Notes under the pieces: generated by a model
Database searches by the model: none
Told to the model about the DNA's origin: nothing
The model's input: only the letters and a program-made list of their open reading frames with translations
Source: Gemmatimonadota bacterium
GTDB lineage: Bacteria > Gemmatimonadota > Gemmatimonadetes > Longimicrobiales > Gaopeijiaceae
Length of the DNA stretch: 64,000 nt
Direction: 5' to 3'
NCBI GenBank assembly: GCA_030827315.1
Contig: JAURER010000002.1
Coordinates: forward strand, 62,001-126,000
Program-made: the position numbers and the translations under genes
Shown: one piece after another, positions 1 through 64,000 of the stretch
Position numbering within the stretch: position 1 is the stretch's first letter
How the letters are laid out: every line of letters starts with the position of its first letter

Positions 1-777
1 CGCCTCCTGGAGGAGCGAGCCCAGCGAAGGGGCGACGCCATCGAGTTCTTCGAGGACTCGCTCACCGAGCCGATGCTGCAAACGAATTCCCAGGAGGCCT
101 TCCGCGGCAGGGTTCGCATACGCCAGCCGCCCGGTGCCGTCCACGGTGATGACGCCCGTCGAGAGCGTGGCCAGGATGTCGTCGGTGTCGAGCCGCAGCT
201 GATACAGCTCCGAGGCGACGGCGCCGAGCGCCTGGCCCGCGCGCCGGAGACGATCTCCGAGGAGTGCCGTGATCAGCGCCACCACCGAAAACAGGATGAC
301 GCGGAGTCCGACGAAGATCGTGAAGGGCTCCGCGAAGCCCCACACGAGATCGGCTGTGTAGAGGATGCTCGAGAGTCCCCCGATAAGGAGCCCGCCGAAC
401 AGCGGAAGCAGCAGCGCGCCCGCACTGATGACCAGGACGTAGAGCGACGCGAAGCCCGAGTCCGGCCCTCCCGTCAGGTGCACGATCCCCGTGACGAGCA
501 GGGCGTCGAAGATGACCTGCGCGTAGAGAAAGTTTCCGCTCGGCTCGCTCCGCCGCACGTGCGTGACCCAGAAGGACCCCGCGGTCAGACAGACCGACAG
601 GAGTAAGAGCACGATCACAACGACCGTGTCAGGCCTTCGCGCGTCGAACCAGCTGACGAGCGCCGCGACCAGGATGCCGGTCACCAGTGTCAGTCGCCCG
701 ACATAAAGCCAGCGAAGCAGGTTCGCGCGGACCAGCCCGGGGGCGGTGTGTTCCTGCGGTGTGCTCGACGTGACCAA
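1..777 (-). CDS. PilS/NtrB-like membrane sensor histidine kinase, N-terminal part (partial)
   Basis: The reading frame runs open off the left edge of the window, so only the first ~259 residues are visible. It starts with about six hydrophobic segments (first one in NLLRWLYVGRLTLV), the layout of PilS-type sensors. A PAS domain follows, with the typical stretch TGVITVDGTGRLAYANPAAE close to the edge. The kinase domain itself lies outside. PilS-type kinases signal to sigma-54 activators of pilin transcription; here that role is inference, and pilB-pilT-pilC lie about 10 kb away on the same strand. No ATG is available: TTG at 777 is the best guess and GTG at 819 is an alternative; neither has a good ribosome binding site. 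It lies downstream of the flavin reductase gene. Confidence 0.75.
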   Translation of the reverse strand, partial: MVTSSTPQEHTAPGLVRANLLRWLYVGRLTLVTGILVAALVSWFDARRPDTVVVIVLLLLSVCLTAGSFWVTHVRRSEPSGNFLYAQVIFDALLVTGIVHLTGGPDSGFASLYVLVISAGALLLPLFGGLLIGGLSSILYTADLVWGFAEPFTIFVGLRVILFSVVALITALLGDRLRRAGQALGAVASELYQLRLDTDDILATLSTGVITVDGTGRLAYANPAAEGLLGIRLQHRLGERVLEELDGVAPSLGSLLQEA

Positions 778-881
778 ACTCGACCGTGGGCCTGGGGCGG
801 ACTGCGCCTTCGGACCCACGGTACACAGCGAGTGTCGCAAGTTGCAACCCCCGGGTTCTGGCAGATTGCAAGCCCCGGTCG

Positions 882-1529
882 CTAGCTCCGGTCGGGGCGA
901 GGGATCCGCCGTATCTCCGACGCGACCGCGTACGCCTCGCCTCCCAGTCGACCCACCGGCCGCAACTGTTCGGGGAGGACGACCATCGTCCCCTCCTCGA
1001 ATTCGAGCGCGGGATCGAGTCGGACGCCAACGACCTCGGCGATCACCAGCGCGTTGGGCGCACCGCCGAGATCCACCTCCTGGCGGAACTCGCACTCCAG
1101 CACCGCGGGGCATTCCGCCACGTAGGGCGCGTCGACGCGGGGCGAGACCGCGAGCCCGAGGCCCGCGAGCTCGAACTCGTCGACGTCCGGCGGCACGTTC
1201 GCGGAGGACTCGTTCATGGCCTCGATCAGTGACTCCGTGACCACGTTGACGCAGAACGCGCCGCGCGCTCGGACGTTCACGATCGAGTCCTTGAGCTCTC
1301 TCCGCCGCTGGCCGATCGAGACGCAGACGAGCATCGGGTCGACCGAGATCGCCGCGAAATAGCTGAAGGGCGCCAGGTTCGGCACGCCGTCCGGGCCCCA
1401 GGTGGAAAGCCAGCCGATGGGACGCGGCACGACCAGCGAGGTCATGAGCTGGTAGCGCTCGCGGGCGGATACCCCGGCAGGCGCGAGCACGCGAGTCGCC
1501 AGCGGCGGTGTGTCGGACAGGTGCTTCAC
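882..1529 (-). CDS. Flavin reductase-like (FMN-binding split barrel) protein
   Basis: This is a 215-residue cytoplasmic protein of the flavin reductase-like family (DIM6/NTAB type), which binds FMN in a split beta-barrel. The hallmarks seen are VVPRPIGWLSTWGPDG near residue 35, NLAPFSYFAAIS just after it, and the segment following a Cys-Val-Asn (FCVNVV). The length is normal for the family. Known members supply reduced flavin or act as small oxidoreductases; nothing in the neighbours fixes the substrate. The gene stands about 45 bp downstream of the LysM gene and about 100 bp upstream of the sensor kinase, all on the minus strand. Confidence 0.85.
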   Translation of the reverse strand: MKHLSDTPPLATRVLAPAGVSARERYQLMTSLVVPRPIGWLSTWGPDGVPNLAPFSYFAAISVDPMLVCVSIGQRRRELKDSIVNVRARGAFCVNVVTESLIEAMNESSANVPPDVDEFELAGLGLAVSPRVDAPYVAECPAVLECEFRQEVDLGGAPNALVIAEVVGVRLDPALEFEEGTMVVLPEQLRPVGRLGGEAYAVASEIRRIPRPDRS

Positions 1530-1575
1530 CCCTGCGGCTCCGGGGCGGGCCCGCTGCGGGCCGGCGGCGTCGGGC

Positions 1576-2343
1576 TCAGCTTCCGGTCGGGACGTCGAGT
1601 ACCTGCCCGACGAAGATACGGCTGCCGTCGAGCCCGTTCGTCGCCCGGAGCTCGTCGACGCTCACGCCAAGCGACCGCGCGATCTTCCAGAGGGAGTCGC
1701 CACGCTGGACGCGATAGGCTTGGACGTCCGACGCCTCGGCGGGCTGGGCGGACCGCGTCGCGAGATACTGCCCGTACTGCTTCGGGAAAAGCGCGACGTG
1801 GTAATGCCGCGGGCGCCGCTCGAGCGTCGCCTCGAGGACACCCTGCCGCTCGAGACTCAGCAGCACGCCCTCCAGCCAGCGGCGACAGTTCCCATCCCAC
1901 GAATACCGGATGTCGAGCGCCATGCCGGTGGGGTGCACGCTCCGGTCCGACGCGTTCGCGGGCTGCCGGCTCGCAGGGCGCGTCAGGCTGGTCACCACGA
2001 GCTGCTCGCCGCAGGCCGTGCGGTACTGGGTGCCGAGACGCTCGATGAAGAGCTTCACCTCGGGTCGGGCGTAGGGGAAAGAGACGTCGTTCTTGACCAC
2101 GAAATCCCGGCCGGACCGCACGGGAACGAGCCACCCCTGTTCCGCGAAGTGCCGAACGCGCGCGGGCGTATCAATCAGGGTGTAATCGTGCGCTTGCGCC
2201 ATGCGGTACTGCAGATCGACGGAGGCCCGAGATCCCTGGAGGCTCTGTGCGTCGACCGGCGGCGCGTGGAGTACGGCCGCAATCGGTCCCGCTGCGAGGA
2301 AGACGGGCAGGAATCGGCTAGCCAGCGATCGCTTCGAAGGCAT
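1576..2343 (-). CDS. Secreted DUF5715-like peptidoglycan protein with C-terminal LysM
   Basis: The product has 255 residues. It begins with a signal peptide (MPSKRSLASRFLPVFLAAG) ending near an AQ site. The central domain carries HPTGMALDIR and, further on, RPRHYHVALFP, the spacing of His/Asp zinc ligands in M15-type D-Ala-D-Ala peptidase folds. The last ~45 residues are a LysM repeat (YRVQRGDSLWKIARSLGVS), which binds peptidoglycan. It is therefore probably a periplasmic cell-wall hydrolase or binding protein. An in-frame ATG 29 codons upstream exists, but the ATG at 2343 places the signal peptide at the N-terminus. DUF5715 membership is from recall of the motif, not a search. Confidence 0.75.
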   Translation of the reverse strand: MPSKRSLASRFLPVFLAAGPIAAVLHAPPVDAQSLQGSRASVDLQYRMAQAHDYTLIDTPARVRHFAEQGWLVPVRSGRDFVVKNDVSFPYARPEVKLFIERLGTQYRTACGEQLVVTSLTRPASRQPANASDRSVHPTGMALDIRYSWDGNCRRWLEGVLLSLERQGVLEATLERRPRHYHVALFPKQYGQYLATRSAQPAEASDVQAYRVQRGDSLWKIARSLGVSVDELRATNGLDGSRIFVGQVLDVPTGS

Positions 2344-2544
2344 GCGTATCGATGAGCGAAGGACGTGATCAGGAGACCGATACGGAACGGTCAAACATTG
2401 ATAAACGGATGTTTCCAAACGCACAAGCATCTCGCGGGCGGCGCGGGGCGGACGGCACGGGGCCGGGGGGCTTCACGCCCCGCCCGGCTCCGTTCCGCCC
2501 GAAGACGACACCCGCTCGGGACATGCCGTCCGCTGTTCCGGAAG

Positions 2545-3159
2545 TCAGCCCGCTGCCGCCACGCGCTCGGCGACCTTGTCCCAGTTCACGACGCTCCAGA
2601 ACGCGGACAGGTAGTCCGGGCGGCGATTCTGGTACTTCAGGTAATAGGCATGTTCCCAGACGTCGACGCCGAGCACCGGTGTGAGGCCGTTCATGTACGG
2701 GCTGTCCTGGTTGGCGGTCGACGTGACCGAGAGCTTGCCGCCCCGGGCGCAGAGCCAGGCCCATCCGGAACCGAACTGCCCGGCCCCCGCGGCCTCGAAC
2801 TGCGCCTTGAAGTCGGCGAACGATCCGAACGAGGCGTCGATGCCGGCCGCGAGGCTGCCGGCGGGAGCGTTCGCCCCGCCGGGCGTCATGACGTCCCAGA
2901 AGAGCGCATGATTGACGTACCCGCCGCCGTTGTTCCGGACCGCGGTCCGGATCCCCTCGGGAAGAGCGTCGAGGTCCGAGATGATCTCGATCGCGCTCAT
3001 TCCATGCAGACCGGTGTGACTCTCGAGGGCCGCGTTGAACTTGCTCGTGTACCCGGCGTGGTGCTTGGAGTGATGGATCTCCATCGTGCGTGCGTCGATG
3101 TGGGGCTCGAGCGCGTCGTACGCGTATCCGAGGTCGGGCAGCTGAAAGGGGTAGGCCAT
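2545..3159 (-). CDS. sodB: Superoxide dismutase, Fe/Mn family
   Basis: A 204-residue enzyme that dismutates superoxide in the cytoplasm. The N-terminal helical hairpin has [12 protein letters not shown] with the first metal His. The second ligand is in NHALFWDVM, and the last two are in [14 protein letters not shown], the family signature. The segment [12 protein letters not shown] fits the Mn/Fe group; whether Fe or Mn is used cannot be decided by eye. A longer frame extends 68 codons upstream, but the ATG at 3159 has a good AAGGAG ribosome binding site about 10 bases upstream and matches the family start, so I use it. A promoter-like pair lies upstream at 3262-3290. Confidence 0.96.
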
Positions 3160-3261
3160 TGTGCGAGGCTCCTTGGCTTGGCTCGTGATTTCATCCGGGT
3201 CCGGCGGGCGTCCCGGGGTGCGCACGGTGGCGCTACCTTGGATCTTGGGGCCGGACGCTGG

Positions 3262-3290
3262 ATTGTACCGGAGTCCGTCCCCGTCAGCAA
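3262..3290 (-). promoter_or_regulatory. Candidate sigma-70-type promoter of the superoxide dismutase gene
   Basis: On the minus strand a -35-like TTGCTG is followed after exactly 17 bases by TACAAT (5/6 match to the -10 consensus). It would start transcription about 100 bases before the sod ATG. The -35 match is only moderate. Confidence 0.4.
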
Positions 3291-3313
3291 ACCTCGAACC
3301 GACCCGGCCGACG

Positions 3314-3507
3314 GTGCCCGACCAGCCCAGGGAACGCAGGATCCTGCTCGTCGACTGCGACACCTTCTACGTGCAGGTCGCACGCCTCGAAGACCCGGAA
3401 GGAGCGGGCTGGCCGACCGCTTCGGCTGGGGTACGGTGACACCCGGACGCATCGTGGAACGCGAGCGCGGACGACGCCCCCCTACGGACAACCAGCGGGA
3501 GAAGTGA
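3314..3507 (+). pseudogene. Relic of a Y-family DNA polymerase (dinB/ImuB-like), internally deleted
   Basis: Starting at GTG 3314 the frame encodes [20 protein letters not shown], the catalytic N-terminus of Y-family polymerases (first metal-binding Asp followed by [15 protein letters not shown]). The similarity stops at about 3410 and the frame ends at a TGA shortly after. A second frame immediately continues with LADRFGWGTVTPGRIVE and a stop at 3507, which resembles the C-terminal tail of the same family. The two ends are thus joined, out of frame, with roughly 1 kb of polymerase missing. The relic's stop overlaps the ATG of the next gene (TGATG), as expected if the intact gene once headed an operon with it. 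Identification is by recognition of the motifs. Confidence 0.65.
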
Positions 3508-4310
3508 TGGGCACACGACACTGGTCCGGACTCTGGCACGACCATCGACCCCTGGTGGGTATGGTCCATCTTCCGCCGCTCCCGGGCGCTCCCCGTTGGG
3601 AGGGGAATTTCGAGTCGGTCGTCGCGCGGGCCTCCGCCGACGCACGCACCCTCGCCGAAGCGGGCTTCGACGCCGTGATCGTGGAGAATTTCGGGGACGT
3701 CCCCTTTCACGGCCATCGGGTTCCGGCCGAGACCGTGGCGGCGATGACGGCCGCGGTCGTGTCGGTTGTGCGGGCGGTCGATATCCCGGTCGGCGTGAAC
3801 GTCCTGCGCAACGACGCGGCGGCCGCCCTTGGGGTCGCCGCGGCGACGGGAGCCCGCTTCGTGCGGGTCAACGTTCACACCGGCTCGATGTGGACCGACC
3901 AGGGTCTGCTCGAGGGGCGGGCCGCCGAAACGCTTCGTCTGAGGAGCGCACTCGAACTCGAGGTGGCCATTCTCGCCGACGTGCACGTGAAGCACGCGGT
4001 GCCACCCGCCGGTTCGGATCTGGCCGACGCGGCGGCCGACACCTGGCATCGCGGCCTCGCCGACGCGCTCGTCGTGACCGGGACGGGTACCGGCCGTACC
4101 TCCGCATCCGCTGACGTGACGCGCGTTCGGACCTCGGTACCGACCGCCCCCGTCCTCGTGGGCTCGGGGGTCGACACTGCCACCGTCCGATCCACTCTCG
4201 AGCAGGCGGACGGCGTCATCGTCGGGTCGGCCGTGATGGAAGGCGGCGTGGCGGGCGGGCGCGTGGATCCGCGCCGTGCCTCGGAGCTGGTGCGGGCCGC
4301 CGGCCGCTAG
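3507..4310 (+). CDS. BtpA/SgcQ family protein
   Basis: A 267-residue cytoplasmic protein with the family opening GMVHLPPLPGAP near residue 17, then GFDAVIVENFGDVPF and later LADVHVKHA and VLVGSGVDTATV. These are TIM-barrel phosphate-binding-like strands. Cyanobacterial BtpA is needed for photosystem I stability and E. coli SgcQ sits in a sugar operon; in a non-photosynthetic setting the function is unknown. The ATG at 3507 is preferred over GTG at 3504 because GGGAG ends five bases before the ATG. Its start overlaps the stop of the polymerase relic. A strong hairpin follows the gene. Confidence 0.88.
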   Translation: MGTRHWSGLWHDHRPLVGMVHLPPLPGAPRWEGNFESVVARASADARTLAEAGFDAVIVENFGDVPFHGHRVPAETVAAMTAAVVSVVRAVDIPVGVNVLRNDAAAALGVAAATGARFVRVNVHTGSMWTDQGLLEGRAAETLRLRSALELEVAILADVHVKHAVPPAGSDLADAAADTWHRGLADALVVTGTGTGRTSASADVTRVRTSVPTAPVLVGSGVDTATVRSTLEQADGVIVGSAVMEGGVAGGRVDPRRASELVRAAGR

Positions 4311-4326
4311 CGACGAAGGCCGGGCG

Positions 4327-4353
4327 CGCGCGGGGCCCGTCGGACCCCGCGCG
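4327..4353. terminator. Hairpin between convergent btpA-like and symporter genes
   Basis: A perfect 9-bp stem CGCGCGGGG / CCCCGCGCG with a 9-base loop lies in the 57-bp gap between two converging genes. It has no T tract on either side, so it would act as a structural, possibly bidirectional, end. Confidence 0.5.
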
Positions 4354-4367
4354 ACAACCGGCTTCGA

Positions 4368-6095
4368 TCAGTCACCTCCGCGCGCTGCGACCCGGGCGGC
4401 GACCGAGTCGTACGGCTTTCGCTCGAAGTAGCTCTTCGTCTCCTGGACCACGACCGGCGCAAGGAGGAGAAGTGCGATGAGGTTGGGCCAGATGACGATG
4501 GCCAACGCCACGTCACCGAGGGCCCAGACGATGGCGAGCGGCACGGCCGCGCCCATGAAGTGGGCGCCCACGAAGAGGAGCTTGTAGGGCAGCACCGCCT
4601 TTTGCCCCAGCAGGTAGTGCGCGCACCGGTCTCCGTAATAGCTCCACGAAATGGCGGTGGAGATCCCGAAGAGGAGCACGCCGATGACCACGATGAAGTG
4701 GCCCCAGTCCCCGATGGGAGCGAGTCCCTGACGGAACGCGGCCGCCGTCACCGGGGCGCCGTTCTCCACGGCGTCTGCGTAGAGTGAGCTGTAGGACGTC
4801 CCGTCGGAGGCCACGGCTTCGCCTCGCCTGGGGTAGACCGTGCCGGTGAAGACCTCGGTCTGCGAGGGGTCGGTGTAGACCACCTCCAGGCCCGCCTCAT
4901 GCCACGAAAGGACTGGGACGCCGACGCCCGACGCGACGTGCCGGCCGTCCGCGATCTCGATCTGGTCCGGCGCGGTGACGCCGCCGTACCGCCCGTCCTC
5001 CATCTGCGCCGTGTACGAGACGTCGCCGCCCCCGAGAGTGATCTGGGTGGGGAAGCGCTGCTCGTGCGCGCCCGTGATGATGATCACGAGGCCGGTGAGC
5101 GAGCAGATGACGATGGTGTCGATGAACGGCTCGAGCAGCGCGACTACGCCCTCGGAGACGGGCTCGTCGGTCTTGGCCGCGGCATGCGCGATGGGCGCGG
5201 AGCCCTGCCCGGCCTCGTTCGAAAAGAGGCCGCGACGCACGCCCCACATCAGCGTGACCACGAAGACGCCGGCACCGACGCCGGCGACGCCGGCCGACGG
5301 GTTGAATGCTTCCGCGAAGATGTGGGCGAAGGCGCTCGGGACGCTTCCGAGGTTGATCGCGATGATCAGCAGCGCGCCGAAGACGTAGATCGCGGCCATC
5401 AGCGGAGCGAGAACCGCGGTCACCCTGCCGATGCGACCGATACCGCCGAGAATCACCGCCGCGACAATCGACGCGGTAATGCCACCCATCACGACCGTCG
5501 GGATGCCGAACGTTGACGACATCTGGTCGGCCACCGTGTTGGCCTGCACGGCGTTGCCGGTGAAGAAGGCGGTGAATCCGAGCATGACGGCAAAGAAGAC
5601 CGCCATCGGCTTCCATTTTTCGCCCAGCCCGCGCTCGATGTAGTACATCGGACCACCGGCCACCGTCCCGACCTCGTCGGTCGTGCGGAACTTCTGCGCG
5701 AGCGTGACCTCCGAGTACTTCGTCGCCATCCCGAGGAGCGCCGTGACCCACATCCAGAACAGCGCGCCCGGGCCACCCCAGTGAATCGCCATCGCGACGC
5801 CGGCGATGTTGCCGATGCCGACCGTCGCGGACAGCGCAGTCGTGAGCGCCTGGAAGTGCGAAACGTCACCAGGATCTTCGGGATCGTCGTACTTGCCGGT
5901 GGTGACGGCGAAGCCGTGCCCGAGCCGGGTGAACTGAACGAAGCCGGTACGGATCGTGAGATACAGACCCGTGCCGAGAAGAAGGATCACCATGATGGCG
6001 ATCCTCTCGCCGCCTACGCTGGGCCCGATCTCGATGATGTACTGGTTCGCGAAGTCGACGATCGGCTGAAGAAAGCTGTTGAGGAAGGACTCCAT
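4368..6095 (-). CDS. Sodium:alanine/glycine symporter, AGCS family, with extra ~100-residue domain
   Basis: A 575-residue inner-membrane transporter of the alanine-or-glycine:cation symporter family. Family motifs seen are ALTTALSATVGIGNIAGVA (residues ~83-101), GGPMYYIERGLG (~147-158), RRGLFSNEAGQGSAPIAHA (~287-305) and ISWSYYGDRC (~482-491). Usual members have about 450-500 residues. The excess is a polar, membrane-free block at about residues 345-445, placed between two helices near the C-terminal third; it contains several short strand-like stretches and no recognised motif. The gene ends in a Lys/Arg-rich tail. It lies downstream of the desaturase gene on the same strand. Confidence 0.93.
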   Translation of the reverse strand: MESFLNSFLQPIVDFANQYIIEIGPSVGGERIAIMVILLLGTGLYLTIRTGFVQFTRLGHGFAVTTGKYDDPEDPGDVSHFQALTTALSATVGIGNIAGVAMAIHWGGPGALFWMWVTALLGMATKYSEVTLAQKFRTTDEVGTVAGGPMYYIERGLGEKWKPMAVFFAVMLGFTAFFTGNAVQANTVADQMSSTFGIPTVVMGGITASIVAAVILGGIGRIGRVTAVLAPLMAAIYVFGALLIIAINLGSVPSAFAHIFAEAFNPSAGVAGVGAGVFVVTLMWGVRRGLFSNEAGQGSAPIAHAAAKTDEPVSEGVVALLEPFIDTIVICSLTGLVIIITGAHEQRFPTQITLGGGDVSYTAQMEDGRYGGVTAPDQIEIADGRHVASGVGVPVLSWHEAGLEVVYTDPSQTEVFTGTVYPRRGEAVASDGTSYSSLYADAVENGAPVTAAAFRQGLAPIGDWGHFIVVIGVLLFGISTAISWSYYGDRCAHYLLGQKAVLPYKLLFVGAHFMGAAVPLAIVWALGDVALAIVIWPNLIALLLLAPVVVQETKSYFERKPYDSVAARVAARGGD

Positions 6096-6172
6096 GCCTG
6101 TGCTCGTTCAGGGTGATCGGGCCGGGGCGGCCTGGCCGCGCGCCGGGGAAGGAAGCGACGGACGGAACAATG

Positions 6173-6191
6173 CCCCGGTGCTCCACCGGGG
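6173..6191 (-). terminator. Candidate terminator after the desaturase gene
   Basis: A perfect 8-bp stem (CCCCGGTG / CACCGGGG) with a 3-base loop stands about 40 bases after the desaturase stop. Read on the minus strand it is followed by ATTGTT, a weak T-rich tail. Confidence 0.45.
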
Positions 6192-6232
6192 GCAAGGCGC
6201 GGCCGACGGGTGGCCGACGTGGGTGCTCTTCG

Positions 6233-7390
6233 TCAGGCGGACTCGAGCGCCGTATCGCAGAGGTGTTCGGCCACGGCGGCGGCGAGTATCTCGTGGGCCC
6301 GGTTCACGATCGCGTCGAGGGACGGAGACTCGTTGAACATCTCCTCCGCCTTGTCGCGGAGCTCGGGGATCGTGGGCAGGTGCGGCAGCGACATCTCCGC
6401 GAGCGCTTGTTCTACCTGGTCACGGGCCCGGCGCGCGCGCTCGGCGAGCTCCTCGATCGCGTTCGAGTCGTCCCACGCCTCGCGGACGCCGGCCGCGATG
6501 CGCTCCACGCTGAATGCGGCTGCCAGTTCGCCGGCCACCTTCTCGACCACCTTGCGCCCGACGGGCCGGTCGCCCCGGACGATGGCCTCGGGCGGAGACC
6601 GGAGATCCCAGACGAGCCGGAACCACGACATCACCCGGAGCACGTAGAAGGAGATGTCGATCTCCCACCAGCGGAATCCCTGCCGGGTCGAGCTCTGATA
6701 GTGGTGGTGATTGTTGTGCCACCCCTCGCCCAGCGTGATCAGGGCGAGCCAGAAGTTGTTCCGCGAGTCGTCGCCGGTCAGGTATCGCTGCGAGCCGGAG
6801 ACGTGAGCCAGCGAATTGATGAAGAAGGTGCAGTGGAAGAGGAGGACGGTGCTCCAGAAGAAGCCGACGACGAGCATCGCCCAGCCGCCCCATGCCCAGA
6901 CTCCGAAGCCGAGCAGGATCGCCGGCAGGTACGTGTTGCGGTCGAGCCATACCAGCTCGGGGTAGCGCGTGAGGTCCTTCACCGTCCCGTAATCCGGCGT
7001 CCAGTTCGACGGGTTGAAGATCCACCCTACGTGCGAGTACCAGAAGCCGTGATGCCGCGGGGAGTGCACGTCATGTTCGGTATCGGAGTGCAGGTGATGG
7101 TGTCGATGCACCGCCGCCCACCAGATGACCCCCCGCTGTGCCGACGACTGCCCGAGGAAGGCGATGACGAACTGGAGGATGCGGCTCGTCTTGTAGGACC
7201 GGTGACTGAAGTAACGGTGGTACCCGGCCGTGATAGCCCACATGCGCACCACGTACAGAGCCAGGGCGACCGCCACCGCCGCGACCGGCACCCCCGTCCA
7301 GAGGGCGGCCACGCATACCAGGTGCGTGAGGACGAACGGGATGGCCGCCGGGTAGACGACGTCGCTGTGCGGCGGGGTGCGGTGCGGCAA
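6233..7390 (-). CDS. Membrane fatty-acid (acyl-CoA/acyl-lipid delta-9 type) desaturase
   Basis: A di-iron integral-membrane desaturase that introduces a double bond in fatty acyl chains. The three histidine boxes are complete: HRYFSH (~58-63), HRHHH (~95-99) and HNNHHH (~225-230), with GEGWHNNHHHYQSSTRQGF being typical of the stearoyl-CoA desaturase group. About 95 residues after the last core region are extra: a charged, helical C-terminal tail without recognised domain. The frame is open further upstream into the neighbouring divergent gene; I choose TTG at 7390 because CGGAGAG lies just upstream and the protein then begins right before the first membrane segment. That start is uncertain. 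Confidence 0.9.
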   Translation of the reverse strand: MPHRTPPHSDVVYPAAIPFVLTHLVCVAALWTGVPVAAVAVALALYVVRMWAITAGYHRYFSHRSYKTSRILQFVIAFLGQSSAQRGVIWWAAVHRHHHLHSDTEHDVHSPRHHGFWYSHVGWIFNPSNWTPDYGTVKDLTRYPELVWLDRNTYLPAILLGFGVWAWGGWAMLVVGFFWSTVLLFHCTFFINSLAHVSGSQRYLTGDDSRNNFWLALITLGEGWHNNHHHYQSSTRQGFRWWEIDISFYVLRVMSWFRLVWDLRSPPEAIVRGDRPVGRKVVEKVAGELAAAFSVERIAAGVREAWDDSNAIEELAERARRARDQVEQALAEMSLPHLPTIPELRDKAEEMFNESPSLDAIVNRAHEILAAAVAEHLCDTALESA

Positions 7391-7487
7391 ACGGCTCTCC
7401 GGTGGCGGAGCGCCGGGGGCGGCTCCGTCGGTTCGTGCGTGCCCGGAAGGTACGCTCGCGCCCGCTCGAAACAACCGTCCCGGGGGG

Positions 7488-7516
7488 TTGAGGCCCTGCG
7501 GGTAATAATATATTAT
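7488..7516 (+). promoter_or_regulatory. Promoter of the ArsR-methyltransferase gene, near-leaderless
   Basis: TTGAGG (4/6) and TATTAT (5/6) are separated by exactly 17 bases in an AT-rich island that contrasts with the GC-rich surroundings. Transcription would begin near 7523, only about 7 bases before the ATG at 7530, and no ribosome binding site is seen. The mRNA would be leaderless or nearly so. Confidence 0.55.
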
Positions 7517-7538
7517 CGTATTCGCATTTATGAATACG
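7505..7538. promoter_or_regulatory. Two palindromes over the -10 and start codon: candidate operator
   Basis: A perfect 12-bp palindrome ATAATATATTAT (7505-7516) covers the -10 element. It is followed by a 7-bp inverted repeat CGTATTC / GAATACG (7517-7523 and 7532-7538), whose right arm starts within the ATG. ArsR-family dimers bind imperfect AT-rich inverted repeats, so autoregulation by the adjacent gene product is likely, by inference. Confidence 0.5.
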
Positions 7539-8474
7539 TTGACTCCACCCCCCATCCTCGAGCGTCTGAGCGCCCTCGGTGACGAGACGCGCGTGCGCCT
7601 CCTCACCCTTCTGGAGCGCAGCGAGTTCACGGTGGGGGAACTGTGCACGGTACTCCACGTGCCCCAGCCCACCGTGAGTCGTCAGCTCAAGGTCCTGGCG
7701 TCGGAAGGTTGGGTGGCTGCCCGCATCGACGGGCGGAATCGCCACTATCGGCTGAGTCCGGACCTTGACGATTCGGCTCGTTCGCTCTGGCGCATCGTTC
7801 GCGAGGGGATCGGCAACGACGGGCCGTGGCAGGCGGACGCCGAGCGCGCCCGTGCCGTTCTCGACCGGCGCCGGATGCGTGCGACCGCATTCTTCGCCGA
7901 GACCGCGGGACGGTGGGACGAAATGCGGACCGAGCTTTTCGGGATGTCTGCCGCCCTCGCCCCCATGCTCGGGCTCGTCGAGCCTTCGTGGGTCGTGGGT
8001 GACCTCGGGGCGGGATCCGGAGCGCTGTCCGCGCGCGTGGCCCCGTTCGCCCGTCGGGTGATCGGCGTCGACCGGTCCGAGGAGATGCTCGCGACGGCGC
8101 GGGCCCGCACCGCCGGCCTGCCGAATGTCGAGATCCGGCACGGCGAGCTCGAGCACCTCCCCATCGACTCCGACGGGCTCGACGTCGCGATTCTGGCGCT
8201 GGTCCTCCATTACGTCGTCGACCCCCTGGCGGTGCTCGCCGAGGCCCGACGCGTACTCGTGCCGGGGGGGCGTCTCCTGCTCCTCGACATGAGGGAGCAC
8301 GATCGCGGCGTCGGCTACGCCGAAGAGATGGGCCACGTCTGGCCGGGCTTCGAGCCCGGGCGCGTCGCCGCCTGGCTCCGGGACGCCGGCTTCGCCTCGC
8401 AGCGCGTGACGCCACTACCGCCCGATCCAGACGCGTCGGGCCCGCTGCTCTTTCTCGCCTCCGCGCGCGCCTGA
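7530..8474 (+). CDS. ArsR-family regulator fused to a SAM-dependent methyltransferase domain (SahR-like)
   Basis: A 314-residue two-domain protein. Residues ~1-95 form an ArsR winged helix ([17 protein letters not shown]; recognition helix around [13 protein letters not shown]). Residues ~145-300 are a class I methyltransferase fold with the SAM loop [12 protein letters not shown] and the acidic turn GVDRSEEML. No metal-binding cysteine pair is present in the ArsR part. It stands 71 bp upstream of ahcY on the same strand. ArsR-type SahR regulators are known to sense S-adenosylhomocysteine and control ahcY; a methyltransferase fold that binds SAM/SAH is a plausible sensor domain here (inference). 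Whether it also methylates something is open. Confidence 0.88.
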
Positions 8475-8545
8475 GCGTCGACGATGCCCCACCGCACCCG
8501 CCTTTCGCATACCTAACCCCAACCGGAACCGACCCGGAGAACTTC

Positions 8546-10033
8546 ATGAGCGATACCGCCCTGATGCCCGAAACCCTTACCACGACCGAGCGTCCTGCCT
8601 TCAAGGTCGCCGACCTCTCGCCCGAGACCGTGCGCTGGGGCCGAAACGAGATCCGTCTCGCCGAACAGGAGATGCCCGGTCTCATGGCGGCACGCGAGGA
8701 GTACGGGCCCCGCAAGCCGCTCGCGGGCCTCAAGGTCGCGGGCTCGCTCCACATGACCGTCCAGACGGCCGTGCTCATCGAGACCCTCGCCGATCTGGGC
8801 GCCGACGTGCGCTGGGCGTCGTGCAACATCTTCTCGACGCAGGACCACGCGGCGGCGGCCGTCGCGGTCGGGCGCGACGGCACGCCGGACGATCCGAAGG
8901 GCTCCGCCGTGTTCGCGTGGAAGGGCGAGACGCTCGAGGAATACTGGTGGTGTACGGACCAGATGCTCACCTGGCCCGACGGGTCCGGTCCGGACCTCCT
9001 GGTCGATGACGGTGGAGACGCCACACTCCTGATCCACAGGGGCGTGGAGTACGCCACCGCGGAAAACGTGCCCGACTTCGACCCCGATGCCGACCCGGAA
9101 GAATGGGGCGTGATCCTCGACCTGCTGCGCCGCACCCTGTCCGAGGACCCCGGCAAGTGGGCCCGGATCGCGAAGGACATCCGCGGCGTCTCGGAGGAGA
9201 CCACGACCGGCGTGCACCGGCTCTACGAGATGGAGGCGGCCGGATCACTCCTCTTCCCCGCGATCAACGTCAACGACTCCGTGACGAAGTCGAAGTTCGA
9301 CAACCTCTACGGATGCCGTCACTCGGTCGTGGACGGGCTCAACCGGGCTACGGACGTGATGCTGTCCGGCAAGAGCGCCGTCGTGCTCGGGTACGGCGAC
9401 GTCGGCAAGGGATGCGCCCAGGCCCTTAAGGCCCAGGGCGCGCGGGTTCATGTGACGGAGATCGACCCGATCTGCGCGCTCCAGGCCTGCATGGAGGGTT
9501 ATCAGGTCGTGCGCCTCGAAGACGTCCTCGAGACCGCCGACCTCTTCGTCACGGCCACCGGAAACAGGGACATCATCACCGCCGCGCACATGGCGAAGAT
9601 GAAGGACAAGGCCATCGTCGCGAACATCGGCCACTTCGACAACGAGATCGACATGGCGGGCCTCGCGAAGGTGAAGGGGATCCGCAAGGAGCAGATCAAG
9701 CCGCAGTACCACGAGTGGACCTTCCCCGACGGGCATTCGGTGCTGATCCTCGCGGAGGGCAGGCTCATGAATCTCGGATGTGCCACGGGCCACCCGAGCT
9801 TCGTGATGTCCGCGTCCTTCACCAACCAGGTCATCGCACAGATCGAGCTCGCCACGAACGCCGGCGGGTACGCCAACAAGGTGTACGTCCTGCCGAAGCA
9901 CCTCGACGAAAAGGTCGCCCGTCTCCACCTCGACAAGCTCGGCGCACGCCTGACCGAACTGTCGGAGTCGCAGGCGACCTACATCGGTGTGCCGAAGAGC
10001 GGCCCGTACAAGCCGGACCAGTACCGGTACTAG
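8546..10033 (+). CDS. ahcY: Adenosylhomocysteinase (S-adenosylhomocysteine hydrolase)
   Basis: A 495-residue NAD-dependent enzyme that splits S-adenosylhomocysteine into homocysteine and adenosine and keeps cellular methylation running. Substrate-domain motifs include [17 protein letters not shown] (~67-83) and [15 protein letters not shown] (~92-106). The NAD site is [13 protein letters not shown], and the C-terminal KPDQYRY tail that closes the neighbouring NAD site is intact. It has the ~40-residue insert (around [16 protein letters not shown]) found in many bacterial enzymes. The regulator upstream and the downstream 32-bp palindrome suggest a two-gene unit. Confidence 0.98.
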
Positions 10034-10087
10034 GGCTCCTCCGTCGCTTCGCTGCCGGCGAGCGGCGCGATGGCGGGCGGACATGAA

Positions 10088-10119
10088 CGAGGGGGTGGAC
10101 CGGCCGGTCCACCCCCTCG
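10088..10119. terminator. 32-bp perfect palindrome between convergent ahcY and permease genes
   Basis: Two 16-base arms (CGAGGGGGTGGACCGG and its exact complement) meet with no spacer, so a 14-bp stem with a four-base tip can form. It sits in the gap between two converging genes. There is no T tract, but symmetry and location suggest a bidirectional terminator. Confidence 0.55.
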
Positions 10120-10172
10120 ACTCGTATACGCGCTGCCCCCGGAGCCCCTCCGCGGGATGGTTGCCCTGCCGG

Positions 10173-10994
10173 TCACCCTCCCATCACGAGCCGGATCGCG
10201 AAGAGCACGATCGTGGCGGTCAGCACGTTTCGGACCCATGCCTGCCCCTTCAGGATCTGAAGGTGCACGCCGAGGGCGGAACCGACGTACTGTCCGGCGG
10301 CCACGACGAGCCCCGCGGTCCAGTCGATCATGCCCGCGAAGGCGAAGATCAAAACCGCGACGATGGTGAACGCCAGCACGAGCGTGTTCTTGATGGCGTT
10401 GGCCCGCACGAGGTCGAGGCGACACGCCGCGAAGAGAGCAAGAAAGAGGAAGCCGATGCCGGCCTGGATGAAGCCGCCGTACCAGCCCAGCCCCAGAAGG
10501 GCCAGACGCACGAGCCACCGCCGCCCACCCTGGGGCAGCTCGGCAGAGCCTTCGAGAGAAGGCTCGATGGGGTGCCAGATCATCCACCCCGCCGTTACGA
10601 CGAGGACGAGCGCGAGCATGCGCTCGAACGCGACGTCCCCGATCTGCATGGCACTCCACGTTCCGAGCGCCACACCGGCCAGGGCGGGAGGAAGCCCGAA
10701 ATGGACCCACCCGTAAGGGATCAGGCGGCGCCGATGGAAGGTCACGGTCGCACCCACGCCGCCGAGCAGCACGCCGATGCGGTTCGTCGCGTTCGCCACA
10801 GTCGGCGGCAGCCCGATGAAGATCAGCAGGGGAAGCGTGAGCAGCGAGCCGCCCCCCGCGATGGCGTTGATCCCACCCGCGACGAACCCCGCGAGCAGAA
10901 GCAGAAGTACGTTCAGCAGATCGAGGGACAACAGAGGTCTCGGACAGGGTGCACGGGCAGCGCGACGGCCCGCTGAGGATGAGAGCCGCCCCAT
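10173..10994 (-). CDS. TauE/SafE family sulfite exporter-like permease
   Basis: A 273-residue inner-membrane protein with about eight hydrophobic segments. The family repeats are visible: AGFVAGGINAIAGGGSLLTLP near residue 35 and, in the second half, GFIQAGIGFLFLALF. Members export sulfite, sulfoacetate or other organic anions; the substrate here is unknown. The first ~22 residues are basic and polar and may not belong to the protein; a TTG just before LSLDLLNVL would start it directly at the first membrane helix. It converges with ahcY. Confidence 0.85.
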   Translation of the reverse strand: MGRLSSSAGRRAARAPCPRPLLSLDLLNVLLLLLAGFVAGGINAIAGGGSLLTLPLLIFIGLPPTVANATNRIGVLLGGVGATVTFHRRRLIPYGWVHFGLPPALAGVALGTWSAMQIGDVAFERMLALVLVVTAGWMIWHPIEPSLEGSAELPQGGRRWLVRLALLGLGWYGGFIQAGIGFLFLALFAACRLDLVRANAIKNTLVLAFTIVAVLIFAFAGMIDWTAGLVVAAGQYVGSALGVHLQILKGQAWVRNVLTATIVLFAIRLVMGG

Positions 10995-11063
10995 CCTCGC
11001 GGTCCATCGGGTCCGCGTCCAGAGTTGACGCGCGACACGCGGTGGGCGCGCCGCTCGCGTCTC

Positions 11064-12266
11064 CTACGAGACGGCGTTGATCATGTCGAAGATCGGCAGG
11101 TACATGGACACGATCATGCCACCGACGATCACGCCGAGCACCACGATCATGATCGGCTCCAGTGCCGCGAGCAGCGCCTCGACCGCCGTATCGACCTCGT
11201 CGTCGTAGAAGTCGGCGATCTTCGAGAGCATCTCGTCCAGACCACCCGTCTGCTCACCTACGTTGATCATCTGAACGACCATCGGCGGGAACACGCCGGA
11301 CTCCTTGAGGGGCCCGGAGATCGTCTCACCGCCGGCGATCGAGGCGCGTGAGCCCATGACCGCGTCGTGGATGACGCGATTGCCTGCGGTCTTCGCCGTG
11401 ATCTCGAGCCCCTCGAGGATCGACACGCCGGAGGCGACCAGGGTACCGAGCGTACGCGTGAAGCGCGCGACCGCCGCCTTCCGCTGCAGGTCGCCGAGGA
11501 TCGGCATGGCGAGCAGGAACTTGTCGAGCAGGAGCTCCCCCTGCGCCGTCTTGTAGAACTGCCGGATCCCGAAGATGAAGCCGATGATGGCCACACCGCA
11601 CGCCCACCAGAACGCCTGAAGGAAGGCGGACATCCCGATGACGATCTGCGTCGGAAGCGGCAGGGGGATGCCGGCCGAAGCGAACATGCCCTGGAAGGTA
11701 GGAATCACGAAGACGAGCAGCACGACGACGCAGATGGCCGCGACCGAGAAGATGACCCCCGGGTAGATCATGGCACCCTTGATCTTCCGAACGAGGGCGT
11801 CGTTCTTCTCCAGGAAGGTGGCGAGACGCAGCAAGATCGTGTCGAGGATACCCCCCGCCTCGCCGGCGGCGACCATGTTCGTGTAGAGCTCGGTGAAGAC
11901 TTTCGGATGCTTCGCCATCGCGTCGGCCAGGGTGTGACCCGACTCGACGTCGTACAGGACGTCCGCAATCGTCTTGCGAAGCGCCTGGTTCTCGGTCTGT
12001 TCCGCCAGGATGTCCAGGCTCTGCACGAGCGGCAGACCCGCGTTGATCATGGTCGCGAACTGCCGCGTGAAGATCACGACATCCCGCATCGAGACGCCCG
12101 TTCCGAACGAGAGCGAGAGCTGCTTCGGCTTCTCCCGGACCGAGACCGGAATCAGCTTCTGCCGATGAAGCTGCGCGAGGACGGCGTCCCGGGTCGGGAC
12201 GTCGATCTCACCCGTTTGCATCTCCCCGCCGGAGGCGGGCCTGGCGCTGTACGAAAAGGTGGGCAT
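11064..12266 (-). CDS. pilC: Type IV pilus inner-membrane platform protein PilC (GspF family)
   Basis: A 400-residue polytopic platform protein on which the pilus motor ATPases act. Two GspF domains are seen: residues ~68-190 (FTRQFATMINAGLPLVQSL) and ~270-395 (FTRTLGTLVASGVSILEGLE), with membrane segments near residues 170-190, 210-235 and 370-395. The GEAGG and GEQTGGL turns conserved in PilC are present. It is the last gene of pilB-pilT-pilC, 28 bp after pilT. Confidence 0.96.
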   Translation of the reverse strand: MPTFSYSARPASGGEMQTGEIDVPTRDAVLAQLHRQKLIPVSVREKPKQLSLSFGTGVSMRDVVIFTRQFATMINAGLPLVQSLDILAEQTENQALRKTIADVLYDVESGHTLADAMAKHPKVFTELYTNMVAAGEAGGILDTILLRLATFLEKNDALVRKIKGAMIYPGVIFSVAAICVVVLLVFVIPTFQGMFASAGIPLPLPTQIVIGMSAFLQAFWWACGVAIIGFIFGIRQFYKTAQGELLLDKFLLAMPILGDLQRKAAVARFTRTLGTLVASGVSILEGLEITAKTAGNRVIHDAVMGSRASIAGGETISGPLKESGVFPPMVVQMINVGEQTGGLDEMLSKIADFYDDEVDTAVEALLAALEPIMIVVLGVIVGGMIVSMYLPIFDMINAVS

Positions 12267-12294
12267 GTCCTTCTGCTACCTCGGTGGGTTCGAG

Positions 12295-13413
12295 TTATTC
12301 GCTTGGCGCCGGCTGGCCGACGGCACGCAGGAGTTCATTCGGGTCCCCGGAGCGCTTCAGAGCTTCCTCCAGCGTCACCTCGTTCTTCATGTAGAGCATC
12401 TGCAGGGCGTCGTTCATCGTCTGCATGCCGTGTTTCTTCCCCGCCTGCATCAGCGAGTAGATCTGGTGGATCTTCTCGTCGCGGATCACCGCACGGATGG
12501 CGGGCGTGCAGATCATGACCTCCGCGGCGACGACGCGCCCCTTGCCGCGAGCCTTGGGAACCAGCGTCTGGGTGATGACTCCCTCCAGTACAAAGGCCAG
12601 CTGTGTCCGGACCTGGCCCTGCTGGTATGCGGGGAAAGCGTCGATGATGCGGTTGATCGACTCCGCCGCGGAGTTCGTGTGCAGTGTGGCGAAGACCAGG
12701 TGACCGGTCTCGGCGATGGTCAGGGCCGCCGAGATCGTCTCGAGGTCGCGCATCTCACCCACGAGAATGACGTCGGGGTCCTGGCGCAGCGCGTACTTCA
12801 GAGCGGCGCGGAAGCTCTGGGTGTCCGCTCCGACCTCGCGCTGGTTGATCATGCATCCCTGGTGGCGGTGGACGAACTCGATCGGGTCCTCGATCGTGAT
12901 GATGTGGCCCTTCCGCTCCCGGTTCACCTTGTCGATCATCGCCGCGAGCGTGGTCGACTTTCCCGAACCCGTGGGACCGGTGACGAGCACGAGCCCGCGC
13001 GGACGGTTGGCGAGCGTGTTGGCGATCGGCGGCAGACCCAGCTTGTCGAGCGAGACGATCTCGTACGGAATCTGCCGAATCGCCATCGCCACACAGCCGC
13101 GCTGCTTGTACACGTTGCCGCGGAAGCGGGAGAGATTCTGGACGCCGAAGGAGAAGTCGAGCTCGTCCTCGGTCTCGAAACGCTTCTTCTGATTGTCGGT
13201 CAGAATGGAATACGCGAGCGCGAGGGTGTCCTTGGCCGTCAGAATCTGCTTGTTCTGGCTGTCCGCGAGATCGCCGTCGATACGGACCCTCGCCGGGTTC
13301 CCCACCGTGATGTGGAGATCAGAGGCGCCCCTCTGGATCATCTCCTGGAGGAGAACACGAAGGTTGAGCTCCTGCTGTGGCTGCTGTCCCGCCGGAGCGG
13401 CCGGCTGCGTCAT
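12295..13413 (-). CDS. pilT: Type IV pilus retraction ATPase PilT
   Basis: A 372-residue hexameric ATPase that disassembles the pilus and drives twitching and DNA uptake. Motifs: Walker A GPTGSGKSTT (~147), Asp box IITIEDPIEF (~173), Walker B VILVGEMRDLET (~217) and the His box ATLHTNSA (~240). The C-terminal AIRAVIRDEK segment corresponds to the PilT AIRNLIRE motif needed for retraction. The N-terminus MTQPAAPAGQQPQQ is a short Pro/Gln-rich extension. The gene lies 34 bp after pilB. Confidence 0.97.
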   Translation of the reverse strand: MTQPAAPAGQQPQQELNLRVLLQEMIQRGASDLHITVGNPARVRIDGDLADSQNKQILTAKDTLALAYSILTDNQKKRFETEDELDFSFGVQNLSRFRGNVYKQRGCVAMAIRQIPYEIVSLDKLGLPPIANTLANRPRGLVLVTGPTGSGKSTTLAAMIDKVNRERKGHIITIEDPIEFVHRHQGCMINQREVGADTQSFRAALKYALRQDPDVILVGEMRDLETISAALTIAETGHLVFATLHTNSAAESINRIIDAFPAYQQGQVRTQLAFVLEGVITQTLVPKARGKGRVVAAEVMICTPAIRAVIRDEKIHQIYSLMQAGKKHGMQTMNDALQMLYMKNEVTLEEALKRSGDPNELLRAVGQPAPSE

Positions 13414-13447
13414 CTTCTGCCCTCGTTTCTGTGAACGCGAAGCGCCG

Positions 13448-15166
13448 TCAATCGGCGACCGTCGTTTCCTTGACCACCTCGTCGAGGCTCGTCACACCGC
13501 TCTCGACCTTCTTGAGGCCGTCCTCCCGCAGCGTGAGCATCCCTTCGGAACGCGCCAGCTCCCGCAGCTCGTCCGTACCCATCTCGTTCATGATGGCCTT
13601 GCGAAGGGCGGTGCTCATGATCATGACCTCGTAGAAGCCGCAACGGCCCTTGTAGCCGGTTCCCCCGCACTTGTCGCAACCCTCGCCCTTGTAGAAGGTC
13701 ATCCGGTGCGCCCAGTCGAGGTCGACCTTCGCCGCCTTGAGGTACTCCTCGTCGTACTTCGCCTCGACCTTGCAGGTCTTGCAGATCCGACGCGCAAGTC
13801 GCTGCGCGGAGATCAGGTTCAGCGCCGACGCCACATTGAACGGCTCCAGTCCCATGTCGATCATGCGGGTGATCGTGCCCGGACAGTCGTTCGTGTGGAG
13901 CGTGGACAGTACGAGGTGGCCGGTGAGCGCGGCCTTGATCGCGATGCCGCCGGTGGAAATGTCGCGGATCTCACCGACCATGATGATGTTCGGATCCTGC
14001 CGCAGGAACGCTTTGAGGGCGGCCGGGAAGTCCATGCCGATCTCTGGCCGGACCAGCACCTGGTTGATGCCGTGGATATTGTACTCGACCGGGTCCTCGG
14101 CCGTCATGATGTTGGTGTCGATGGTATTGATCTGGGACAGCGCCGAGTAGAGCGTCGTGGTCTTCCCGGAACCGGTCGGACCGGTGACCAGGACCATCCC
14201 GTACGGACGGGAGATCGCCCACATGAAGTCCTTCTCGGCCTTCGGCTCGAATCCGAACTTGGTCAGGTCGAACGTCAGGTTCCCCTTGTCGAGGATGCGC
14301 AGCACGATCTTCTCGCCGAAGATGACCGGCAGCGTGGAAACACGGAAGTCGACCACCTTGTTCATCAGCTTCAGCTTGATGCGGCCATCCTGCGGCACGC
14401 GGCGCTCGGCGATGTTGAGGTCCGCGAGGATCTTGATGCGCGAGGTGAGGGCCGCCTTCATCTTCATCGGCGGCTTCATGACTTCCTGGAGCGCGCCGTC
14501 GATCCGGTAACGAATCCGGATCTCTTTCTCATACGGCTCGATGTGGATGTCCGAGACGCCTTTCAGGACCGCGTCCGTGAGCAGGCCGTTGATGAACTTG
14601 ACGACCGGCGCCGAGTCCACCTCCGCGGCCAGAGCCGAGTAATCCTCGTCGGGCCCGTCGTCGATCACCTCGACTTCGTCGAAGTCGTCCCAGTCTTCCG
14701 GAATGGCGGCGGCCGGATCGTCGGCCTTGCCGTAATAGGTGTCGAGGTGCTTGCGAAGCGTGTACTCGCCTACGATGACCGGCTCGATCTCGAGGCGTGT
14801 GATGAACTTCAAGGCGTCAATGGCCGCGAAGTCCGTCGGATTCGTCATCGCGACGGTGAGCATCCGGCCAACGCGACGGAGAGGAAGGACGAGGTGCTTT
14901 CTCGCGACGTCCTTCGGCACAAGCTTGATGATCTTCGGGTCGACGTGGACCTTGGCGAGATCCACGGCGGGCACCCGGTACTGCTTGGCGAGCATGCGCG
15001 TCAGCTCTTCTTCCGCCACGAAGCCCAGGTGCACGAGGGCATAGCCGATGCGCGTACCCCCCGTCTTCGCCTCGGCGATCCCCTGCTGCAACTGCTGCTC
15101 CGTGATCAGGCCCTCCTTCACGAAGAGGTCTCCGAGACGGATCTCCTGAGCGACCTTGGCTGACAT
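13448..15166 (-). CDS. pilB: Type IV pilus extension ATPase PilB
   Basis: A 572-residue cytoplasmic ATPase that powers pilus assembly. The N-terminal MshEN-type domain (RLGDLFVKEGLITEQQLQQG onwards) is of the kind that binds cyclic di-GMP in related proteins. The core contains Walker A GPTGSGKTTTL, Walker B IIMVGEIRD and the His box STLHTND. A tetracysteine zinc site follows: CKTCK and CDKCGGTGYKGR. An acidic linker (EDWDDFDEVEVIDDGPDED) separates the two halves. It is the first gene of the pil operon and is preceded by an AT-rich promoter region. Confidence 0.97.
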   Translation of the reverse strand: MSAKVAQEIRLGDLFVKEGLITEQQLQQGIAEAKTGGTRIGYALVHLGFVAEEELTRMLAKQYRVPAVDLAKVHVDPKIIKLVPKDVARKHLVLPLRRVGRMLTVAMTNPTDFAAIDALKFITRLEIEPVIVGEYTLRKHLDTYYGKADDPAAAIPEDWDDFDEVEVIDDGPDEDYSALAAEVDSAPVVKFINGLLTDAVLKGVSDIHIEPYEKEIRIRYRIDGALQEVMKPPMKMKAALTSRIKILADLNIAERRVPQDGRIKLKLMNKVVDFRVSTLPVIFGEKIVLRILDKGNLTFDLTKFGFEPKAEKDFMWAISRPYGMVLVTGPTGSGKTTTLYSALSQINTIDTNIMTAEDPVEYNIHGINQVLVRPEIGMDFPAALKAFLRQDPNIIMVGEIRDISTGGIAIKAALTGHLVLSTLHTNDCPGTITRMIDMGLEPFNVASALNLISAQRLARRICKTCKVEAKYDEEYLKAAKVDLDWAHRMTFYKGEGCDKCGGTGYKGRCGFYEVMIMSTALRKAIMNEMGTDELRELARSEGMLTLREDGLKKVESGVTSLDEVVKETTVAD

Positions 15167-15215
15167 CGACTTCGGTCCTTTCCGGGTTTTCCGGGCGGCG
15201 ACGGGCCGCGCTCGC

Positions 15216-15262
15216 CTTGTAAAATTAAAGTAGAATAGGGATGGAGTGTCCCGATTTACAAG
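15216..15262 (-). promoter_or_regulatory. Promoter of pilB-pilT-pilC bracketed by an 8-bp inverted repeat
   Basis: On the minus strand TTGTAA and TATTCT lie 18 bases apart (15256-15261 and 15232-15237), about 60 bases upstream of pilB. The element is framed by CTTGTAAA and its exact complement TTTACAAG (15216-15223 and 15255-15262); one arm overlaps the -35 and the other the expected transcription start. This suggests an operator. No sigma-54 motif is seen, unlike classical PilR-controlled promoters. Confidence 0.45.
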
Positions 15263-15295
15263 CTCGCTCTCCGGAGAGTGCGGCGTCTCAGTCCC

Positions 15296-15976
15296 TCACG
15301 GCCGGCGCCTCCGTCGACCTACGGTGACGAGCCCCCGCAGGCGTTCGACGGTGACCGGCCCTATCCCGGGCACCCGCCCCAGATCCTCGACCGACGCGAA
15401 CGGGCGATCCCGCCGCGCCGCGACGAGCCGCTCGGCGATCACCGGTCCGATACCGGGAAGCGTGGTGAGCTCGGCCGGGTCCGCCCGATTGATGTCCACG
15501 GCCGAAGGCTGCGCCGCCGGCGCGTCCCCCGGGTCCGTCGCGCGTCTCTCCGACCGGGCCCCACCTGACTCGGAAGTGGAGAGGGCGAGGTGGGGCCGGA
15601 TCCGCTCGATCGCGGTGGGTCCGAGTCCGCGCACGGCAAGGAGGTCCTCCGGCCGCCTGAAGACCACCCCCGCGGCGCGAAGCTCGACGATCGCGCGCGC
15701 ACGGGCAGGGCCCACGCCCGGCAGGCGGTCGAGCGCGTCGGCGCCCGCCCGGTTCGGGTCGATCGTTTCCCCCGGGTCGAGCGGCCGAGTGCGGACCTCC
15801 TCTGCCTCGAGGGCGGCCCGTGTCCGGATCGCGTGGGCGGCGGCGTCCGCGGCGGTGCCTCCCGGGGACGCCGCCGGACCTCGCACCGCGACACCCGCGT
15901 GCAGCCAGCGCGCCAGGCTGAGCAGCAGCAGCAGCGCGACGGCGCGTCGCAGCGCACGGGCTTCGGCATCGGGCAT
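15296..15976 (-). CDS. ComEA-like membrane-anchored DNA-binding protein with two helix-hairpin-helix domains
   Basis: A 226-residue protein. A basic start and one membrane segment (ALLLLLSLARWLHAGVAV, ~15-32) are followed by two ComEA-type domains: IDPNRAGADALDRLPGVGP and, after an Ala/Asp-rich linker, VDINRADPAELTTLPGIGP. Each contains a pair of helix-hairpin-helix motifs that bind the DNA backbone without sequence preference. ComEA pulls transforming DNA into the periplasm in competent bacteria, and the neighbouring pilus motor genes fit a DNA-uptake role (inference). The ATG at 15976 is chosen because it precedes the membrane helix; upstream sequence in that frame is antisense-like to sprA. 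Confidence 0.85.
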   Translation of the reverse strand: MPDAEARALRRAVALLLLLSLARWLHAGVAVRGPAASPGGTAADAAAHAIRTRAALEAEEVRTRPLDPGETIDPNRAGADALDRLPGVGPARARAIVELRAAGVVFRRPEDLLAVRGLGPTAIERIRPHLALSTSESGGARSERRATDPGDAPAAQPSAVDINRADPAELTTLPGIGPVIAERLVAARRDRPFASVEDLGRVPGIGPVTVERLRGLVTVGRRRRRP

Positions 15977-16035
15977 GTCCAACCATGTTGCACGGCCCGG
16001 GGCGGTCCCATGAGCCGACGGGACTGGACGGGGCG

Positions 16036-19000
16036 TCAGCGACCGAAGGTCGGAAGCATGGCCGCGCCGAACTCGAGTTGCCCGAAGATCCCCACCTGAA
16101 ACTGCGTGGACCCGGTCCGCTGCCCCACGAAGGACTTCCGGTCGTCGTAGCTGAGCTGAACACCGAACTCGAACCCCCCGACGGAGGTGTCCAGCGCCAT
16201 GCTCGCGGTACGCGTGATCTGGTCCAGGAAGGCCACGCATTCGGCTCCCACGGCGGTGATCCGGCAATTGCGTTCCTGCCGAAAGGCACCGATGAGAGAC
16301 ATGCGCACGGGCCGGTCGAGCCGGCGCGCGATCGCCCCCGGGGGGAGTAGCTGCGTGCTCACCGAGACCCGGTGGCTGCCGAGCTCGCGTTCCGTGCTGC
16401 CGGTAGGGTCCGACCCGTTGCCGTGCCGGAAGGCGCCCCGGTAGGCCGTCGCCAGCGTCCGCAACCACTGGATGGAAACGTCGATCGGAACCTGCGTGTC
16501 CTCGTCGAAGCGCTGCTGGAGCGCGCGCCCGCCGAACTGGATCACGCGACGCGTGCGTACCAGCCCGGTGGTGAGGTTGACCGTTCGGACGCCGGTGAAG
16601 CCCGGGAGGCGGAACGTCGGAAGCGTCGCCTGCACGTCAGGCCAGGTGCGGAGCTGCGTGCGGCGGTCACTGCGGGTGTCGATCGTCGTGGCGTCCGTCC
16701 AGAGATAGCCGACCTGGACCCCCGCCCCGCCAGGCAGCGACAGCCCCGACCCGAGCCGCCAGCTGGCTCGATCCGTGAGCGTGGCCGCGGTGTCCCCGTC
16801 GATGAAGCGGAAGGAGTCGAAGTCGGCCCATCCCAGCTGATAGTCGTACCGCGGGTCCACCGCGTCTCGATCGAAGCGGGAGGAGATCCCGTCCCGGTAG
16901 ACCAGCGTGAGCGGCCGCAGCGCGCCGATGATGGCACGCAGCTGTCGGAGGTCCGGGTCCTCACCCTCGAACGGCGCACCGAGCCACGCGTTGGCGAGGG
17001 CGGTCGGGCTGACACCCAGCGTGGCACCCCAGTCCCGCTGGCCGCCCGCGCTCCGCGTAAGCGCCGTCGACGTGTCCGCGCCCGACACGAAACGCTGGAC
17101 GAAGTTCGTGTTCCGGTCGCTCTGGTACGCCGTGCTCCAGTCGAGGTCGGTACGCAGCCAGGAGACGATCGACGGACGGAACGCCATCGCGGTACGCAAG
17201 GTCCGGTTCGTCTCCCAGCCCAGATCGAGGCCCAGCGCCCGGGCCCGCTCGGCCCCGACGAGGCGCTGGACATCTTCGTCCGCGCTCGCCCGATACCCCG
17301 GGAGCAGGTCGCGCACGCTCAACAGCGCGACGTCCGCCGTCAGCGGCTCCAGCGGGCGGAAGCGGACGTCCGCCACGAACCTGACGAATTCTCGCGGGGC
17401 CATCGTCGCGATGGCCAGAGAGTCTTCGTCGGAGACCACGATGCGCTCGTATCGGAAGATCTGCGCATCCTGCTGGAAGTACGATCCCCCGAGAGAGACG
17501 CGCTCCGGCGTCAGACGCAGACGCGCGTCGGCCACCTTGTCTTCCAGGAAGCCGGGAAGCAGGCTCCGCATGACCCCGCGCGCGAAAGCTGGCACGATGC
17601 CGACCTCCACCGACTCCGGCTCCCGGAACCATCCGGCGCCCGCGTCGACCGTGCGCGAGTCGCTCTTCGAGGTGATCGTCGACCCCTGCGCCCGCCCGTA
17701 TGACGCGCGCAGGTCGAGACCGTCCACGAGGAAGCTCACGACGGGGTCCGCCGAGCGGGTTCGTCTCCTCACCGACACGCCGACCCGGTTCTGTCGGGCG
17801 CGCGTGTCGCGCAACCTCGCGATCCGGTCGGCGCGCACGTCCGAGTTGGCGAGCAGCACCGGATCCTGCCGCGCCTGTGCGTGCTGGAAGGTCACCGGGA
17901 CGTCGAGGCCCCACGCGCTGGGCAGCCACCCGTCCACGGCCAGCCTGCTGGTGACGTTGAGCGTGCGGTCGTCCTGATACGTCGCCCGGTCCTTGAGCTG
18001 ACGGAAGAACGCGCCGCGGTCCGTGAGCGTCACCCGGGTCGTGAGGACGCCGGCGCCGTCGAACTCCGCGTTGAACGACGTCGCCAGCCCGGCGTCCTGG
18101 ACGGCGTTGCCGAGCCGGAGATCGTTGACCCAGATCTCTCCGCTTCCCGGGAGCCCCGTCTCGTTCCACACGCCCAGCGAGAGCTCGCGGACGGCGGCCA
18201 GGTTCGGAGCCCGGCCCCGGTCCGCCAGCACGACGGCGTAGGTGGAGTCAGCCGACCAGACCTCGACCGGAGGATCGCCCGGGCCGGGCGGCGCCAGAGA
18301 CAGCAGCTCCTCGGCCCGGCGGCGGAGGTCGACCCACTCGTCGAAGTCGACGATGACCTCCGGGAGCCAGTCGACGGGCGTGAGCCCGGAGCCGGGGGGC
18401 GGGTTCAGCGGTGTCCGATAGAGGTAGAAGTTCTCCGGGTCGCTCCCGACCTTGAAGAAGAAGCGGTTCGGGCGCGTCGGCCCGAAGTCTCCGGACCGCG
18501 CCACCACCCAGAGCCGCGCCTCCCGGTACTGGAGGAAGTCGCGCGGCCTCTGCGGAAAGCGGAAGTACACCTCGGCACGGGCGCCGTCCGGCACGTCCGT
18601 GTACGCCACGCCGAGCGACTTTTCGTTGAATTCGATTCCCTGTCCCGCCAGCGCCTGGGTCGGGTCGGCGAGCTGCTCGAGCACGGTCGGCGGCGAGACG
18701 TAGTCGTCGCCGACCGTGACGCGCGAGACCGAGGAGACCTCGACCGAACCGACACCCGTCAGCGTGTCGCCCACGATGCCGTTCAGCACGCCGTCGGACG
18801 CGCGCTTGATCCAGCGCGAACCGACCAGGCGCATACGCGCGAGCTCGACGGCACCCTCGAAACCCGAGGCCGTGACCCTGAGATGCCGCACGGCCCGGAG
18901 ATCCGCGTCGGTGATCGAGCCTCCGACCTCGACGCCGGCCGCTCCCCGGATCGGGATTCTGTAGAGCTGGAATTCCGTTCCGGTCTCGTTGCGGTTCCGC

Positions 19001-22000
19001 TCCAGGAAGGGCGAAGTCCCGTCGAGCCGGACGACGTAGCGCAGGTGCCGTTCCTGGACGTCGAGGTTACCGTCCGAGTCCAGGTCCTCGCTGTCCGGAC
19101 GCCCGTTCCCGGCGGAGCACGAGGCGCGTTCGTCGCCCGCCGGGTAGATGCGGCCGGGTTCGGAGAGGCACGTCTCCGCCCACACGCCGCCGGCGTCGCG
19201 CGTGTCGTTCCACAGTTCGCCGAGCCGGGGGTCGGCCTCCTGGTCGAGGAGCCCGAGTCCCCACGACCGTCCGTCGTCGCGCAGACCCGTCGTACTGCCC
19301 GTCGCGTCGACGAAGAAGGCGTCCTCTGTGACGGTTCCGAGGTCGATGACCAGCGTCACCGCCTCCGAACCCGCGACGTAGAACTCGAGGAATTCGGTCC
19401 GCGTGAGGTCGAGCCCGTTGGTCGAGAGGGGGGTCATCGCCGAGCGCCATCCGGGCCCGCTGCCGGACCGGCTGCGACCGAGCGTCATGAGCAGGCCGGG
19501 CTCGCGGGTCTCGGAGCCGGTCACCCGGATCTGATTGTCGATCTCGGCGCGCGGGAAGAGGCCCTCCCGGACCCCGACGCTGTCACCCGACGGGGACTGG
19601 ATGATCCAGCGGTCCTGCCAGACCAGCGGCGAAGAAGACGAGACGTCCACGGTCGGGGGCAGGACCGGGTCCGCCCCGTCGCGGAAGGCGGGCGCCCCGG
19701 CGAGCTGCCAGTCGCGCGCGAGGAGAGAGACGCGAAGCTCGGCGGCCCCGTCGAAGTCGTCGACGAAGGTGGATCCCTGCGTATTGGGATTCGGGATCGA
19801 GACGGCGACTTCGCCGTCGACGGAGAAGGTGGAGTTCCCCGCGAAGTTCAGACCGGGGATCGCCTCGAGAACCCGATCCATCCAGGCGATGGGAGCGCCG
19901 TACTGGCCGCTCAGCCCACCGAGCACGGCAGCCCGCGGCTCCGTACCGAGGATCGGCCGGTTGATGACCGACCGCTCCGTCTGGTAGAGGCCGAGCAGGT
20001 CGATGCCGCCATTCTCCCCGAGGTCTGCATGGGTCCGCAGGCCGAAGACCTGCGTCGGCGTCACCTGGAAGAGCGACCGCTGCTCCCACGTCGCGCGGAC
20101 CGAAGCTTCGGGGGACGAGGCGAAGAGGATCTCCGGCTCGAGGAGCTGGACCTGCCCTACGTCGTAGTCGATCTCGTAGTCCGCACCGCGCACGAGGAGC
20201 CGGTCCCCGAGGTAGATTCGCTCGCTCTCGTCGCGAATTCCGAAGGCACCGAGAGAGAACGACGAGATCAGGCCTTCCGACTGGAGTCGGTACGCCACGG
20301 TCAGCCGGAAACGTCCGGAATTGTCACGCTCGAACGGATCCTCCTCGTAGTAAATGCGAGGGTTCGCGTCGTCTCCCAGGATGCTCGCGGTCGATCCCTC
20401 GTCGAGCCCGAGCGACGGAACGGGCGGCGGCTCCGCGAAGGGGCGGAGCGTCGGGAAGACGATGAAAGTCCCCTGCACCGGCGGCTGATCCTGGAAGAAG
20501 TCCTCTTCGGCCGAGAAGAGGAAGGATGGATCGATCCTGTCGGTAGGTGCTTCCTCGTCGACACCGAAGAGACGGAGGAAGGTGATGTCCTCTCCCGCGG
20601 GACGACGCTTGAACGTCCGGCCGGCCGAGAGCTCGCCGAGGGATACCGAGAGATCCACGGAGCCGGGTTCGACGTCGGCCGACCCGGACACCCGGTAGAT
20701 CTGGTGCATCTCGAGGTCCCACGTCGCCCGTCCGGGCTGGTGGTTCGCACCGGACGCCTTCAGGAGCTTCAGCTCCGGCCGCTCTCCGCGGTTGTAGACG
20801 GCCTCGGGGTTGTAATCGCCGATCGTGTCTCCCGCGGCCGTGATATAGGTCACGGCCAGCATCTCCTCGCGGCTCAGGGGCTGGCGCAGGGCGATCCACA
20901 GACCGCTCGGGTGCACGTAGTAGTCGGTGCCCTCCTGCAGATACCGGAACCATCCGGACTCCCGGATCCGCCCATTCGGGCCGTCGGCGACCGCATCCGC
21001 CTGAATGAACCCTTCCACCTGCTGCCGGAAAACCGGGTCGTCCTCGAACCGGTACAGCTGGATCGGCTGGTCGCCGGGCGTGACCGAGATCGAAGCGGAC
21101 GACGGGTCGAGTGCCAGCGCGTCGACGTGGGGGTATCGGTCGAGCAGCGTCGGGTCGAAGAGAAAGAAGAACTGCCCCCGAACGTAGTCGGCGTCGTCGA
21201 GGACCACGGTGTCCTGCTGGACGAAGCCGCGCTGGTCCCCGAGCCCGGAGAGCTGGAAGACCCGGGTGTTCAGGTCGCCGCGCTGCTGTGCCCACACCGT
21301 CTGGAAATCGACCGCGCCCACCTGCCCCTCCGCCTGGAATCCGAAGTTTCCCGCCGGAATCCCCTCGGTGAGGAATCGCGAGCGTGGGAGATTGAAGGTC
21401 ACGTCGCCGACCTCGAGCCGGCGCAGGACGTCGTCCTCCCCACCCTCGTAGAAGAAATTGATCCGGTTCGCCGCATCGAATTCGCGCGCCTGATCGAAGT
21501 CCACGTCGACGCGCACGCGGTCCAGGATCGAGCCATTCACCACGACCCCGAACTGCACCTCGGGGCTGAGCTGGGGGACGAGCGACGGGTTGCAACCCGC
21601 GCCGAAGCGCGCGTCGCATGGCTGGAAGCGCGTCCAGTCACCGCCCAGCTCCATGCGGCTGCGCACGCTGAGCCCGAGGTCGGCATAGTCGGTGACGAAG
21701 CGTCCCTCCTCGCCCTCGGCGGGGCGAACCACGGCGCGTGGCCGGGGCGGCAGAAATCGGTCCGAGGCCGGTGCGCCCACCCGCATCGCGCCCGCGCGCA
21801 GCACGACCCACTCGAGTGGGTCGACCGAGAAGTCGAGCGATGTTCGCGACGAGGCCTGGAGCACCCCGAGGTTCGCGAAGCGGGCGGAACCGATCCCGCC
21901 GTCGACAGGAATCCGGCGCATGCCCAGCAGGACGTGCGGTTGCGACGGTGAAGCGGCGAGCCCGCCCCCCACGGCGCCCGGCGGGAGCGAGAGATCCCGT

Positions 22001-22167
22001 CGCAGGATCGTATCCGGTGCCGGCGCGGATCCGGGCCCGGGTGCACGCGCCTCCCCTCCCACGACGGGCAGGAGGAGCGCGAGGACGAGGGTGGCGAGAC
22101 GCGAGATCACACGAAACGGTGCACAGGGATGCGTGCCGCGGCTACCTTCGGGCGCGTGGCGACGCAT
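16036..22167 (-). CDS. sprA: SprA/Sov-type giant outer-membrane protein (type 9 secretion translocon)
   Basis: At 2043 residues this is the largest gene of the window. An N-terminal hydrophobic stretch (RLATLVLALLLPVVGGEARA) serves as signal peptide. SprA landmarks recognised include FDQAREFDAANRINFFYEGG, then VGDVTFNLPRSRFL, YEIDYDVGQVQLLEPEILF, and the block leading to SIPNPNTQGSTFVDDFDGAA. The C-terminal third alternates short strands as in a large beta-barrel and ends in ... AAMLPTFGR. In Bacteroidota SprA forms the ~36-strand outer-membrane channel of the type 9 secretion system and is about 2400 residues long. The start may instead be GTG at 22110, which would put the signal peptide at the N-terminus. 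It is divergent from lptF. Confidence 0.85.
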   Translation of the reverse strand: MRRHAPEGSRGTHPCAPFRVISRLATLVLALLLPVVGGEARAPGPGSAPAPDTILRRDLSLPPGAVGGGLAASPSQPHVLLGMRRIPVDGGIGSARFANLGVLQASSRTSLDFSVDPLEWVVLRAGAMRVGAPASDRFLPPRPRAVVRPAEGEEGRFVTDYADLGLSVRSRMELGGDWTRFQPCDARFGAGCNPSLVPQLSPEVQFGVVVNGSILDRVRVDVDFDQAREFDAANRINFFYEGGEDDVLRRLEVGDVTFNLPRSRFLTEGIPAGNFGFQAEGQVGAVDFQTVWAQQRGDLNTRVFQLSGLGDQRGFVQQDTVVLDDADYVRGQFFFLFDPTLLDRYPHVDALALDPSSASISVTPGDQPIQLYRFEDDPVFRQQVEGFIQADAVADGPNGRIRESGWFRYLQEGTDYYVHPSGLWIALRQPLSREEMLAVTYITAAGDTIGDYNPEAVYNRGERPELKLLKASGANHQPGRATWDLEMHQIYRVSGSADVEPGSVDLSVSLGELSAGRTFKRRPAGEDITFLRLFGVDEEAPTDRIDPSFLFSAEEDFFQDQPPVQGTFIVFPTLRPFAEPPPVPSLGLDEGSTASILGDDANPRIYYEEDPFERDNSGRFRLTVAYRLQSEGLISSFSLGAFGIRDESERIYLGDRLLVRGADYEIDYDVGQVQLLEPEILFASSPEASVRATWEQRSLFQVTPTQVFGLRTHADLGENGGIDLLGLYQTERSVINRPILGTEPRAAVLGGLSGQYGAPIAWMDRVLEAIPGLNFAGNSTFSVDGEVAVSIPNPNTQGSTFVDDFDGAAELRVSLLARDWQLAGAPAFRDGADPVLPPTVDVSSSSPLVWQDRWIIQSPSGDSVGVREGLFPRAEIDNQIRVTGSETREPGLLMTLGRSRSGSGPGWRSAMTPLSTNGLDLTRTEFLEFYVAGSEAVTLVIDLGTVTEDAFFVDATGSTTGLRDDGRSWGLGLLDQEADPRLGELWNDTRDAGGVWAETCLSEPGRIYPAGDERASCSAGNGRPDSEDLDSDGNLDVQERHLRYVVRLDGTSPFLERNRNETGTEFQLYRIPIRGAAGVEVGGSITDADLRAVRHLRVTASGFEGAVELARMRLVGSRWIKRASDGVLNGIVGDTLTGVGSVEVSSVSRVTVGDDYVSPPTVLEQLADPTQALAGQGIEFNEKSLGVAYTDVPDGARAEVYFRFPQRPRDFLQYREARLWVVARSGDFGPTRPNRFFFKVGSDPENFYLYRTPLNPPPGSGLTPVDWLPEVIVDFDEWVDLRRRAEELLSLAPPGPGDPPVEVWSADSTYAVVLADRGRAPNLAAVRELSLGVWNETGLPGSGEIWVNDLRLGNAVQDAGLATSFNAEFDGAGVLTTRVTLTDRGAFFRQLKDRATYQDDRTLNVTSRLAVDGWLPSAWGLDVPVTFQHAQARQDPVLLANSDVRADRIARLRDTRARQNRVGVSVRRRTRSADPVVSFLVDGLDLRASYGRAQGSTITSKSDSRTVDAGAGWFREPESVEVGIVPAFARGVMRSLLPGFLEDKVADARLRLTPERVSLGGSYFQQDAQIFRYERIVVSDEDSLAIATMAPREFVRFVADVRFRPLEPLTADVALLSVRDLLPGYRASADEDVQRLVGAERARALGLDLGWETNRTLRTAMAFRPSIVSWLRTDLDWSTAYQSDRNTNFVQRFVSGADTSTALTRSAGGQRDWGATLGVSPTALANAWLGAPFEGEDPDLRQLRAIIGALRPLTLVYRDGISSRFDRDAVDPRYDYQLGWADFDSFRFIDGDTAATLTDRASWRLGSGLSLPGGAGVQVGYLWTDATTIDTRSDRRTQLRTWPDVQATLPTFRLPGFTGVRTVNLTTGLVRTRRVIQFGGRALQQRFDEDTQVPIDVSIQWLRTLATAYRGAFRHGNGSDPTGSTERELGSHRVSVSTQLLPPGAIARRLDRPVRMSLIGAFRQERNCRITAVGAECVAFLDQITRTASMALDTSVGGFEFGVQLSYDDRKSFVGQRTGSTQFQVGIFGQLEFGAAMLPTFGR

Positions 22168-22254
22168 CCGCCTGAGAACAGACGGCGGAGCGCGGGGGTA
22201 GGGAAGCCGCCACGACCCAGCACCTCAACCCGACGGGCCCAGAGCGAAGCGACC

Positions 22255-23691
22255 ATGCGCAAGGGAGTTCTCGCCAGACATCTCATCCGGGCGCACCTCG
22301 GCCCCTTCCTGTTTTCACTCACGGCGATCACGGGGCTGATCTTCGTCAACGCGATCGCGCAGCGTGTGGACTCCCTGGTCGGCAAGGGTCTCCCCTGGCA
22401 GGTCATCGTCGAGTTCCTGGTACTTTCCCTACCTCATACGATCGCGCTTTCCCTCCCCATGTCCGTCCTCGTGGCGGTACTCTACGCCTTCAGCGACATG
22501 GCCGAGTCGAACGAGATCACGGCCATGTCCGCCGGGGGGATTCGCCCGGGTCGCATCATGACCCCGATCTTCGGACTCGGCATCGTCGCGGCCCTGGTGA
22601 TGCTGTTCTTCAACGACACGGTACTGCCGGAGTCGAATCACGCGCTAAAGAACCTCCTGCTCGACATCAGTCGCAAGACCCCGACGCTCGACCTTCGCGA
22701 GCAGGTGGTCAACGAGCTTCGCACGGACGGGGGACTCGACCGCTACTTTTTGACCGCCGATCGCATCGACCACGACCGCAACGTCATGGAAGATGTCACG
22801 ATCTACGACGCGAACGATCCGTTGAAGCAGCGTACCACGTATGCGACGTCCGGGGAGATGGCGTTCAACGACGCACGCACCGACCTGTACCTGACGCTGC
22901 GCGACGGTGTCGTCCACGAGGTACAGTCCGACCGGGAGGGCGGCTTCCAGAAGCTCTTCTTCGACGAACAGATCGTGCCGCTCCGCAACGTGGGTAACGA
23001 GCTCGAGCGAAGGCTGGGCGGCTCTGACCGCTCTGACCGGGAGATGGGCTTCGCGCTTCTCGCGGAGAACGCGCAGGCCCGCGCCCAGCAGCGGGACTCG
23101 CTCGTCGCGGAGAGCCGCACGCAGGGTGTCGAGGCCGTCCTCGTGGCCCTGAATCGACCAGTCGCCGGGGACGGCGACTCCACGGAAGCCGGACGCCGCA
23201 GGGACATCATCACGTCGAACTCGCCAGACGTCCCCTACGTGACGCGTGACGGGGCGACACAGCAGATCGTCGCTTCGGCACGCGCGCGCGCCGCGCGGGG
23301 TGCCGCGCTCGAGCAGTCGATCAACCGGTTCAAGGTCGAGATCCACAAGAAATGGGCCATCGCGGTGGCGTGCCTCGTGTTCGTGCTCATCGGCCCACCC
23401 CTCGCTCTTCGCTTCCCGCGCGCCGGCGTCGGCTTCGTCGTGGCCGCGTCCGCCGTGATCTTCTTCGTCTACTGGGTCGCTCTGCTCGGGGGAGAGACGC
23501 TCGCCGACCGGCGGGTCGCCGACCCGGCCGTGACAATGTGGCTCGGCAACGTGGTCTTCTTCCTGATCGCCGTGGGGCTCCTCCTGCGCATGGGTCATTC
23601 GGCGGGCACGAGCCGGGGAGGCGGAGGGGTGGGCGAACTCATCGCCCGGCTCTTCGGTTCCGGTCGGCCCGGGACGGAGTCCGGGAGATGA
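22255..23691 (+). CDS. lptF: LPS export permease LptF
   Basis: A 478-residue YjgP/YjgQ-family protein. With LptG it forms the inner-membrane part of the LptB2FG transporter that extracts lipopolysaccharide and passes it to the periplasmic bridge. Membrane segments are seen at ~13-35, 55-80, 100-120 and three near the C-terminus (~375-455), with the periplasmic jellyroll in between. The stretch SLPMSVLVAVLYAFSDMAESNEITAMSAGG is the family's coupling region (read in two parts: SLPMSVLVAVLYAFSD and MAESNEITAMSAGG). The jellyroll carries an unusually long polar linker (~265-365). The ATG at 22255 is taken since it begins with the conserved basic helix; the frame is open further upstream. lptG overlaps its stop. 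Confidence 0.93.
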   Translation: MRKGVLARHLIRAHLGPFLFSLTAITGLIFVNAIAQRVDSLVGKGLPWQVIVEFLVLSLPHTIALSLPMSVLVAVLYAFSDMAESNEITAMSAGGIRPGRIMTPIFGLGIVAALVMLFFNDTVLPESNHALKNLLLDISRKTPTLDLREQVVNELRTDGGLDRYFLTADRIDHDRNVMEDVTIYDANDPLKQRTTYATSGEMAFNDARTDLYLTLRDGVVHEVQSDREGGFQKLFFDEQIVPLRNVGNELERRLGGSDRSDREMGFALLAENAQARAQQRDSLVAESRTQGVEAVLVALNRPVAGDGDSTEAGRRRDIITSNSPDVPYVTRDGATQQIVASARARAARGAALEQSINRFKVEIHKKWAIAVACLVFVLIGPPLALRFPRAGVGFVVAASAVIFFVYWVALLGGETLADRRVADPAVTMWLGNVVFFLIAVGLLLRMGHSAGTSRGGGGVGELIARLFGSGRPGTESGR

Positions 23692-24758
23692 TCCGCATCC
23701 TCGACCGGCTCATCGTGCGGACCTTCCTGAAGCTCTTCGCCCTGGTCCTCGCGGCCTGCCCGCCTCTCTTCGTGATCGGCGACATCGCCGAAAACCTGGA
23801 CGACTACATCGACCGGGGACTCACCGGGGGCGAGGTGGCGCAGTCGTACCTGTACCAGCTCCCGCTGTTCATCCAGTGGGCCTTCCCCCTCGCGGCGCTG
23901 CTGGCCACCGTCTTCACCGTGCATTCGATGACGACGCACCGGGAGGTCGTGGCGGCGAAGGCGGGGGGCATCTCCTTCCACCGCCTTTTCCTCCCACTCC
24001 TCGTCGGAGGCGTCCTCCTCACCGGCGTCGCGCTCGCGCTGTCCGAGATCGTTCCCCGCGGCAACCGGATCGCCGCCCAGGTCCTTCGCCAGGAAACGCC
24101 GGGCAGGTCGTGGCGTTCGGACTTCGTGTACCGTTCGGAGGAGGGGGTTTCCTGGCAGGTCGACCGGCTCACCGCCGCCGACGGGCGGGTGACGGAAATC
24201 ATTCTCCAGCGCGCGCCCGACCACCCGGACGGCGGCCTTCACATCTCGGCGCAGGCGGCGCGCTGGTCCGAAGACGAGGGGTGGGTGCTCGCGCAGGGGT
24301 ACCTCAGGACCCCCGAGTCGGACAGCACCATGCGTACGCTCGAGTTCGATCGTCTCGGCGTCCCCGGTCTGGTCGAGCGGCCGGACGAGCTGCTCGAGGT
24401 TCCGCCGGAGCCCGACGAGATGACGTATGCCGAGATCGACCGTTTCGCGCAGATCATCCAGCGCACCGGCGGGGACGCGAACGAGCTGCTCGTGAAGAAG
24501 GAACAGAAGATCGCGATCCCGGTCACCACGCTGGTGATCATCCTCTTCGGGGCGCCGCTCGCCACGAGCAACAAGCGAGGCGGGGCGGCATTCGGCATCG
24601 GTCTCTCTCTGGCGACCGTGCTCGTCTACATGATGATGCTCAGGATCGCCGGCGCGTTCGGAGAGGCCGGAGCGCTGGACCCGCTCGCCGCGGCGTGGAT
24701 CCCGAACGCGGTCTTCGCCGCGGCAGGCCTCGTGTTCATGGCGCGGGTTCGAACGTAG
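23688..24758 (+). CDS. lptG: LPS export permease LptG
   Basis: A 356-residue partner of LptF. The start ATG overlaps the lptF stop (ATGA), implying coupled synthesis. It shows the expected six membrane segments: three N-terminal (~11-30, 60-80, 100-120) and three after residue ~275, with a jellyroll between. Conserved features are THREVVAAKAGGISFHRLF, and IPVTTLVIILFGAPLATSNK before the fourth helix. Its end overlaps the converging dapF gene by 23 bp. No lptA, lptB or lptC is in the window. Confidence 0.93.
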   Translation: MIRILDRLIVRTFLKLFALVLAACPPLFVIGDIAENLDDYIDRGLTGGEVAQSYLYQLPLFIQWAFPLAALLATVFTVHSMTTHREVVAAKAGGISFHRLFLPLLVGGVLLTGVALALSEIVPRGNRIAAQVLRQETPGRSWRSDFVYRSEEGVSWQVDRLTAADGRVTEIILQRAPDHPDGGLHISAQAARWSEDEGWVLAQGYLRTPESDSTMRTLEFDRLGVPGLVERPDELLEVPPEPDEMTYAEIDRFAQIIQRTGGDANELLVKKEQKIAIPVTTLVIILFGAPLATSNKRGGAAFGIGLSLATVLVYMMMLRIAGAFGEAGALDPLAAAWIPNAVFAAAGLVFMARVRT

Positions 24759-25662
24759 CCAGCAGCGCCTCGCTCAGCTCGCCGTCGAAGACCTCCTCCA
24801 CGGGCCCCCGCAGCCTCACGTCGAGGCTCGCGTCGACGTCCACCCGCAGCGTGCCGCCGGGCATCTCGACCGCGACGCCCCCCGGGGCAAGGCGTCCCGT
24901 GGAGACCATGGCCACGGCGACAGCGCACGAGCTCGTGCCGGACGCGGACGTCCGGCCCACGCCGCGCTCCCATATGAGCGCGCGGCAGCGCCCGCCCCCG
25001 CTGACCGCGGCGAGCTGAACGTTCGCTCCGTGCCGGAGCGCGGGATGCGCGACGAGCCACGGTCCGATCCGCGCGAGCCGCTGCTCGGTCGGGGGCTCGT
25101 CCTCACCCTCGCACAGCACGACCAGGTGCGGATTTCCCACGGAGACCGGCACGACGGCCAGTGGATCACCGTCGGGTCCCTCCATGGTCCCGTCCGAGCG
25201 AAGCGCCGCCGGGTCGAGCCCCACCGCGCCCGCCCCGGTCCGCGCCCGGCCCATGGCGACGGAGATGTCGTGAACCGGACCGCGACGCCCGTGAAAGGTC
25301 ATCTCCACCTGGTCTCCGCCCACAGAGATCCGGGCCGCGCGCAGCGACGGGTCACGCCGCGCCAGGTACGACCCCAGCACGCGCAGCCCGTTTCCGCTGC
25401 GCTCGAACTCCCCCCCGTCCGGATTAAACATCCGCAGCCGGACCTCGATGCGACCCGGCTCCGTCGGGTCCGTGCGCGCACCCCCGAGGAGGGCCACGAT
25501 CCCGTCCCCGCCCGGTCCGCGGAAGCGGTCGCAGACGCGGGCCACGTTCGCGTCGCTCGCGTCCCACCCCGAACCCTCCTCGAAGACCAGGTAGTCATTG
25601 CCCAGTCCGTGGGCCTTGTAGAAGCGGCTGCCAAGCCGGGGGCGAGGGGGCCAGCGGTTCAT
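24736..25662 (-). CDS. dapF: Diaminopimelate epimerase-like protein lacking one catalytic cysteine
   Basis: A 308-residue DapF-fold protein. Canonical DapF converts LL- to meso-diaminopimelate for lysine and peptidoglycan using two opposed cysteines. The second is present (C246 in SGTSSCAVAVA). At the first, the usual motif with Cys-Gly-Asn-Gly reads FERSGNGLR, so residue 89 is Ser. The remaining signature is intact: FYKAHGLGNDYLVF near the start, MFNPDGGE, VSVGNPHLVV, and ERGVGRTSASG. The enzyme may still epimerise, work in a changed way, or act on something else; Ser variants at this place are known in parts of the family. It overlaps lptG by 23 bp at its 3' end. Confidence 0.85.
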   Translation of the reverse strand: MNRWPPRPRLGSRFYKAHGLGNDYLVFEEGSGWDASDANVARVCDRFRGPGGDGIVALLGGARTDPTEPGRIEVRLRMFNPDGGEFERSGNGLRVLGSYLARRDPSLRAARISVGGDQVEMTFHGRRGPVHDISVAMGRARTGAGAVGLDPAALRSDGTMEGPDGDPLAVVPVSVGNPHLVVLCEGEDEPPTEQRLARIGPWLVAHPALRHGANVQLAAVSGGGRCRALIWERGVGRTSASGTSSCAVAVAMVSTGRLAPGGVAVEMPGGTLRVDVDASLDVRLRGPVEEVFDGELSEALLATFEPAP

Positions 25663-25819
25663 TCGCCTGCCTGGATACGGACGACACGAAGTGGCCGGCC
25701 CACGGAAACGAAACCGCGAACCGGGTCACCAACGTAGGGCTCGGTGGCGCTCGCAACCATGGGGCGCCGCAGGCTTCGAAGGTGTCGCGGATGCCCGGAT
25801 CTCAACGGGGGTGGTGGTC

Positions 25820-26131
25820 ATGACGGAGCTGGCACGGTTCGCACGGGCGACGGCGGGATCCCTGGGCGTGGTGACGGGACGTCTGGGTGTGATGGCCGGG
25901 ACGTTGCAGGGTCAGGAGCCGGAGGTGCTGGCCCCCGCCGCGCGCCGCGCAGCCGATGCTCCGGCGGCACGAGTCTCCGAGGGCCCACGGATCGCGCGGG
26001 GTGAAGGCTCCGCCCCACTCTGGCTGGCGGCCACATCGGTGGCTCCGTCCGGCATCGATCTGGACGGGCTCTTCGCGGTCGCGCCGCAGAACGTGTTCAT
26101 GGTCAAGGTCTCGTACTGGATGAGCCGCTGA
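25820..26131 (+). CDS. Small unknown protein
   Basis: A possible 103-residue protein read from the ATG at 25820, with a GGGGGT stretch shortly before it. It opens with MTELARFARATAGSLGVVTG, is rich in Ala/Gly/Pro in the middle and ends hydrophobic (NVFMVKVSYWMSR). I recognise no domain and no signal peptide. It is divergent from dapF, and the metH promoter overlaps its last codons. The open frame on the opposite strand means coding status is not certain. Confidence 0.45.
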   Translation: MTELARFARATAGSLGVVTGRLGVMAGTLQGQEPEVLAPAARRAADAPAARVSEGPRIARGEGSAPLWLAATSVAPSGIDLDGLFAVAPQNVFMVKVSYWMSR

Positions 26132-26156
26132 CCCCTGACTAAATTGAACGGATAAT
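26128..26156 (+). promoter_or_regulatory. Promoter of the metH operon
   Basis: CTGACC (4/6) and GATAAT (5/6) are separated by exactly 17 bases. Transcription from about 26163 would give a leader of about 120 bases before metH. Confidence 0.5.
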
Positions 26157-26193
26157 TCGACGGGGCGATTTGAGGCGTATTGCGGCCCGCTCG

Positions 26194-26264
26194 ACGCGCG
26201 CACCGCGCGTGTCCGCGAACAAGCTAAAAAGCCGGAGCCCCTTCGCGACACTTCGCGAGGGGCT
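26194..26264 (+). promoter_or_regulatory. metH leader with two strong hairpins next to the ribosome binding site
   Basis: Hairpin 1 pairs ACGCGCG (26194-26200) with CGCGCGT (26204-26210) across a 3-base loop. Hairpin 2 pairs AGCCCC-T-TCGCGA (26236-26248) with TCGCGA-GGGGCT (26253-26264) across CACT, with one bulged T. The ribosome binding site GGGGAGGA follows only 6 bases after hairpin 2. It matches no SAM, SAH or B12 riboswitch consensus I know. A translational or attenuation control is possible but inferred. Confidence 0.4.
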
Positions 26265-26284
26265 TCGCATGGGGAGGAGTGACA

Positions 26285-29200
26285 TTGAGCGTCAGCAACG
26301 GCACGCGTGCCGACCGGGTCAGGCGTCTGGACGAAGCGCTGGCGACCCGCATCCTGGTCATCGACGGCGCCATGGGCACGATGATCCAGCGACACCGCCC
26401 GGAAGAGGCGGACTTCCGGGGTGACCGCTTCGCGGATCATCCCGCATCGCTCCAGGGGGCGAACGACCTCCTGTGCCTCACCCGGCCTGAGATGATCGGC
26501 GCGATCCATCGCGAGTATCTGGACGCGGGCGCGGATCTGGTCGAGACGAACACCTTCAGTGCGAACCGCATCTCCCTCGCCGACTACGACCTCGAGGGAA
26601 TCGCGGAGGAGCTGAACCGGGCGGCGGCGCAGGTGGCCCGGGCCGCGGCGGACGCATGCATGGCCGAAAACCCGGGGCGCATCTGCTGGGTCGCCGGGGC
26701 GCTCGGACCGACGACCCGTTCGGCGTCGATCTCCCCGGACGTCGGCGACCCCGGCGCCCGGAACGTGTCCTTTGACGATCTCGTCGTCGCCTACAGCGAG
26801 CAGGCCCACGCGCTCCTCGACGGCGGTGCCGACGTCCTCCTCGTCGAGACCGCGTTCGATACGCTCAACGCCAAGGCGGCGCTCTTCGCCATTTCCGGGG
26901 TGCTTGAGGATCGCGGCGAAGACGTGCCCGTGATGGTATCCGGCACGATCACCGACCAGAGTGGCCGCACGCTTTCCGGACAGACCCCCGAAGCGTTCTG
27001 GAACTCGGTCGCGCACGGGGTACAGCCGGGGCCCGGACGCCGCAGCGGGCTGCTGTCCGTAGGGCTCAACTGCGCGCTGGGCATCGATCAGTTACGTCCG
27101 TTCCTGGAGGAGCTGTCCGACGCCGCGTCCGTGCCGGTGAGCTGCTATCCGAACGCCGGGCTCCCGAACGAATTCGGCGAGTACGACGACACGCCGGAAC
27201 ACATGGCCGCGGTCACGCGCGAGTTCGCCGAGGCCGGCTTCCTGAACATCGTAGGGGGGTGCTGCGGGACGACGCCCGCGCATATCCGCGCCATCGCCGG
27301 GGCGGTCGCAGGGCTGACCCCGAGGGCCCTGCCTTCCCTGCCCGTTCGCACGCGCCTCTCGGGACTCGAGCCCCTGACGATCGGACCTGACTCCCTCTTC
27401 GTGAACGTCGGCGAGCGGACCAACGTCACCGGGTCGCGTCGCTTCGCCACCCTGGTGCTGGAGGGTGACTACGAGACCGCGGTCGAGGTCGCGCTTCAGC
27501 AGGTCCAGGGGGGTGCGCAGATCCTCGACGTCAACATGGACGAAGGGCTGCTCGACGCGGTCGGCGCGATGACGCGCTACCTCAACCTCCTGGCGTCCGA
27601 ACCGGAGATCTGTCGCATTCCGGTCATGGTCGATTCCTCCGACTGGAAGGTGATCGAGGCCGGCCTGCGCACGCTCCAGGGCAAGGGCGTCGTCAACTCC
27701 ATCTCGATGAAGGACGGGGAGGAGGCGTTCCGGGAACGCGCCCGGCTCGTCCGGCGGTACGGGGCCGCCGCCGTGGTCATGGCGTTCGACGAGGAGGGCC
27801 AGGCGGATACCCTCGAGCGGCGGGTGGAGATCTGTCGAAGGGCATACCGCATTCTGGTGGACGAGGAGGGTTTTCCGCCGGCCGACGTGATCTTCGATCC
27901 GAATGTGTTCGCGGTCGCGACGGGCATCGAGGAGCACGACCACTACGCGGTCTGGTTCATCGAGGCCGTCCGGCGCATCAAGGAGGCGTGCCCGCACGCA
28001 CTCACCAGCGGGGGGATCAGCAACGTCTCCTTCTCCTTCCGGGGCAGCCCGGAAGTGCGGGAGGCGATGCACGCGGCCTTCCTGTACCATGCCATCGAGG
28101 CGGGTCTCGACATGGGGATCGTGAACGCGGGCGCACTGCCCGGCTATGACGACATTCCCGCCGAGCTGCTCGGGCCAGTCGAGGACGTTCTCTTTGCGCG
28201 CGACCCACAGGCCACCGAAACGCTCACGCGCATCGCCGGCGAGCGGACCGGCTCCACGGAGCGCCGCTTGCAGGAGGACCTCTCGTGGCGCGAGCTCTCC
28301 GCGCGTGAGCGGCTGATCCACGGGCTCGTCCACGGCATCGACCAGTACGTCGTGGAGGACACCGAGGAGACGCGGCGCTCGCTCCCCCGTGCGCTCGACG
28401 TTATCGAAGGTCCGTTGATGGACGGGATGAACGTCGTCGGAGACCGGTTCGGCAGCGGACGCATGTTCCTGCCCCAGGTGGTGAAGAGCGCGCGCGTCAT
28501 GAAGAAGGCGGTCGCCTTCCTGGTACCGTTTCTCGAGGCCGAGCAGACATCGGCCGAGGCGCGTGGCAAGGGGAAGGTGCTGCTCGCGACCGTGAAGGGC
28601 GATGTGCACGACATCGGAAAGAACATCGTGGGCGTCGTGCTGCAGTGTAACGGGTACGAGGTCGTCGATCTCGGGGTGATGGTGCCCGCAGACAGGATCC
28701 TGGAAGCGGCGCGCGCCGAGCGTGTCGACGTCGTGGGCCTGTCCGGACTCATCACGCCATCCCTCGACCAGATGGTGCATATCGCCGAGGAGATGCAGCG
28801 GCTCGACTTCGATCTTCCCCTTCTCGTCGGGGGCGCCACGACGTCCAAGGCGCACACCGCGGTCAAGATCGAAGGTCGGTACGATGGGGCGGTCATCCAC
28901 GTCACGGACGCTTCGCGTGCCGTCGGCGTCGTGGCGGCCCTCCTCGATCCGGACCGGTACGACGGCTTCCTGGCCGATACGCGCAGGGAGTACGCCGAGA
29001 CTCGCGCCCGTCGCGCCGAGCATGCCGAGAAGAGCGAGCTCCTCTCCATCGACGAAGCGCGGGCCCGCCGGCCTTCGGTGGACTGGACGGCGTACGAGCC
29101 GCCGGTCCCGCGCGAAGCGGGTGTCCAGGTCGTGGACGACGTGACGGTCGACGAGCTGCGGCCCTTCATCGACTGGACGCCCTTCTTCCAGGCCTGGGAA

Positions 29201-30037
29201 CTCCACGGGAAATACCCGCACATCCTCGACGACGCGGTGGTCGGCGAACAGGCCCGCGCGCTCTTCTCCGACGCGGCTGCGATGCTCGACCGGATGGCGA
29301 CCGAGGGAATCGTCCAGCCGAGGGCGGTGGTGGGCCTCTTCCCGGCCCGCTCCGTGGGGGACGACATCGTGGTGCTCAGTGACACGCGTGACGGGGTCGA
29401 GCCTGCGGTCCGCGCGACGATCCACGGCCTTCGCCAGCAGTTCGCCAAGAAGGATCGCTCGAACCTCGCCCTGTCGGACCTGGTGGCTCCGCTCGGTTCC
29501 GGGGTGCCGGACTGGATCGGCGCCTTCGCGGTGACCGCCGGCGCCGGCGCCGAGGCGATGGCACGCGAGCTCGAGGCGATGCACGACGACTACGCAGCCA
29601 TCATGGTGAAGGCCCTCGCCGATCGCCTGGCCGAAGCGTTCGCGGAGCTGCTGCATCGACGGGTCCGGGTGCGGATCTGGGGGTACGCGGAAGACGAGAC
29701 TCTCGACAACGATGCGCTCATCGCGGAAGCGTATCGCGGTATCCGTCCGGCACCCGGCTATCCGGCATGCCCCGACCACACGGAAAAGCGGACCCTGTTC
29801 GAGCTCCTCGACGTCGAACGCGCGGCCGGCATTTCCCTCACCGAGAGCTTCGCCATGACACCGGGAGCGTCCGTCAGCGGGTGGTACTTCTCCCACCCGG
29901 ACGCCCGCTACTTCGGCGTCGGACGGCTCGGCCGCGACCAGGTGGAGGACTACGCCGCGCGGAAGGGGTGGACCGTGGAGGAGGCCGAGCGCTGGCTCGC
30001 ACCGAACCTCGGGTACGACACCAGGAGCAAGGAATGA
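26285..30037 (+). CDS. metH: Cobalamin-dependent methionine synthase
   Basis: A 1250-residue enzyme that moves the methyl group of 5-methyltetrahydrofolate via cobalamin to homocysteine. All four modules are present: homocysteine/zinc domain (GLNCALG ~260, [10 protein letters not shown] ~324), pterin-binding domain ([15 protein letters not shown] ~372), B12 cap and B12-binding domain ([12 protein letters not shown], His ~774) and the reactivation domain (~905-1250, with [15 protein letters not shown]). TTG at 26285 fits the GGAGG site with seven bases spacing; GTG at 26279 would touch it. The last bases overlap the next gene (ATGA). Confidence 0.97.
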
Positions 30038-31881
30038 GACGCCTGATCGAGGACGGGCGCGTGCACGTGTTCGACGGCGCCATGGGCACGCTCCTCTACA
30101 GTCGCGGCGTCTTCGTGAACGTCTGTTACGACGAACTGAATCTCAGCCGCCCGGAGCTGGTCGAGGGCATTCACCGCGAGTACGTGGCGGCCGGTGCCGA
30201 GATCCTGGAAACGAACACGTTCGGGGCCAATCCCGTAAAGCTCTCCTCGTACGGGCTCGCGGAGCGCACCGAGGAGGTCAACGCGGTCGCCGCCCGGCTC
30301 GCCCGCCGTGCCGCCGGTCGGGCCGCCCTCGTCGCGGGTGCCTTGGGCCCGCTGGGAATCCGACTGGAACCCTGGGGGCCCACGTCCCTCGACGAGGCGG
30401 TCGCGTTCTTCCGGCGCCAGGTCGCAGGGCTGCTCGAAGGCGGCGTCGACGGCTTCGTCCTCGAGACGTTTTCGGACCTGAGCGAGATCGAGTGCGCCAT
30501 CCGCGCCGTCCGCGAAGAATCGGACCTCCCGGTCTTCGCGCAGATGACGGTCGGTCAAGACCGGCGCACAGCGTTCGGTACGGAGCCCGCCCAGCTCGCG
30601 AGCGCGCTCGAGAAGACGTCTGCGGACGTCATCGGACTGAACTGCTCGGTCGGACCGGCCGTCATGCTCGACGCAATCGAGGAGATGGCGGAGGTCACCA
30701 CCCGCCCCCTGTCGGCTCAGCCCAACGCCGGCCTGCCCCGCACGGTCGGGGACAGAAAGATCTACCTGGCCAGCCCCGAGTACATGGCGCAATACGCGCG
30801 GCGGATGATCGACGTCGGGTGCAGGTTCGTGGGAGGATGCTGCGGGACGACCCCGGATCACACGCGCAAGATGCGAGACGCGGTGTCCGCGCTGCAGCCG
30901 AAGCACACGAGTGTCGTCATCTCCTCCGCCTCCGTCGGCGAGCCGACGCTGGCCGATCCACCCCCGCTCGACGTCCGCTCCGCCTGGGGACGCAAGCTCG
31001 CCCGCGGTGAGACGGTGGTCTCCGTCGAGATCGTTCCACCGCACAGCTGGGATCCGCGGGAGGTCACCGAGCCCGCACGGATGCTCAAGGTCGCGGGGGT
31101 CGACGCGGTGAGCATCGTCGAGAGCCCCCGTTCACGCAGCCGCATGGGCGCGCTGCCGGCCGGGCTGATCATCGAGCGCGAGGTGGGCATCGAGGCGATC
31201 GTGCACTACACGTGTCGGGACAAGAACATGCTCGGCATGATCTCCGATCTGCTCGGTGCCGCCGCGGCCGGAATCCGCAACATTCTCGTGGTCTCCGGCG
31301 ACCCCCCGGTCATGGGCCCGTATCCGGACGCGACCGCGGTCTTCGACATCGACTCCATCGGGCTCACGAACGTCATCCAGGGGCTCAACCGGGGTGTCGA
31401 TCCGGGGAACAACTCGATCGGGGAGCCGACACGCTTCGTTCAGGGCGTCGCCGTGAACCAGGGCGCCGTCGACCACGACCGGGAACTCTCGCGCTTCCGC
31501 TACAAGATCGAGGCGGGGGCGGACTTCGCCGTCACCCAGCCGGTCTTCGACCCGGACGCCCTCGAGCGATTCCTCGAAGCGGCCGCTCCGGTGGGGATCC
31601 CCGTGGTGGCGGGGATCTGGCCGTTCATGAGCCTCCGCAACGCCGAGTTTCTGGCGAACGAGATGCCGGGCGTCGACGTGCCCCCACAGATCGTGGAGCG
31701 CATGCGGCTCGCCCAGGAGTCGGGCGCGGAGGCGGCCGTCGAGGAGGGGGTCGCGATCGCCCTGGAGATGATCGAGGCGACCCGGCCGTTCGTGCAGGGC
31801 TTCCACATCAGCGCACCGCACCGCAAGGTGGAGATCCCGCTCCGCGTTCTGCGAGAAAGCGGGGTGCGCTCGACCGCCTGA
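30034..31881 (+). CDS. Bifunctional homocysteine S-methyltransferase / methylenetetrahydrofolate reductase
   Basis: A 615-residue fusion like Bacillus YitJ. Residues ~1-290 are a zinc-dependent homocysteine methyltransferase ([32 protein letters not shown]). Residues ~330-600 are a flavin-dependent MTHFR domain ([40 protein letters not shown]). The start ATG overlaps the metH stop, so both are made together. It would supply 5-methyl-THF to MetH and offers a second, B12-independent route to methionine from another methyl donor (family knowledge). The first domain duplicates the first module of MetH next door. Confidence 0.94.
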
Positions 31882-31924
31882 CCGTCGGAGCGGCCCCGCG
31901 ATCGAGTAGAGCCAGGCCCCGGCC

Positions 31925-32767
31925 TCAGACCTGCTCGAGAATGCGCCGCAGCTTCCCGCTCGCGCCCCGCTCCCCGAGGTTGCTCACGTAGATCTTCTCG
32001 GCGCCCACCGCCCGGAGTTCGCGAATGCTGCGCGCGCAGATCTCCTCGGGGGTCGCACCGCTCTCGAATTCCGCCGAGATCTCCTCCACCGGCACCGGAA
32101 AGAAGCGGGAGAGCGTCCGCAGCGTCTTCGGATTCGGCGACCGGTAGTAGAAGACGCCCCAGACGACCGGCTTCCTGGAACCCCGCCGCCCTCGCTCCTC
32201 GAGAAACGCGTCGACGCTCGCGAGCGCGTGGTGCGAGACGATCTGCGTCAGCGCGTACGCGGAGTGAGCGTCCGAGGCATCGAGGAAGTCGACCTGCTCC
32301 ACCGCACTTCGATGCGGGTTCACCCAGCCGCCGAGCGCCAGGGGCGGGACGCGGCCGGCGAGGATCTCTCTCAGATCCCTGCCGTGCGGCACGCACCGGG
32401 GGGGCGGGACGGAGACGTCCCCGCCGAGCACGGTGAGCGACTCGAAGCCGGCCGACGCGGCGCGCATGGCGAAGGTTTCGCAGTATTCGAGCGTGTGCTT
32501 GCAGGTGAGGATCGGAACGATGCGGCGCAGATCCACCGAGTCGCCCACGTTCGCACCCACGTGCGCCAGATTCTCCTCCTCGGCCGCCCCCACCGCGTTG
32601 TCCGTCAGGAAGACGAAGAGGTCTTCGCGGGTCAGGCGGCCGAGCGTGTGGTGAAGATCGATCCACGCCTCCATGCCGCCGGCGTGACCGAGATCGCTCC
32701 GGGGCGGGCGCAGCTCCACGGTGACGAGGGGGCCGGGCCGGGCCAGGGCGTCGAGCAGCAGCGTCAT
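31925..32767 (-). CDS. Divergent methylenetetrahydrofolate reductase-like protein
   Basis: A 280-residue TIM-barrel protein resembling MetF. Similar points are VTVELRPPRSD at the N-terminus, IVPILTCKHTLEYC, ESLTVLGGDVSVPPP, LALGGWVNPH and YALTQIVSHH, which match the FAD-binding and barrel-end motifs of MTHFR in order but not closely. It may be an active second reductase or a changed relative. The ATG at 32767 begins the protein just before the barrel and follows pepP by 22 bp on the same strand; a longer frame reaches into pepP. It converges with the Hmt-MTHFR fusion, so three folate/methyl genes lie side by side. Confidence 0.75.
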   Translation of the reverse strand: MTLLLDALARPGPLVTVELRPPRSDLGHAGGMEAWIDLHHTLGRLTREDLFVFLTDNAVGAAEEENLAHVGANVGDSVDLRRIVPILTCKHTLEYCETFAMRAASAGFESLTVLGGDVSVPPPRCVPHGRDLREILAGRVPPLALGGWVNPHRSAVEQVDFLDASDAHSAYALTQIVSHHALASVDAFLEERGRRGSRKPVVWGVFYYRSPNPKTLRTLSRFFPVPVEEISAEFESGATPEEICARSIRELRAVGAEKIYVSNLGERGASGKLRRILEQV

Positions 32768-32789
32768 CTTCCGATCCCGGCTGGCGAGC

Positions 32790-34124
32790 TCATGACCGCG
32801 CGCCCACAAGCGCCTCGACCGCGGAGATCTCCGTCGGGAGCGCGGCGGTGAGGACTTCGTGCCCCGTCGGTGTCACGGCGACGTCGTCCTCCACGCGCAC
32901 ACCGGTCCCGACGAGTTCTTCCGGCACGCCCTCCGCGAGACCTGGTCTGAAGTAGAGGCCGGGCTCGACGGTGAGCACCATCCCCGGCACCAGAGCCCGC
33001 GACGCTCCGTCCTGGACGTAGTCGCCCGGGTCGTGCACGTCGAGCCCGAGCCAGTGAGATGTCTGATGCGGAAAGAACGACTTGTGGGCGCCAGCCTCGA
33101 GCAGCCCGTCGACGTCCCCGGCAAGAACCCCGAGGTCGACGAGCCCCCGGGTCAGCACGCGCACGACGGCGTCGTGGACCGCGTCCACCGCGGCCCCCGG
33201 GCGAACCGCCTCCACCCCGGCCAGCAGGGCCGACTGAACGAGCTGGTAGACGTCGCGCTGCGCCGGCGCGAACGAGCCTGACGCGGGCCAGGTGCGGGTG
33301 ACGTCTCCGTGATAAAAGGCGAGCTCCGCGCCGGCGTCGATGAGCACGAGCCCGCCGTCGGGCACGCGGTCGGCGTTGTCGACGTAGTGCAGGACGCACG
33401 CGTTGGCTCCGCCGGCGACGATGGAGTCGAAGCCCGGACGCGTCGCGCCTCCACGCCGGAAGGCGGCCTCGAGCTCGGCCTCGATCTCCCACTCCCCCGC
33501 CCCGGGTCCGATCGCGGCGGCCGCCCGGCGATGTCCCTCGACCGTCAGCGCACACGCCCTGCGAATGGCGGCCAGCTCGGCAGCGTCCTTCACGAGACGA
33601 AGCTCGTCGAGGATCTCGCCCGGATCGACCACGCCACGGGGTCCCGTTCCCGACCGAGCGCCCCGGGCACGTGCGTGGTGGAGCGCCGCAAGCACCTGCT
33701 CCTCGAGCGTGTCACCCCGGCCGAACCGGTAGTGAATGCGGTCGGCGGACCGGAGGAGCTCGGGAAGCCGCCGGTCGAGGTCGGCGAGCGCGAACGCCTC
33801 GTCCGCGCCTGACAGGGCCCCGGCCCCCTCCGGTCCGAGACGCGGGCCTGCCCACAGCTCGGCCTCCGCATCGCGCTCGCGCGCGAACACGACGAGACGG
33901 GCGTCTTCACCGCCGGTCAGCACGGCCACGGTCCCCGGCTCGGTCAGGCCGGTCAGCCAGTACAGCTCGCGATCGGCGACGTACGCGTGCTCCGTATCGC
34001 GGGACGCGTACTGGAGGGGCGCCGCGCCGAGCAGTATGACCCCGCCGCCCAGCCGCGCGAGTGCGGCGCGCCGGCGAGCCCCGAAGTCGGGAACGGGCAG
34101 CATGTCCGGAGAGGTGGCGTTCAT
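32790..34124 (-). CDS. pepP: Xaa-Pro aminopeptidase (M24B)
   Basis: A 444-residue dinuclear-metal peptidase that removes N-terminal residues before proline. The N-terminal aminopeptidase-P domain contains NATSPDMLP and SRDTEHAYVADRELYWLTG. The catalytic pita-bread domain has all five ligands in order: IDAG, GDVTRTWP, HQTSHWLGLDVHD, LTVEPGLYF and VRVEDDVAVT. Length is normal. It is the first gene of a two-gene minus-strand unit with the MTHFR-like gene. A second M24 peptidase lies at 55.3 kb. Confidence 0.94.
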   Translation of the reverse strand: MNATSPDMLPVPDFGARRRAALARLGGGVILLGAAPLQYASRDTEHAYVADRELYWLTGLTEPGTVAVLTGGEDARLVVFARERDAEAELWAGPRLGPEGAGALSGADEAFALADLDRRLPELLRSADRIHYRFGRGDTLEEQVLAALHHARARGARSGTGPRGVVDPGEILDELRLVKDAAELAAIRRACALTVEGHRRAAAAIGPGAGEWEIEAELEAAFRRGGATRPGFDSIVAGGANACVLHYVDNADRVPDGGLVLIDAGAELAFYHGDVTRTWPASGSFAPAQRDVYQLVQSALLAGVEAVRPGAAVDAVHDAVVRVLTRGLVDLGVLAGDVDGLLEAGAHKSFFPHQTSHWLGLDVHDPGDYVQDGASRALVPGMVLTVEPGLYFRPGLAEGVPEELVGTGVRVEDDVAVTPTGHEVLTAALPTEISAVEALVGARS

Positions 34125-34255
34125 GGCCGGTAGTCTAGCGCGCGGGCGCCGCGATAGGGATAGGACGCGCCGTGCCGTCCCTGTAGAATTCGACCACGCG
34201 CGCTACCCGACTGACGGTCCGCCTCCACGACGGACCGATCTCACCAGGAGGAACC

Positions 34256-36388
34256 TTGTTGTCTCCCGCCTTCTTCCAGCTCGCACGAGGCGGCATGATC
34301 GCTGCCCTCGCGGCAGCGGCGATGTTGACTTCGGCACTCGCCCAGGAGCCCGACTCCGTCATCGCCATCGAGCCCGTCGAGGTCCGCGTGCTGGGAAGCG
34401 CGATCGGAACCGGCACCCCGTACCCGATCTCCATCGTCACCGGGTCGCAGCTCACGCGCGGGACGTCCTCCATCTTCATCGAGGAGGCGCTCCGCGCCGT
34501 GCCGGGTGTGCAGATTCACAACCGGTTCAATCTGGCGCAGGGTGAGCGGATCGTGATCCGCGGTGCCGGCCCGCGCGCGCAATTCGGTGTGCGAGGGATC
34601 CGGATCCTCGTGGACGGGATTCCCGCGACGCTTCCGGACGGGCAGGCGACGCTCGATCACCTCGACCTCGCCGGCCTGGTCCGCGTGGAGGCGCTGCGCG
34701 GCCCGAACGCCACCCTGTACGGCAACGCGGCGGGGGGCGTGCTCCACTTCCGGACGGCAGATCCGGCGAGCGGGCCGACGCAGCTCGGGCTTCGCTGGAC
34801 GGGCGGCACCCTCGGCTCCACGAGCGGGGCGGGTGGGGTCGGCTCGGTACGTAACGGCATGTGGACGCTTGAGGGCAGCGCCACGGGCGCCGTGGGCGAT
34901 CTCGGATACCGCGTCGGCGTCACCCACACCGACTTCGACGGGTACCGCCGCAACCCGGTCGCCGACGATGGGTCGACGTTCGGCGCGGGGACTCGGGCGA
35001 CGCTCAACAGTACACTCACCCTTCCGCTCGGCGACGGCACCCTGCGCGTCGTGGCGAACGGCGTCGACCTCGACGCCGACAACCCCGGATCGCTCGCGGC
35101 AGACGCGATCGACGACGACCGGGATGCCTGGCGCGGCAACGTGAACCAGCGCACCCGCAAGGAGGCACGCCAGGGCCAGCTCGGGCTCTCGTGGACCGGT
35201 ACCGTCCGTGGCACCACGAGCGAGTTCGCCACCTGGGGGATCCGGCGTGAGCTCTACAACCCGATCCCGAGCGCCGTCATCGACCTCGCGCGCAACGCGG
35301 GTGGGGCACGCGCCCTCGTGAAGGGAAACATCCCCGTGGGAGGGACGGCCGCCCTGGGGTGGGGTGCGGGGGTCGAGAGCGAGTTCCAGCGGGACACCCG
35401 CTTCAACTACTCCAACAGTGGCGGCGCACCCGGCTCCCTCACACTCGATCAGCGTGAGCGCGTGAGCGCCAACGGCGTCTTCGTGCAGGCGCGCCTGGAC
35501 GCGGGCGACGGGATCTCCGTGCTCGCGGGCGGGCGCTACGACCACGTGAGCTTCGAGGTCGATGACTACCTGCTCGGCGGCCCCGATGACTCAGGTGGGC
35601 GCACCATGAACGCCTTCAGCCCCTCCCTGGGCGTGGTCGTGGCTCCCTGGAACCGGCTCGAGCTCTACGGCTCGATCGGCCGCTCGTTCGAGACGCCCAC
35701 CACCACAGAGCTGGCCAACCGGCCGAGTGGCGCGGGCGGATTCAACCCCGACCTCGGTCCCCAGACCGGGGTGACGATCGAGGGTGGAGCACGATACACC
35801 CTCTCGGACGAGGTGCGCTTGGAAGCCGCGGTCTTCAACACCGAGCTCCGGAACCAGCTCGTCCCGTTCACGGTGCCCGGGGCCGACGACCGCGATTACT
35901 ACCGGAATGCGGCGGAGTCCCGGAGCCGGGGGTGGGAATTCTCCGCGGACTGGCGGATCATGCCGGAGCTCTCGTCACGCGTCGCCTGGACGATGGTGGA
36001 CGCCGTATTCACGCAGTACCGCACCGAGGACGGGGCGGTGTACACGGGCAACGACGTCCCGGGGCTTGCGCCCAACCGGGTGGACGGGCTCCTCCTGTAC
36101 CAGCGGGGCATCACCTTTTTCGAGCTGCGCGGCCTCTGGCAGGATCAGATGCCGGTCGACGACGCCGGAGCGTCGACGTCGCCATCCTTCTTCGTGATGG
36201 ATGCGCGAATCGGCGCCGAAGGTCTCGCGCTGGCCGGCACACGCCTTTCCCCGTTCCTGGGCGTCGCCAACCTCCTCGACGCGACGTACAACTCCTCGGT
36301 GGTCCCGAACGCCTTCGGGCGCAGGTACTTCGAGCCGGGGCCGCCGCGCACGTTCCGAATCGGCGTCGGCCTTACCTGGGGGGGCTGA
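34256..36388 (+). CDS. TonB-dependent outer-membrane receptor
   Basis: A 710-residue outer-membrane active transporter. After a signal peptide (hydrophobic ALAAAAMLTSALA, ending near AQ) comes a plug domain: ISIVTGSQLTRGTSSIFIEE, VPGVQIHNRFN, RIVIRGAGPR, VDGIPATLPDGQ and the strongly conserved VEALRGPNATLYGNAAGG. The rest is a beta-barrel ending in TFRIGVGLTWGG, without the usual C-terminal Phe. The ligand is unknown; the plug resembles siderophore and metal receptors. There is no ATG near the start: TTG codons at 34256 and 34259 follow AGGAGG by 5 and 8 bases. Confidence 0.93.
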   Translation: MLSPAFFQLARGGMIAALAAAAMLTSALAQEPDSVIAIEPVEVRVLGSAIGTGTPYPISIVTGSQLTRGTSSIFIEEALRAVPGVQIHNRFNLAQGERIVIRGAGPRAQFGVRGIRILVDGIPATLPDGQATLDHLDLAGLVRVEALRGPNATLYGNAAGGVLHFRTADPASGPTQLGLRWTGGTLGSTSGAGGVGSVRNGMWTLEGSATGAVGDLGYRVGVTHTDFDGYRRNPVADDGSTFGAGTRATLNSTLTLPLGDGTLRVVANGVDLDADNPGSLAADAIDDDRDAWRGNVNQRTRKEARQGQLGLSWTGTVRGTTSEFATWGIRRELYNPIPSAVIDLARNAGGARALVKGNIPVGGTAALGWGAGVESEFQRDTRFNYSNSGGAPGSLTLDQRERVSANGVFVQARLDAGDGISVLAGGRYDHVSFEVDDYLLGGPDDSGGRTMNAFSPSLGVVVAPWNRLELYGSIGRSFETPTTTELANRPSGAGGFNPDLGPQTGVTIEGGARYTLSDEVRLEAAVFNTELRNQLVPFTVPGADDRDYYRNAAESRSRGWEFSADWRIMPELSSRVAWTMVDAVFTQYRTEDGAVYTGNDVPGLAPNRVDGLLLYQRGITFFELRGLWQDQMPVDDAGASTSPSFFVMDARIGAEGLALAGTRLSPFLGVANLLDATYNSSVVPNAFGRRYFEPGPPRTFRIGVGLTWGG

Positions 36389-36398
36389 CGCCCCGAAT

Positions 36399-37400
36399 TC
36401 ACGGAGTATCGTCCGCGCCGGCGGGACAGCCCGAAGGATCCTGGACGAGGGCGAGCGCGTTCACGACGGCGCGCTCGCCCTCCGCGTCGGAAGGGCGATT
36501 GCGTGTGATGCCCTCCACGACCAGCACCGAAGAGCCTCCGCCGTCCAGGTTCAACGCCTCGTCGGCGCCCAGCGCCTCGAAGAGAGCGGCGAACTCGGGG
36601 AGCGTCATGCCCATGGAATGAGGCGCCTGCCGGCCGTCCACCACGGCGATCCAGACGATGCCGCTGCGGGAGTCGTAGGCGATCCCGGAGCGAGGATGGC
36701 GGGCCGCCGCGAAGGTCGGCCGCGCGCCGACCTCGAGGTCTCCCACCCGCGCACCGGCGTCGATCAGGTCGGGAAATCCGCCCGCCGCCTCGGTCACCCC
36801 GTCTCCACCGCGCCGGCCAACGATCCAGCCGACTTCGACGCCGTCCGCCCGGGACTGCGCCGGCCCCATCCACGGAGGCGAGCCGGGGCGCCACGCGACC
36901 GCCGGCCGATCGGCGGCGGATCGCACCGTCCCATCCACGATCTCCACGCCCACCGCGCTCCCTTCCGGCGTGAAGAAGTCCGCGTTGACCGCGGCGACAA
37001 CGCGCTCGGCGGATCGCCGCACCATCCCCGAGACCGTCTCTCGCCCGGCCCCGCCGCCGGGGGCCTCCCGTGCCTTCGCTCGCAGCACGGAGAGGCCTAG
37101 GTCGCATCGACCCGGCAGCTCCGCCTGCACCAGATGGACCGCCCACGGCCCCCCCGGCGACCACAGGTACCGGTAGACGACCCCGGGGTGCAGCTCGAGC
37201 TGGCGGACGGTGTCGGGGCGCAACAGCGCCAGGGCCTCCGTCGGCAGCGTCAGGTCGAGCGCCCAGGGCACGTCGGGCGGCGAACACGCGAGCGTCAGGA
37301 CAGCGAAGCCCAACACGCAGCGTGCACGGCGGGAGGACGTCCGGAACGGATGCCGGCGGCGGGAGGTGCGCGCTGCCCCGGGTGTGTCGGGTCCCGCCAC
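36399..37400 (-). CDS. Lipoprotein with phosphodiester glycosidase (NAGPA/DUF2233) domain
   Basis: About 333 residues. A basic N-terminus is followed by GFAVLTLAC, a lipobox, so the mature protein is lipid-anchored. The domain resembles N-acetylglucosamine-1-phosphodiester alpha-N-acetylglucosaminidase: AAVNADFFTPEGSAVGVEIV, then IAYDSRSGIVWIAVVDGR, SMGMTLPEFAALFEALGA and NLDGGGSSVLVV with the conserved Asp. Bacterial members act on cell-wall or exopolysaccharide phosphodiesters. The GTG start at 37400 is uncertain; a second GTG nearer the lipobox would remove most of the basic stretch. The next gene is divergent, about 100 bp away. Confidence 0.8.
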   Translation of the reverse strand: MAGPDTPGAARTSRRRHPFRTSSRRARCVLGFAVLTLACSPPDVPWALDLTLPTEALALLRPDTVRQLELHPGVVYRYLWSPGGPWAVHLVQAELPGRCDLGLSVLRAKAREAPGGGAGRETVSGMVRRSAERVVAAVNADFFTPEGSAVGVEIVDGTVRSAADRPAVAWRPGSPPWMGPAQSRADGVEVGWIVGRRGGDGVTEAAGGFPDLIDAGARVGDLEVGARPTFAAARHPRSGIAYDSRSGIVWIAVVDGRQAPHSMGMTLPEFAALFEALGADEALNLDGGGSSVLVVEGITRNRPSDAEGERAVVNALALVQDPSGCPAGADDTP

Positions 37401-37499
37401 CCCTGCTATGTTCCGGAGTGACCAATCCCGGTCCCGGTAGGCCGGGTCCACCGCGACGCCGGCCGTGCACCTTCCTCGGCCCCGAACCGACCGCCGCCC

Positions 37500-38009
37500 T
37501 TGAAGAACACCGCGGCCTTCCTGGCCCTCTTCCTCGTCCTTGCCCCCATCGCACCGGTCCCGCTCGCGTCCCAGACGCCGGGCCCGGACGCCGGAGAGGG
37601 GGTTCGTTTCGGCATCTCGCTGGGCGGCGTGAGCACGGTGGGGCTCACCGTGGAGTTCTATCGTGACGCGCGGAGCGTCGATGTCACGCTCGGAACGTGG
37701 AGCTTCCGGGACGCGAGCCTGTCGTCGACGGTCCGGCAGTATTTCGGAGGGGCCGCGGCCCGCCCCGTGGTCGGGCTGGGTCTCTGGCTCGTCGGTTCGC
37801 GCGCCGCGCAGGACGAACGGGTGGGGTGGGCGCTCACGCTGCGCGCACCCGTGGGCCTCGACTGGGAGGTCTCGGAGCCGCACGCGGCCGGGCTGTTCGT
37901 CAACGTGAACCGCGGCCTCTGGGTTCGACGCTCCGACCCGGCGGACCGCCTGCCCATGAACCGGCGCCTCGTCCCCCTCCCCGAGCTGTACTACCGCTAC
38001 GCCCGCTGA
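37500..38009 (+). CDS. Exported protein of unknown function
   Basis: A 169-residue protein. From the TTG at 37500 it opens with a clean signal peptide (MKNTAAFLALFLVLAPIAPV, cleavage near ASQ). The mature part alternates hydrophobic and polar residues (VGLTVEFYRDARSVDVTLGT, GWALTLRAPVGLDW) and ends in an aromatic strand (LPELYYRYAR), as small outer-membrane barrels do. No family recognised. It has no visible ribosome binding site. It converges with the small membrane-protein gene that follows thrC, with 11 bp between them. Confidence 0.7.
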   Translation: MKNTAAFLALFLVLAPIAPVPLASQTPGPDAGEGVRFGISLGGVSTVGLTVEFYRDARSVDVTLGTWSFRDASLSSTVRQYFGGAAARPVVGLGLWLVGSRAAQDERVGWALTLRAPVGLDWEVSEPHAAGLFVNVNRGLWVRRSDPADRLPMNRRLVPLPELYYRYAR

Positions 38010-38020
38010 ACCGAGTCGGC

Positions 38021-38272
38021 TCACCACTCGCTCTGCGGCTCGTCCCAGCTCTCGGACCAGAATCGCTCCTCCTCGTCTTCGATCGTATCGAGATCGAGCG
38101 GGTCGTCGTTGTCGACGCGAACCGCTCCGTGCTCGATGATCTGCGCGATGAGGGCATCGTCCACCATCGGGACGGGTCGGCAGGTCCGGCGCCTTCGGGC
38201 GTGCACCGTCACGCCCGCCGCGACGGCGAGGAGCGCGAAACCGGCGCCGAACACGATCCAGAAGAACGCCAT
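38021..38272 (-). CDS. Small single-pass membrane protein
   Basis: An 83-residue protein: one N-terminal membrane helix (FFWIVFGAGFALLAVAAGV), an Arg-rich turn (HARRRRTCR) and a very acidic tail (DNDDPLDLDTIEDEEERFW). The charge pattern suggests the tail is cytoplasmic. No family recognised. It starts 7 bp after thrC on the same strand, so it is probably cotranscribed. Confidence 0.65.
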   Translation of the reverse strand: MAFFWIVFGAGFALLAVAAGVTVHARRRRTCRPVPMVDDALIAQIIEHGAVRVDNDDPLDLDTIEDEEERFWSESWDEPQSEW

Positions 38273-38279
38273 CTGCGGC

Positions 38280-39467
38280 TCAGTCGATGGGGGTCATGCC
38301 CACATACTTGAGTCCGCTGCCCGTGTTGAACAGCACCACCTCGTCGTCCGGCGAGATGAGGCCCTTGTCCATGAGCATCGGAACGGCCGCGGCCACGGCA
38401 CCGCCCTCGGGAGCCGCGAAGATCCCGGTGTCTTTGCCGATCTTCGCCACCCACTCCGCCATGAGGTGGTCGGGCACCGCCGCCGCGCCACCACCCGATT
38501 CGCGCAGGGCCCGCAGGATCAGGAAGTCGCCGACCGCACCGGGCACGCGCAGGCCCGAGGCATAGGTCGTCGCACCCTGCCACATCTCCGCGTGGTCGAC
38601 GCCCTGCTCCCAGGCGCGTACCATCGGAGCACAACCCGCGGCCTGAACCGTGAACATCTTGGGTCGCTCCGAGCCGATCCAACCCAGACGCTCCATCTCG
38701 TCGAAAGCCTTCCACATGCCGATGAGTCCGGTACCGCCTCCGGTGGGATAGACGATCGCGTCCGGGAGGCGCCCGCCGAGCTGCTCGGCGAGCTCGTACC
38801 CCATCGTCTTCTTTCCCTCCACCCGGTAGGGCTCCTTGAGCGTGGAGAGGTCGAACCACCCGTGCTGTTCCACGCCCTGGCGCACCACACGTCCACAGTC
38901 GCTGATGAGCCCGTCGAGGAGCTGTACGTCGGCGCCGAGGGCACGCATCTCCTCGAGGATCGGCGCGGGCGTGTCGGTGGGTACCACCACGTGCACAGGA
39001 AGACCGGCCGCGGCACCGTACGCCGCCGCCGCGCTTCCGGCGTTGCCCGCCGACGGGATGGCGAGCGCTTCGGCGCCGAGCTCGAACGCCCGTGAGACGG
39101 CGAGACACAGACCCCGCGCCTTGAAGCTCCCCGTCGGATTCTGCCCCTCGTCCTTGATCCACAGCTTCCGGACCCCGAGGCGGGTCGCCGTGCGCGGCGC
39201 GTCGATCATGGGGGTCCACCCCTCGCCGAGCGCGATGCGGGCCTTGGGGTCGCGGACGGGAAGCACCTCAGCATACCGCCACAGGTCCGCCCGTCGGTTG
39301 GCGACGTCCGCCATCGCGAAACCAGGACGGACCGCGTCGAGATCGTAGCGAGCGAAGAGGGGTTTGCCGGCCGGCGACAGGCCGATCAGCTGTTCACTGT
39401 CGAAGTGCTCGCCGGTCGCGGTGCACTCGAGATGGGTCGCGCCGGCCATCCGGTCCGTATCGTTCAT
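38280..39467 (-). CDS. thrC: Threonine synthase
   Basis: A 395-residue PLP enzyme that converts O-phosphohomoserine to threonine. The PLP lysine lies in NPTGSFKARG, the substrate loop in PSAGNAGSAAAAYG, and the phosphate-binding loop in PTGGGTGLIG. The N-terminal LECTATGEHFDSEQ resembles the threonine-synthase zinc-like start, though only one Cys is kept. The ATG at 39467 overlaps the stop of the upstream ABC permease (ATGA), which settles the start against a longer frame. The upstream genes have no metabolic link to threonine. Confidence 0.92.
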   Translation of the reverse strand: MNDTDRMAGATHLECTATGEHFDSEQLIGLSPAGKPLFARYDLDAVRPGFAMADVANRRADLWRYAEVLPVRDPKARIALGEGWTPMIDAPRTATRLGVRKLWIKDEGQNPTGSFKARGLCLAVSRAFELGAEALAIPSAGNAGSAAAAYGAAAGLPVHVVVPTDTPAPILEEMRALGADVQLLDGLISDCGRVVRQGVEQHGWFDLSTLKEPYRVEGKKTMGYELAEQLGGRLPDAIVYPTGGGTGLIGMWKAFDEMERLGWIGSERPKMFTVQAAGCAPMVRAWEQGVDHAEMWQGATTYASGLRVPGAVGDFLILRALRESGGGAAAVPDHLMAEWVAKIGKDTGIFAAPEGGAVAAAVPMLMDKGLISPDDEVVLFNTGSGLKYVGMTPID

Positions 39468-41503
39468 GGGTCGTGGGACGAGTTTGAGGTGTCGGCACCC
39501 GCGGCGGCCGCGGGGCGTTGCAGGACCCGCGCTCCCGCCCACACCAGGACCGCCGCGACCGGCACGAGCCAGAGAGGTGGAGGAGCCTCGGGATCAGAAA
39601 AGTACTCCCTAACTCCCGGCGTGGAAGCCAGGACGACGATGGCTCCGTTGTTCAGGAAGTGCATCAGCACACCGACCCAGATCGATCCGGTCCGCAGGAC
39701 GGCCCACGCGATGACCATTCCCAGGGTCGCGGCCGGCAGGAAACGGATCACCGTCTCGAACGAGAGGTGGAACAGGCCGAAGACGACGCCGTTCAGCACG
39801 ACCCGTCGCCACGGCTCCGCCTCGCCCGTGCCGCCGAGCAGGACGCCGCGGAAAACGGCCTCCTCGCACAGCGCGGGCGTCACGGCGAGAAGTAGGAGCA
39901 GCCACGCGAGGCGACCGGCGGAGTCCGCGGTGACCAGCTGCTCCAGCCCCTCCAGCATCTCCCACGGAACGGGCAGCACGAAGGTCTGAAGCCACCCCAG
40001 CACCCACACGAGCGGCATCGCGCCGGCAATCAGGATCATGCCTCCGGCGACCCCGGTCCGCGTGGGTCGGCGCAGCGAGAGGGTGCGCACCGGATCGAAG
40101 CCGCCGAACACCACGAACGCGACGGCCGGCGTAAGCAGCAGGAGCCACTCGGCCGCCAGGAGCCCGGATTCGCCGAGCGAGACCTGGAGGCGGATGCCCA
40201 CCCAGAAAAAGGCGACGGCCACGAAAGAGACGAACAGCAGCACCGCGGAGGACGAGGGGACGCCCAGAGCCCCGCGACGGGCCCGAAGCCATGCGAGCGG
40301 TCCCACGGCCCGCGCGTCGACTTCCGCCTCCCCTCCTCCGAAGAGGACCCGCTCGTTCCCGAACGCCCGGGCGGCGAATGCGAGCGCCGCGAGCGCGTAG
40401 AGCGTGGTGGAGACGAGCACGAGGGCGCCCAGGGCGGCGTCCGCCTCGCCGGTCATGAGGTCGCGGAAGAAGAAGGCGACCCCGGCCACGGGCGTGAGCG
40501 CGAGCCCCGGGCCGAAGTCGATGCCGGGAAAGGCGGGAAGCATCGCCGGCACCAGCACGACCATGTAGACGGGAGTGAGCGCGTTCTGCGCTTCCTTGAA
40601 CGACGACGCCCCGACGGCGATCCCCAGGAAGACCGCACCGAAGAGCACCGCAAGCGGTACCAGCGTGACGAAGATCGCGAGCACCGCGCTCCACGGGAGC
40701 GACACCTCGAGCCCGATGGCGGCGGTGAGCTGGAGCGCTCCCGTCTGGAAGGTGAGAATCATGCTGCCGAGATTCAGGCCGGCGGCGATGACCCCGATGA
40801 GGGCGACCGTCACGAACTTCCCCGCGACGACCGCCCGCGGGGGGACGGGGGCGGTCAGCAGTGTCTCCAGCGTTCCCCGCTCCTTTTCTCCCGCCGCCAG
40901 ATCGATGGCCGGATAGAAGGCGCCGAGGAGCGTGATCACCACGAGCAGGAGCGGCAGGATTCGGCCGAGCGCGTAGCCGCCCACTTCGTCCGGGCGCGCG
41001 ATCGAAGAATCCGCGATCGCGACTGGTTCGGCGAATGTCCGGGGCAGCCCCCGCGCGTCGAGCCGGTCCCCCAGTGCCGAGTCGCCCCACGCCCGCAACG
41101 CCGCAGTCAGCTCCCCCCGCGCGCGGTTCGAGCGATCCGAAGCCGCGTCGTAGAGCAGGGTGACCGGCCGCGTACCGTCGCCCGGCTCCTCCTCACCGAG
41201 GAGGGCGACCGCACCCACCGAGTCCGCGCGGACCGCCGCCTCGGGATCCTCGCCGATCTCGACCAGCCGCAGGCCGTCCTCGCGCTCCAGGATCTCGATC
41301 AGCGCCGGCGCCGACTGCCCGACCACCGCCACCGGCGCGGGCTCGGCCTCGAGGTTGCGCTGCCCGAAGAGAAGCAGCTGTTCCATGACGATCAGCAGGA
41401 CCGGATAGAGCAGGACGGGGATGACGACCATCATCAGGAGCGTGCGCCGGTCCCGCAGCGTCTCGCGGAGCTCCTTCGCCGCCACGACGCGCCACGCGCT
41501 CAT
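39464..41503 (-). CDS. NatB-like ABC permease fused to a CPBP intramembrane protease domain
   Basis: A 679-residue membrane protein with two parts. Residues ~1-400 resemble NatB/ABC-2 permeases: a first helix after KELRETLRDRRTLLMMVVIP, a ~140-residue extracytoplasmic domain, then five to six helices beginning at AAGEKERGTLETLL. Residues ~430-660 are a CPBP (Abi/Rce1-type) glutamic protease: EEAVFR (E547-E548), FGLFH (575-579) and HFLNN (615-619) are all intact. NatAB exports Na+; other relatives export peptides, and a linked protease could process or protect against a substrate (inference). Its ATG overlaps natA (ATGA). Confidence 0.88.
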   Translation of the reverse strand: MSAWRVVAAKELRETLRDRRTLLMMVVIPVLLYPVLLIVMEQLLLFGQRNLEAEPAPVAVVGQSAPALIEILEREDGLRLVEIGEDPEAAVRADSVGAVALLGEEEPGDGTRPVTLLYDAASDRSNRARGELTAALRAWGDSALGDRLDARGLPRTFAEPVAIADSSIARPDEVGGYALGRILPLLLVVITLLGAFYPAIDLAAGEKERGTLETLLTAPVPPRAVVAGKFVTVALIGVIAAGLNLGSMILTFQTGALQLTAAIGLEVSLPWSAVLAIFVTLVPLAVLFGAVFLGIAVGASSFKEAQNALTPVYMVVLVPAMLPAFPGIDFGPGLALTPVAGVAFFFRDLMTGEADAALGALVLVSTTLYALAALAFAARAFGNERVLFGGGEAEVDARAVGPLAWLRARRGALGVPSSSAVLLFVSFVAVAFFWVGIRLQVSLGESGLLAAEWLLLLTPAVAFVVFGGFDPVRTLSLRRPTRTGVAGGMILIAGAMPLVWVLGWLQTFVLPVPWEMLEGLEQLVTADSAGRLAWLLLLLAVTPALCEEAVFRGVLLGGTGEAEPWRRVVLNGVVFGLFHLSFETVIRFLPAATLGMVIAWAVLRTGSIWVGVLMHFLNNGAIVVLASTPGVREYFSDPEAPPPLWLVPVAAVLVWAGARVLQRPAAAAGADTSNSSHDP

Positions 41504-42228
41504 CGGTCCGCAGCTCCGGCCACGAGCGCGAGGAACGCGCGCGCCAGATTCGGGGCGCCGGTGCGCTGCATGAGCTGCTCCGCCGTGCCTTCGGCCACGA
41601 GGACACCCCCGCCGAGCACCCCGACGCGGTCGGCGAGCAGGTCCACCTCCTCCATCTGGTGGGTCGAAAAGAGGATCGCCTTGCCCGCCGCCCGCTCCCG
41701 GGCGATGAAGTCGTAGATCGTGCGCCCGCTCAGGATGTCGAGCCCCAGCGTCGGCTCGTCCAGGATCAGCGCCGGCGGGTCGTGGACGAGCGCGCGCGCC
41801 AGCGACACGCGCTGACGCTGCCCCGTCGACAGGCGCCCACACAGGCGATCCGCGAACCCGCGGATTCCAAACAGATCCACCAGATCGTCCACCCTGCCGG
41901 AAAGTCGCGCCTCATCCATCCCGTGCAGTCGCCCGAAGTAGGTGATCAGTTCCCGGGCGCTCAGCCGTTCATAGAGTCCCATGGACGCGGCCAGAAACGC
42001 CAGGTTGCGTCGGGCGCCCACAGGGTCGGCCGTGACGTCCACGCCCGCCACGCTGGCCGTGCCCGCCGAGGGGTGCAGGAGCGTGGCGAGGCAGCGCAGG
42101 GCGGTGGTCTTCCCCGCCCCGTTCGGACCGAGCAGCGCGTATACCTCTCCGGGCCGAACCTCGAGCGACAGTTCCCGGACCGCGGTCAGCGGGCCGTAGC
42201 GCTTGGTGAGGCTCGAAAAGCGGATCAT
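41500..42228 (-). CDS. ABC exporter ATPase (NatA-like)
   Basis: A 242-residue ATPase for the permease-protease fusion downstream, whose gene overlaps its stop. Walker A is GPNGAGKTT (~34), the signature reads LSTGQRQRVSLARAL (Thr replaces the usual Gly of LSGGQ), Walker B is ALILDEPTLGLD, followed by the H-loop STHQMEE. The overall pattern KRYGPLTAVRELSLEVRPGE and ASMGLYERLSARE is that of NatA/DrrA-type exporters. It heads the unit natA-like, permease-CPBP, thrC, small membrane protein. Confidence 0.93.
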   Translation of the reverse strand: MIRFSSLTKRYGPLTAVRELSLEVRPGEVYALLGPNGAGKTTALRCLATLLHPSAGTASVAGVDVTADPVGARRNLAFLAASMGLYERLSARELITYFGRLHGMDEARLSGRVDDLVDLFGIRGFADRLCGRLSTGQRQRVSLARALVHDPPALILDEPTLGLDILSGRTIYDFIARERAAGKAILFSTHQMEEVDLLADRVGVLGGGVLVAEGTAEQLMQRTGAPNLARAFLALVAGAADR

Positions 42229-42402
42229 GGGGATCGGTGTCGGGGAGCGTCTCGGCGGCCCGGCAAGCTACCGGATGCGGCGGAGCGCGGCGACCGGGTC
42301 AGCCCGTCCCGAACCCGGGCAACGGCCCCGGGTAGCTCACGTGGACACGACACCCGGTGGGCGAGCAACCCTTCTCGCGTGCCCGGCATCGAAACGATTG
42401 GT

Positions 42403-42975
42403 ATGAACTCGACGGATTCCGGATTCTCGGAGCGGGAACTGATCCGCCTCGCGGCGGACGGAGACGCGCGCGCCATTCGGTCGCTTTACGACCGGTACGC
42501 TCCGCGCGTCTACGCGGTCGTCCGTCGGATCGCGGGCGACGAGGACCTCGCGCAGGACTATGCCCAGGAGGCATGGATCCGCGCGATCCGGGCCCTGCCC
42601 ACCTTCCGCGGCGATTCACGTTTTTCCACGTGGCTGCACAGGATCGCGGTGAACGCGGCCCTCCAGGCGCTGCGCCGCCGGGACACGCGAACGAAGCGCG
42701 AGGCGCCGTTTCCGGACGACGTCGCCATCGCGCCGGTGCACAGGGACTCGCTGCTGCGCCGAAGGCTCGAGCAGGCCCTCGACGGCCTTCCGGAAGGGAT
42801 GCGGCAGGTGCTGATCCTCCACGACGTGGAGGGCTACACGCACGAAGAGATCGGAGAGGTGCTCGGCGTCACGGCCGGGACCTCCAAGTCACAGCTTTTC
42901 AAGGCTCGGTCCAAGATGCGGGCGACGCTCGCGGACCTGGACGGAGCCGCGCACGAACATGGAGCCGAAGCATGA
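42403..42975 (+). CDS. ECF-type RNA polymerase sigma factor
   Basis: A 190-residue sigma factor with region 2 (LYDRYAPRVYAVVRRIAGDE and DYAQEAWIRAIRALPTFRGD) and region 4 (LPEGMRQVLILHDVEGYTHE then EIGEVLGVTAGTSKSQLFKA). The linker is short and there is no C-terminal extension. Its last codon overlaps the anti-sigma gene (ATGA), giving a sigma, anti-sigma, PDZ-protein operon. The gene is divergent from the natA-like gene across 174 bp that hold the promoters of both; I see no clear ECF autoregulatory motif there. Confidence 0.93.
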   Translation: MNSTDSGFSERELIRLAADGDARAIRSLYDRYAPRVYAVVRRIAGDEDLAQDYAQEAWIRAIRALPTFRGDSRFSTWLHRIAVNAALQALRRRDTRTKREAPFPDDVAIAPVHRDSLLRRRLEQALDGLPEGMRQVLILHDVEGYTHEEIGEVLGVTAGTSKSQLFKARSKMRATLADLDGAAHEHGAEA

Positions 42976-43619
42976 AGCACCTGAGCCTGGAGACCCTGGC
43001 CCGCCTGGTGGACGAGGCGCCCGACGCAGACGAGCGAGCACATCTCGAGCGCTGCCCGGCGTGCGCAGGTGAGCTCGAGGGGCTGCGCGACCAGACCGCC
43101 GCCCTGGGCTCCCTCCCGGAGATCCTCCCGCCCCGGGGCGACTGGCGGATTCTCGAGGCGAGGCTCCGGTCGGAGGGGCTGGTCCGCGATCCGGGCGTCT
43201 TCCAGCGACTGGGGCTCGCCCAGACGCCGCCCTGGATGAAGGCGGCCGCAGTCGTCCTTCTCTTCCTCGCCGGCTCGGGCACGGGCTCGGCGCTCACGCT
43301 ACGTGCCGCGGGGCTGCGCGCCGACGTCGGTGCGGCAGCGACGGTGGACGAGGCTGCGTCGGCACTCCGGGCGGCGGAGCGGGACTACGTGACGGCGGTG
43401 TCCCGCTACCGGGAGCTGCTGGCCCTCGAAGGTGGCGAGGTGACCGGGGCCGATCCCGTGAGCCGGTACGCCGCGCTGGAGCACCTGGTCACGGTGAGCC
43501 AGGCCGCCGTGCGGCAGGCGCCCGGCGATCCGTTCCTTAACGGATTCCTGGCCTCCGCGATGGCCGAACGGGATGCAGCGGCCCGCATGGTGTCCGTCGG
43601 CCGCGACAACTGGTTCTGA
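42972..43619 (+). CDS. Membrane anti-sigma factor with zinc-finger N-terminus
   Basis: A 215-residue single-pass protein. The N-terminus has HLERCPACAGEL (H24, C28, C31), the ZAS-type zinc motif that holds ECF sigma factors. A membrane segment follows at ~88-110 (KAAAVVLLFLAGSGTGSAL) and a helical periplasmic domain of ~105 residues (ASALRAAERDYVTAVSRYRE). It should keep the sigma factor encoded just upstream inactive until an envelope signal. Its stop overlaps the next gene (TGATG). Confidence 0.88.
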   Translation: MKHLSLETLARLVDEAPDADERAHLERCPACAGELEGLRDQTAALGSLPEILPPRGDWRILEARLRSEGLVRDPGVFQRLGLAQTPPWMKAAAVVLLFLAGSGTGSALTLRAAGLRADVGAAATVDEAASALRAAERDYVTAVSRYRELLALEGGEVTGADPVSRYAALEHLVTVSQAAVRQAPGDPFLNGFLASAMAERDAAARMVSVGRDNWF

Positions 43620-44845
43620 TGTCGACCAGGACCACGGTGATGCGCCCGGCTCTCCTCGTTCTTCTCTGCCTGTCGGGCGTATGGGGCCTCCCTGCCACCG
43701 CCCAGGCCCAGCTCCGCGGCGGCGAGCCCGACGGATTCGGATGGATCGGGATCTCCTTCGAGGTCGAGGCCGACCGCTGGGGACGCGCGCACTCCGTCAT
43801 GGTCACGGACGTGATGGCCGGCAGCCCCGCCCGTGATGCAGGTGTCCGGCCCGGAGACCGCCTCCTCGCGGTGAACGAATTCGACACCCCGGGCGAACTC
43901 GAGCAGCTGGCGGAACGGCTGCGCCTGCGCGTGGGGGACCGCGTCGTCATGGAAATCGAGCGCGCGGGCGAGCGGCGGCGACTGCAGCTGACGGCGACGC
44001 AGCGACCCGACGACGCGCGGCTCGGTCGCCGCGTCGAGGTCGCGTGGGCCGAGGGCGACCCGGTCGAGGCCTGGGTCCGATCGATGGACTCCCTCCGCGT
44101 CGAGATCGTCCGCGAGGGCGGTGGAACCGTGCAGGTCAGGGCGATGTCCCCGGGTCGCCCCGAACGCCTGACGGTCGTCGGCGCGGACGGACCCGGGTCC
44201 GTCCGCGCGCCCTTCGAGTTCTTCGTCTTCCGCGGCGAGGCGTACGACTCCCTGCGCGCCGAGATGGTGGAGCTCAACCGGACGATGGAAGAGCTGCGGC
44301 AGCGGGTGGCACGGCGGGGTGCCGAACTGGCGCGCGGCGGGCAGCCGGATCGGTCGACGCTGGTGGGCGACGAGGAAGTACGGCGTCTCTCGCAGCTGAT
44401 CGACCAGGCGGCGCTCCGATCCGCCGCGCTCGAGGTAGCCATGGCCGAGGACGCGCGCCGGACGGCGGGTCTGGAACAGGCGGTCCGTCCCACGACACCG
44501 ATCTCGGCCCGAGGCCGGGAGTCCGGGACCGGGGTCGAGGCCTTCTCACCTCTTACGCCCTATCTGCTGGGTCGCAACCGTGTGGCCGGGGCGGAGGTCG
44601 TGGCTCTCCGGCCGGAGCTGGCCGACTACTTCTCCGTGGCGTCCGGCGTGCTCGTGGTGGATGTCGCGCCCGGCACGCCGGCCGCACTGGCGGGACTGGT
44701 TCCCGGGGACGTCGTCACGCGGATCGACGAGATGGATATCCGCACGGTGGACGCCCTGCGTCTGGGCGTCTCCGGGGCCGAGGGCCCGGTCGCACTGACC
44801 CTGACCCGAAAGGGCGCGACCCTGCAGCTTCTTCTTTCGCGCTGA
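43619..44845 (+). CDS. Periplasmic protein with two PDZ domains
   Basis: A 408-residue exported protein. The signal peptide ends near TAQAQ. PDZ 1 is at ~38-128 (GWIGISFEVEAD, SPARDAGVRPGDRLLAVN) and PDZ 2 at ~320-400 (SGVLVVDVAPGTPAALAGLV, GDVVTRIDEMD). Between them lies a helical, Glu/Arg-rich region (~205-275, MVELNRTMEELRQRVARRG). No protease catalytic triad is present. In the sigma/anti-sigma operon it could bind unfolded C-termini and report them to the anti-sigma factor, as PDZ domains do in the sigma-E pathway (inference). It converges with the efflux operon. Confidence 0.85.
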   Translation: MSTRTTVMRPALLVLLCLSGVWGLPATAQAQLRGGEPDGFGWIGISFEVEADRWGRAHSVMVTDVMAGSPARDAGVRPGDRLLAVNEFDTPGELEQLAERLRLRVGDRVVMEIERAGERRRLQLTATQRPDDARLGRRVEVAWAEGDPVEAWVRSMDSLRVEIVREGGGTVQVRAMSPGRPERLTVVGADGPGSVRAPFEFFVFRGEAYDSLRAEMVELNRTMEELRQRVARRGAELARGGQPDRSTLVGDEEVRRLSQLIDQAALRSAALEVAMAEDARRTAGLEQAVRPTTPISARGRESGTGVEAFSPLTPYLLGRNRVAGAEVVALRPELADYFSVASGVLVVDVAPGTPAALAGLVPGDVVTRIDEMDIRTVDALRLGVSGAEGPVALTLTRKGATLQLLLSR

Positions 44846-44857
44846 CGCGCCCTCGCG

Positions 44858-46072
44858 CTACTCGTATCGCAGTGCGTCGATGGGATCGAGCCTCGCGGCC
44901 CTGCGCGCCGGCCAGATCCCGAAGAAGAGACCGACGGCCGCAGAGAAGCCGATGGCCGTGAGCACCGCCGCGGGTGCGACGGCGGTATCCCACTCCGCGA
45001 CCCGCGTCATGATCTCGGCCGAGCCGTAGCCCACGGCGACGCCGATCAGTCCTCCCAGCACGCACAGGAAGAGCGCTTCCACCAGGAACTGGGTCAGAAT
45101 CGCACGCTTCGTGGCACCCAGCGCCTTGCGAACGCCGATTTCGCGCGTCCGCTCGGTCACGGAGACGAGCATGATGTTCATGATGCCGATGCCACCCACG
45201 AGCAGGCTGACGCCGGCGATGCCGGCGAGCAGGAGCGCGAACGTCTGGTTCGTTTCGTTGAAGGTGGCCAGGAGGTCGGCGGAGTTGCGGATGTTGAAGT
45301 CGGCCTCCTCACCGGCCTCGAGGCGGTGCTCCCTCCGCATGATCCGGTCGATCTCGGCGTAGGCCATGTCGAGCTCGGCAGGCGTCTCCGTCGCGGCGTA
45401 GATCGAGCCCAGGCGGTCACGTCCGCCCATGACCCGGTACTGGGCCGTCGACTGCGGAATGAACACCTGGTCGTCAGGGCGCACCCACGCGGCATCCCCC
45501 TTTTCGGCGAGGATCCCGATGACCTCGAACATCACGCCCCGAATCTGGATCGTCTCGCCGATGAGGAGCTCGGGCGGCGTTTCGCCCAGCGTCTCGGGCA
45601 GGTTCGAGCCCAGAACCGCCACCCGGCGGCGTCCCTGGACTTCACCCTGGTCGAACCAGCGGCCCGCCACGAGGCTGTGGTCGTACATCTCGAAGTACTC
45701 GGGCCACACGCCCATGATCTGCGTGTTGGAGTTCCAGCGCTTGTAGGTCACCTGGAGGCGCGATTGCTGTTCGGGCGACACCTTCAGGAGGCCGCCGGCC
45801 TGGGCCCGGAGCGCAACCGCGTCGTCGATGGCCAGTTCCGCGTCACCGCGGGACACGCCCCCCCACATCTGCTGCCCTGGGCGGATCGTCAGGATGCTCG
45901 TGCCCATGCGGCTGATCTGCTCTTCGACGCGCTGCTGCGCCCCCTCGCCCAGCGCGACCATGGTGATCACGGCGGCGATTCCGATGACGATGCCGAGCGT
46001 GGTGAGCACCGAGCGCAGCACGTTGGCGCGCACCGCTGCCATGGCGACCATCACGATCTCGAGAAGGAGCAT
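44858..46072 (-). CDS. MacB-type ABC efflux permease (separate permease subunit)
   Basis: A 404-residue permease of the MacB/FtsX family: first helix ~20-40 (LRSVLTTLGIVIGIAAVITM), a ~230-residue periplasmic domain, then three C-terminal helices beginning at LLAGIAGVSLLVGGIGIMN with the coupling segment SVTERTREIGVRKALGA, and ending RLDPIDALRYE. In E. coli the ATPase and permease are one chain; here they are two genes. The ATG at 46072 follows CTAGGAG by 8 bases, which decides the start against a longer frame. Last gene of the efflux operon. Confidence 0.95.
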   Translation of the reverse strand: MLLLEIVMVAMAAVRANVLRSVLTTLGIVIGIAAVITMVALGEGAQQRVEEQISRMGTSILTIRPGQQMWGGVSRGDAELAIDDAVALRAQAGGLLKVSPEQQSRLQVTYKRWNSNTQIMGVWPEYFEMYDHSLVAGRWFDQGEVQGRRRVAVLGSNLPETLGETPPELLIGETIQIRGVMFEVIGILAEKGDAAWVRPDDQVFIPQSTAQYRVMGGRDRLGSIYAATETPAELDMAYAEIDRIMRREHRLEAGEEADFNIRNSADLLATFNETNQTFALLLAGIAGVSLLVGGIGIMNIMLVSVTERTREIGVRKALGATKRAILTQFLVEALFLCVLGGLIGVAVGYGSAEIMTRVAEWDTAVAPAAVLTAIGFSAAVGLFFGIWPARRAARLDPIDALRYE

Positions 46073-46082
46073 CGACGGACTC

Positions 46083-47666
46083 CTAGCGTCCGCGCGGCGG
46101 GCCACCACCGCCACCAAACGGACCTCCGCCACCCATGCGGGAACGCATCTGGTTGAGGAAAGCCTGTTGCTGGGCCTGGAGCTGCGCCGCCCCGACGATC
46201 ACGAGCGTCTCACCCTCTTCGAGGCCGCTCACGACCTGTGTGTTGTCCCAATCGCCGAGTCCGATCTGAACGAGACGAGGTTCGGGGATGCTGTCCGCAC
46301 CGAGCACGAAAACGACCGCGCCCCGCGTCTCGGTCCGGGTTTCACCCCCGGCTTCGCCGCCGGCCGCACCGGCACCCGGGCGGAAGAAGCCCGCGCCTCC
46401 ACCACCCCGGGCACGCAGGGCCTGCAGCGCAGCGCGCATGGAGTCCTGCGTGATTTCGCCAGACTGCACCTGAGCCCGAAGTGCCGCGATGCGCGCGCTC
46501 GCATCACCCGCGCCACCCGGGGTTTCGGTAGGCGCACCCGCCGCGCCCGGGGCACCTGGCCCCGCCGTGCGCTGCTGGCCCCCGGACGGAGCACCCGTCG
46601 CAGGTCGCGCGCCGGAGGCATCGCCTCGCGGAGCGGGCATGCCGCCACCCCGCACACCGCCGCCACCGCCCCGACCCATCCGCATGAACTGCGAGAGGTC
46701 GAGTTCTTCGAGATCAAGGCCGAGTGCCATGGCGGCCGGGCCGACGTCGGCAGTCTGCACGACGGCGTTGTTGGGGACCAGCACCACGTCAAGCGCCTCG
46801 TCGATGAAGACCTCCACCTCGGCGTTCATCCCCGGCCGCAGAAGGCCCGAGCGGTTGTCGATGGTGACGATCACCGGGAACATCGTGACGTTCTGCTCGA
46901 CCGTCGCCTGGGGCTCGATCTTGTCGATCACGCCCTGGAACGTCCGGTCGGGATACGCTTCCACGCGCACCGCTGCCTGGAGGCCGGCCTCGAGTTCGCC
47001 GACGTCGGTTTCGTCCACGAGGGTCCGGACCTGCATCTCACCGAGGTCTGCCATGACGAAGAGCGCGGTCCCGCCCGAGACGTTCGACGAGGCGGACTGG
47101 ATGACGGTCCCCTCCTCGACGTTCTTCTGGATGATGGTGCCTTCGAGCGGGGCCCGGATGTTCACGTCCGCCAGCTGAAGCTCGGCGAGCTCGAAGTTCG
47201 TCTCCGCGCGTACGAGGCCGGCCTGAGCGTTCGCGAAGCTGAGGGTGACGGTCTCGAATTCCGCCTGCGTGATCACCTCGGCGTCGAGCAGACGACGCTG
47301 GCGGTCGAGCTGTGCCTGGGCGATCTCGAGCTGAGCGCGCGCCACCGCCAGGTCTGCCTCCGCCTGATTGTAGCGATTGAGCACGTCGCGCGGATCGATC
47401 TCTGCGAGGAGCGTGCCACGGGAGACCACCTCACCGACGTCGGTGTGCAGCCGCAGGATCTCACCCGACGCCTTGGACTTGACCTCGACTCTGCGGACCG
47501 GTTCGACGGTCCCGGTCGCTTCGGCACGGATGAGAAGGTCGCCCCTCGACGCGGTGGCGGTGAGCAGGCGCTGCCCTGCCTCCTCCGCGGCCTCGCCGGT
47601 TTCGCAACCGGCGACGGCGATGACCCCCAGGGCGAGAACGATCAGGGATCGACAGAGCGGCTTCAT
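46083..47666 (-). CDS. MacA-type periplasmic adaptor lipoprotein with a Gly/Ala/Pro-rich insert
   Basis: A 527-residue membrane-fusion protein linking the ABC permease to TolC. A signal peptide ends in VAGC (Cys21), a lipobox. Lipoyl halves ([20 protein letters not shown] and [12 protein letters not shown]) flank a coiled-coil hairpin (~95-165). A beta-barrel follows ([18 protein letters not shown]). Between the barrel and the last domain is a ~140-residue insert (~306-446), rich in Gly, Ala and Pro around a short helix, and the C-terminus is [16 protein letters not shown]. Usual MacA has ~370 residues. The start ATG overlaps the ATPase gene (ATGA). Confidence 0.93.
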
Positions 47667-48367
47667 GCGTTGATCTCCACGGGCACGTTGAGGAAATCCC
47701 TCTCGATGATCCCGTCCTTCAGGTGTACCTGGCGTCTCGCGTGGGCTGCGATGTCGTGTTCGTGTGTCACGAGGACGATCGTCTGGCCCTGCGCGTTGAG
47801 TTCCGCGAACTGCCGCATGACCTCCTCGCTCGTGACCGAGTCGAGGTTGCCGGTAGGCTCGTCTGCCAGGAGCAGCGCCGGCTCGTTGACGAGCGCGCGC
47901 GCCACCGCGACCCGCTGACGCTGGCCGCCGGACATCTCCGGCGGCTTGTGGTCCATGCGGTCCCCGAGCCCCACGAGCTCCAGCTTCTCCGCGGCGCGGC
48001 GGCGACGTTCCCTGCTGCTCACGCCTGCGTAGATGAGCGGCAGCTCCACGTTGTGCAGGGCCGTCGCCCGAGGGAGGAGGTTGAACGTCTGAAAGACGAA
48101 GCCGATCTCGCGGTTCCGCACCCTCGCGAGCTGGTCGTCGGAGAGGTCGCTCACGAGCTGCGAGTTGAGCCAGTATCGGCCCGACGTGGGCGTGTCGAGG
48201 CAGCCGATCATGTTCATGAACGTCGACTTCCCCGAGCCCGACGGTCCCATGATCGCCACGAACTCCCCTCTCTCGATCAGCAGATCGACCCCGCGCACCG
48301 CTCGGACCGTCTCGGCGCCGAGGACGTAGTGCTTCGTCAGCCCTTCGGTCCGGATGATCGCGCTCAC
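47663..48367 (-). CDS. MacB-type ABC efflux ATPase
   Basis: A 234-residue ATPase of the LolD/MacB group. Walker A is GPSGSGKST, the Q-loop [20 protein letters not shown] is typical of MacB, the signature reads [15 protein letters not shown], and Walker B is [15 protein letters not shown] at 48367 overlaps the TolC stop (GTGA). It powers the permease two genes downstream in an efflux pump that works from the periplasm outward rather than across the whole envelope. Confidence 0.95.
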
Positions 48368-49671
48368 AGCTCCCTCCCGAGAATGGCCTCGAGCTCGGCC
48401 CGGGCCAGAATGTAGTCGTAACGCGCCGTGACCACGTCGGCATCCGCCTGGGTGACCGCAGCCTGACTCACCAGAACGTCCAGGATGGTCGCGGCCCCGA
48501 CACCGTAGCGTTCGCGCACGACCCTGAGGTCCTCGGCCGCCACGCGGGCAGCGTCCTGGGCGACAGCGATCGACTGCTCCGCGAAGCGCAGGTTCTGGAG
48601 CGCGGCGTCCGCCTGTTCGCGAGCGACCAGACGTGCGTCGTCCTCCTGCATCGTGGAGACCCTGTAGACGAACTGGGCCCGATCGATGCCGGTTTCACGC
48701 TGGAATCCGTTGAACAGCGGGTAGCTCATGCTGAGCGACATGTTCCAGCTGGTGTTCCCGCCGCTCAGCGCGAACTGCTGGTTGTTCCAGCCGTACCCGC
48801 TGGAGAGACGCAGGCTCGGGATCCAGACGGTCTTCGCGGCGGAAACGGACAGTCGCGCGGCGTCCGCTGCCTCGGCGGCCGCCACGACCGAAGGCGACAC
48901 CGACTCCGCCAGCTCGAGGATTTCCGGATCCGCAAGCGCGAGAGGACGCGGGTCGAAGTTCCCGTCCCGCACCGGTGCGAGCGGTCGTCGTTCACCGACC
49001 TGACGTCCGAGCGCGAAGCGCGCGGCCCGGAGTGCCGTCTCGAACTGGAGCACCGCCTGCTCCGCGTTGACGACGTCCAGGCGGGCGCGCAGCGAGTCGG
49101 AGATCGTCGCCTCCCCGAGCATCGTGCGGCTGCGAACGATCGTCATGTTCTGCTGCGCCTGATCGACCCGTTCTCGCGCGACCTGGAGCAGATCTTCCTG
49201 ACGGAGCGCGTTGAAGAAGAAGTTCTGCGTCTGGAGCACGACCTGATAACGCTGGTTGGCGTATCGAGCCTCGGCGGCTCGCACGTCCGACTTGGCGGCA
49301 CCGTATTCCTTGAACCGTCGCGTGCCCTCGAAGACGGTCCAGGAACCGGACAGGTTCGCGCTGTAGGAGTCGGAACTTCCGGGCACGATCTGCCCGGTGA
49401 AGTCGTTCAGGACGTTGGCGCTGCGAAGCGACCCCGTTCCACCCACGCTGACCGTGGGCAGGAACGAACCCCACGCGGTCTTCTGCGAGAGGTAGGCGTT
49501 ATCCACCGACTGTTGCTGCTGAGCCATCTGGGGGCTTCGGATCAGCGCGCGCTGGACTGCCTCCTCGAGCGTGACGGCGTCCTGCGCGGCGCCGTTCCAA
49601 GGCAAGACGATCCCGCAGCCTGCGACCGCGCAGGCCACGAAGCGGGCGCGTGCCCGCGGTCTCATTGTCAT
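48364..49671 (-). CDS. TolC-family outer-membrane efflux protein
   Basis: A 435-residue outer-membrane factor. After a signal peptide ([20 protein letters not shown]) come the two OEP repeats: [20 protein letters not shown] onward and [20 protein letters not shown] onward, each with long heptad helices (e.g. [20 protein letters not shown]). The conserved [20 protein letters not shown] near the C-terminus marks the family. ATG at 49671 is chosen because the signal peptide then starts at residue 1. It lies 7 bp after the Spy-like gene. Confidence 0.94.
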
Positions 49672-49678
49672 AGGGATG

Positions 49679-50119
49679 CTAGTTCCGGTCGTTCTGGTTC
49701 TCACGCTCGGCCGCGCGTCGCGACTCCCATTCGCCGAGGAGCCGCTCGTACTCGGCGGCCTGCTCCGGCGTGAGCACCGCCATGATGCCCTCGCGGGTGT
49801 CGAGAAGGATTCGGCGACGGGCCTCGTCGTAACGGGCCTTCGTCTCCGCATCGAGGGCATCCCGCCGGGCGCGGTGCTCTGCCACTACCGAGTCGATGCG
49901 GGCGAGCTGCATTTCGTTAGGCCCGACCTCCTGGTAGATGTAGCGCCGCTCGACTTCGGGAGCCGCGGGAGCCGACACCTCGGAGCCGGTGGCTCCCGAG
50001 GCGGAGGGTTGCTCGGCGACGAGGCTGCTGTCGGCGGCGAGTCCGAGCAGGACGCCCGAACCGAAAACTACTGTGAGCAGCAGCACGGTGATCAGGCGGG
50101 TGCGGGTGAGTCGTTCCAT
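49679..50119 (-). CDS. Spy/CpxP-like periplasmic protein, membrane-anchored
   Basis: A 146-residue protein with an N-terminal membrane segment (LITVLLLTVVFGSGVLLGLA), an Ala/Ser linker and a helical domain of charged residues. It contains LTPEQAAEYERLL, matching the LTxxQ motif of Spy/CpxP chaperones and metal-resistance proteins, preceded by EHRARRDALDAETKARYDEA. In the efflux operon it is a plausible envelope-stress sensor or chaperone (inference). It is 2 bp after the upstream gene and 7 bp before tolC. Confidence 0.75.
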   Translation of the reverse strand: MERLTRTRLITVLLLTVVFGSGVLLGLAADSSLVAEQPSASGATGSEVSAPAAPEVERRYIYQEVGPNEMQLARIDSVVAEHRARRDALDAETKARYDEARRRILLDTREGIMAVLTPEQAAEYERLLGEWESRRAAERENQNDRN

Positions 50120-50121
50120 GA

Positions 50122-50526
50122 TCAGTACGTGTCCGAGGCGAACGCCACGAGGCCCGCGACGGCATCGGGGGAGAGCAGGACGGGCTCCACCTCGAACTCC
50201 GCTGCCACGACTTCGGCACCGGGCATCGGCGAGAAGTTCAGGGTGCCCGTGCGCAGAAGCACCAGGCCGGCCATGACGGCCGCGGCAAGCGCCGTCGGGA
50301 AAATGGCCCGAGACCAGGAGGTCAGCACCTCGACGACCGTGAGCTCGGCCATGAGCCTGCGCCGGGCCAGCTCCGGACCTGCCTCGGTCACGACCCAACC
50401 CTTGAATCGGAGCCAGTAGTTCGGGTCAAGCGACGCCGGGTTCAGGGCCTCGAGCGCCTGGGCGAGTGCCATGTCGGGACCCATCTCGTTGGACGGGGCA
50501 TCACCCGAATCGAATCGGTTCATCAT
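50122..50526 (-). CDS. Candidate anti-sigma factor, single-pass membrane protein
   Basis: A 134-residue protein whose ATG overlaps the stop of the ECF sigma gene (ATGA). It has a soluble N-terminus (~1-73, LDPNYWLRFKGWVVTEAGPE), one membrane helix (~74-92, IFPTALAAAVMAGLVLL) and a short periplasmic tail. No zinc-binding His/Cys motif is present, unlike the other anti-sigma protein of this window. The anti-sigma role is inferred from position and topology only. Confidence 0.65.
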   Translation of the reverse strand: MMNRFDSGDAPSNEMGPDMALAQALEALNPASLDPNYWLRFKGWVVTEAGPELARRRLMAELTVVEVLTSWSRAIFPTALAAAVMAGLVLLRTGTLNFSPMPGAEVVAAEFEVEPVLLSPDAVAGLVAFASDTY

Positions 50527-51107
50527 TGAATCTTCCTCAGCATTTCCGGCACTCCGGGCACCTCCTCCAGTGCCTTGCGCAACGCCTTTCTCGCGAAGTG
50601 GAGGTGGGACCTCACGGTCCCCGACGGGATTTCCAGTCTTTCCGCGATCTCTCTGTGCTTCCACCCTTCGAGGTCGTGCAGCAGCACGACCTGTCTCTGT
50701 ACCTCGGGAAGTTCCGCGAGCGCAACCTCCAGTAGCCGCCTCAACTCCCTGGTCTCCGTCACCCGATCGGGCGTCGGCGCGAGCGAGCGGGTCCCGGGTG
50801 GGACCTCGTCCGTCTCACGAAGCGACTCCCGGCGAATGAGGTTCTTGGAACGGTTCCGAACGATCGTCATCAGCCATCCAGCGAACCGTTCGGGGCTCCG
50901 GCACTCCTCGAGCCTGTCGAGCGCCACGAGAAGAGATTCCTGTGCCGCATCCTCCGCGTCTTCATGTCTCCCCGTCACCGAGTAGGCCACCGCATACGCG
51001 GCCCGCTGGTACCGTTCCACCAGGAGACCGAAGGCGACCTGATCGCCTTTTCGGGCCCGGAGGACCAGCTCGCCATCGGTCGGCGAATCGGGTTGAACAA
51101 GAGACAC
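50523..51107 (-). CDS. ECF-type RNA polymerase sigma factor heading the efflux operon
   Basis: A 194-residue sigma factor. Region 2: LVERYQRAAYAVAYSVTGRH, DAEDAAQESLLVALDRLEEC. Region 4: LAELPEVQRQVVLLHDLEGW then REIAERLEIPSGTVRSHLHF. GTG at 51107 is chosen as the last plausible codon upstream of region 1.2-like sequence; the frame is open far upstream but antisense to neighbouring genes. It is followed without gaps by the candidate anti-sigma, Spy-like, TolC, ATPase, MacA and MacB-permease genes, so it is likely to drive its own operon. Confidence 0.92.
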   Translation of the reverse strand: MSLVQPDSPTDGELVLRARKGDQVAFGLLVERYQRAAYAVAYSVTGRHEDAEDAAQESLLVALDRLEECRSPERFAGWLMTIVRNRSKNLIRRESLRETDEVPPGTRSLAPTPDRVTETRELRRLLEVALAELPEVQRQVVLLHDLEGWKHREIAERLEIPSGTVRSHLHFARKALRKALEEVPGVPEMLRKIQ

Positions 51108-51184
51108 TGGACCGTCGTGGGTTGTTGAGGAGATCCCGGACCCGAACCAGCCTCTGGCTCGGCAGCACCGCTCGTCCCGGAAAG

Positions 51185-51592
51185 CTAAGTCCGCCGCCGG
51201 CGTGTCGCACCGTCGCGACGGTTGCCGGTCGGATCCTCGCCTCGCTTCCGCGCCCGGGCCGGCGGCTTCCACGGGCGCGCAGCCGTCAGGGCGTCCCGCA
51301 GATCGCCGTCGCTCATGGTCGTCAGGGAGCGCCCGACGACGACCCTTTCCCGCTGCGGATCGCCCTGCGGCTCGAGGCCCTCCCAGAAGCCGAGCAGGAG
51401 AAGAGGCACGGCGGACGCGTCGCCGCCCCCGGAGCGCCCGAGGACGCGGACCGACCAGGAGGATCCCCCGGACTCCAGCGTGATCGTCTCGACCGTGGCG
51501 GCGGAAGGGGACGGCTCTCCCTCGGTTGCGGCCATCACGCGAGCCGGAGTGGGCTTGAACTCCGCGGGGTCGTGCTCGGGTGCGTCGGACAT
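51185..51592 (-). CDS. Unknown protein
   Basis: A 135-residue soluble protein. The first ~45 residues are Pro/Glu/Ala-rich. The middle looks folded (TITLESGGSSWSVRVLGRSG, VPLLLLGFWEGLE, RERVVVGRSLTTMSDGDLRD) and the end is a basic, probably disordered tail (PARARKRGEDP). No family recognised. It starts at the ATG at 51592, 92 bp from a divergent unknown gene, and precedes the sigma gene by 77 bp. Confidence 0.6.
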   Translation of the reverse strand: MSDAPEHDPAEFKPTPARVMAATEGEPSPSAATVETITLESGGSSWSVRVLGRSGGGDASAVPLLLLGFWEGLEPQGDPQRERVVVGRSLTTMSDGDLRDALTAARPWKPPARARKRGEDPTGNRRDGATRRRRT

Positions 51593-51683
51593 GGACAAGG
51601 AGGTTGCAGGGGCCCGTTCGAGCCACCTTATTACCAGCGGCTCCACGAAGCCAAGCTAGCCGAGTCCTCCTTCTGAGGAAGCC

Positions 51684-52157
51684 ATGGCCGCCGGCCCCGA
51701 TCCGCAGCACCAGGCGTACCGCGAGTACACGCAGCTGCTTCGCCTGCACGAGCAGCTGCTGGGCCAGTTCACTCGCGCCCGGGACGAGCTGCTCGCGCCA
51801 AACACGGACAGCCTCGTGAAGCAGATCAAGAGCCGCACGGGCTCGGCACCGGACCTGACCGAGCTGAAGACGAGCGTCGAAGAGGCCATCAAGGCCCTCA
51901 AGATGTCGCAGTCGCATCTGCAGGCCGCCATCACCGACCATACGGATTCAGCGGCCGAGATCCCGGGGATCACCAACCTTCCCGCATTCCTCCGCCGATT
52001 CCTCGCGGAGCGGGCCGGCCAGCCGGGTTTCGGCTACACCGTCACGCAGGACCCGGTGCGGGGCTGGATCATCAGGTGGAAGGAGTACACGCACCGGGGC
52101 ACGGTGCGAGGGTACGGCCAGATCTGCGAGCGACCCTACGCCTGGCTCGAGGACTGA
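51684..52157 (+). CDS. Unknown protein with coiled-coil N-terminus
   Basis: A 157-residue soluble protein. Residues ~8-85 form amphipathic helices (QAYREYTQLLRLHEQLLGQF, LTELKTSVEEAIKALKMSQS), and the last ~55 look like a small beta domain rich in aromatic residues (PGFGYTVTQDPVRGWIIRWK, GYGQICERPYAWLED). No signal peptide and no family recognised. Its 3' end overlaps the converging HNH gene by 22 bp. Confidence 0.7.
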   Translation: MAAGPDPQHQAYREYTQLLRLHEQLLGQFTRARDELLAPNTDSLVKQIKSRTGSAPDLTELKTSVEEAIKALKMSQSHLQAAITDHTDSAAEIPGITNLPAFLRRFLAERAGQPGFGYTVTQDPVRGWIIRWKEYTHRGTVRGYGQICERPYAWLED

Positions 52158-52729
52158 GGCAGATCGGTCGGTGACGGCGTGACGGCGTCCACAGCCTCCG
52201 CCCCGTAGAACATCCGGATGTATTTCGCCTGGGTTTCCGTCACGCTGCGAACCACCCACACGAGGTGGACGTAGTTTGGCTCCGCCGGCCGGCACTGCAG
52301 GCTGAGCCCCGCCTCTCGTGGCACCCGATCCCCCTTCCGGTTGTTACACGCGGAGCAGCTCGTCACCACGTTCTCCCACGAATTGCCGCCACCCCTCGAC
52401 ACGGGAAGCACGTGGTCGCGCGTGAGGAACTCCCGACCGCGCAGCTCGTTCCTGTGCCGCCCGCAGTACTGACACTGGTAGCCGTCGCGCGCGAAGAGGA
52501 AGGTGTTCGTGACCTGCCGCCTGAAACGGTACGGCACGTGGATGTAGCGTACGAGCCGGATGACCGTCGGAAGAGGCACCATCCGGTGCTCGGAGCGGAA
52601 ACGACGTGCATCGTCCTGCTCCAGGATCTCGGCCTTGCCATCCAGCACCAGACGGACGGCCCGCCGGGCAGACACGATGGTGAGAGGCTCGAAGGACGCG
52701 TTCAGCGCCAGGCAATTCAAGACGATCAC
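52136..52729 (-). CDS. HNH endonuclease family protein
   Basis: A 197-residue protein of the widespread chromosomal HNH family. Residues ~1-75 carry the accessory part (LNCLALNASFEPLTIVSARR, AVRLVLDGKAEIL). The nuclease domain has CQYCG, the active-site TRDHVLPVSRGGGNSWENVV and CSACNNRKGDR, so both zinc pairs and the catalytic His are intact. This family is often found outside mobile elements and its target is unknown. It is not next to any phage or mobile-element gene here. Confidence 0.92.
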   Translation of the reverse strand: MIVLNCLALNASFEPLTIVSARRAVRLVLDGKAEILEQDDARRFRSEHRMVPLPTVIRLVRYIHVPYRFRRQVTNTFLFARDGYQCQYCGRHRNELRGREFLTRDHVLPVSRGGGNSWENVVTSCSACNNRKGDRVPREAGLSLQCRPAEPNYVHLVWVVRSVTETQAKYIRMFYGAEAVDAVTPSPTDLPQSSSQA

Positions 52730-52807
52730 CTCACCAAGGCAAGTGGCCCGACTTGCCGAGGCAAGGTACGGCGCCCGCGTCGAACGCTCAACGATCTCGA
52801 CAGGACG

Positions 52808-55270
52808 TCAGAGCAGGGAGACGGGGTCGCGATCCAGGGCGAGGCGCAGGTCGCCGGGGGGAAGACGGAAGTGCTCCGCCAGCGCCCGCGCGACGGTGCC
52901 GAGCCCCCGCGCGGAGGCCGAGCGGAGCAGGAAGTGCCAACGCCAGCGGCCGTGCAGGCGCTCGATCGGTGCCGGAGCCGGACCGACGACGTCTACGTCC
53001 GGCGCGCCCGCGGCGGCGAGGCGTGCCCGGGTCCACGCCGCCGCCTGCTCGGCCGCACTCGCGGTCAGGCCCTGGTCGGGCCCGCTGATCACGGCGTTCA
53101 GCAGGCGCACGTGCGGTGGATAGGTAGGTCGTGCGCGCTCGGCGAGCTCGCGCTCCGCGAAGGCCTCGAAGTCGTGCGCGACGGCGGCGCGGATGGCGTA
53201 GTGGTCCGGCAGTGACGTCTGGATGTAGACGTCCCCGCCGAGCGAGCTCCGCCCCGCCCGCCCGGCCACCTGACTGAGGAGCTGAAAGGTGCGTTCGCTC
53301 GCGCGGAAGTCCGGGAGGTGCATGCCCACGTCGGCGTTGACCGCGCCCACGAGGGTGACGCGTGGAAAGTCGAGTCCCTTGGCGATCATCTGAGTTCCGA
53401 GCAGGATGTCGACTTCGCCCCGCTCGACGCGGTCGAGGATCTTCTGGTGGGCCCATTTTCCCGCCGTGGTGTCCACGTCCATCCTCGCGATCCGCGCGTT
53501 CGGAAACGCCTCCGCGGCAACGCGTTCGACCTGCTCGGTGCCGAGGCCGCGAAACGACAGGTCCTTCGACCCGCAGCGCGGGCAGCGGCTTGGAGCCGGG
53601 GCATCGTAGCGGCAGTGGTGACAGACGATGCGCGCGGTGACCCTGTGATACGTGAGCGAGATGGAGCAGTTCTGGCACTGTTCGACCTCGCCGCACTCGC
53701 GACACTGCACGAAGGACGAGTACCCTCGGCGATTGAGCAGGAGGATCACCTGCTCGCCGCGCGCGAGCCGGTCGTCCACCGCGGTAACGAGCACGTCAGA
53801 CAGCACGCCGGCACCCCGCCCGGGGCGCAGTCGCTCGCCCCCCGGTCCCTTCCCGCTCCGGCGCAGGTCGACCACGTGCACCTGAGGCAGCCGTCCTCCG
53901 CCCACGCGGTCGGGAAGGAGCAGGCGCCGGAACTTGTGGCGCCGGGCGTTATGCCAGGACTCCAGCGACGGCGTCGCGCTCCCCAGCACGCAAACCGCTC
54001 CGTGGGCGTGAGCACGAACCACGGCGAGGTCCCGGGCATGGTAACGCGGTGCGTCAGACTGCTTGTAGCTCCCGTCGTGCTCCTCGTCCACGACGACGAC
54101 GCCGAGGTCCCGCACCGGGGCGAAGAGGGCTGACCGGGCACCGACGGCGATGCGGCGGTCGCCTCGCGCCAGACGTCGCCAGGCGTCGTACCGCTCACCG
54201 TCGGAGAGTCCGGAATGAAGGACCGCCACCTCGTCCCCGAAGTGCGCCCGGAAGCGCGACACGGTCTGGGGCGTGAGCGAGATTTCCGGAACCAGGACGA
54301 TGGCCGACCGCCCGCGCGCGAGCGCGTCTCTGAGGAGCTCGATGTAGACCAGCGTCTTGCCCGAGCCGGTGACCCCCTGGAGGAGGAATGGCTCAGGTTG
54401 GTCCTCGTCGAGGGCGGCGCACAGGGCGTCCAAGACCGCGCGCTGGTCCGGCGTCGGTACGAGGTCGGGAGGCAAGTCCGCGGGAACCTCGAGGAACGGG
54501 TCCCGGAATTCCTCCTCGTCGAGCAGCTCCACGAGACCCTTCTCCTCGAGACCGGCGATCACCCCGCGGCTGAAGCCCTCCGTCCCGGTGAGCCGCGAGA
54601 GGTCGGCAGCGCCTCCGGCCGCTTCCAGGAACGCGTACGCGTCCCGCTGCCGTCCTGCCCGGCCGAACGCCTCGTCGCGGGCGGCGAGCGTCTCGAGGTG
54701 GTGCGCGATCCGGGCGACCCGCCGGGTCTTCACGGACGGCGCGGGAGGAGGTACGGTCTCGTGCGCGAGCACGCCACGTGCGACGAGCGAGCGCACCTCG
54801 GGCCAGACGGAGCCCATGTTCAACGCCTTTCGAAGCGATCGGACGCGCTGCGGGCCCGGCTGCTCGCCGAGCCAGTCGAAGACGCGCCGCTCCCTCGAAC
54901 GGAGGTCTTCCGGGGCCGGGCCGATCAACTGCACGTACTCCCGCGAGACGTCGGACAGGACCGACGGCAGGACTGCCCGCAGGACGATGCCGAGCGGCGC
55001 GACGTAATACTCCGCCATCCACCGGCACAGGTCGAGCAGGTCGGGGGGCACGGTCGCCGATGCGTCGAGCACGTCGAGGACCGGCTTGACCCGATCGACC
55101 GACGCATCCCCCGGCCCGACCACCCATCCGATCCGCTCCTCGCGCCGGAACGGCACCAGCACGCGACATCCCGGCTCCGGCTCCGGCCCTTCGACCCGGT
55201 AGGTGAAGGTCGAGTGGATCGGGAGCGGCAGGGCGACCTCGATCAGGCCGCCGTGTGGAGCGTGCCTCAA
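52808..55270 (-). CDS. priA: Primosomal helicase PriA
   Basis: An 820-residue 3'-5' helicase that reloads the replicative helicase at stalled forks. It has the N-terminal 3' DNA-binding domain (EVALPLPIHSTFTYRV), Walker A GVTGSGKT, DEEH box VVDEEHDGSYKQ, a zinc region (CRECGEVEQCQNC, CHHC, CPRCG) and motif VI QVAGRAGR. The start codon is TTG at 55270, whose T-T-G-A overlaps the stop of the upstream M24 peptidase gene, so the two are coupled. Confidence 0.97.
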   Translation of the reverse strand: MRHAPHGGLIEVALPLPIHSTFTYRVEGPEPEPGCRVLVPFRREERIGWVVGPGDASVDRVKPVLDVLDASATVPPDLLDLCRWMAEYYVAPLGIVLRAVLPSVLSDVSREYVQLIGPAPEDLRSRERRVFDWLGEQPGPQRVRSLRKALNMGSVWPEVRSLVARGVLAHETVPPPAPSVKTRRVARIAHHLETLAARDEAFGRAGRQRDAYAFLEAAGGAADLSRLTGTEGFSRGVIAGLEEKGLVELLDEEEFRDPFLEVPADLPPDLVPTPDQRAVLDALCAALDEDQPEPFLLQGVTGSGKTLVYIELLRDALARGRSAIVLVPEISLTPQTVSRFRAHFGDEVAVLHSGLSDGERYDAWRRLARGDRRIAVGARSALFAPVRDLGVVVVDEEHDGSYKQSDAPRYHARDLAVVRAHAHGAVCVLGSATPSLESWHNARRHKFRRLLLPDRVGGGRLPQVHVVDLRRSGKGPGGERLRPGRGAGVLSDVLVTAVDDRLARGEQVILLLNRRGYSSFVQCRECGEVEQCQNCSISLTYHRVTARIVCHHCRYDAPAPSRCPRCGSKDLSFRGLGTEQVERVAAEAFPNARIARMDVDTTAGKWAHQKILDRVERGEVDILLGTQMIAKGLDFPRVTLVGAVNADVGMHLPDFRASERTFQLLSQVAGRAGRSSLGGDVYIQTSLPDHYAIRAAVAHDFEAFAERELAERARPTYPPHVRLLNAVISGPDQGLTASAAEQAAAWTRARLAAAGAPDVDVVGPAPAPIERLHGRWRWHFLLRSASARGLGTVARALAEHFRLPPGDLRLALDRDPVSLL

Positions 55271-56460
55271 CCCTCGAACATCACGAAGAGCTCATGCTGG
55301 AAGTCCTGCGGCGTGATCTCCGGGCCCGCCGCGGTCCAGCGCACGTTGATCTCGCTCCGCATCCCGATGTCGTCCGGGATGTAGATTCCCGGCTCGATCG
55401 AGAAGGCGACGCCGGGCATCAGCCGCCGATCGTCCCGGGTCTCGAGGTTGTCGAGGTTCGGCCCGCTCCCGTGGAGATCCATGTCGATGGAGTGGCCCGT
55501 ACGGTGGACGAAGTACGCGCCGAATCCGCGTTCGGTGATGACCCGGCGTGCCACGTCGTCGACCTCGAAGCCGCGGACGTCGGCCCCGGCGGCGTGCCGC
55601 TCGCGCAGGAACGACACCGCCGCGTCACGGGCGTCGCGCACGGCTTCCCAGATCTCCCGGGTGCGCGGATCCACGACGTGGTCCATCACCGCCATCCACG
55701 TCTGATCGGCGGGCACGGACCCGGGATAGGCGCCCCAGAGATCGATGAGGAGCAGGTCTCCCCGGTTGATCGTCTCGCCGGCGCCGAGCGGCGCATAGTG
55801 TGAGTCCGACGCCTTGGGGCCGATCGCCACGATGCAGGACGACTGGTGGGTCAATCCCGCCGCCGCCAGCTCGCCGACGATCCATTCGGAGAGCGCGCCC
55901 TCGGTAGTGGGCTCACCGTCGCGGATCGCGTTCGCCGCCCGCGCGAAGGCCCGGCGCGCCACGTCGCGCACGATCCCGGCGGCTCGCCGGTGCTCCTCCA
56001 TGCGCTCGTCAGACACCACCGAATGGAACTCCGAGACGAGATCGCCGGAACTCGCGAGCTGGATCCCCTGATCGAGCAGAAGACCCGCCACGCCCGCCGG
56101 CACGTAGTCCAGCGTGGGAACCGCGGCACCCGGTGAGACCTCCATCGCGAGACGCTCGCAGCCGTCGACGAGCGCAGCCAGTTGCTCTTCCATTTCCCGC
56201 CATCCAGAGTACGCACGCCGGGCATACGGCCAGTGCCGCCACGAGGACGCCTCGATCGCATGAATCATCGCGACCGGCTCCCCCTCGGCCGGGATCAGCA
56301 CGAACGCCCGCCGCGTCGTCTTGCCCAGGCCGAGGAGCGCCACCGGAATCGGATTGATGTGATGGAACTCGTACAGGAGCCATCCATCCAGGTCCAGATC
56401 GCGCAGCGCCGCCTGGACGCGCGCGATCCCGGCATCGGTGCAGAGCAGAGCCTCACTCAC
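55267..56460 (-). CDS. M24-family metallopeptidase (Xaa-Pro dipeptidase-like)
   Basis: A 397-residue protein with an N-terminal creatinase-like domain (VQAALRDLDLDGWLLYEFHH) and a pita-bread catalytic domain. Metal ligands: LLLIDLWG, ADQTWM, HRTGHSID, SIEPGIY and RSEINV. The second motif reads ADQTW instead of the usual GDxTRT pattern, but the Asp is kept. Known members cut Xaa-Pro bonds; some degrade creatine or act on other amides. It overlaps the upstream methyltransferase gene by 8 bp and priA by 4 bp. Confidence 0.9.
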   Translation of the reverse strand: MSEALLCTDAGIARVQAALRDLDLDGWLLYEFHHINPIPVALLGLGKTTRRAFVLIPAEGEPVAMIHAIEASSWRHWPYARRAYSGWREMEEQLAALVDGCERLAMEVSPGAAVPTLDYVPAGVAGLLLDQGIQLASSGDLVSEFHSVVSDERMEEHRRAAGIVRDVARRAFARAANAIRDGEPTTEGALSEWIVGELAAAGLTHQSSCIVAIGPKASDSHYAPLGAGETINRGDLLLIDLWGAYPGSVPADQTWMAVMDHVVDPRTREIWEAVRDARDAAVSFLRERHAAGADVRGFEVDDVARRVITERGFGAYFVHRTGHSIDMDLHGSGPNLDNLETRDDRRLMPGVAFSIEPGIYIPDDIGMRSEINVRWTAAGPEITPQDFQHELFVMFEG

Positions 56461-57499
56461 GTTCCTTCCTCGCTTCCGGGTTCGCCTCTTCCAATCGTTT
56501 CACGCTCTCCCCCGGCCCGAACAGGGGCAGCCCCGCCGTCTCGTCCGGCGCGGGTGCCGCCGCCGTCTGCGGCGCGTCCACAGGCCCCCGAACCCCGACC
56601 GGGAGCGGCCCCTCGCGGCGCGGCGCGCCGGAAACTCCGACATCGTCGTGCTCCTCGACCGCCGCGGCAACCGTGCCATCAGACGCCTTCCGCCCCCGCA
56701 GGAGTTCGAGCCCCAGAACGCGCTTGTCGGTGAGGAGCTTGTGTACCGCATTCTCCCTCGCGATGGCCGCTCGGACACCGCGCCACCCCCAGATCGTCCA
56801 GGCCTTCCGGAGGATCGCGAGCCGCTCTCCCAGCGTGAAGAGCTCCGCGAAGTCGGGGAAGGGCTTCACGACCGCGGACCGGAATGCGGCCTGCTCGTCG
56901 GACCAGTCCTCGACGTGGATGTCCTCCACGCCGGCCTCGCGAAGGAGCCTCCGCCATTCCACGACCATGAGCGGTCGGGCCCCCAGATGGTTCGAGAGGA
57001 CGGCGCGGCGCTCCGCGTCGACCGGTGCCTTCCAGGCGAGCTGCACGAGAACCACGAAGCCCCCCGGCTTGGTGACCCGCACGAGCTCACGGACCGCTTC
57101 GGCCGGCTCGCAATGGCTGGCGAGCCCGATCTCGCCGATCGCGATGTCGAAGATCTCGTCGCGATACGGCAGCGCGTCGGAGCGGCCAGTCTGGAACTGG
57201 ATTCGGTCGCCTGCCCGCAACTGGCGGCTCCATGCCTCGGCCACCTCGACCATCGAGGGGCTGAGCTCGACGCCCGAGGCCGTGACACCGAACTCCTCGG
57301 CGAAGTATTCGAGCGGAACGCCCTTGCCGGCGGCCACGTCGAGCACCTCCAGGCCGGGCGCCATCTCCGTGAGAAGGGCGATCTGCCGGTAAAGGTCCAC
57401 GCCGCCGGGCGGGAAGAGCCGTTTTGGGCTCAGCCGCACCAGATCGAGCATGGACGGGACCGAGTGCCCGGCGGTGCCGGCGGAATCGTCGAGAGACAT
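56453..57499 (-). CDS. SAM-dependent methyltransferase (class I) with disordered tail
   Basis: A 348-residue protein. SAM loop: LEVLDVAAGKGVPLEYFA (~50-67); acidic turn GVELSPSMVEVAEA; then IGEIGLASHCEPAEAVRELV and VTKPGGFVVLVQLAW, as in methyltransferase family 11. The fold ends near residue 260. About 80 further residues are Pro/Ala/Glu-rich and probably unstructured. The substrate is unknown. It heads the run methyltransferase, M24 peptidase, priA. Confidence 0.88.
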   Translation of the reverse strand: MSLDDSAGTAGHSVPSMLDLVRLSPKRLFPPGGVDLYRQIALLTEMAPGLEVLDVAAGKGVPLEYFAEEFGVTASGVELSPSMVEVAEAWSRQLRAGDRIQFQTGRSDALPYRDEIFDIAIGEIGLASHCEPAEAVRELVRVTKPGGFVVLVQLAWKAPVDAERRAVLSNHLGARPLMVVEWRRLLREAGVEDIHVEDWSDEQAAFRSAVVKPFPDFAELFTLGERLAILRKAWTIWGWRGVRAAIARENAVHKLLTDKRVLGLELLRGRKASDGTVAAAVEEHDDVGVSGAPRREGPLPVGVRGPVDAPQTAAAPAPDETAGLPLFGPGESVKRLEEANPEARKERE

Positions 57500-57548
57500 G
57501 GGAGGAGAAAGGTAGGATCGTGGCGCCCGGGGGCAACGCGTGCGGCCC

Positions 57549-58538
57549 TCAGGACGTCTCGAACTCCAGGCCGGCCAGCCCTCGGATCACCGCGACCGCG
57601 CCCGCCCCGAGGCGGGGCGGCGCGTATCCGCCCTCGAGAAGCGCGACGACTCGGCCTCCGCAGGTGCGTTCCGCCAGCGCCATCACGCGGCACGTCATCC
57701 AGTGGAGGTCGACCGGTTCGAGAAGCAGGTCTCCGAGCGGATCTCCGGCCATGCAGTCGAACCCGGCGGATACGAGCACGAAGTCGGGCGCGAACCCGTC
57801 CTCGACGTCCCTGAGGGCCCGCTCGAACAGGCTGCGATACGCCGCGGCGGGCGTCCCCGCGGGCACGGGCACGTTCAGCGTGAAGCCCTCCCCTGCCCCC
57901 ACGCCGCGCTCCTCCGCGCTGCCCGATCCCGGGTAGTGGGGCCACTGGTGCAGCGACAGGAAGAAGACGGACGGGTCGTCCAGGAACGCGTCCTGCGTTC
58001 CGTTGCCGTGGTGGACGTCCCAGTCGACGACGAGCACCCGCTCGGCGTGGCCCTCCGCCTGAAGGGCCCGCGCCGCGATGGCGACGCTGTTGAACAGGCA
58101 GAAGCCCATCGCGCGGTCGGGCGTCGCGTGGTGGCCCGGTGGGCGCGTCGCCACGAAGGCGTTCGCCAGCTCACCCCGGGCAACCGCCGTCGCCGCTGCG
58201 ACGGCCGTGCCGGCACTGCCCAGAGCCGCCTCCCAGGAGGCCCCCGACACCTTTGTGTCCGCATCGATCGAGACCACGCCCCCGACCTCCTCGGCACGCC
58301 CACACGCCGCGCGTACGGTGTCGACGTGTTCCCGCGTGTGTACCCTCAGCAGCTGGTCGATGGTGGCATCCGCCGCCTCGCGCTGCTCGACGTGCCCATG
58401 CAGCGTCAGGAGATCCTTGCCGACCGTCGAAGCGAGCGCGCGCAATCGGCCCTGATGCTCCGGGTGCCCCCACCCGGTGTCGTGCAGCGGGGAGGCCGGG
58501 TGCAGGTAGAAGCCGGTCGGCGCGCCGGAGCGCGGCAT
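57549..58538 (-). CDS. Histone deacetylase superfamily protein
   Basis: A 329-residue zinc deacetylase of the AcuC/HDAC fold. Active-site signatures are complete: RPPGHHATPDRAMGFCLFNS, VVDWDVHHGNGTQDAF with the zinc Asp and His, VSAGFDCMAGDPLG and LLEGGYAP. Prokaryotic members act on acetylated proteins such as acetyl-CoA synthetase or on acetylpolyamines; the substrate here is unknown. ATG at 58538 begins the protein at the family start (GFYLHPASPLHDTGWGHPEH). It lies 26 bp after carB. Confidence 0.93.
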   Translation of the reverse strand: MPRSGAPTGFYLHPASPLHDTGWGHPEHQGRLRALASTVGKDLLTLHGHVEQREAADATIDQLLRVHTREHVDTVRAACGRAEEVGGVVSIDADTKVSGASWEAALGSAGTAVAAATAVARGELANAFVATRPPGHHATPDRAMGFCLFNSVAIAARALQAEGHAERVLVVDWDVHHGNGTQDAFLDDPSVFFLSLHQWPHYPGSGSAEERGVGAGEGFTLNVPVPAGTPAAAYRSLFERALRDVEDGFAPDFVLVSAGFDCMAGDPLGDLLLEPVDLHWMTCRVMALAERTCGGRVVALLEGGYAPPRLGAGAVAVIRGLAGLEFETS

Positions 58539-58564
58539 GCGTGCGCCCGCTTCCCGGGTCGCGA

Positions 58565-61807
<3,243 letters not shown>

Positions 61808-61849
61808 GGGCGTCGGTGTGGAACGGGCCGTCGCTCGGAGGGCGGCGTG

Positions 61850-61966
61850 CTAGGCCTCATCGCCCTTCCCGGATTCTTTCCGGATGGCGGTGAGAAGCAC
61901 CACGGAGAAGCCGCCCCAGACGAAAGCCATGACCACGAACATGGTGATCCACGTCGCAGCGGTCAT
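61850..61966 (-). CDS. MetS/MamS-like small membrane subunit (38 residues)
   Basis: A 38-residue peptide with one membrane helix: TWITMFVVMAFVWGGFSVVL, followed by a charged end (RKESGKGDEA). The size, the MTxxA start and the WGG motif within the helix resemble the small subunit of NSS-type methionine/alanine importers (MetS/MamS). GGGGGAG stands 7 bases before the ATG at 61966, a very good ribosome binding site. In known cases metS is next to the NSS transporter gene metP; none is here, and the only Na+/amino-acid symporter in the window is the AGCS gene 56 kb away. Confidence 0.7.
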   Translation of the reverse strand: MTAATWITMFVVMAFVWGGFSVVLLTAIRKESGKGDEA

Positions 61967-62097
61967 GGGCGAACTCCCCCGCCTCGCGGCGGCCAGATGG
62001 ATGAGTGATTTCCGGCGGGACCGCGCGTCTGTCACACGGTGTGCGGAGTGCGGCCCGCGTAAGGTGGCGGAAGGGGGTGGACCCGGCAAGCGACCGG

Positions 62098-62469
62098 CTA
62101 CCGCTCGAATCGAACGACCACGGAGCGCGTCGGAATCAGCAGGTTGTCCGTGCCGGCAGCGGCGATGACGGTGACCGACGGCCCGTCCATCCCCCGGTCG
62201 TCGACCGCGAGGTCGAAGCCCATGTCACCTCCCGCCGGATCCACGAGCACCACGCGGAAGACGTCGGCGCGACCCGGCACGGCGGCCCAGTAGACCCGCG
62301 TCGATCCGCGGCCAGTGAAGCCACGGATCCCGGACCCCGAAATCTCCAGCACCGCGCCTCCGACGTCCGGACCCGAAGCCCGCGCCAGGATCGTCCCCGG
62401 ACCGCTGGGGCCCCAGTCGCATCCCGCAAGGAACAGCGCCAGGGCGGTCGTCCATGCCCGGAACCTCAC
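62098..62469 (-). CDS. Small lipoprotein of unknown function
   Basis: A 123-residue protein with signal peptide and lipobox (ALALFLAGC). The mature part is an all-beta-looking domain (AVLEISGSGIRGFTGRGSTR, ADVFRVVLVDPAGG, SVTVIAAAGTDNLLIPTRSV). No family recognised. GTG at 62469 overlaps the stop of the M6 protease gene (GTGA) and has GGGGGAGG six bases upstream, so the two are translated together and may act together at the cell surface. Confidence 0.75.
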   Translation of the reverse strand: MRFRAWTTALALFLAGCDWGPSGPGTILARASGPDVGGAVLEISGSGIRGFTGRGSTRVYWAAVPGRADVFRVVLVDPAGGDMGFDLAVDDRGMDGPSVTVIAAAGTDNLLIPTRSVVVRFER

Positions 62470-64000
62470 GGCGCACCTCCCCCGGGGCGCGACGCCGCGG
62501 CACGGCTCGCGGCCGGTCCGGGCGAGGGATCGAGCACGATCGTGCCGCGGTGTACCCGCTCGACCACGGCGAAGCTCAGGGGGGCCGCTGGACTCGAGAG
62601 TGCCCAGGCACGGAAATCCCCGACGTCGTAGCCGTTGCCGCGGTTCCCCTGCCGGTCGAGGAAGCCCAGCTCCGATGCGGTGAGGGGCTCCCCCGCGAGG
62701 AGGAAGGGCGTGGCGGCGCGCTCGAGCGGAATGGCCGGGAGGACGAAGTCGAGGGTCACCCGACCGGTCGCCGGGAGCCCCACTGCGTCGATGGCCTGCA
62801 CGGTCAGCGGGAAGCGTCCGATGTCGAGGGACGCGCCGGAGAGGAGGCCGGATGCGCTGAAGGTGACGCCGAGCGGCAGATCGCCGTCGAGCAGCGTCCA
62901 CCGTACCGGGTCGGTCCCGTCGACGACCGAGAGGCGTACGTCGAGATCCGTGGCGGCGGGGAGCGCGACGGTGTCTTCCGACACCCTGTACGTCAGTGTG
63001 AAGTCGGCCCCGGCGGCCAGCGGCGCGTCCATGGTGAAGGTGGCCGGGTTGTCCTGCCCCGCGAGCGCCCCGCTCCAGGCGACGAAGTCGAAGCCCGTCC
63101 GGGGCACCGCGCGCAGCGACACCACGGTGGTCTCCCCGAACCAGAGGTCGTCGGACGGCGGGTCGCTTGCGAAGGATCCCGGTCCGACTCCGTTTACCGC
63201 GCCGGTCACGTCGAGGGCCAGCTCGTGCTGCACGCCGCCGTACTCCGCGATGTACTGCGCGTCGACGAGGGGGGTGACCACCGTGCGTGTCCGAAGGGCG
63301 GCCACGTCGTCCTGCCACCGCACGAACGGTCGGCGCGTGCCGGGTCCGAGAACCTCTCCTGCACCGGCCTCCAGCGCGTGGACCACGAACGGAGCGGACA
63401 CCATTGTGCTCGGCGACGCGGACACTTCGGCCCCGTCGACGGTGAGGAGCCCGCCGGCGGAACCGGCCCCGGTGACGCCGACCGTGAGCGTCGTGAGGCG
63501 GGTCGTGAGCCGGAGCGTCACGTCCGTTCCCGCCACAGCCACATCCTGGATCGTGAGACCGCTCACGCCGCCGGCGTACGACCGGCTCGAGGGGAGCGAG
63601 ACCGTGTGGAAGGCGGTATTGGCCGACGTCCCCGGAAAGGGGTCCCCACCGTCGCCGCGGCCCCGACCGAGGTCGAGGTCGTCGCGCCCGTCGGCCTGGC
63701 GGATGCGCACGCCCATATGGTCATCTCCGTTCACCTGGCTCCAGCGGACGTCGACGACGTTCTGGTCGACCTGCCAGACGAGGAGACCCGGGGCGTGCAG
63801 CCTTTCGTCGAAGCCGATGCGCTGCCTGTTCTCCAGGAGGAAGTACTCCCCGGACCCGTCCCGAGCATCGACCCTCCATACGGTCGAGGAGGTCTCCACC
63901 GGCGGGAGCGTGACTACGCCGTGATCGGTGTCCGTCGCGAGTGTCACGACGTCCACCCAGCCGAGCATCGCCTTCGTCCAGGCGCCCATGTGGCAGGGCA
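62466..64000 (-). CDS. M6-type secreted metalloprotease, C-terminal part (partial)
   Basis: The gene enters from the right edge; its 5' end and the zinc site lie outside. The visible ~511 residues begin with PCHMGAWTKAMLGWV, the segment that follows the catalytic region in immune-inhibitor-A (M6) proteases, then YFLLENRQRIGFDERLHAPG and LLVWQVDQN, also typical. Later come a concanavalin-like or Ig-like stretch and an internal region resembling bacterial surface repeats (LVDGTDP...LPLGVTFSASGLLSG, read as a putative-Ig type domain). The C-terminus is Ala/Pro-rich. It is the first gene of a pair with the lipoprotein. Confidence 0.8.
   Translation of the reverse strand, partial: PCHMGAWTKAMLGWVDVVTLATDTDHGVVTLPPVETSSTVWRVDARDGSGEYFLLENRQRIGFDERLHAPGLLVWQVDQNVVDVRWSQVNGDDHMGVRIRQADGRDDLDLGRGRGDGGDPFPGTSANTAFHTVSLPSSRSYAGGVSGLTIQDVAVAGTDVTLRLTTRLTTLTVGVTGAGSAGGLLTVDGAEVSASPSTMVSAPFVVHALEAGAGEVLGPGTRRPFVRWQDDVAALRTRTVVTPLVDAQYIAEYGGVQHELALDVTGAVNGVGPGSFASDPPSDDLWFGETTVVSLRAVPRTGFDFVAWSGALAGQDNPATFTMDAPLAAGADFTLTYRVSEDTVALPAATDLDVRLSVVDGTDPVRWTLLDGDLPLGVTFSASGLLSGASLDIGRFPLTVQAIDAVGLPATGRVTLDFVLPAIPLERAATPFLLAGEPLTASELGFLDRQGNRGNGYDVGDFRAWALSSPAAPLSFAVVERVHRGTIVLDPSPGPAASRAAASRPGGGAP

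Follow-up and report, generated by a model that had tools for sequence, protein, structure and literature searches.

The 50 bases in front of and across the start of a sahR-like gene from Gemmatimonadota probably hold all the control elements of a sahR-ahcY operon that regulates itself, in which the start codon lies within the operator and SAH would release the repressor. This reading draws on what the genes encode and how they are ordered, on the geometry of the promoter, the conservation of the operator, the embedded start codon and the missing Shine-Dalgarno sequence, all of them seen at the level of sequence. The conserved operator as a rule stands 3 nt behind a conserved -10 hexamer and Shine-Dalgarno sequences are rare at starts inside it, so that this layout is best read as a near-leaderless start repressed by the gene's own product. 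The region is part of a stretch of 64 kb (in the following, the window) from a genome of 3.07 Mb in 99 contigs. An earlier note on the same DNA had described a near-leaderless promoter covered by two palindromes; it had the design right but misjudged one of the palindromes.

The sahR-ahcY locus

SahR proteins combine a helix-turn-helix with a methyltransferase-like sensor domain, and SahR of Proteobacteria has reportedly been placed in the ArsR family, in work by Novichkov et al. said to have appeared in Environ Microbiol in 2014. The sahR-like gene of the window (7530-8474, plus strand, 314 residues), found by domain and homology searches and with its ATG inside the operator, encodes the same make-up: an ArsR-type helix-turn-helix (HTH_5 at residues 18-60, HTH_metalloreg at 11-78) is joined to a C-terminal SAM-methyltransferase-like domain of class I at about residues 156-254 (Methyltransf_11, PF08241, 158-250, 3.6e-21). 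Its best protein relatives come from metagenome-assembled genomes of Longimicrobiales/Gemmatimonadota, with a top identity of 70%. Among the 53 matches to solved structures listed, none covers the whole fusion, ArsR-family domains and methyltransferases being matched separately.

Linkage to ahcY, a further mark of SahR, is seen both in the gene order of the window and in its relatives. The gene for S-adenosylhomocysteine hydrolase (8546-10033, plus strand; TIGR00936 with 598.6 bits, above the cut-off) follows downstream of sahR and has its own Shine-Dalgarno sequence, CGGAG, ahead of the ATG at 8546. In 93 of the 96 fetched sahR loci, ahcY likewise lies downstream on the same strand, and the remaining three run into a contig end. 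On the other side, a fatty acid desaturase gene (PF00487; 6233-7390, minus strand) points away from sahR; its start was inferred by eye from eight loci at a TTG (7390-7388) preceded by GGAG. At E <= 1e-40, sahR matches were found in 197 of the 395 genomes of the phylum. One genome carries two sahR-like copies, one of them (G259:C127:3535-4449) with an in-frame TAG, perhaps a decaying duplicate.

Promoter, operator and predicted leader in the window

The 17-base-spaced promoter of the earlier note is present at 7488-7516 on the plus strand, with a -35 hexamer TTGAGG (7488-7493) and a -10 hexamer TATTAT (7511-7516). A promoter scan of 6 kb returned three sites, all in the control region, compared to 0.4 +/- 0.6 in shuffles; two of these come from reading this AT-rich region on the minus strand. 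The AT-rich island itself is evident as well, the GC content being 0.417 at 7490-7549 vs 0.55-0.83 in the other listed 60-bp segments between 6500 and 8479.

Directly behind the -10 hexamer lies the predicted SahR operator of 22 bp, CGTATTCGCATTTATGAATACG (7517-7538), with the 16-mer core ATTCGCATTTATGAAT at 7520-7535. It contains a perfect 7-bp inverted repeat, CGTATTC (7517-7523) and GAATACG (7532-7538), whose arms are separated by 8 bases and which spans the ATG at 7530-7532. The window holds 18 exact repeats with 7-bp arms and an 8-bp gap, so that a single such repeat is at chance level; what makes this one significant is its conservation in relatives rather than its isolated occurrence.

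From the position of the -10 hexamer, transcription is predicted to start at 7522-7524 (plus strand). Since 13 nt separate the end of the -10 hexamer from the ATG and a start would be expected 6-8 nt past the -10, the predicted leader comprises 6-8 nt, i.e., it would be short but not zero, in good agreement with the leader of about 7 bases that the earlier note had called near-leaderless. The A of the -10 hexamer sits 18 bp ahead of the ATG, and the predicted transcript is consequently near-leaderless, not leaderless. No Shine-Dalgarno match was found in TATCGTATTCGCATTT, the sequence directly ahead of the ATG of the window's sahR, and a longer N-terminus of the protein is excluded by the in-frame stop TAA at 7506-7508. 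On the scale of the genome, a crude profile of 275 gene starts (464 kb, home-made gene calls), a weak test for leaderless starts, gave flat TANNNT counts and a Shine-Dalgarno peak at about -12. Among only 13 promoter-like pairs in the 464 kb, an ATG or GTG in frame lay within 20 nt of three, including that of the window, compared to four in the out-of-frame control, and there is hence no enrichment.

The operator in Gemmatimonadota

For a comparison with relatives, 96 loci with a sahR match at E below 1e-40 were used, 89 from the listed matches in genomes of the phylum, six from other contigs and the window's own, of which 92 distinct loci were left once identical control regions had been removed. 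The operator register was defined by the best-scoring core within 90 bases, a search that itself favours the motif and therefore needs gene bodies and shuffles as controls; in five loci (L054, L072, L075, L076, L094) the register was adjusted manually to fit the -10. A core score of 9-10 out of 10 was reached by 86 of the 92 loci, but by none of 276 gene-body stretches and by only five of 920 shuffles of the same bases; seven of the 92 loci score just 7-8 at the register used.

The aligned loci share one layout, a -35-like TTG, a TANNNT -10 and then the core ATYCNNATNNNNGRAT. The -10 was found in 62 of the 92 loci, with the operator core following exactly 3 nt after it in 56 of these 62, and no TANNNT was present at the expected place in the other 30. 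In the loci with an in-frame ATG at operator position 11 (the position-11 class, whose very definition makes its ATG columns conserved), the -10 columns are T in 31, A in 34 and T in 35 of 35 loci. Conservation of the -35 is moderate: TTG lies 16 or 17 bases ahead of the fixed -10 in 22 of 35 loci of this class (15 at 16, seven at 17) and 16-18 bases ahead of the -10 in 46 of 56 loci of the other classes.

In the 56 loci without an ATG at position 11, the core reads ATCCGGATNNACGGAT, with the consensus letter in 49-56 of 56 loci at columns 1-6 and 13-16. This phylum consensus fits exactly the published ATC-10 nt-GAT, the consensus reported as common to SamR and gammaproteobacterial SahR (PMC4239095). 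In the lineage of the window the half-sites tend to ATTC/GAAT, and the window's own copy, a variant ATT-N10-AAT in the same register, departs from the published form. Across all loci, left position 3 is associated with right position 14 (Fisher 0.002, kinship ignored). The operator arms pair at 4.4-5.3 of 7 positions on average vs 0.74-3.43 at slid positions, the mean in the rows with ATG at position 11 being 4.4. Within these rows (38 in any frame, 37 complete) no covariation of the arms beyond the make-up of the columns was detected, as shuffled right letters paired as well in 559 of 2000 cases; the pairing signal stems from differences between the start classes and not from covariation inside the position-11 class. 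To judge from these alignments, the inverted repeat that the earlier note saw reaching into the ATG is a conserved operator that usually follows a conserved -10 at a distance of 3 nt.

Apart from the dyad, CGGAT recurs in direct orientation with a spacing of 8 bp in the core of L118, L113, L131 and others (CGGATnnACGGAT), and a third half-site may thus matter for binding.

The start codon inside the operator

An in-frame ATG occurs at operator position 11 in 36 of the 92 loci and at position 15 in 22, whereas the first possible start lies elsewhere in 34. With transcription beginning about 7 nt past the -10, the predicted leaders would be approximately 6-8 nt (position 11) and 10-12 nt (position 15) long. 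Shine-Dalgarno sequences of at least 4 nt precede three of 36 starts at position 11, none of 22 at position 15 and five of 34 elsewhere, compared to 12 of 92 random places and 70 of 89 ahcY starts in the same loci, the latter figure leaning high as it takes the best of several possible starts. The lack of a ribosome binding site claimed for the window extends to most relatives with a start at position 11 or 15.

The second codon in the 36 loci of the position-11 class is AAT in 25, GAT in nine, CAT in one and GAA in one, with no AAC or GAC, while AAT and GAT stand at 27% each elsewhere in the same gene bodies and AAT makes up 301 of 2280 Asn codons in the window's genome; the corresponding binomial values (5e-15, 8e-6) are too favourable, as they ignore the kinship of the sequences. 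In a quick protein tree of 93 rows, from which the first 8 residues of the phylum rows were left out, 34 of the 36 position-11 loci fall in one clade of 37 rows (SH-aLRT 100). By parsimony, six changes are counted for position 11 alone and 15 when all start classes are considered.

Two explanations for this overlap have to be weighed. It could be a passive by-product without any gain, arising where SahR operators lie at the transcription start and leaders are short in the lineage, and we give this account nearly an even chance. Consistently, the place of the start varies with the lineage (position 11, position 15 or neither) while the operator stays near the -10, start class changes 15 times on the tree by the parsimony count, and the leader is longer and includes a Shine-Dalgarno-like stretch in some relatives, such as L073, which starts after the operator although it belongs to the 37-row clade. 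Set against this, the position-11 placement is kept in 34 of the 37 rows of that clade, Shine-Dalgarno matches are at or below background at the starts in positions 11 and 15, and the ATG of a metH gene in another genome (G244) also lies at operator position 15. The second explanation, that selection put the start codon inside the operator, so that a single element of 22 bp would act at once as repressor site, start region of transcription and start codon, is in our view somewhat doubtful. If true, the first residues of the repressor (Met-Asn/Asp) would be dictated by its own binding site, and the combination of a leaderless-type start for sahR with a normal one for ahcY would allow separate translational control of SahR and AhcY from one mRNA, spanning a large part of Gemmatimonadota.

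Operator sites and the predicted regulon

The exact motif is present in 103 of the 395 genomes of the phylum, namely in 91 of 197 with sahR vs 12 of the 198 that lack a sahR match at E <= 1e-40 (co-occurrence: Fisher 3e-21, kinship ignored). For 86 of its 134 places, spread over 68 genomes, a listed position of sahR allowed a comparison, and 63 of the 86 lie within 80 bp of sahR. The 12 genomes with the exact operator only (G001, G003, G124, G138, G173, G177, G258, G271, G273, G356, G367, G385) possibly reflect missing or cut contigs (G367), a diverged sahR or chance.

Among 38 loci with an exact site, sahR adjoins it in 24, metF followed by metH in nine (L146, L147, L218, L220, L221, L223, L224, L225, L227), metH alone in one and none of these genes in four (L199, L205, L209, L210, the contig of L210 ending just past the site). 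PF02219 and PF02574 were matched in three of the metF/metH loci, and L224 belongs to a genome without a listed sahR match. In the single case of metH alone (L150), its ATG stands at operator position 15. Geometry at metF differs from that at sahR: by eye, in L146 and L147, the operator lies about 100 bases ahead of the coding region and forms the spacer between -35-like and -10-like hexamers on the metF strand.

In the window's genome, the family form of the motif occurs exactly once, at sahR. Allowing up to one mismatch gave six places compared to two for the reversed control pattern, and we judge the five inexact ones to be chance. By eye, no operator copy was seen just upstream of metH (26285), of the gene for a homocysteine methyltransferase-metF fusion (30034) or of metK in this genome. 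Given the single exact site, the regulon there may consist of sahR-ahcY alone.

Two features of the metH region were noted in passing. Directly ahead of the metH ribosome site GGGGAGGAG, at 26237-26263, lies a stem (GCCCC-T-TCGCGA / TCGCGA-GGGGC) of 11 pairs in which a single base bulges out. It may act as a terminator, or else control metH as an element not yet catalogued, and no Rfam match was obtained near metH (TTG start at 26285), even at E up to 1. Furthermore, one frame of 615 codons (30034-31881) joins homocysteine S-methyltransferase and MTHFR (metF) domains, its ATG overlapping the stop of metH (26285-30037).

The SAH riboswitch (RF01057) was found in four of the 395 genomes (L228-L231), two of the matches being above the cut-off, in a search whose filter can lose weak matches; three of these genomes (G379, G088, G269) also carry sahR. 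With so few genomes containing it, the riboswitch is no apparent stand-in for SahR where sahR is absent.

Alternative readings of the control region

It is very unlikely that transcription starts further upstream and that the inverted repeat acts as an RNA hairpin hiding the ATG. The repeat is perfect in the window and does span the ATG, as such a hairpin would; yet the conserved -10 directly ahead of it means that the left arm would hardly be transcribed, the arms are imperfect in most relatives, as seen in the pairing of the position-11 rows, and the same element at metF lies far ahead of the coding region between promoter-like hexamers. A hairpin or riboswitch was also rejected on the ground that the window has no Rfam match at gathering scores.

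Equally improbable is a regulator that senses a metal or arsenic instead of SAH, i.e., an ArsR-type metalloregulator joined to an arsenite-methyltransferase-like enzyme. By E-value, the top NCBIfam matches are arsenite methyltransferase, with 68.5 bits well short of its cut-off of 263, and HTH_metalloreg, which at 67.5 bits exceeds its cut-off of 55. One type of metal site in ArsR/SmtB metalloregulators is a CxC motif in the region of the recognition helix. This site is missing from the recognition region of the window's protein, which reads ELCTVL, and the matching EITTVL of a Solidesulfovibrio homologue has no cysteine; the linkage to ahcY and the operator sites at metF-metH in relatives speak against metal sensing as well. 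The Solidesulfovibrio (Desulfovibrionaceae) protein shares 41% identity over residues 12-291 (E 4e-47), has ahcY downstream (62.6% identity) and is preceded by TTGACA and then CATATCAGGATATCTTGATATG, with the ATG as its last three bases; we infer that it is the orthologue of the studied SahR. With its domain make-up, ahcY linkage and operator, the gene that the earlier note took for an SAH regulator is best described as SahR-type.

The 12-bp perfect palindrome ATAATATATTAT (7505-7516) over the -10, to which the earlier note ascribed a part in autorepression, hardly qualifies as a further operator or as a two-way promoter serving the divergent desaturase. It does exist in the window together with promoter-like matches on the minus strand; yet perfect palindromes of 12 bp or more are centred at 51 points of the window, so that an isolated one is at chance level, and the relatives pair at 2.2 of 6 positions vs 0.95-1.92 at slid positions. 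Barely above these controls, it was rejected as an operator and is regarded as a by-product of the AT-rich -10: the 92 distinct loci of the phylum keep of it just the -10 hexamer T-A-T-n-n-T. Conservation in relatives, the test on which both palindromes depended, thus holds for the inverted repeat and fails for the 12-bp palindrome beyond that hexamer.

Proposed mechanism and implications

Under the preferred reading, in which sahR and ahcY form an operon under SahR's own control, the -35/-10 pair at 7488-7516 would recruit RNA polymerase, and transcription would begin near 7523, leaving six to eight bases ahead of the ATG, on a transcript that probably covers both genes. The 22-bp operator (7517-7538), which reaches from right behind the -10 through codon 3, would be occupied by a dimer of SahR, and the start region would thereby be blocked. 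When SAH builds up, it could bind to the C-terminal methyltransferase-like domain and release the repressor, and AhcY would then clear the excess. As the operator fills the space from the -10 to codon 3, a Shine-Dalgarno sequence does not fit in and sahR would need a leaderless-type start, while ahcY would keep its normal ribosome site.

If this holds, the SahR switch extends to Gemmatimonadota, i.e., to about half of the sampled genomes (197/395), with a recognisable operator at 86 of 92 fetched genes. The region would also be a clean natural example of how a promoter, an operator, a start codon and the codons next to it can be tied to one another, making the costs and benefits of leaderless-type starts for repressors testable. 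Two cautions follow for similar work: palindromes spotted by eye in a -10 need a check of their conservation, and the N-terminus of such proteins may reflect constraints on the DNA rather than protein function.

Comparison with known systems

No description of SahR in Gemmatimonadota was found in the literature, a part of the co-mentioning papers having been judged by title (ecology, soil or clinical studies), and no paper was found that mentions leaderless starts together with Gemmatimonas. Among bacteria in general, the layout resembles the leaderless genes of Actinobacteria and Deinococcus-Thermus, for which the passages covered describe a TANNNT near the start and no Shine-Dalgarno sequence (PMC3160421, PMC12340547). 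The -10-like signal of bacterial leaderless genes is placed there about 12 bp before the start (PMC3160421), in contrast to the 18 bp seen here, and unlike in Actinobacteria or Deinococcus-Thermus (PMC3160421, PMC12340547) such starts are not visibly common in the window's genome, as far as the crude profile tells. CrtR of Corynebacterium glutamicum offers another parallel, being a repressor whose gene is reported as leaderless with a palindromic operator near the promoter (PMC5401885). It belongs to the MarR family and has another ligand, the crtR promoter and its autoregulation are not well understood, and the passages covered do not mention a start codon inside the operator (PMC5401885).

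Closer relatives are found among the regulators of SAH and SAM metabolism. SamR of Xanthomonadales is, according to the parts of the source covered, a distant SahR homologue with an ATC-10 nt-GAT operator (PMC4239095); its motif comprises 24 bp, it sits with metH and it has been proposed to answer SAM (PMC4239095), whereas the partner here is ahcY. The core regulon of SahR is given in the same passages as sahR, ahcY, metH, metF and metK (PMC4239095), and SahR has also been described in Ensifer aridi (PMC8877191). As far as these sources were covered, the system predicted here is like SahR of Proteobacteria in having ahcY among its targets, autoregulation and a palindromic operator (PMC4239095, PMC8877191). 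For metH and metF, which are also SahR targets in Proteobacteria, sites were seen in ten of the 38 exact-site loci but not in the window's genome. It differs in belonging to another phylum, in the half-site ATTC/GAAT of the window's family and in the single exact site of the window's genome. While the known SahR was compared by domains, targets and operator consensus, the start codon in the Gemmatimonadota system stands in the operator core itself, behind a predicted leader of only 6-8 nt.
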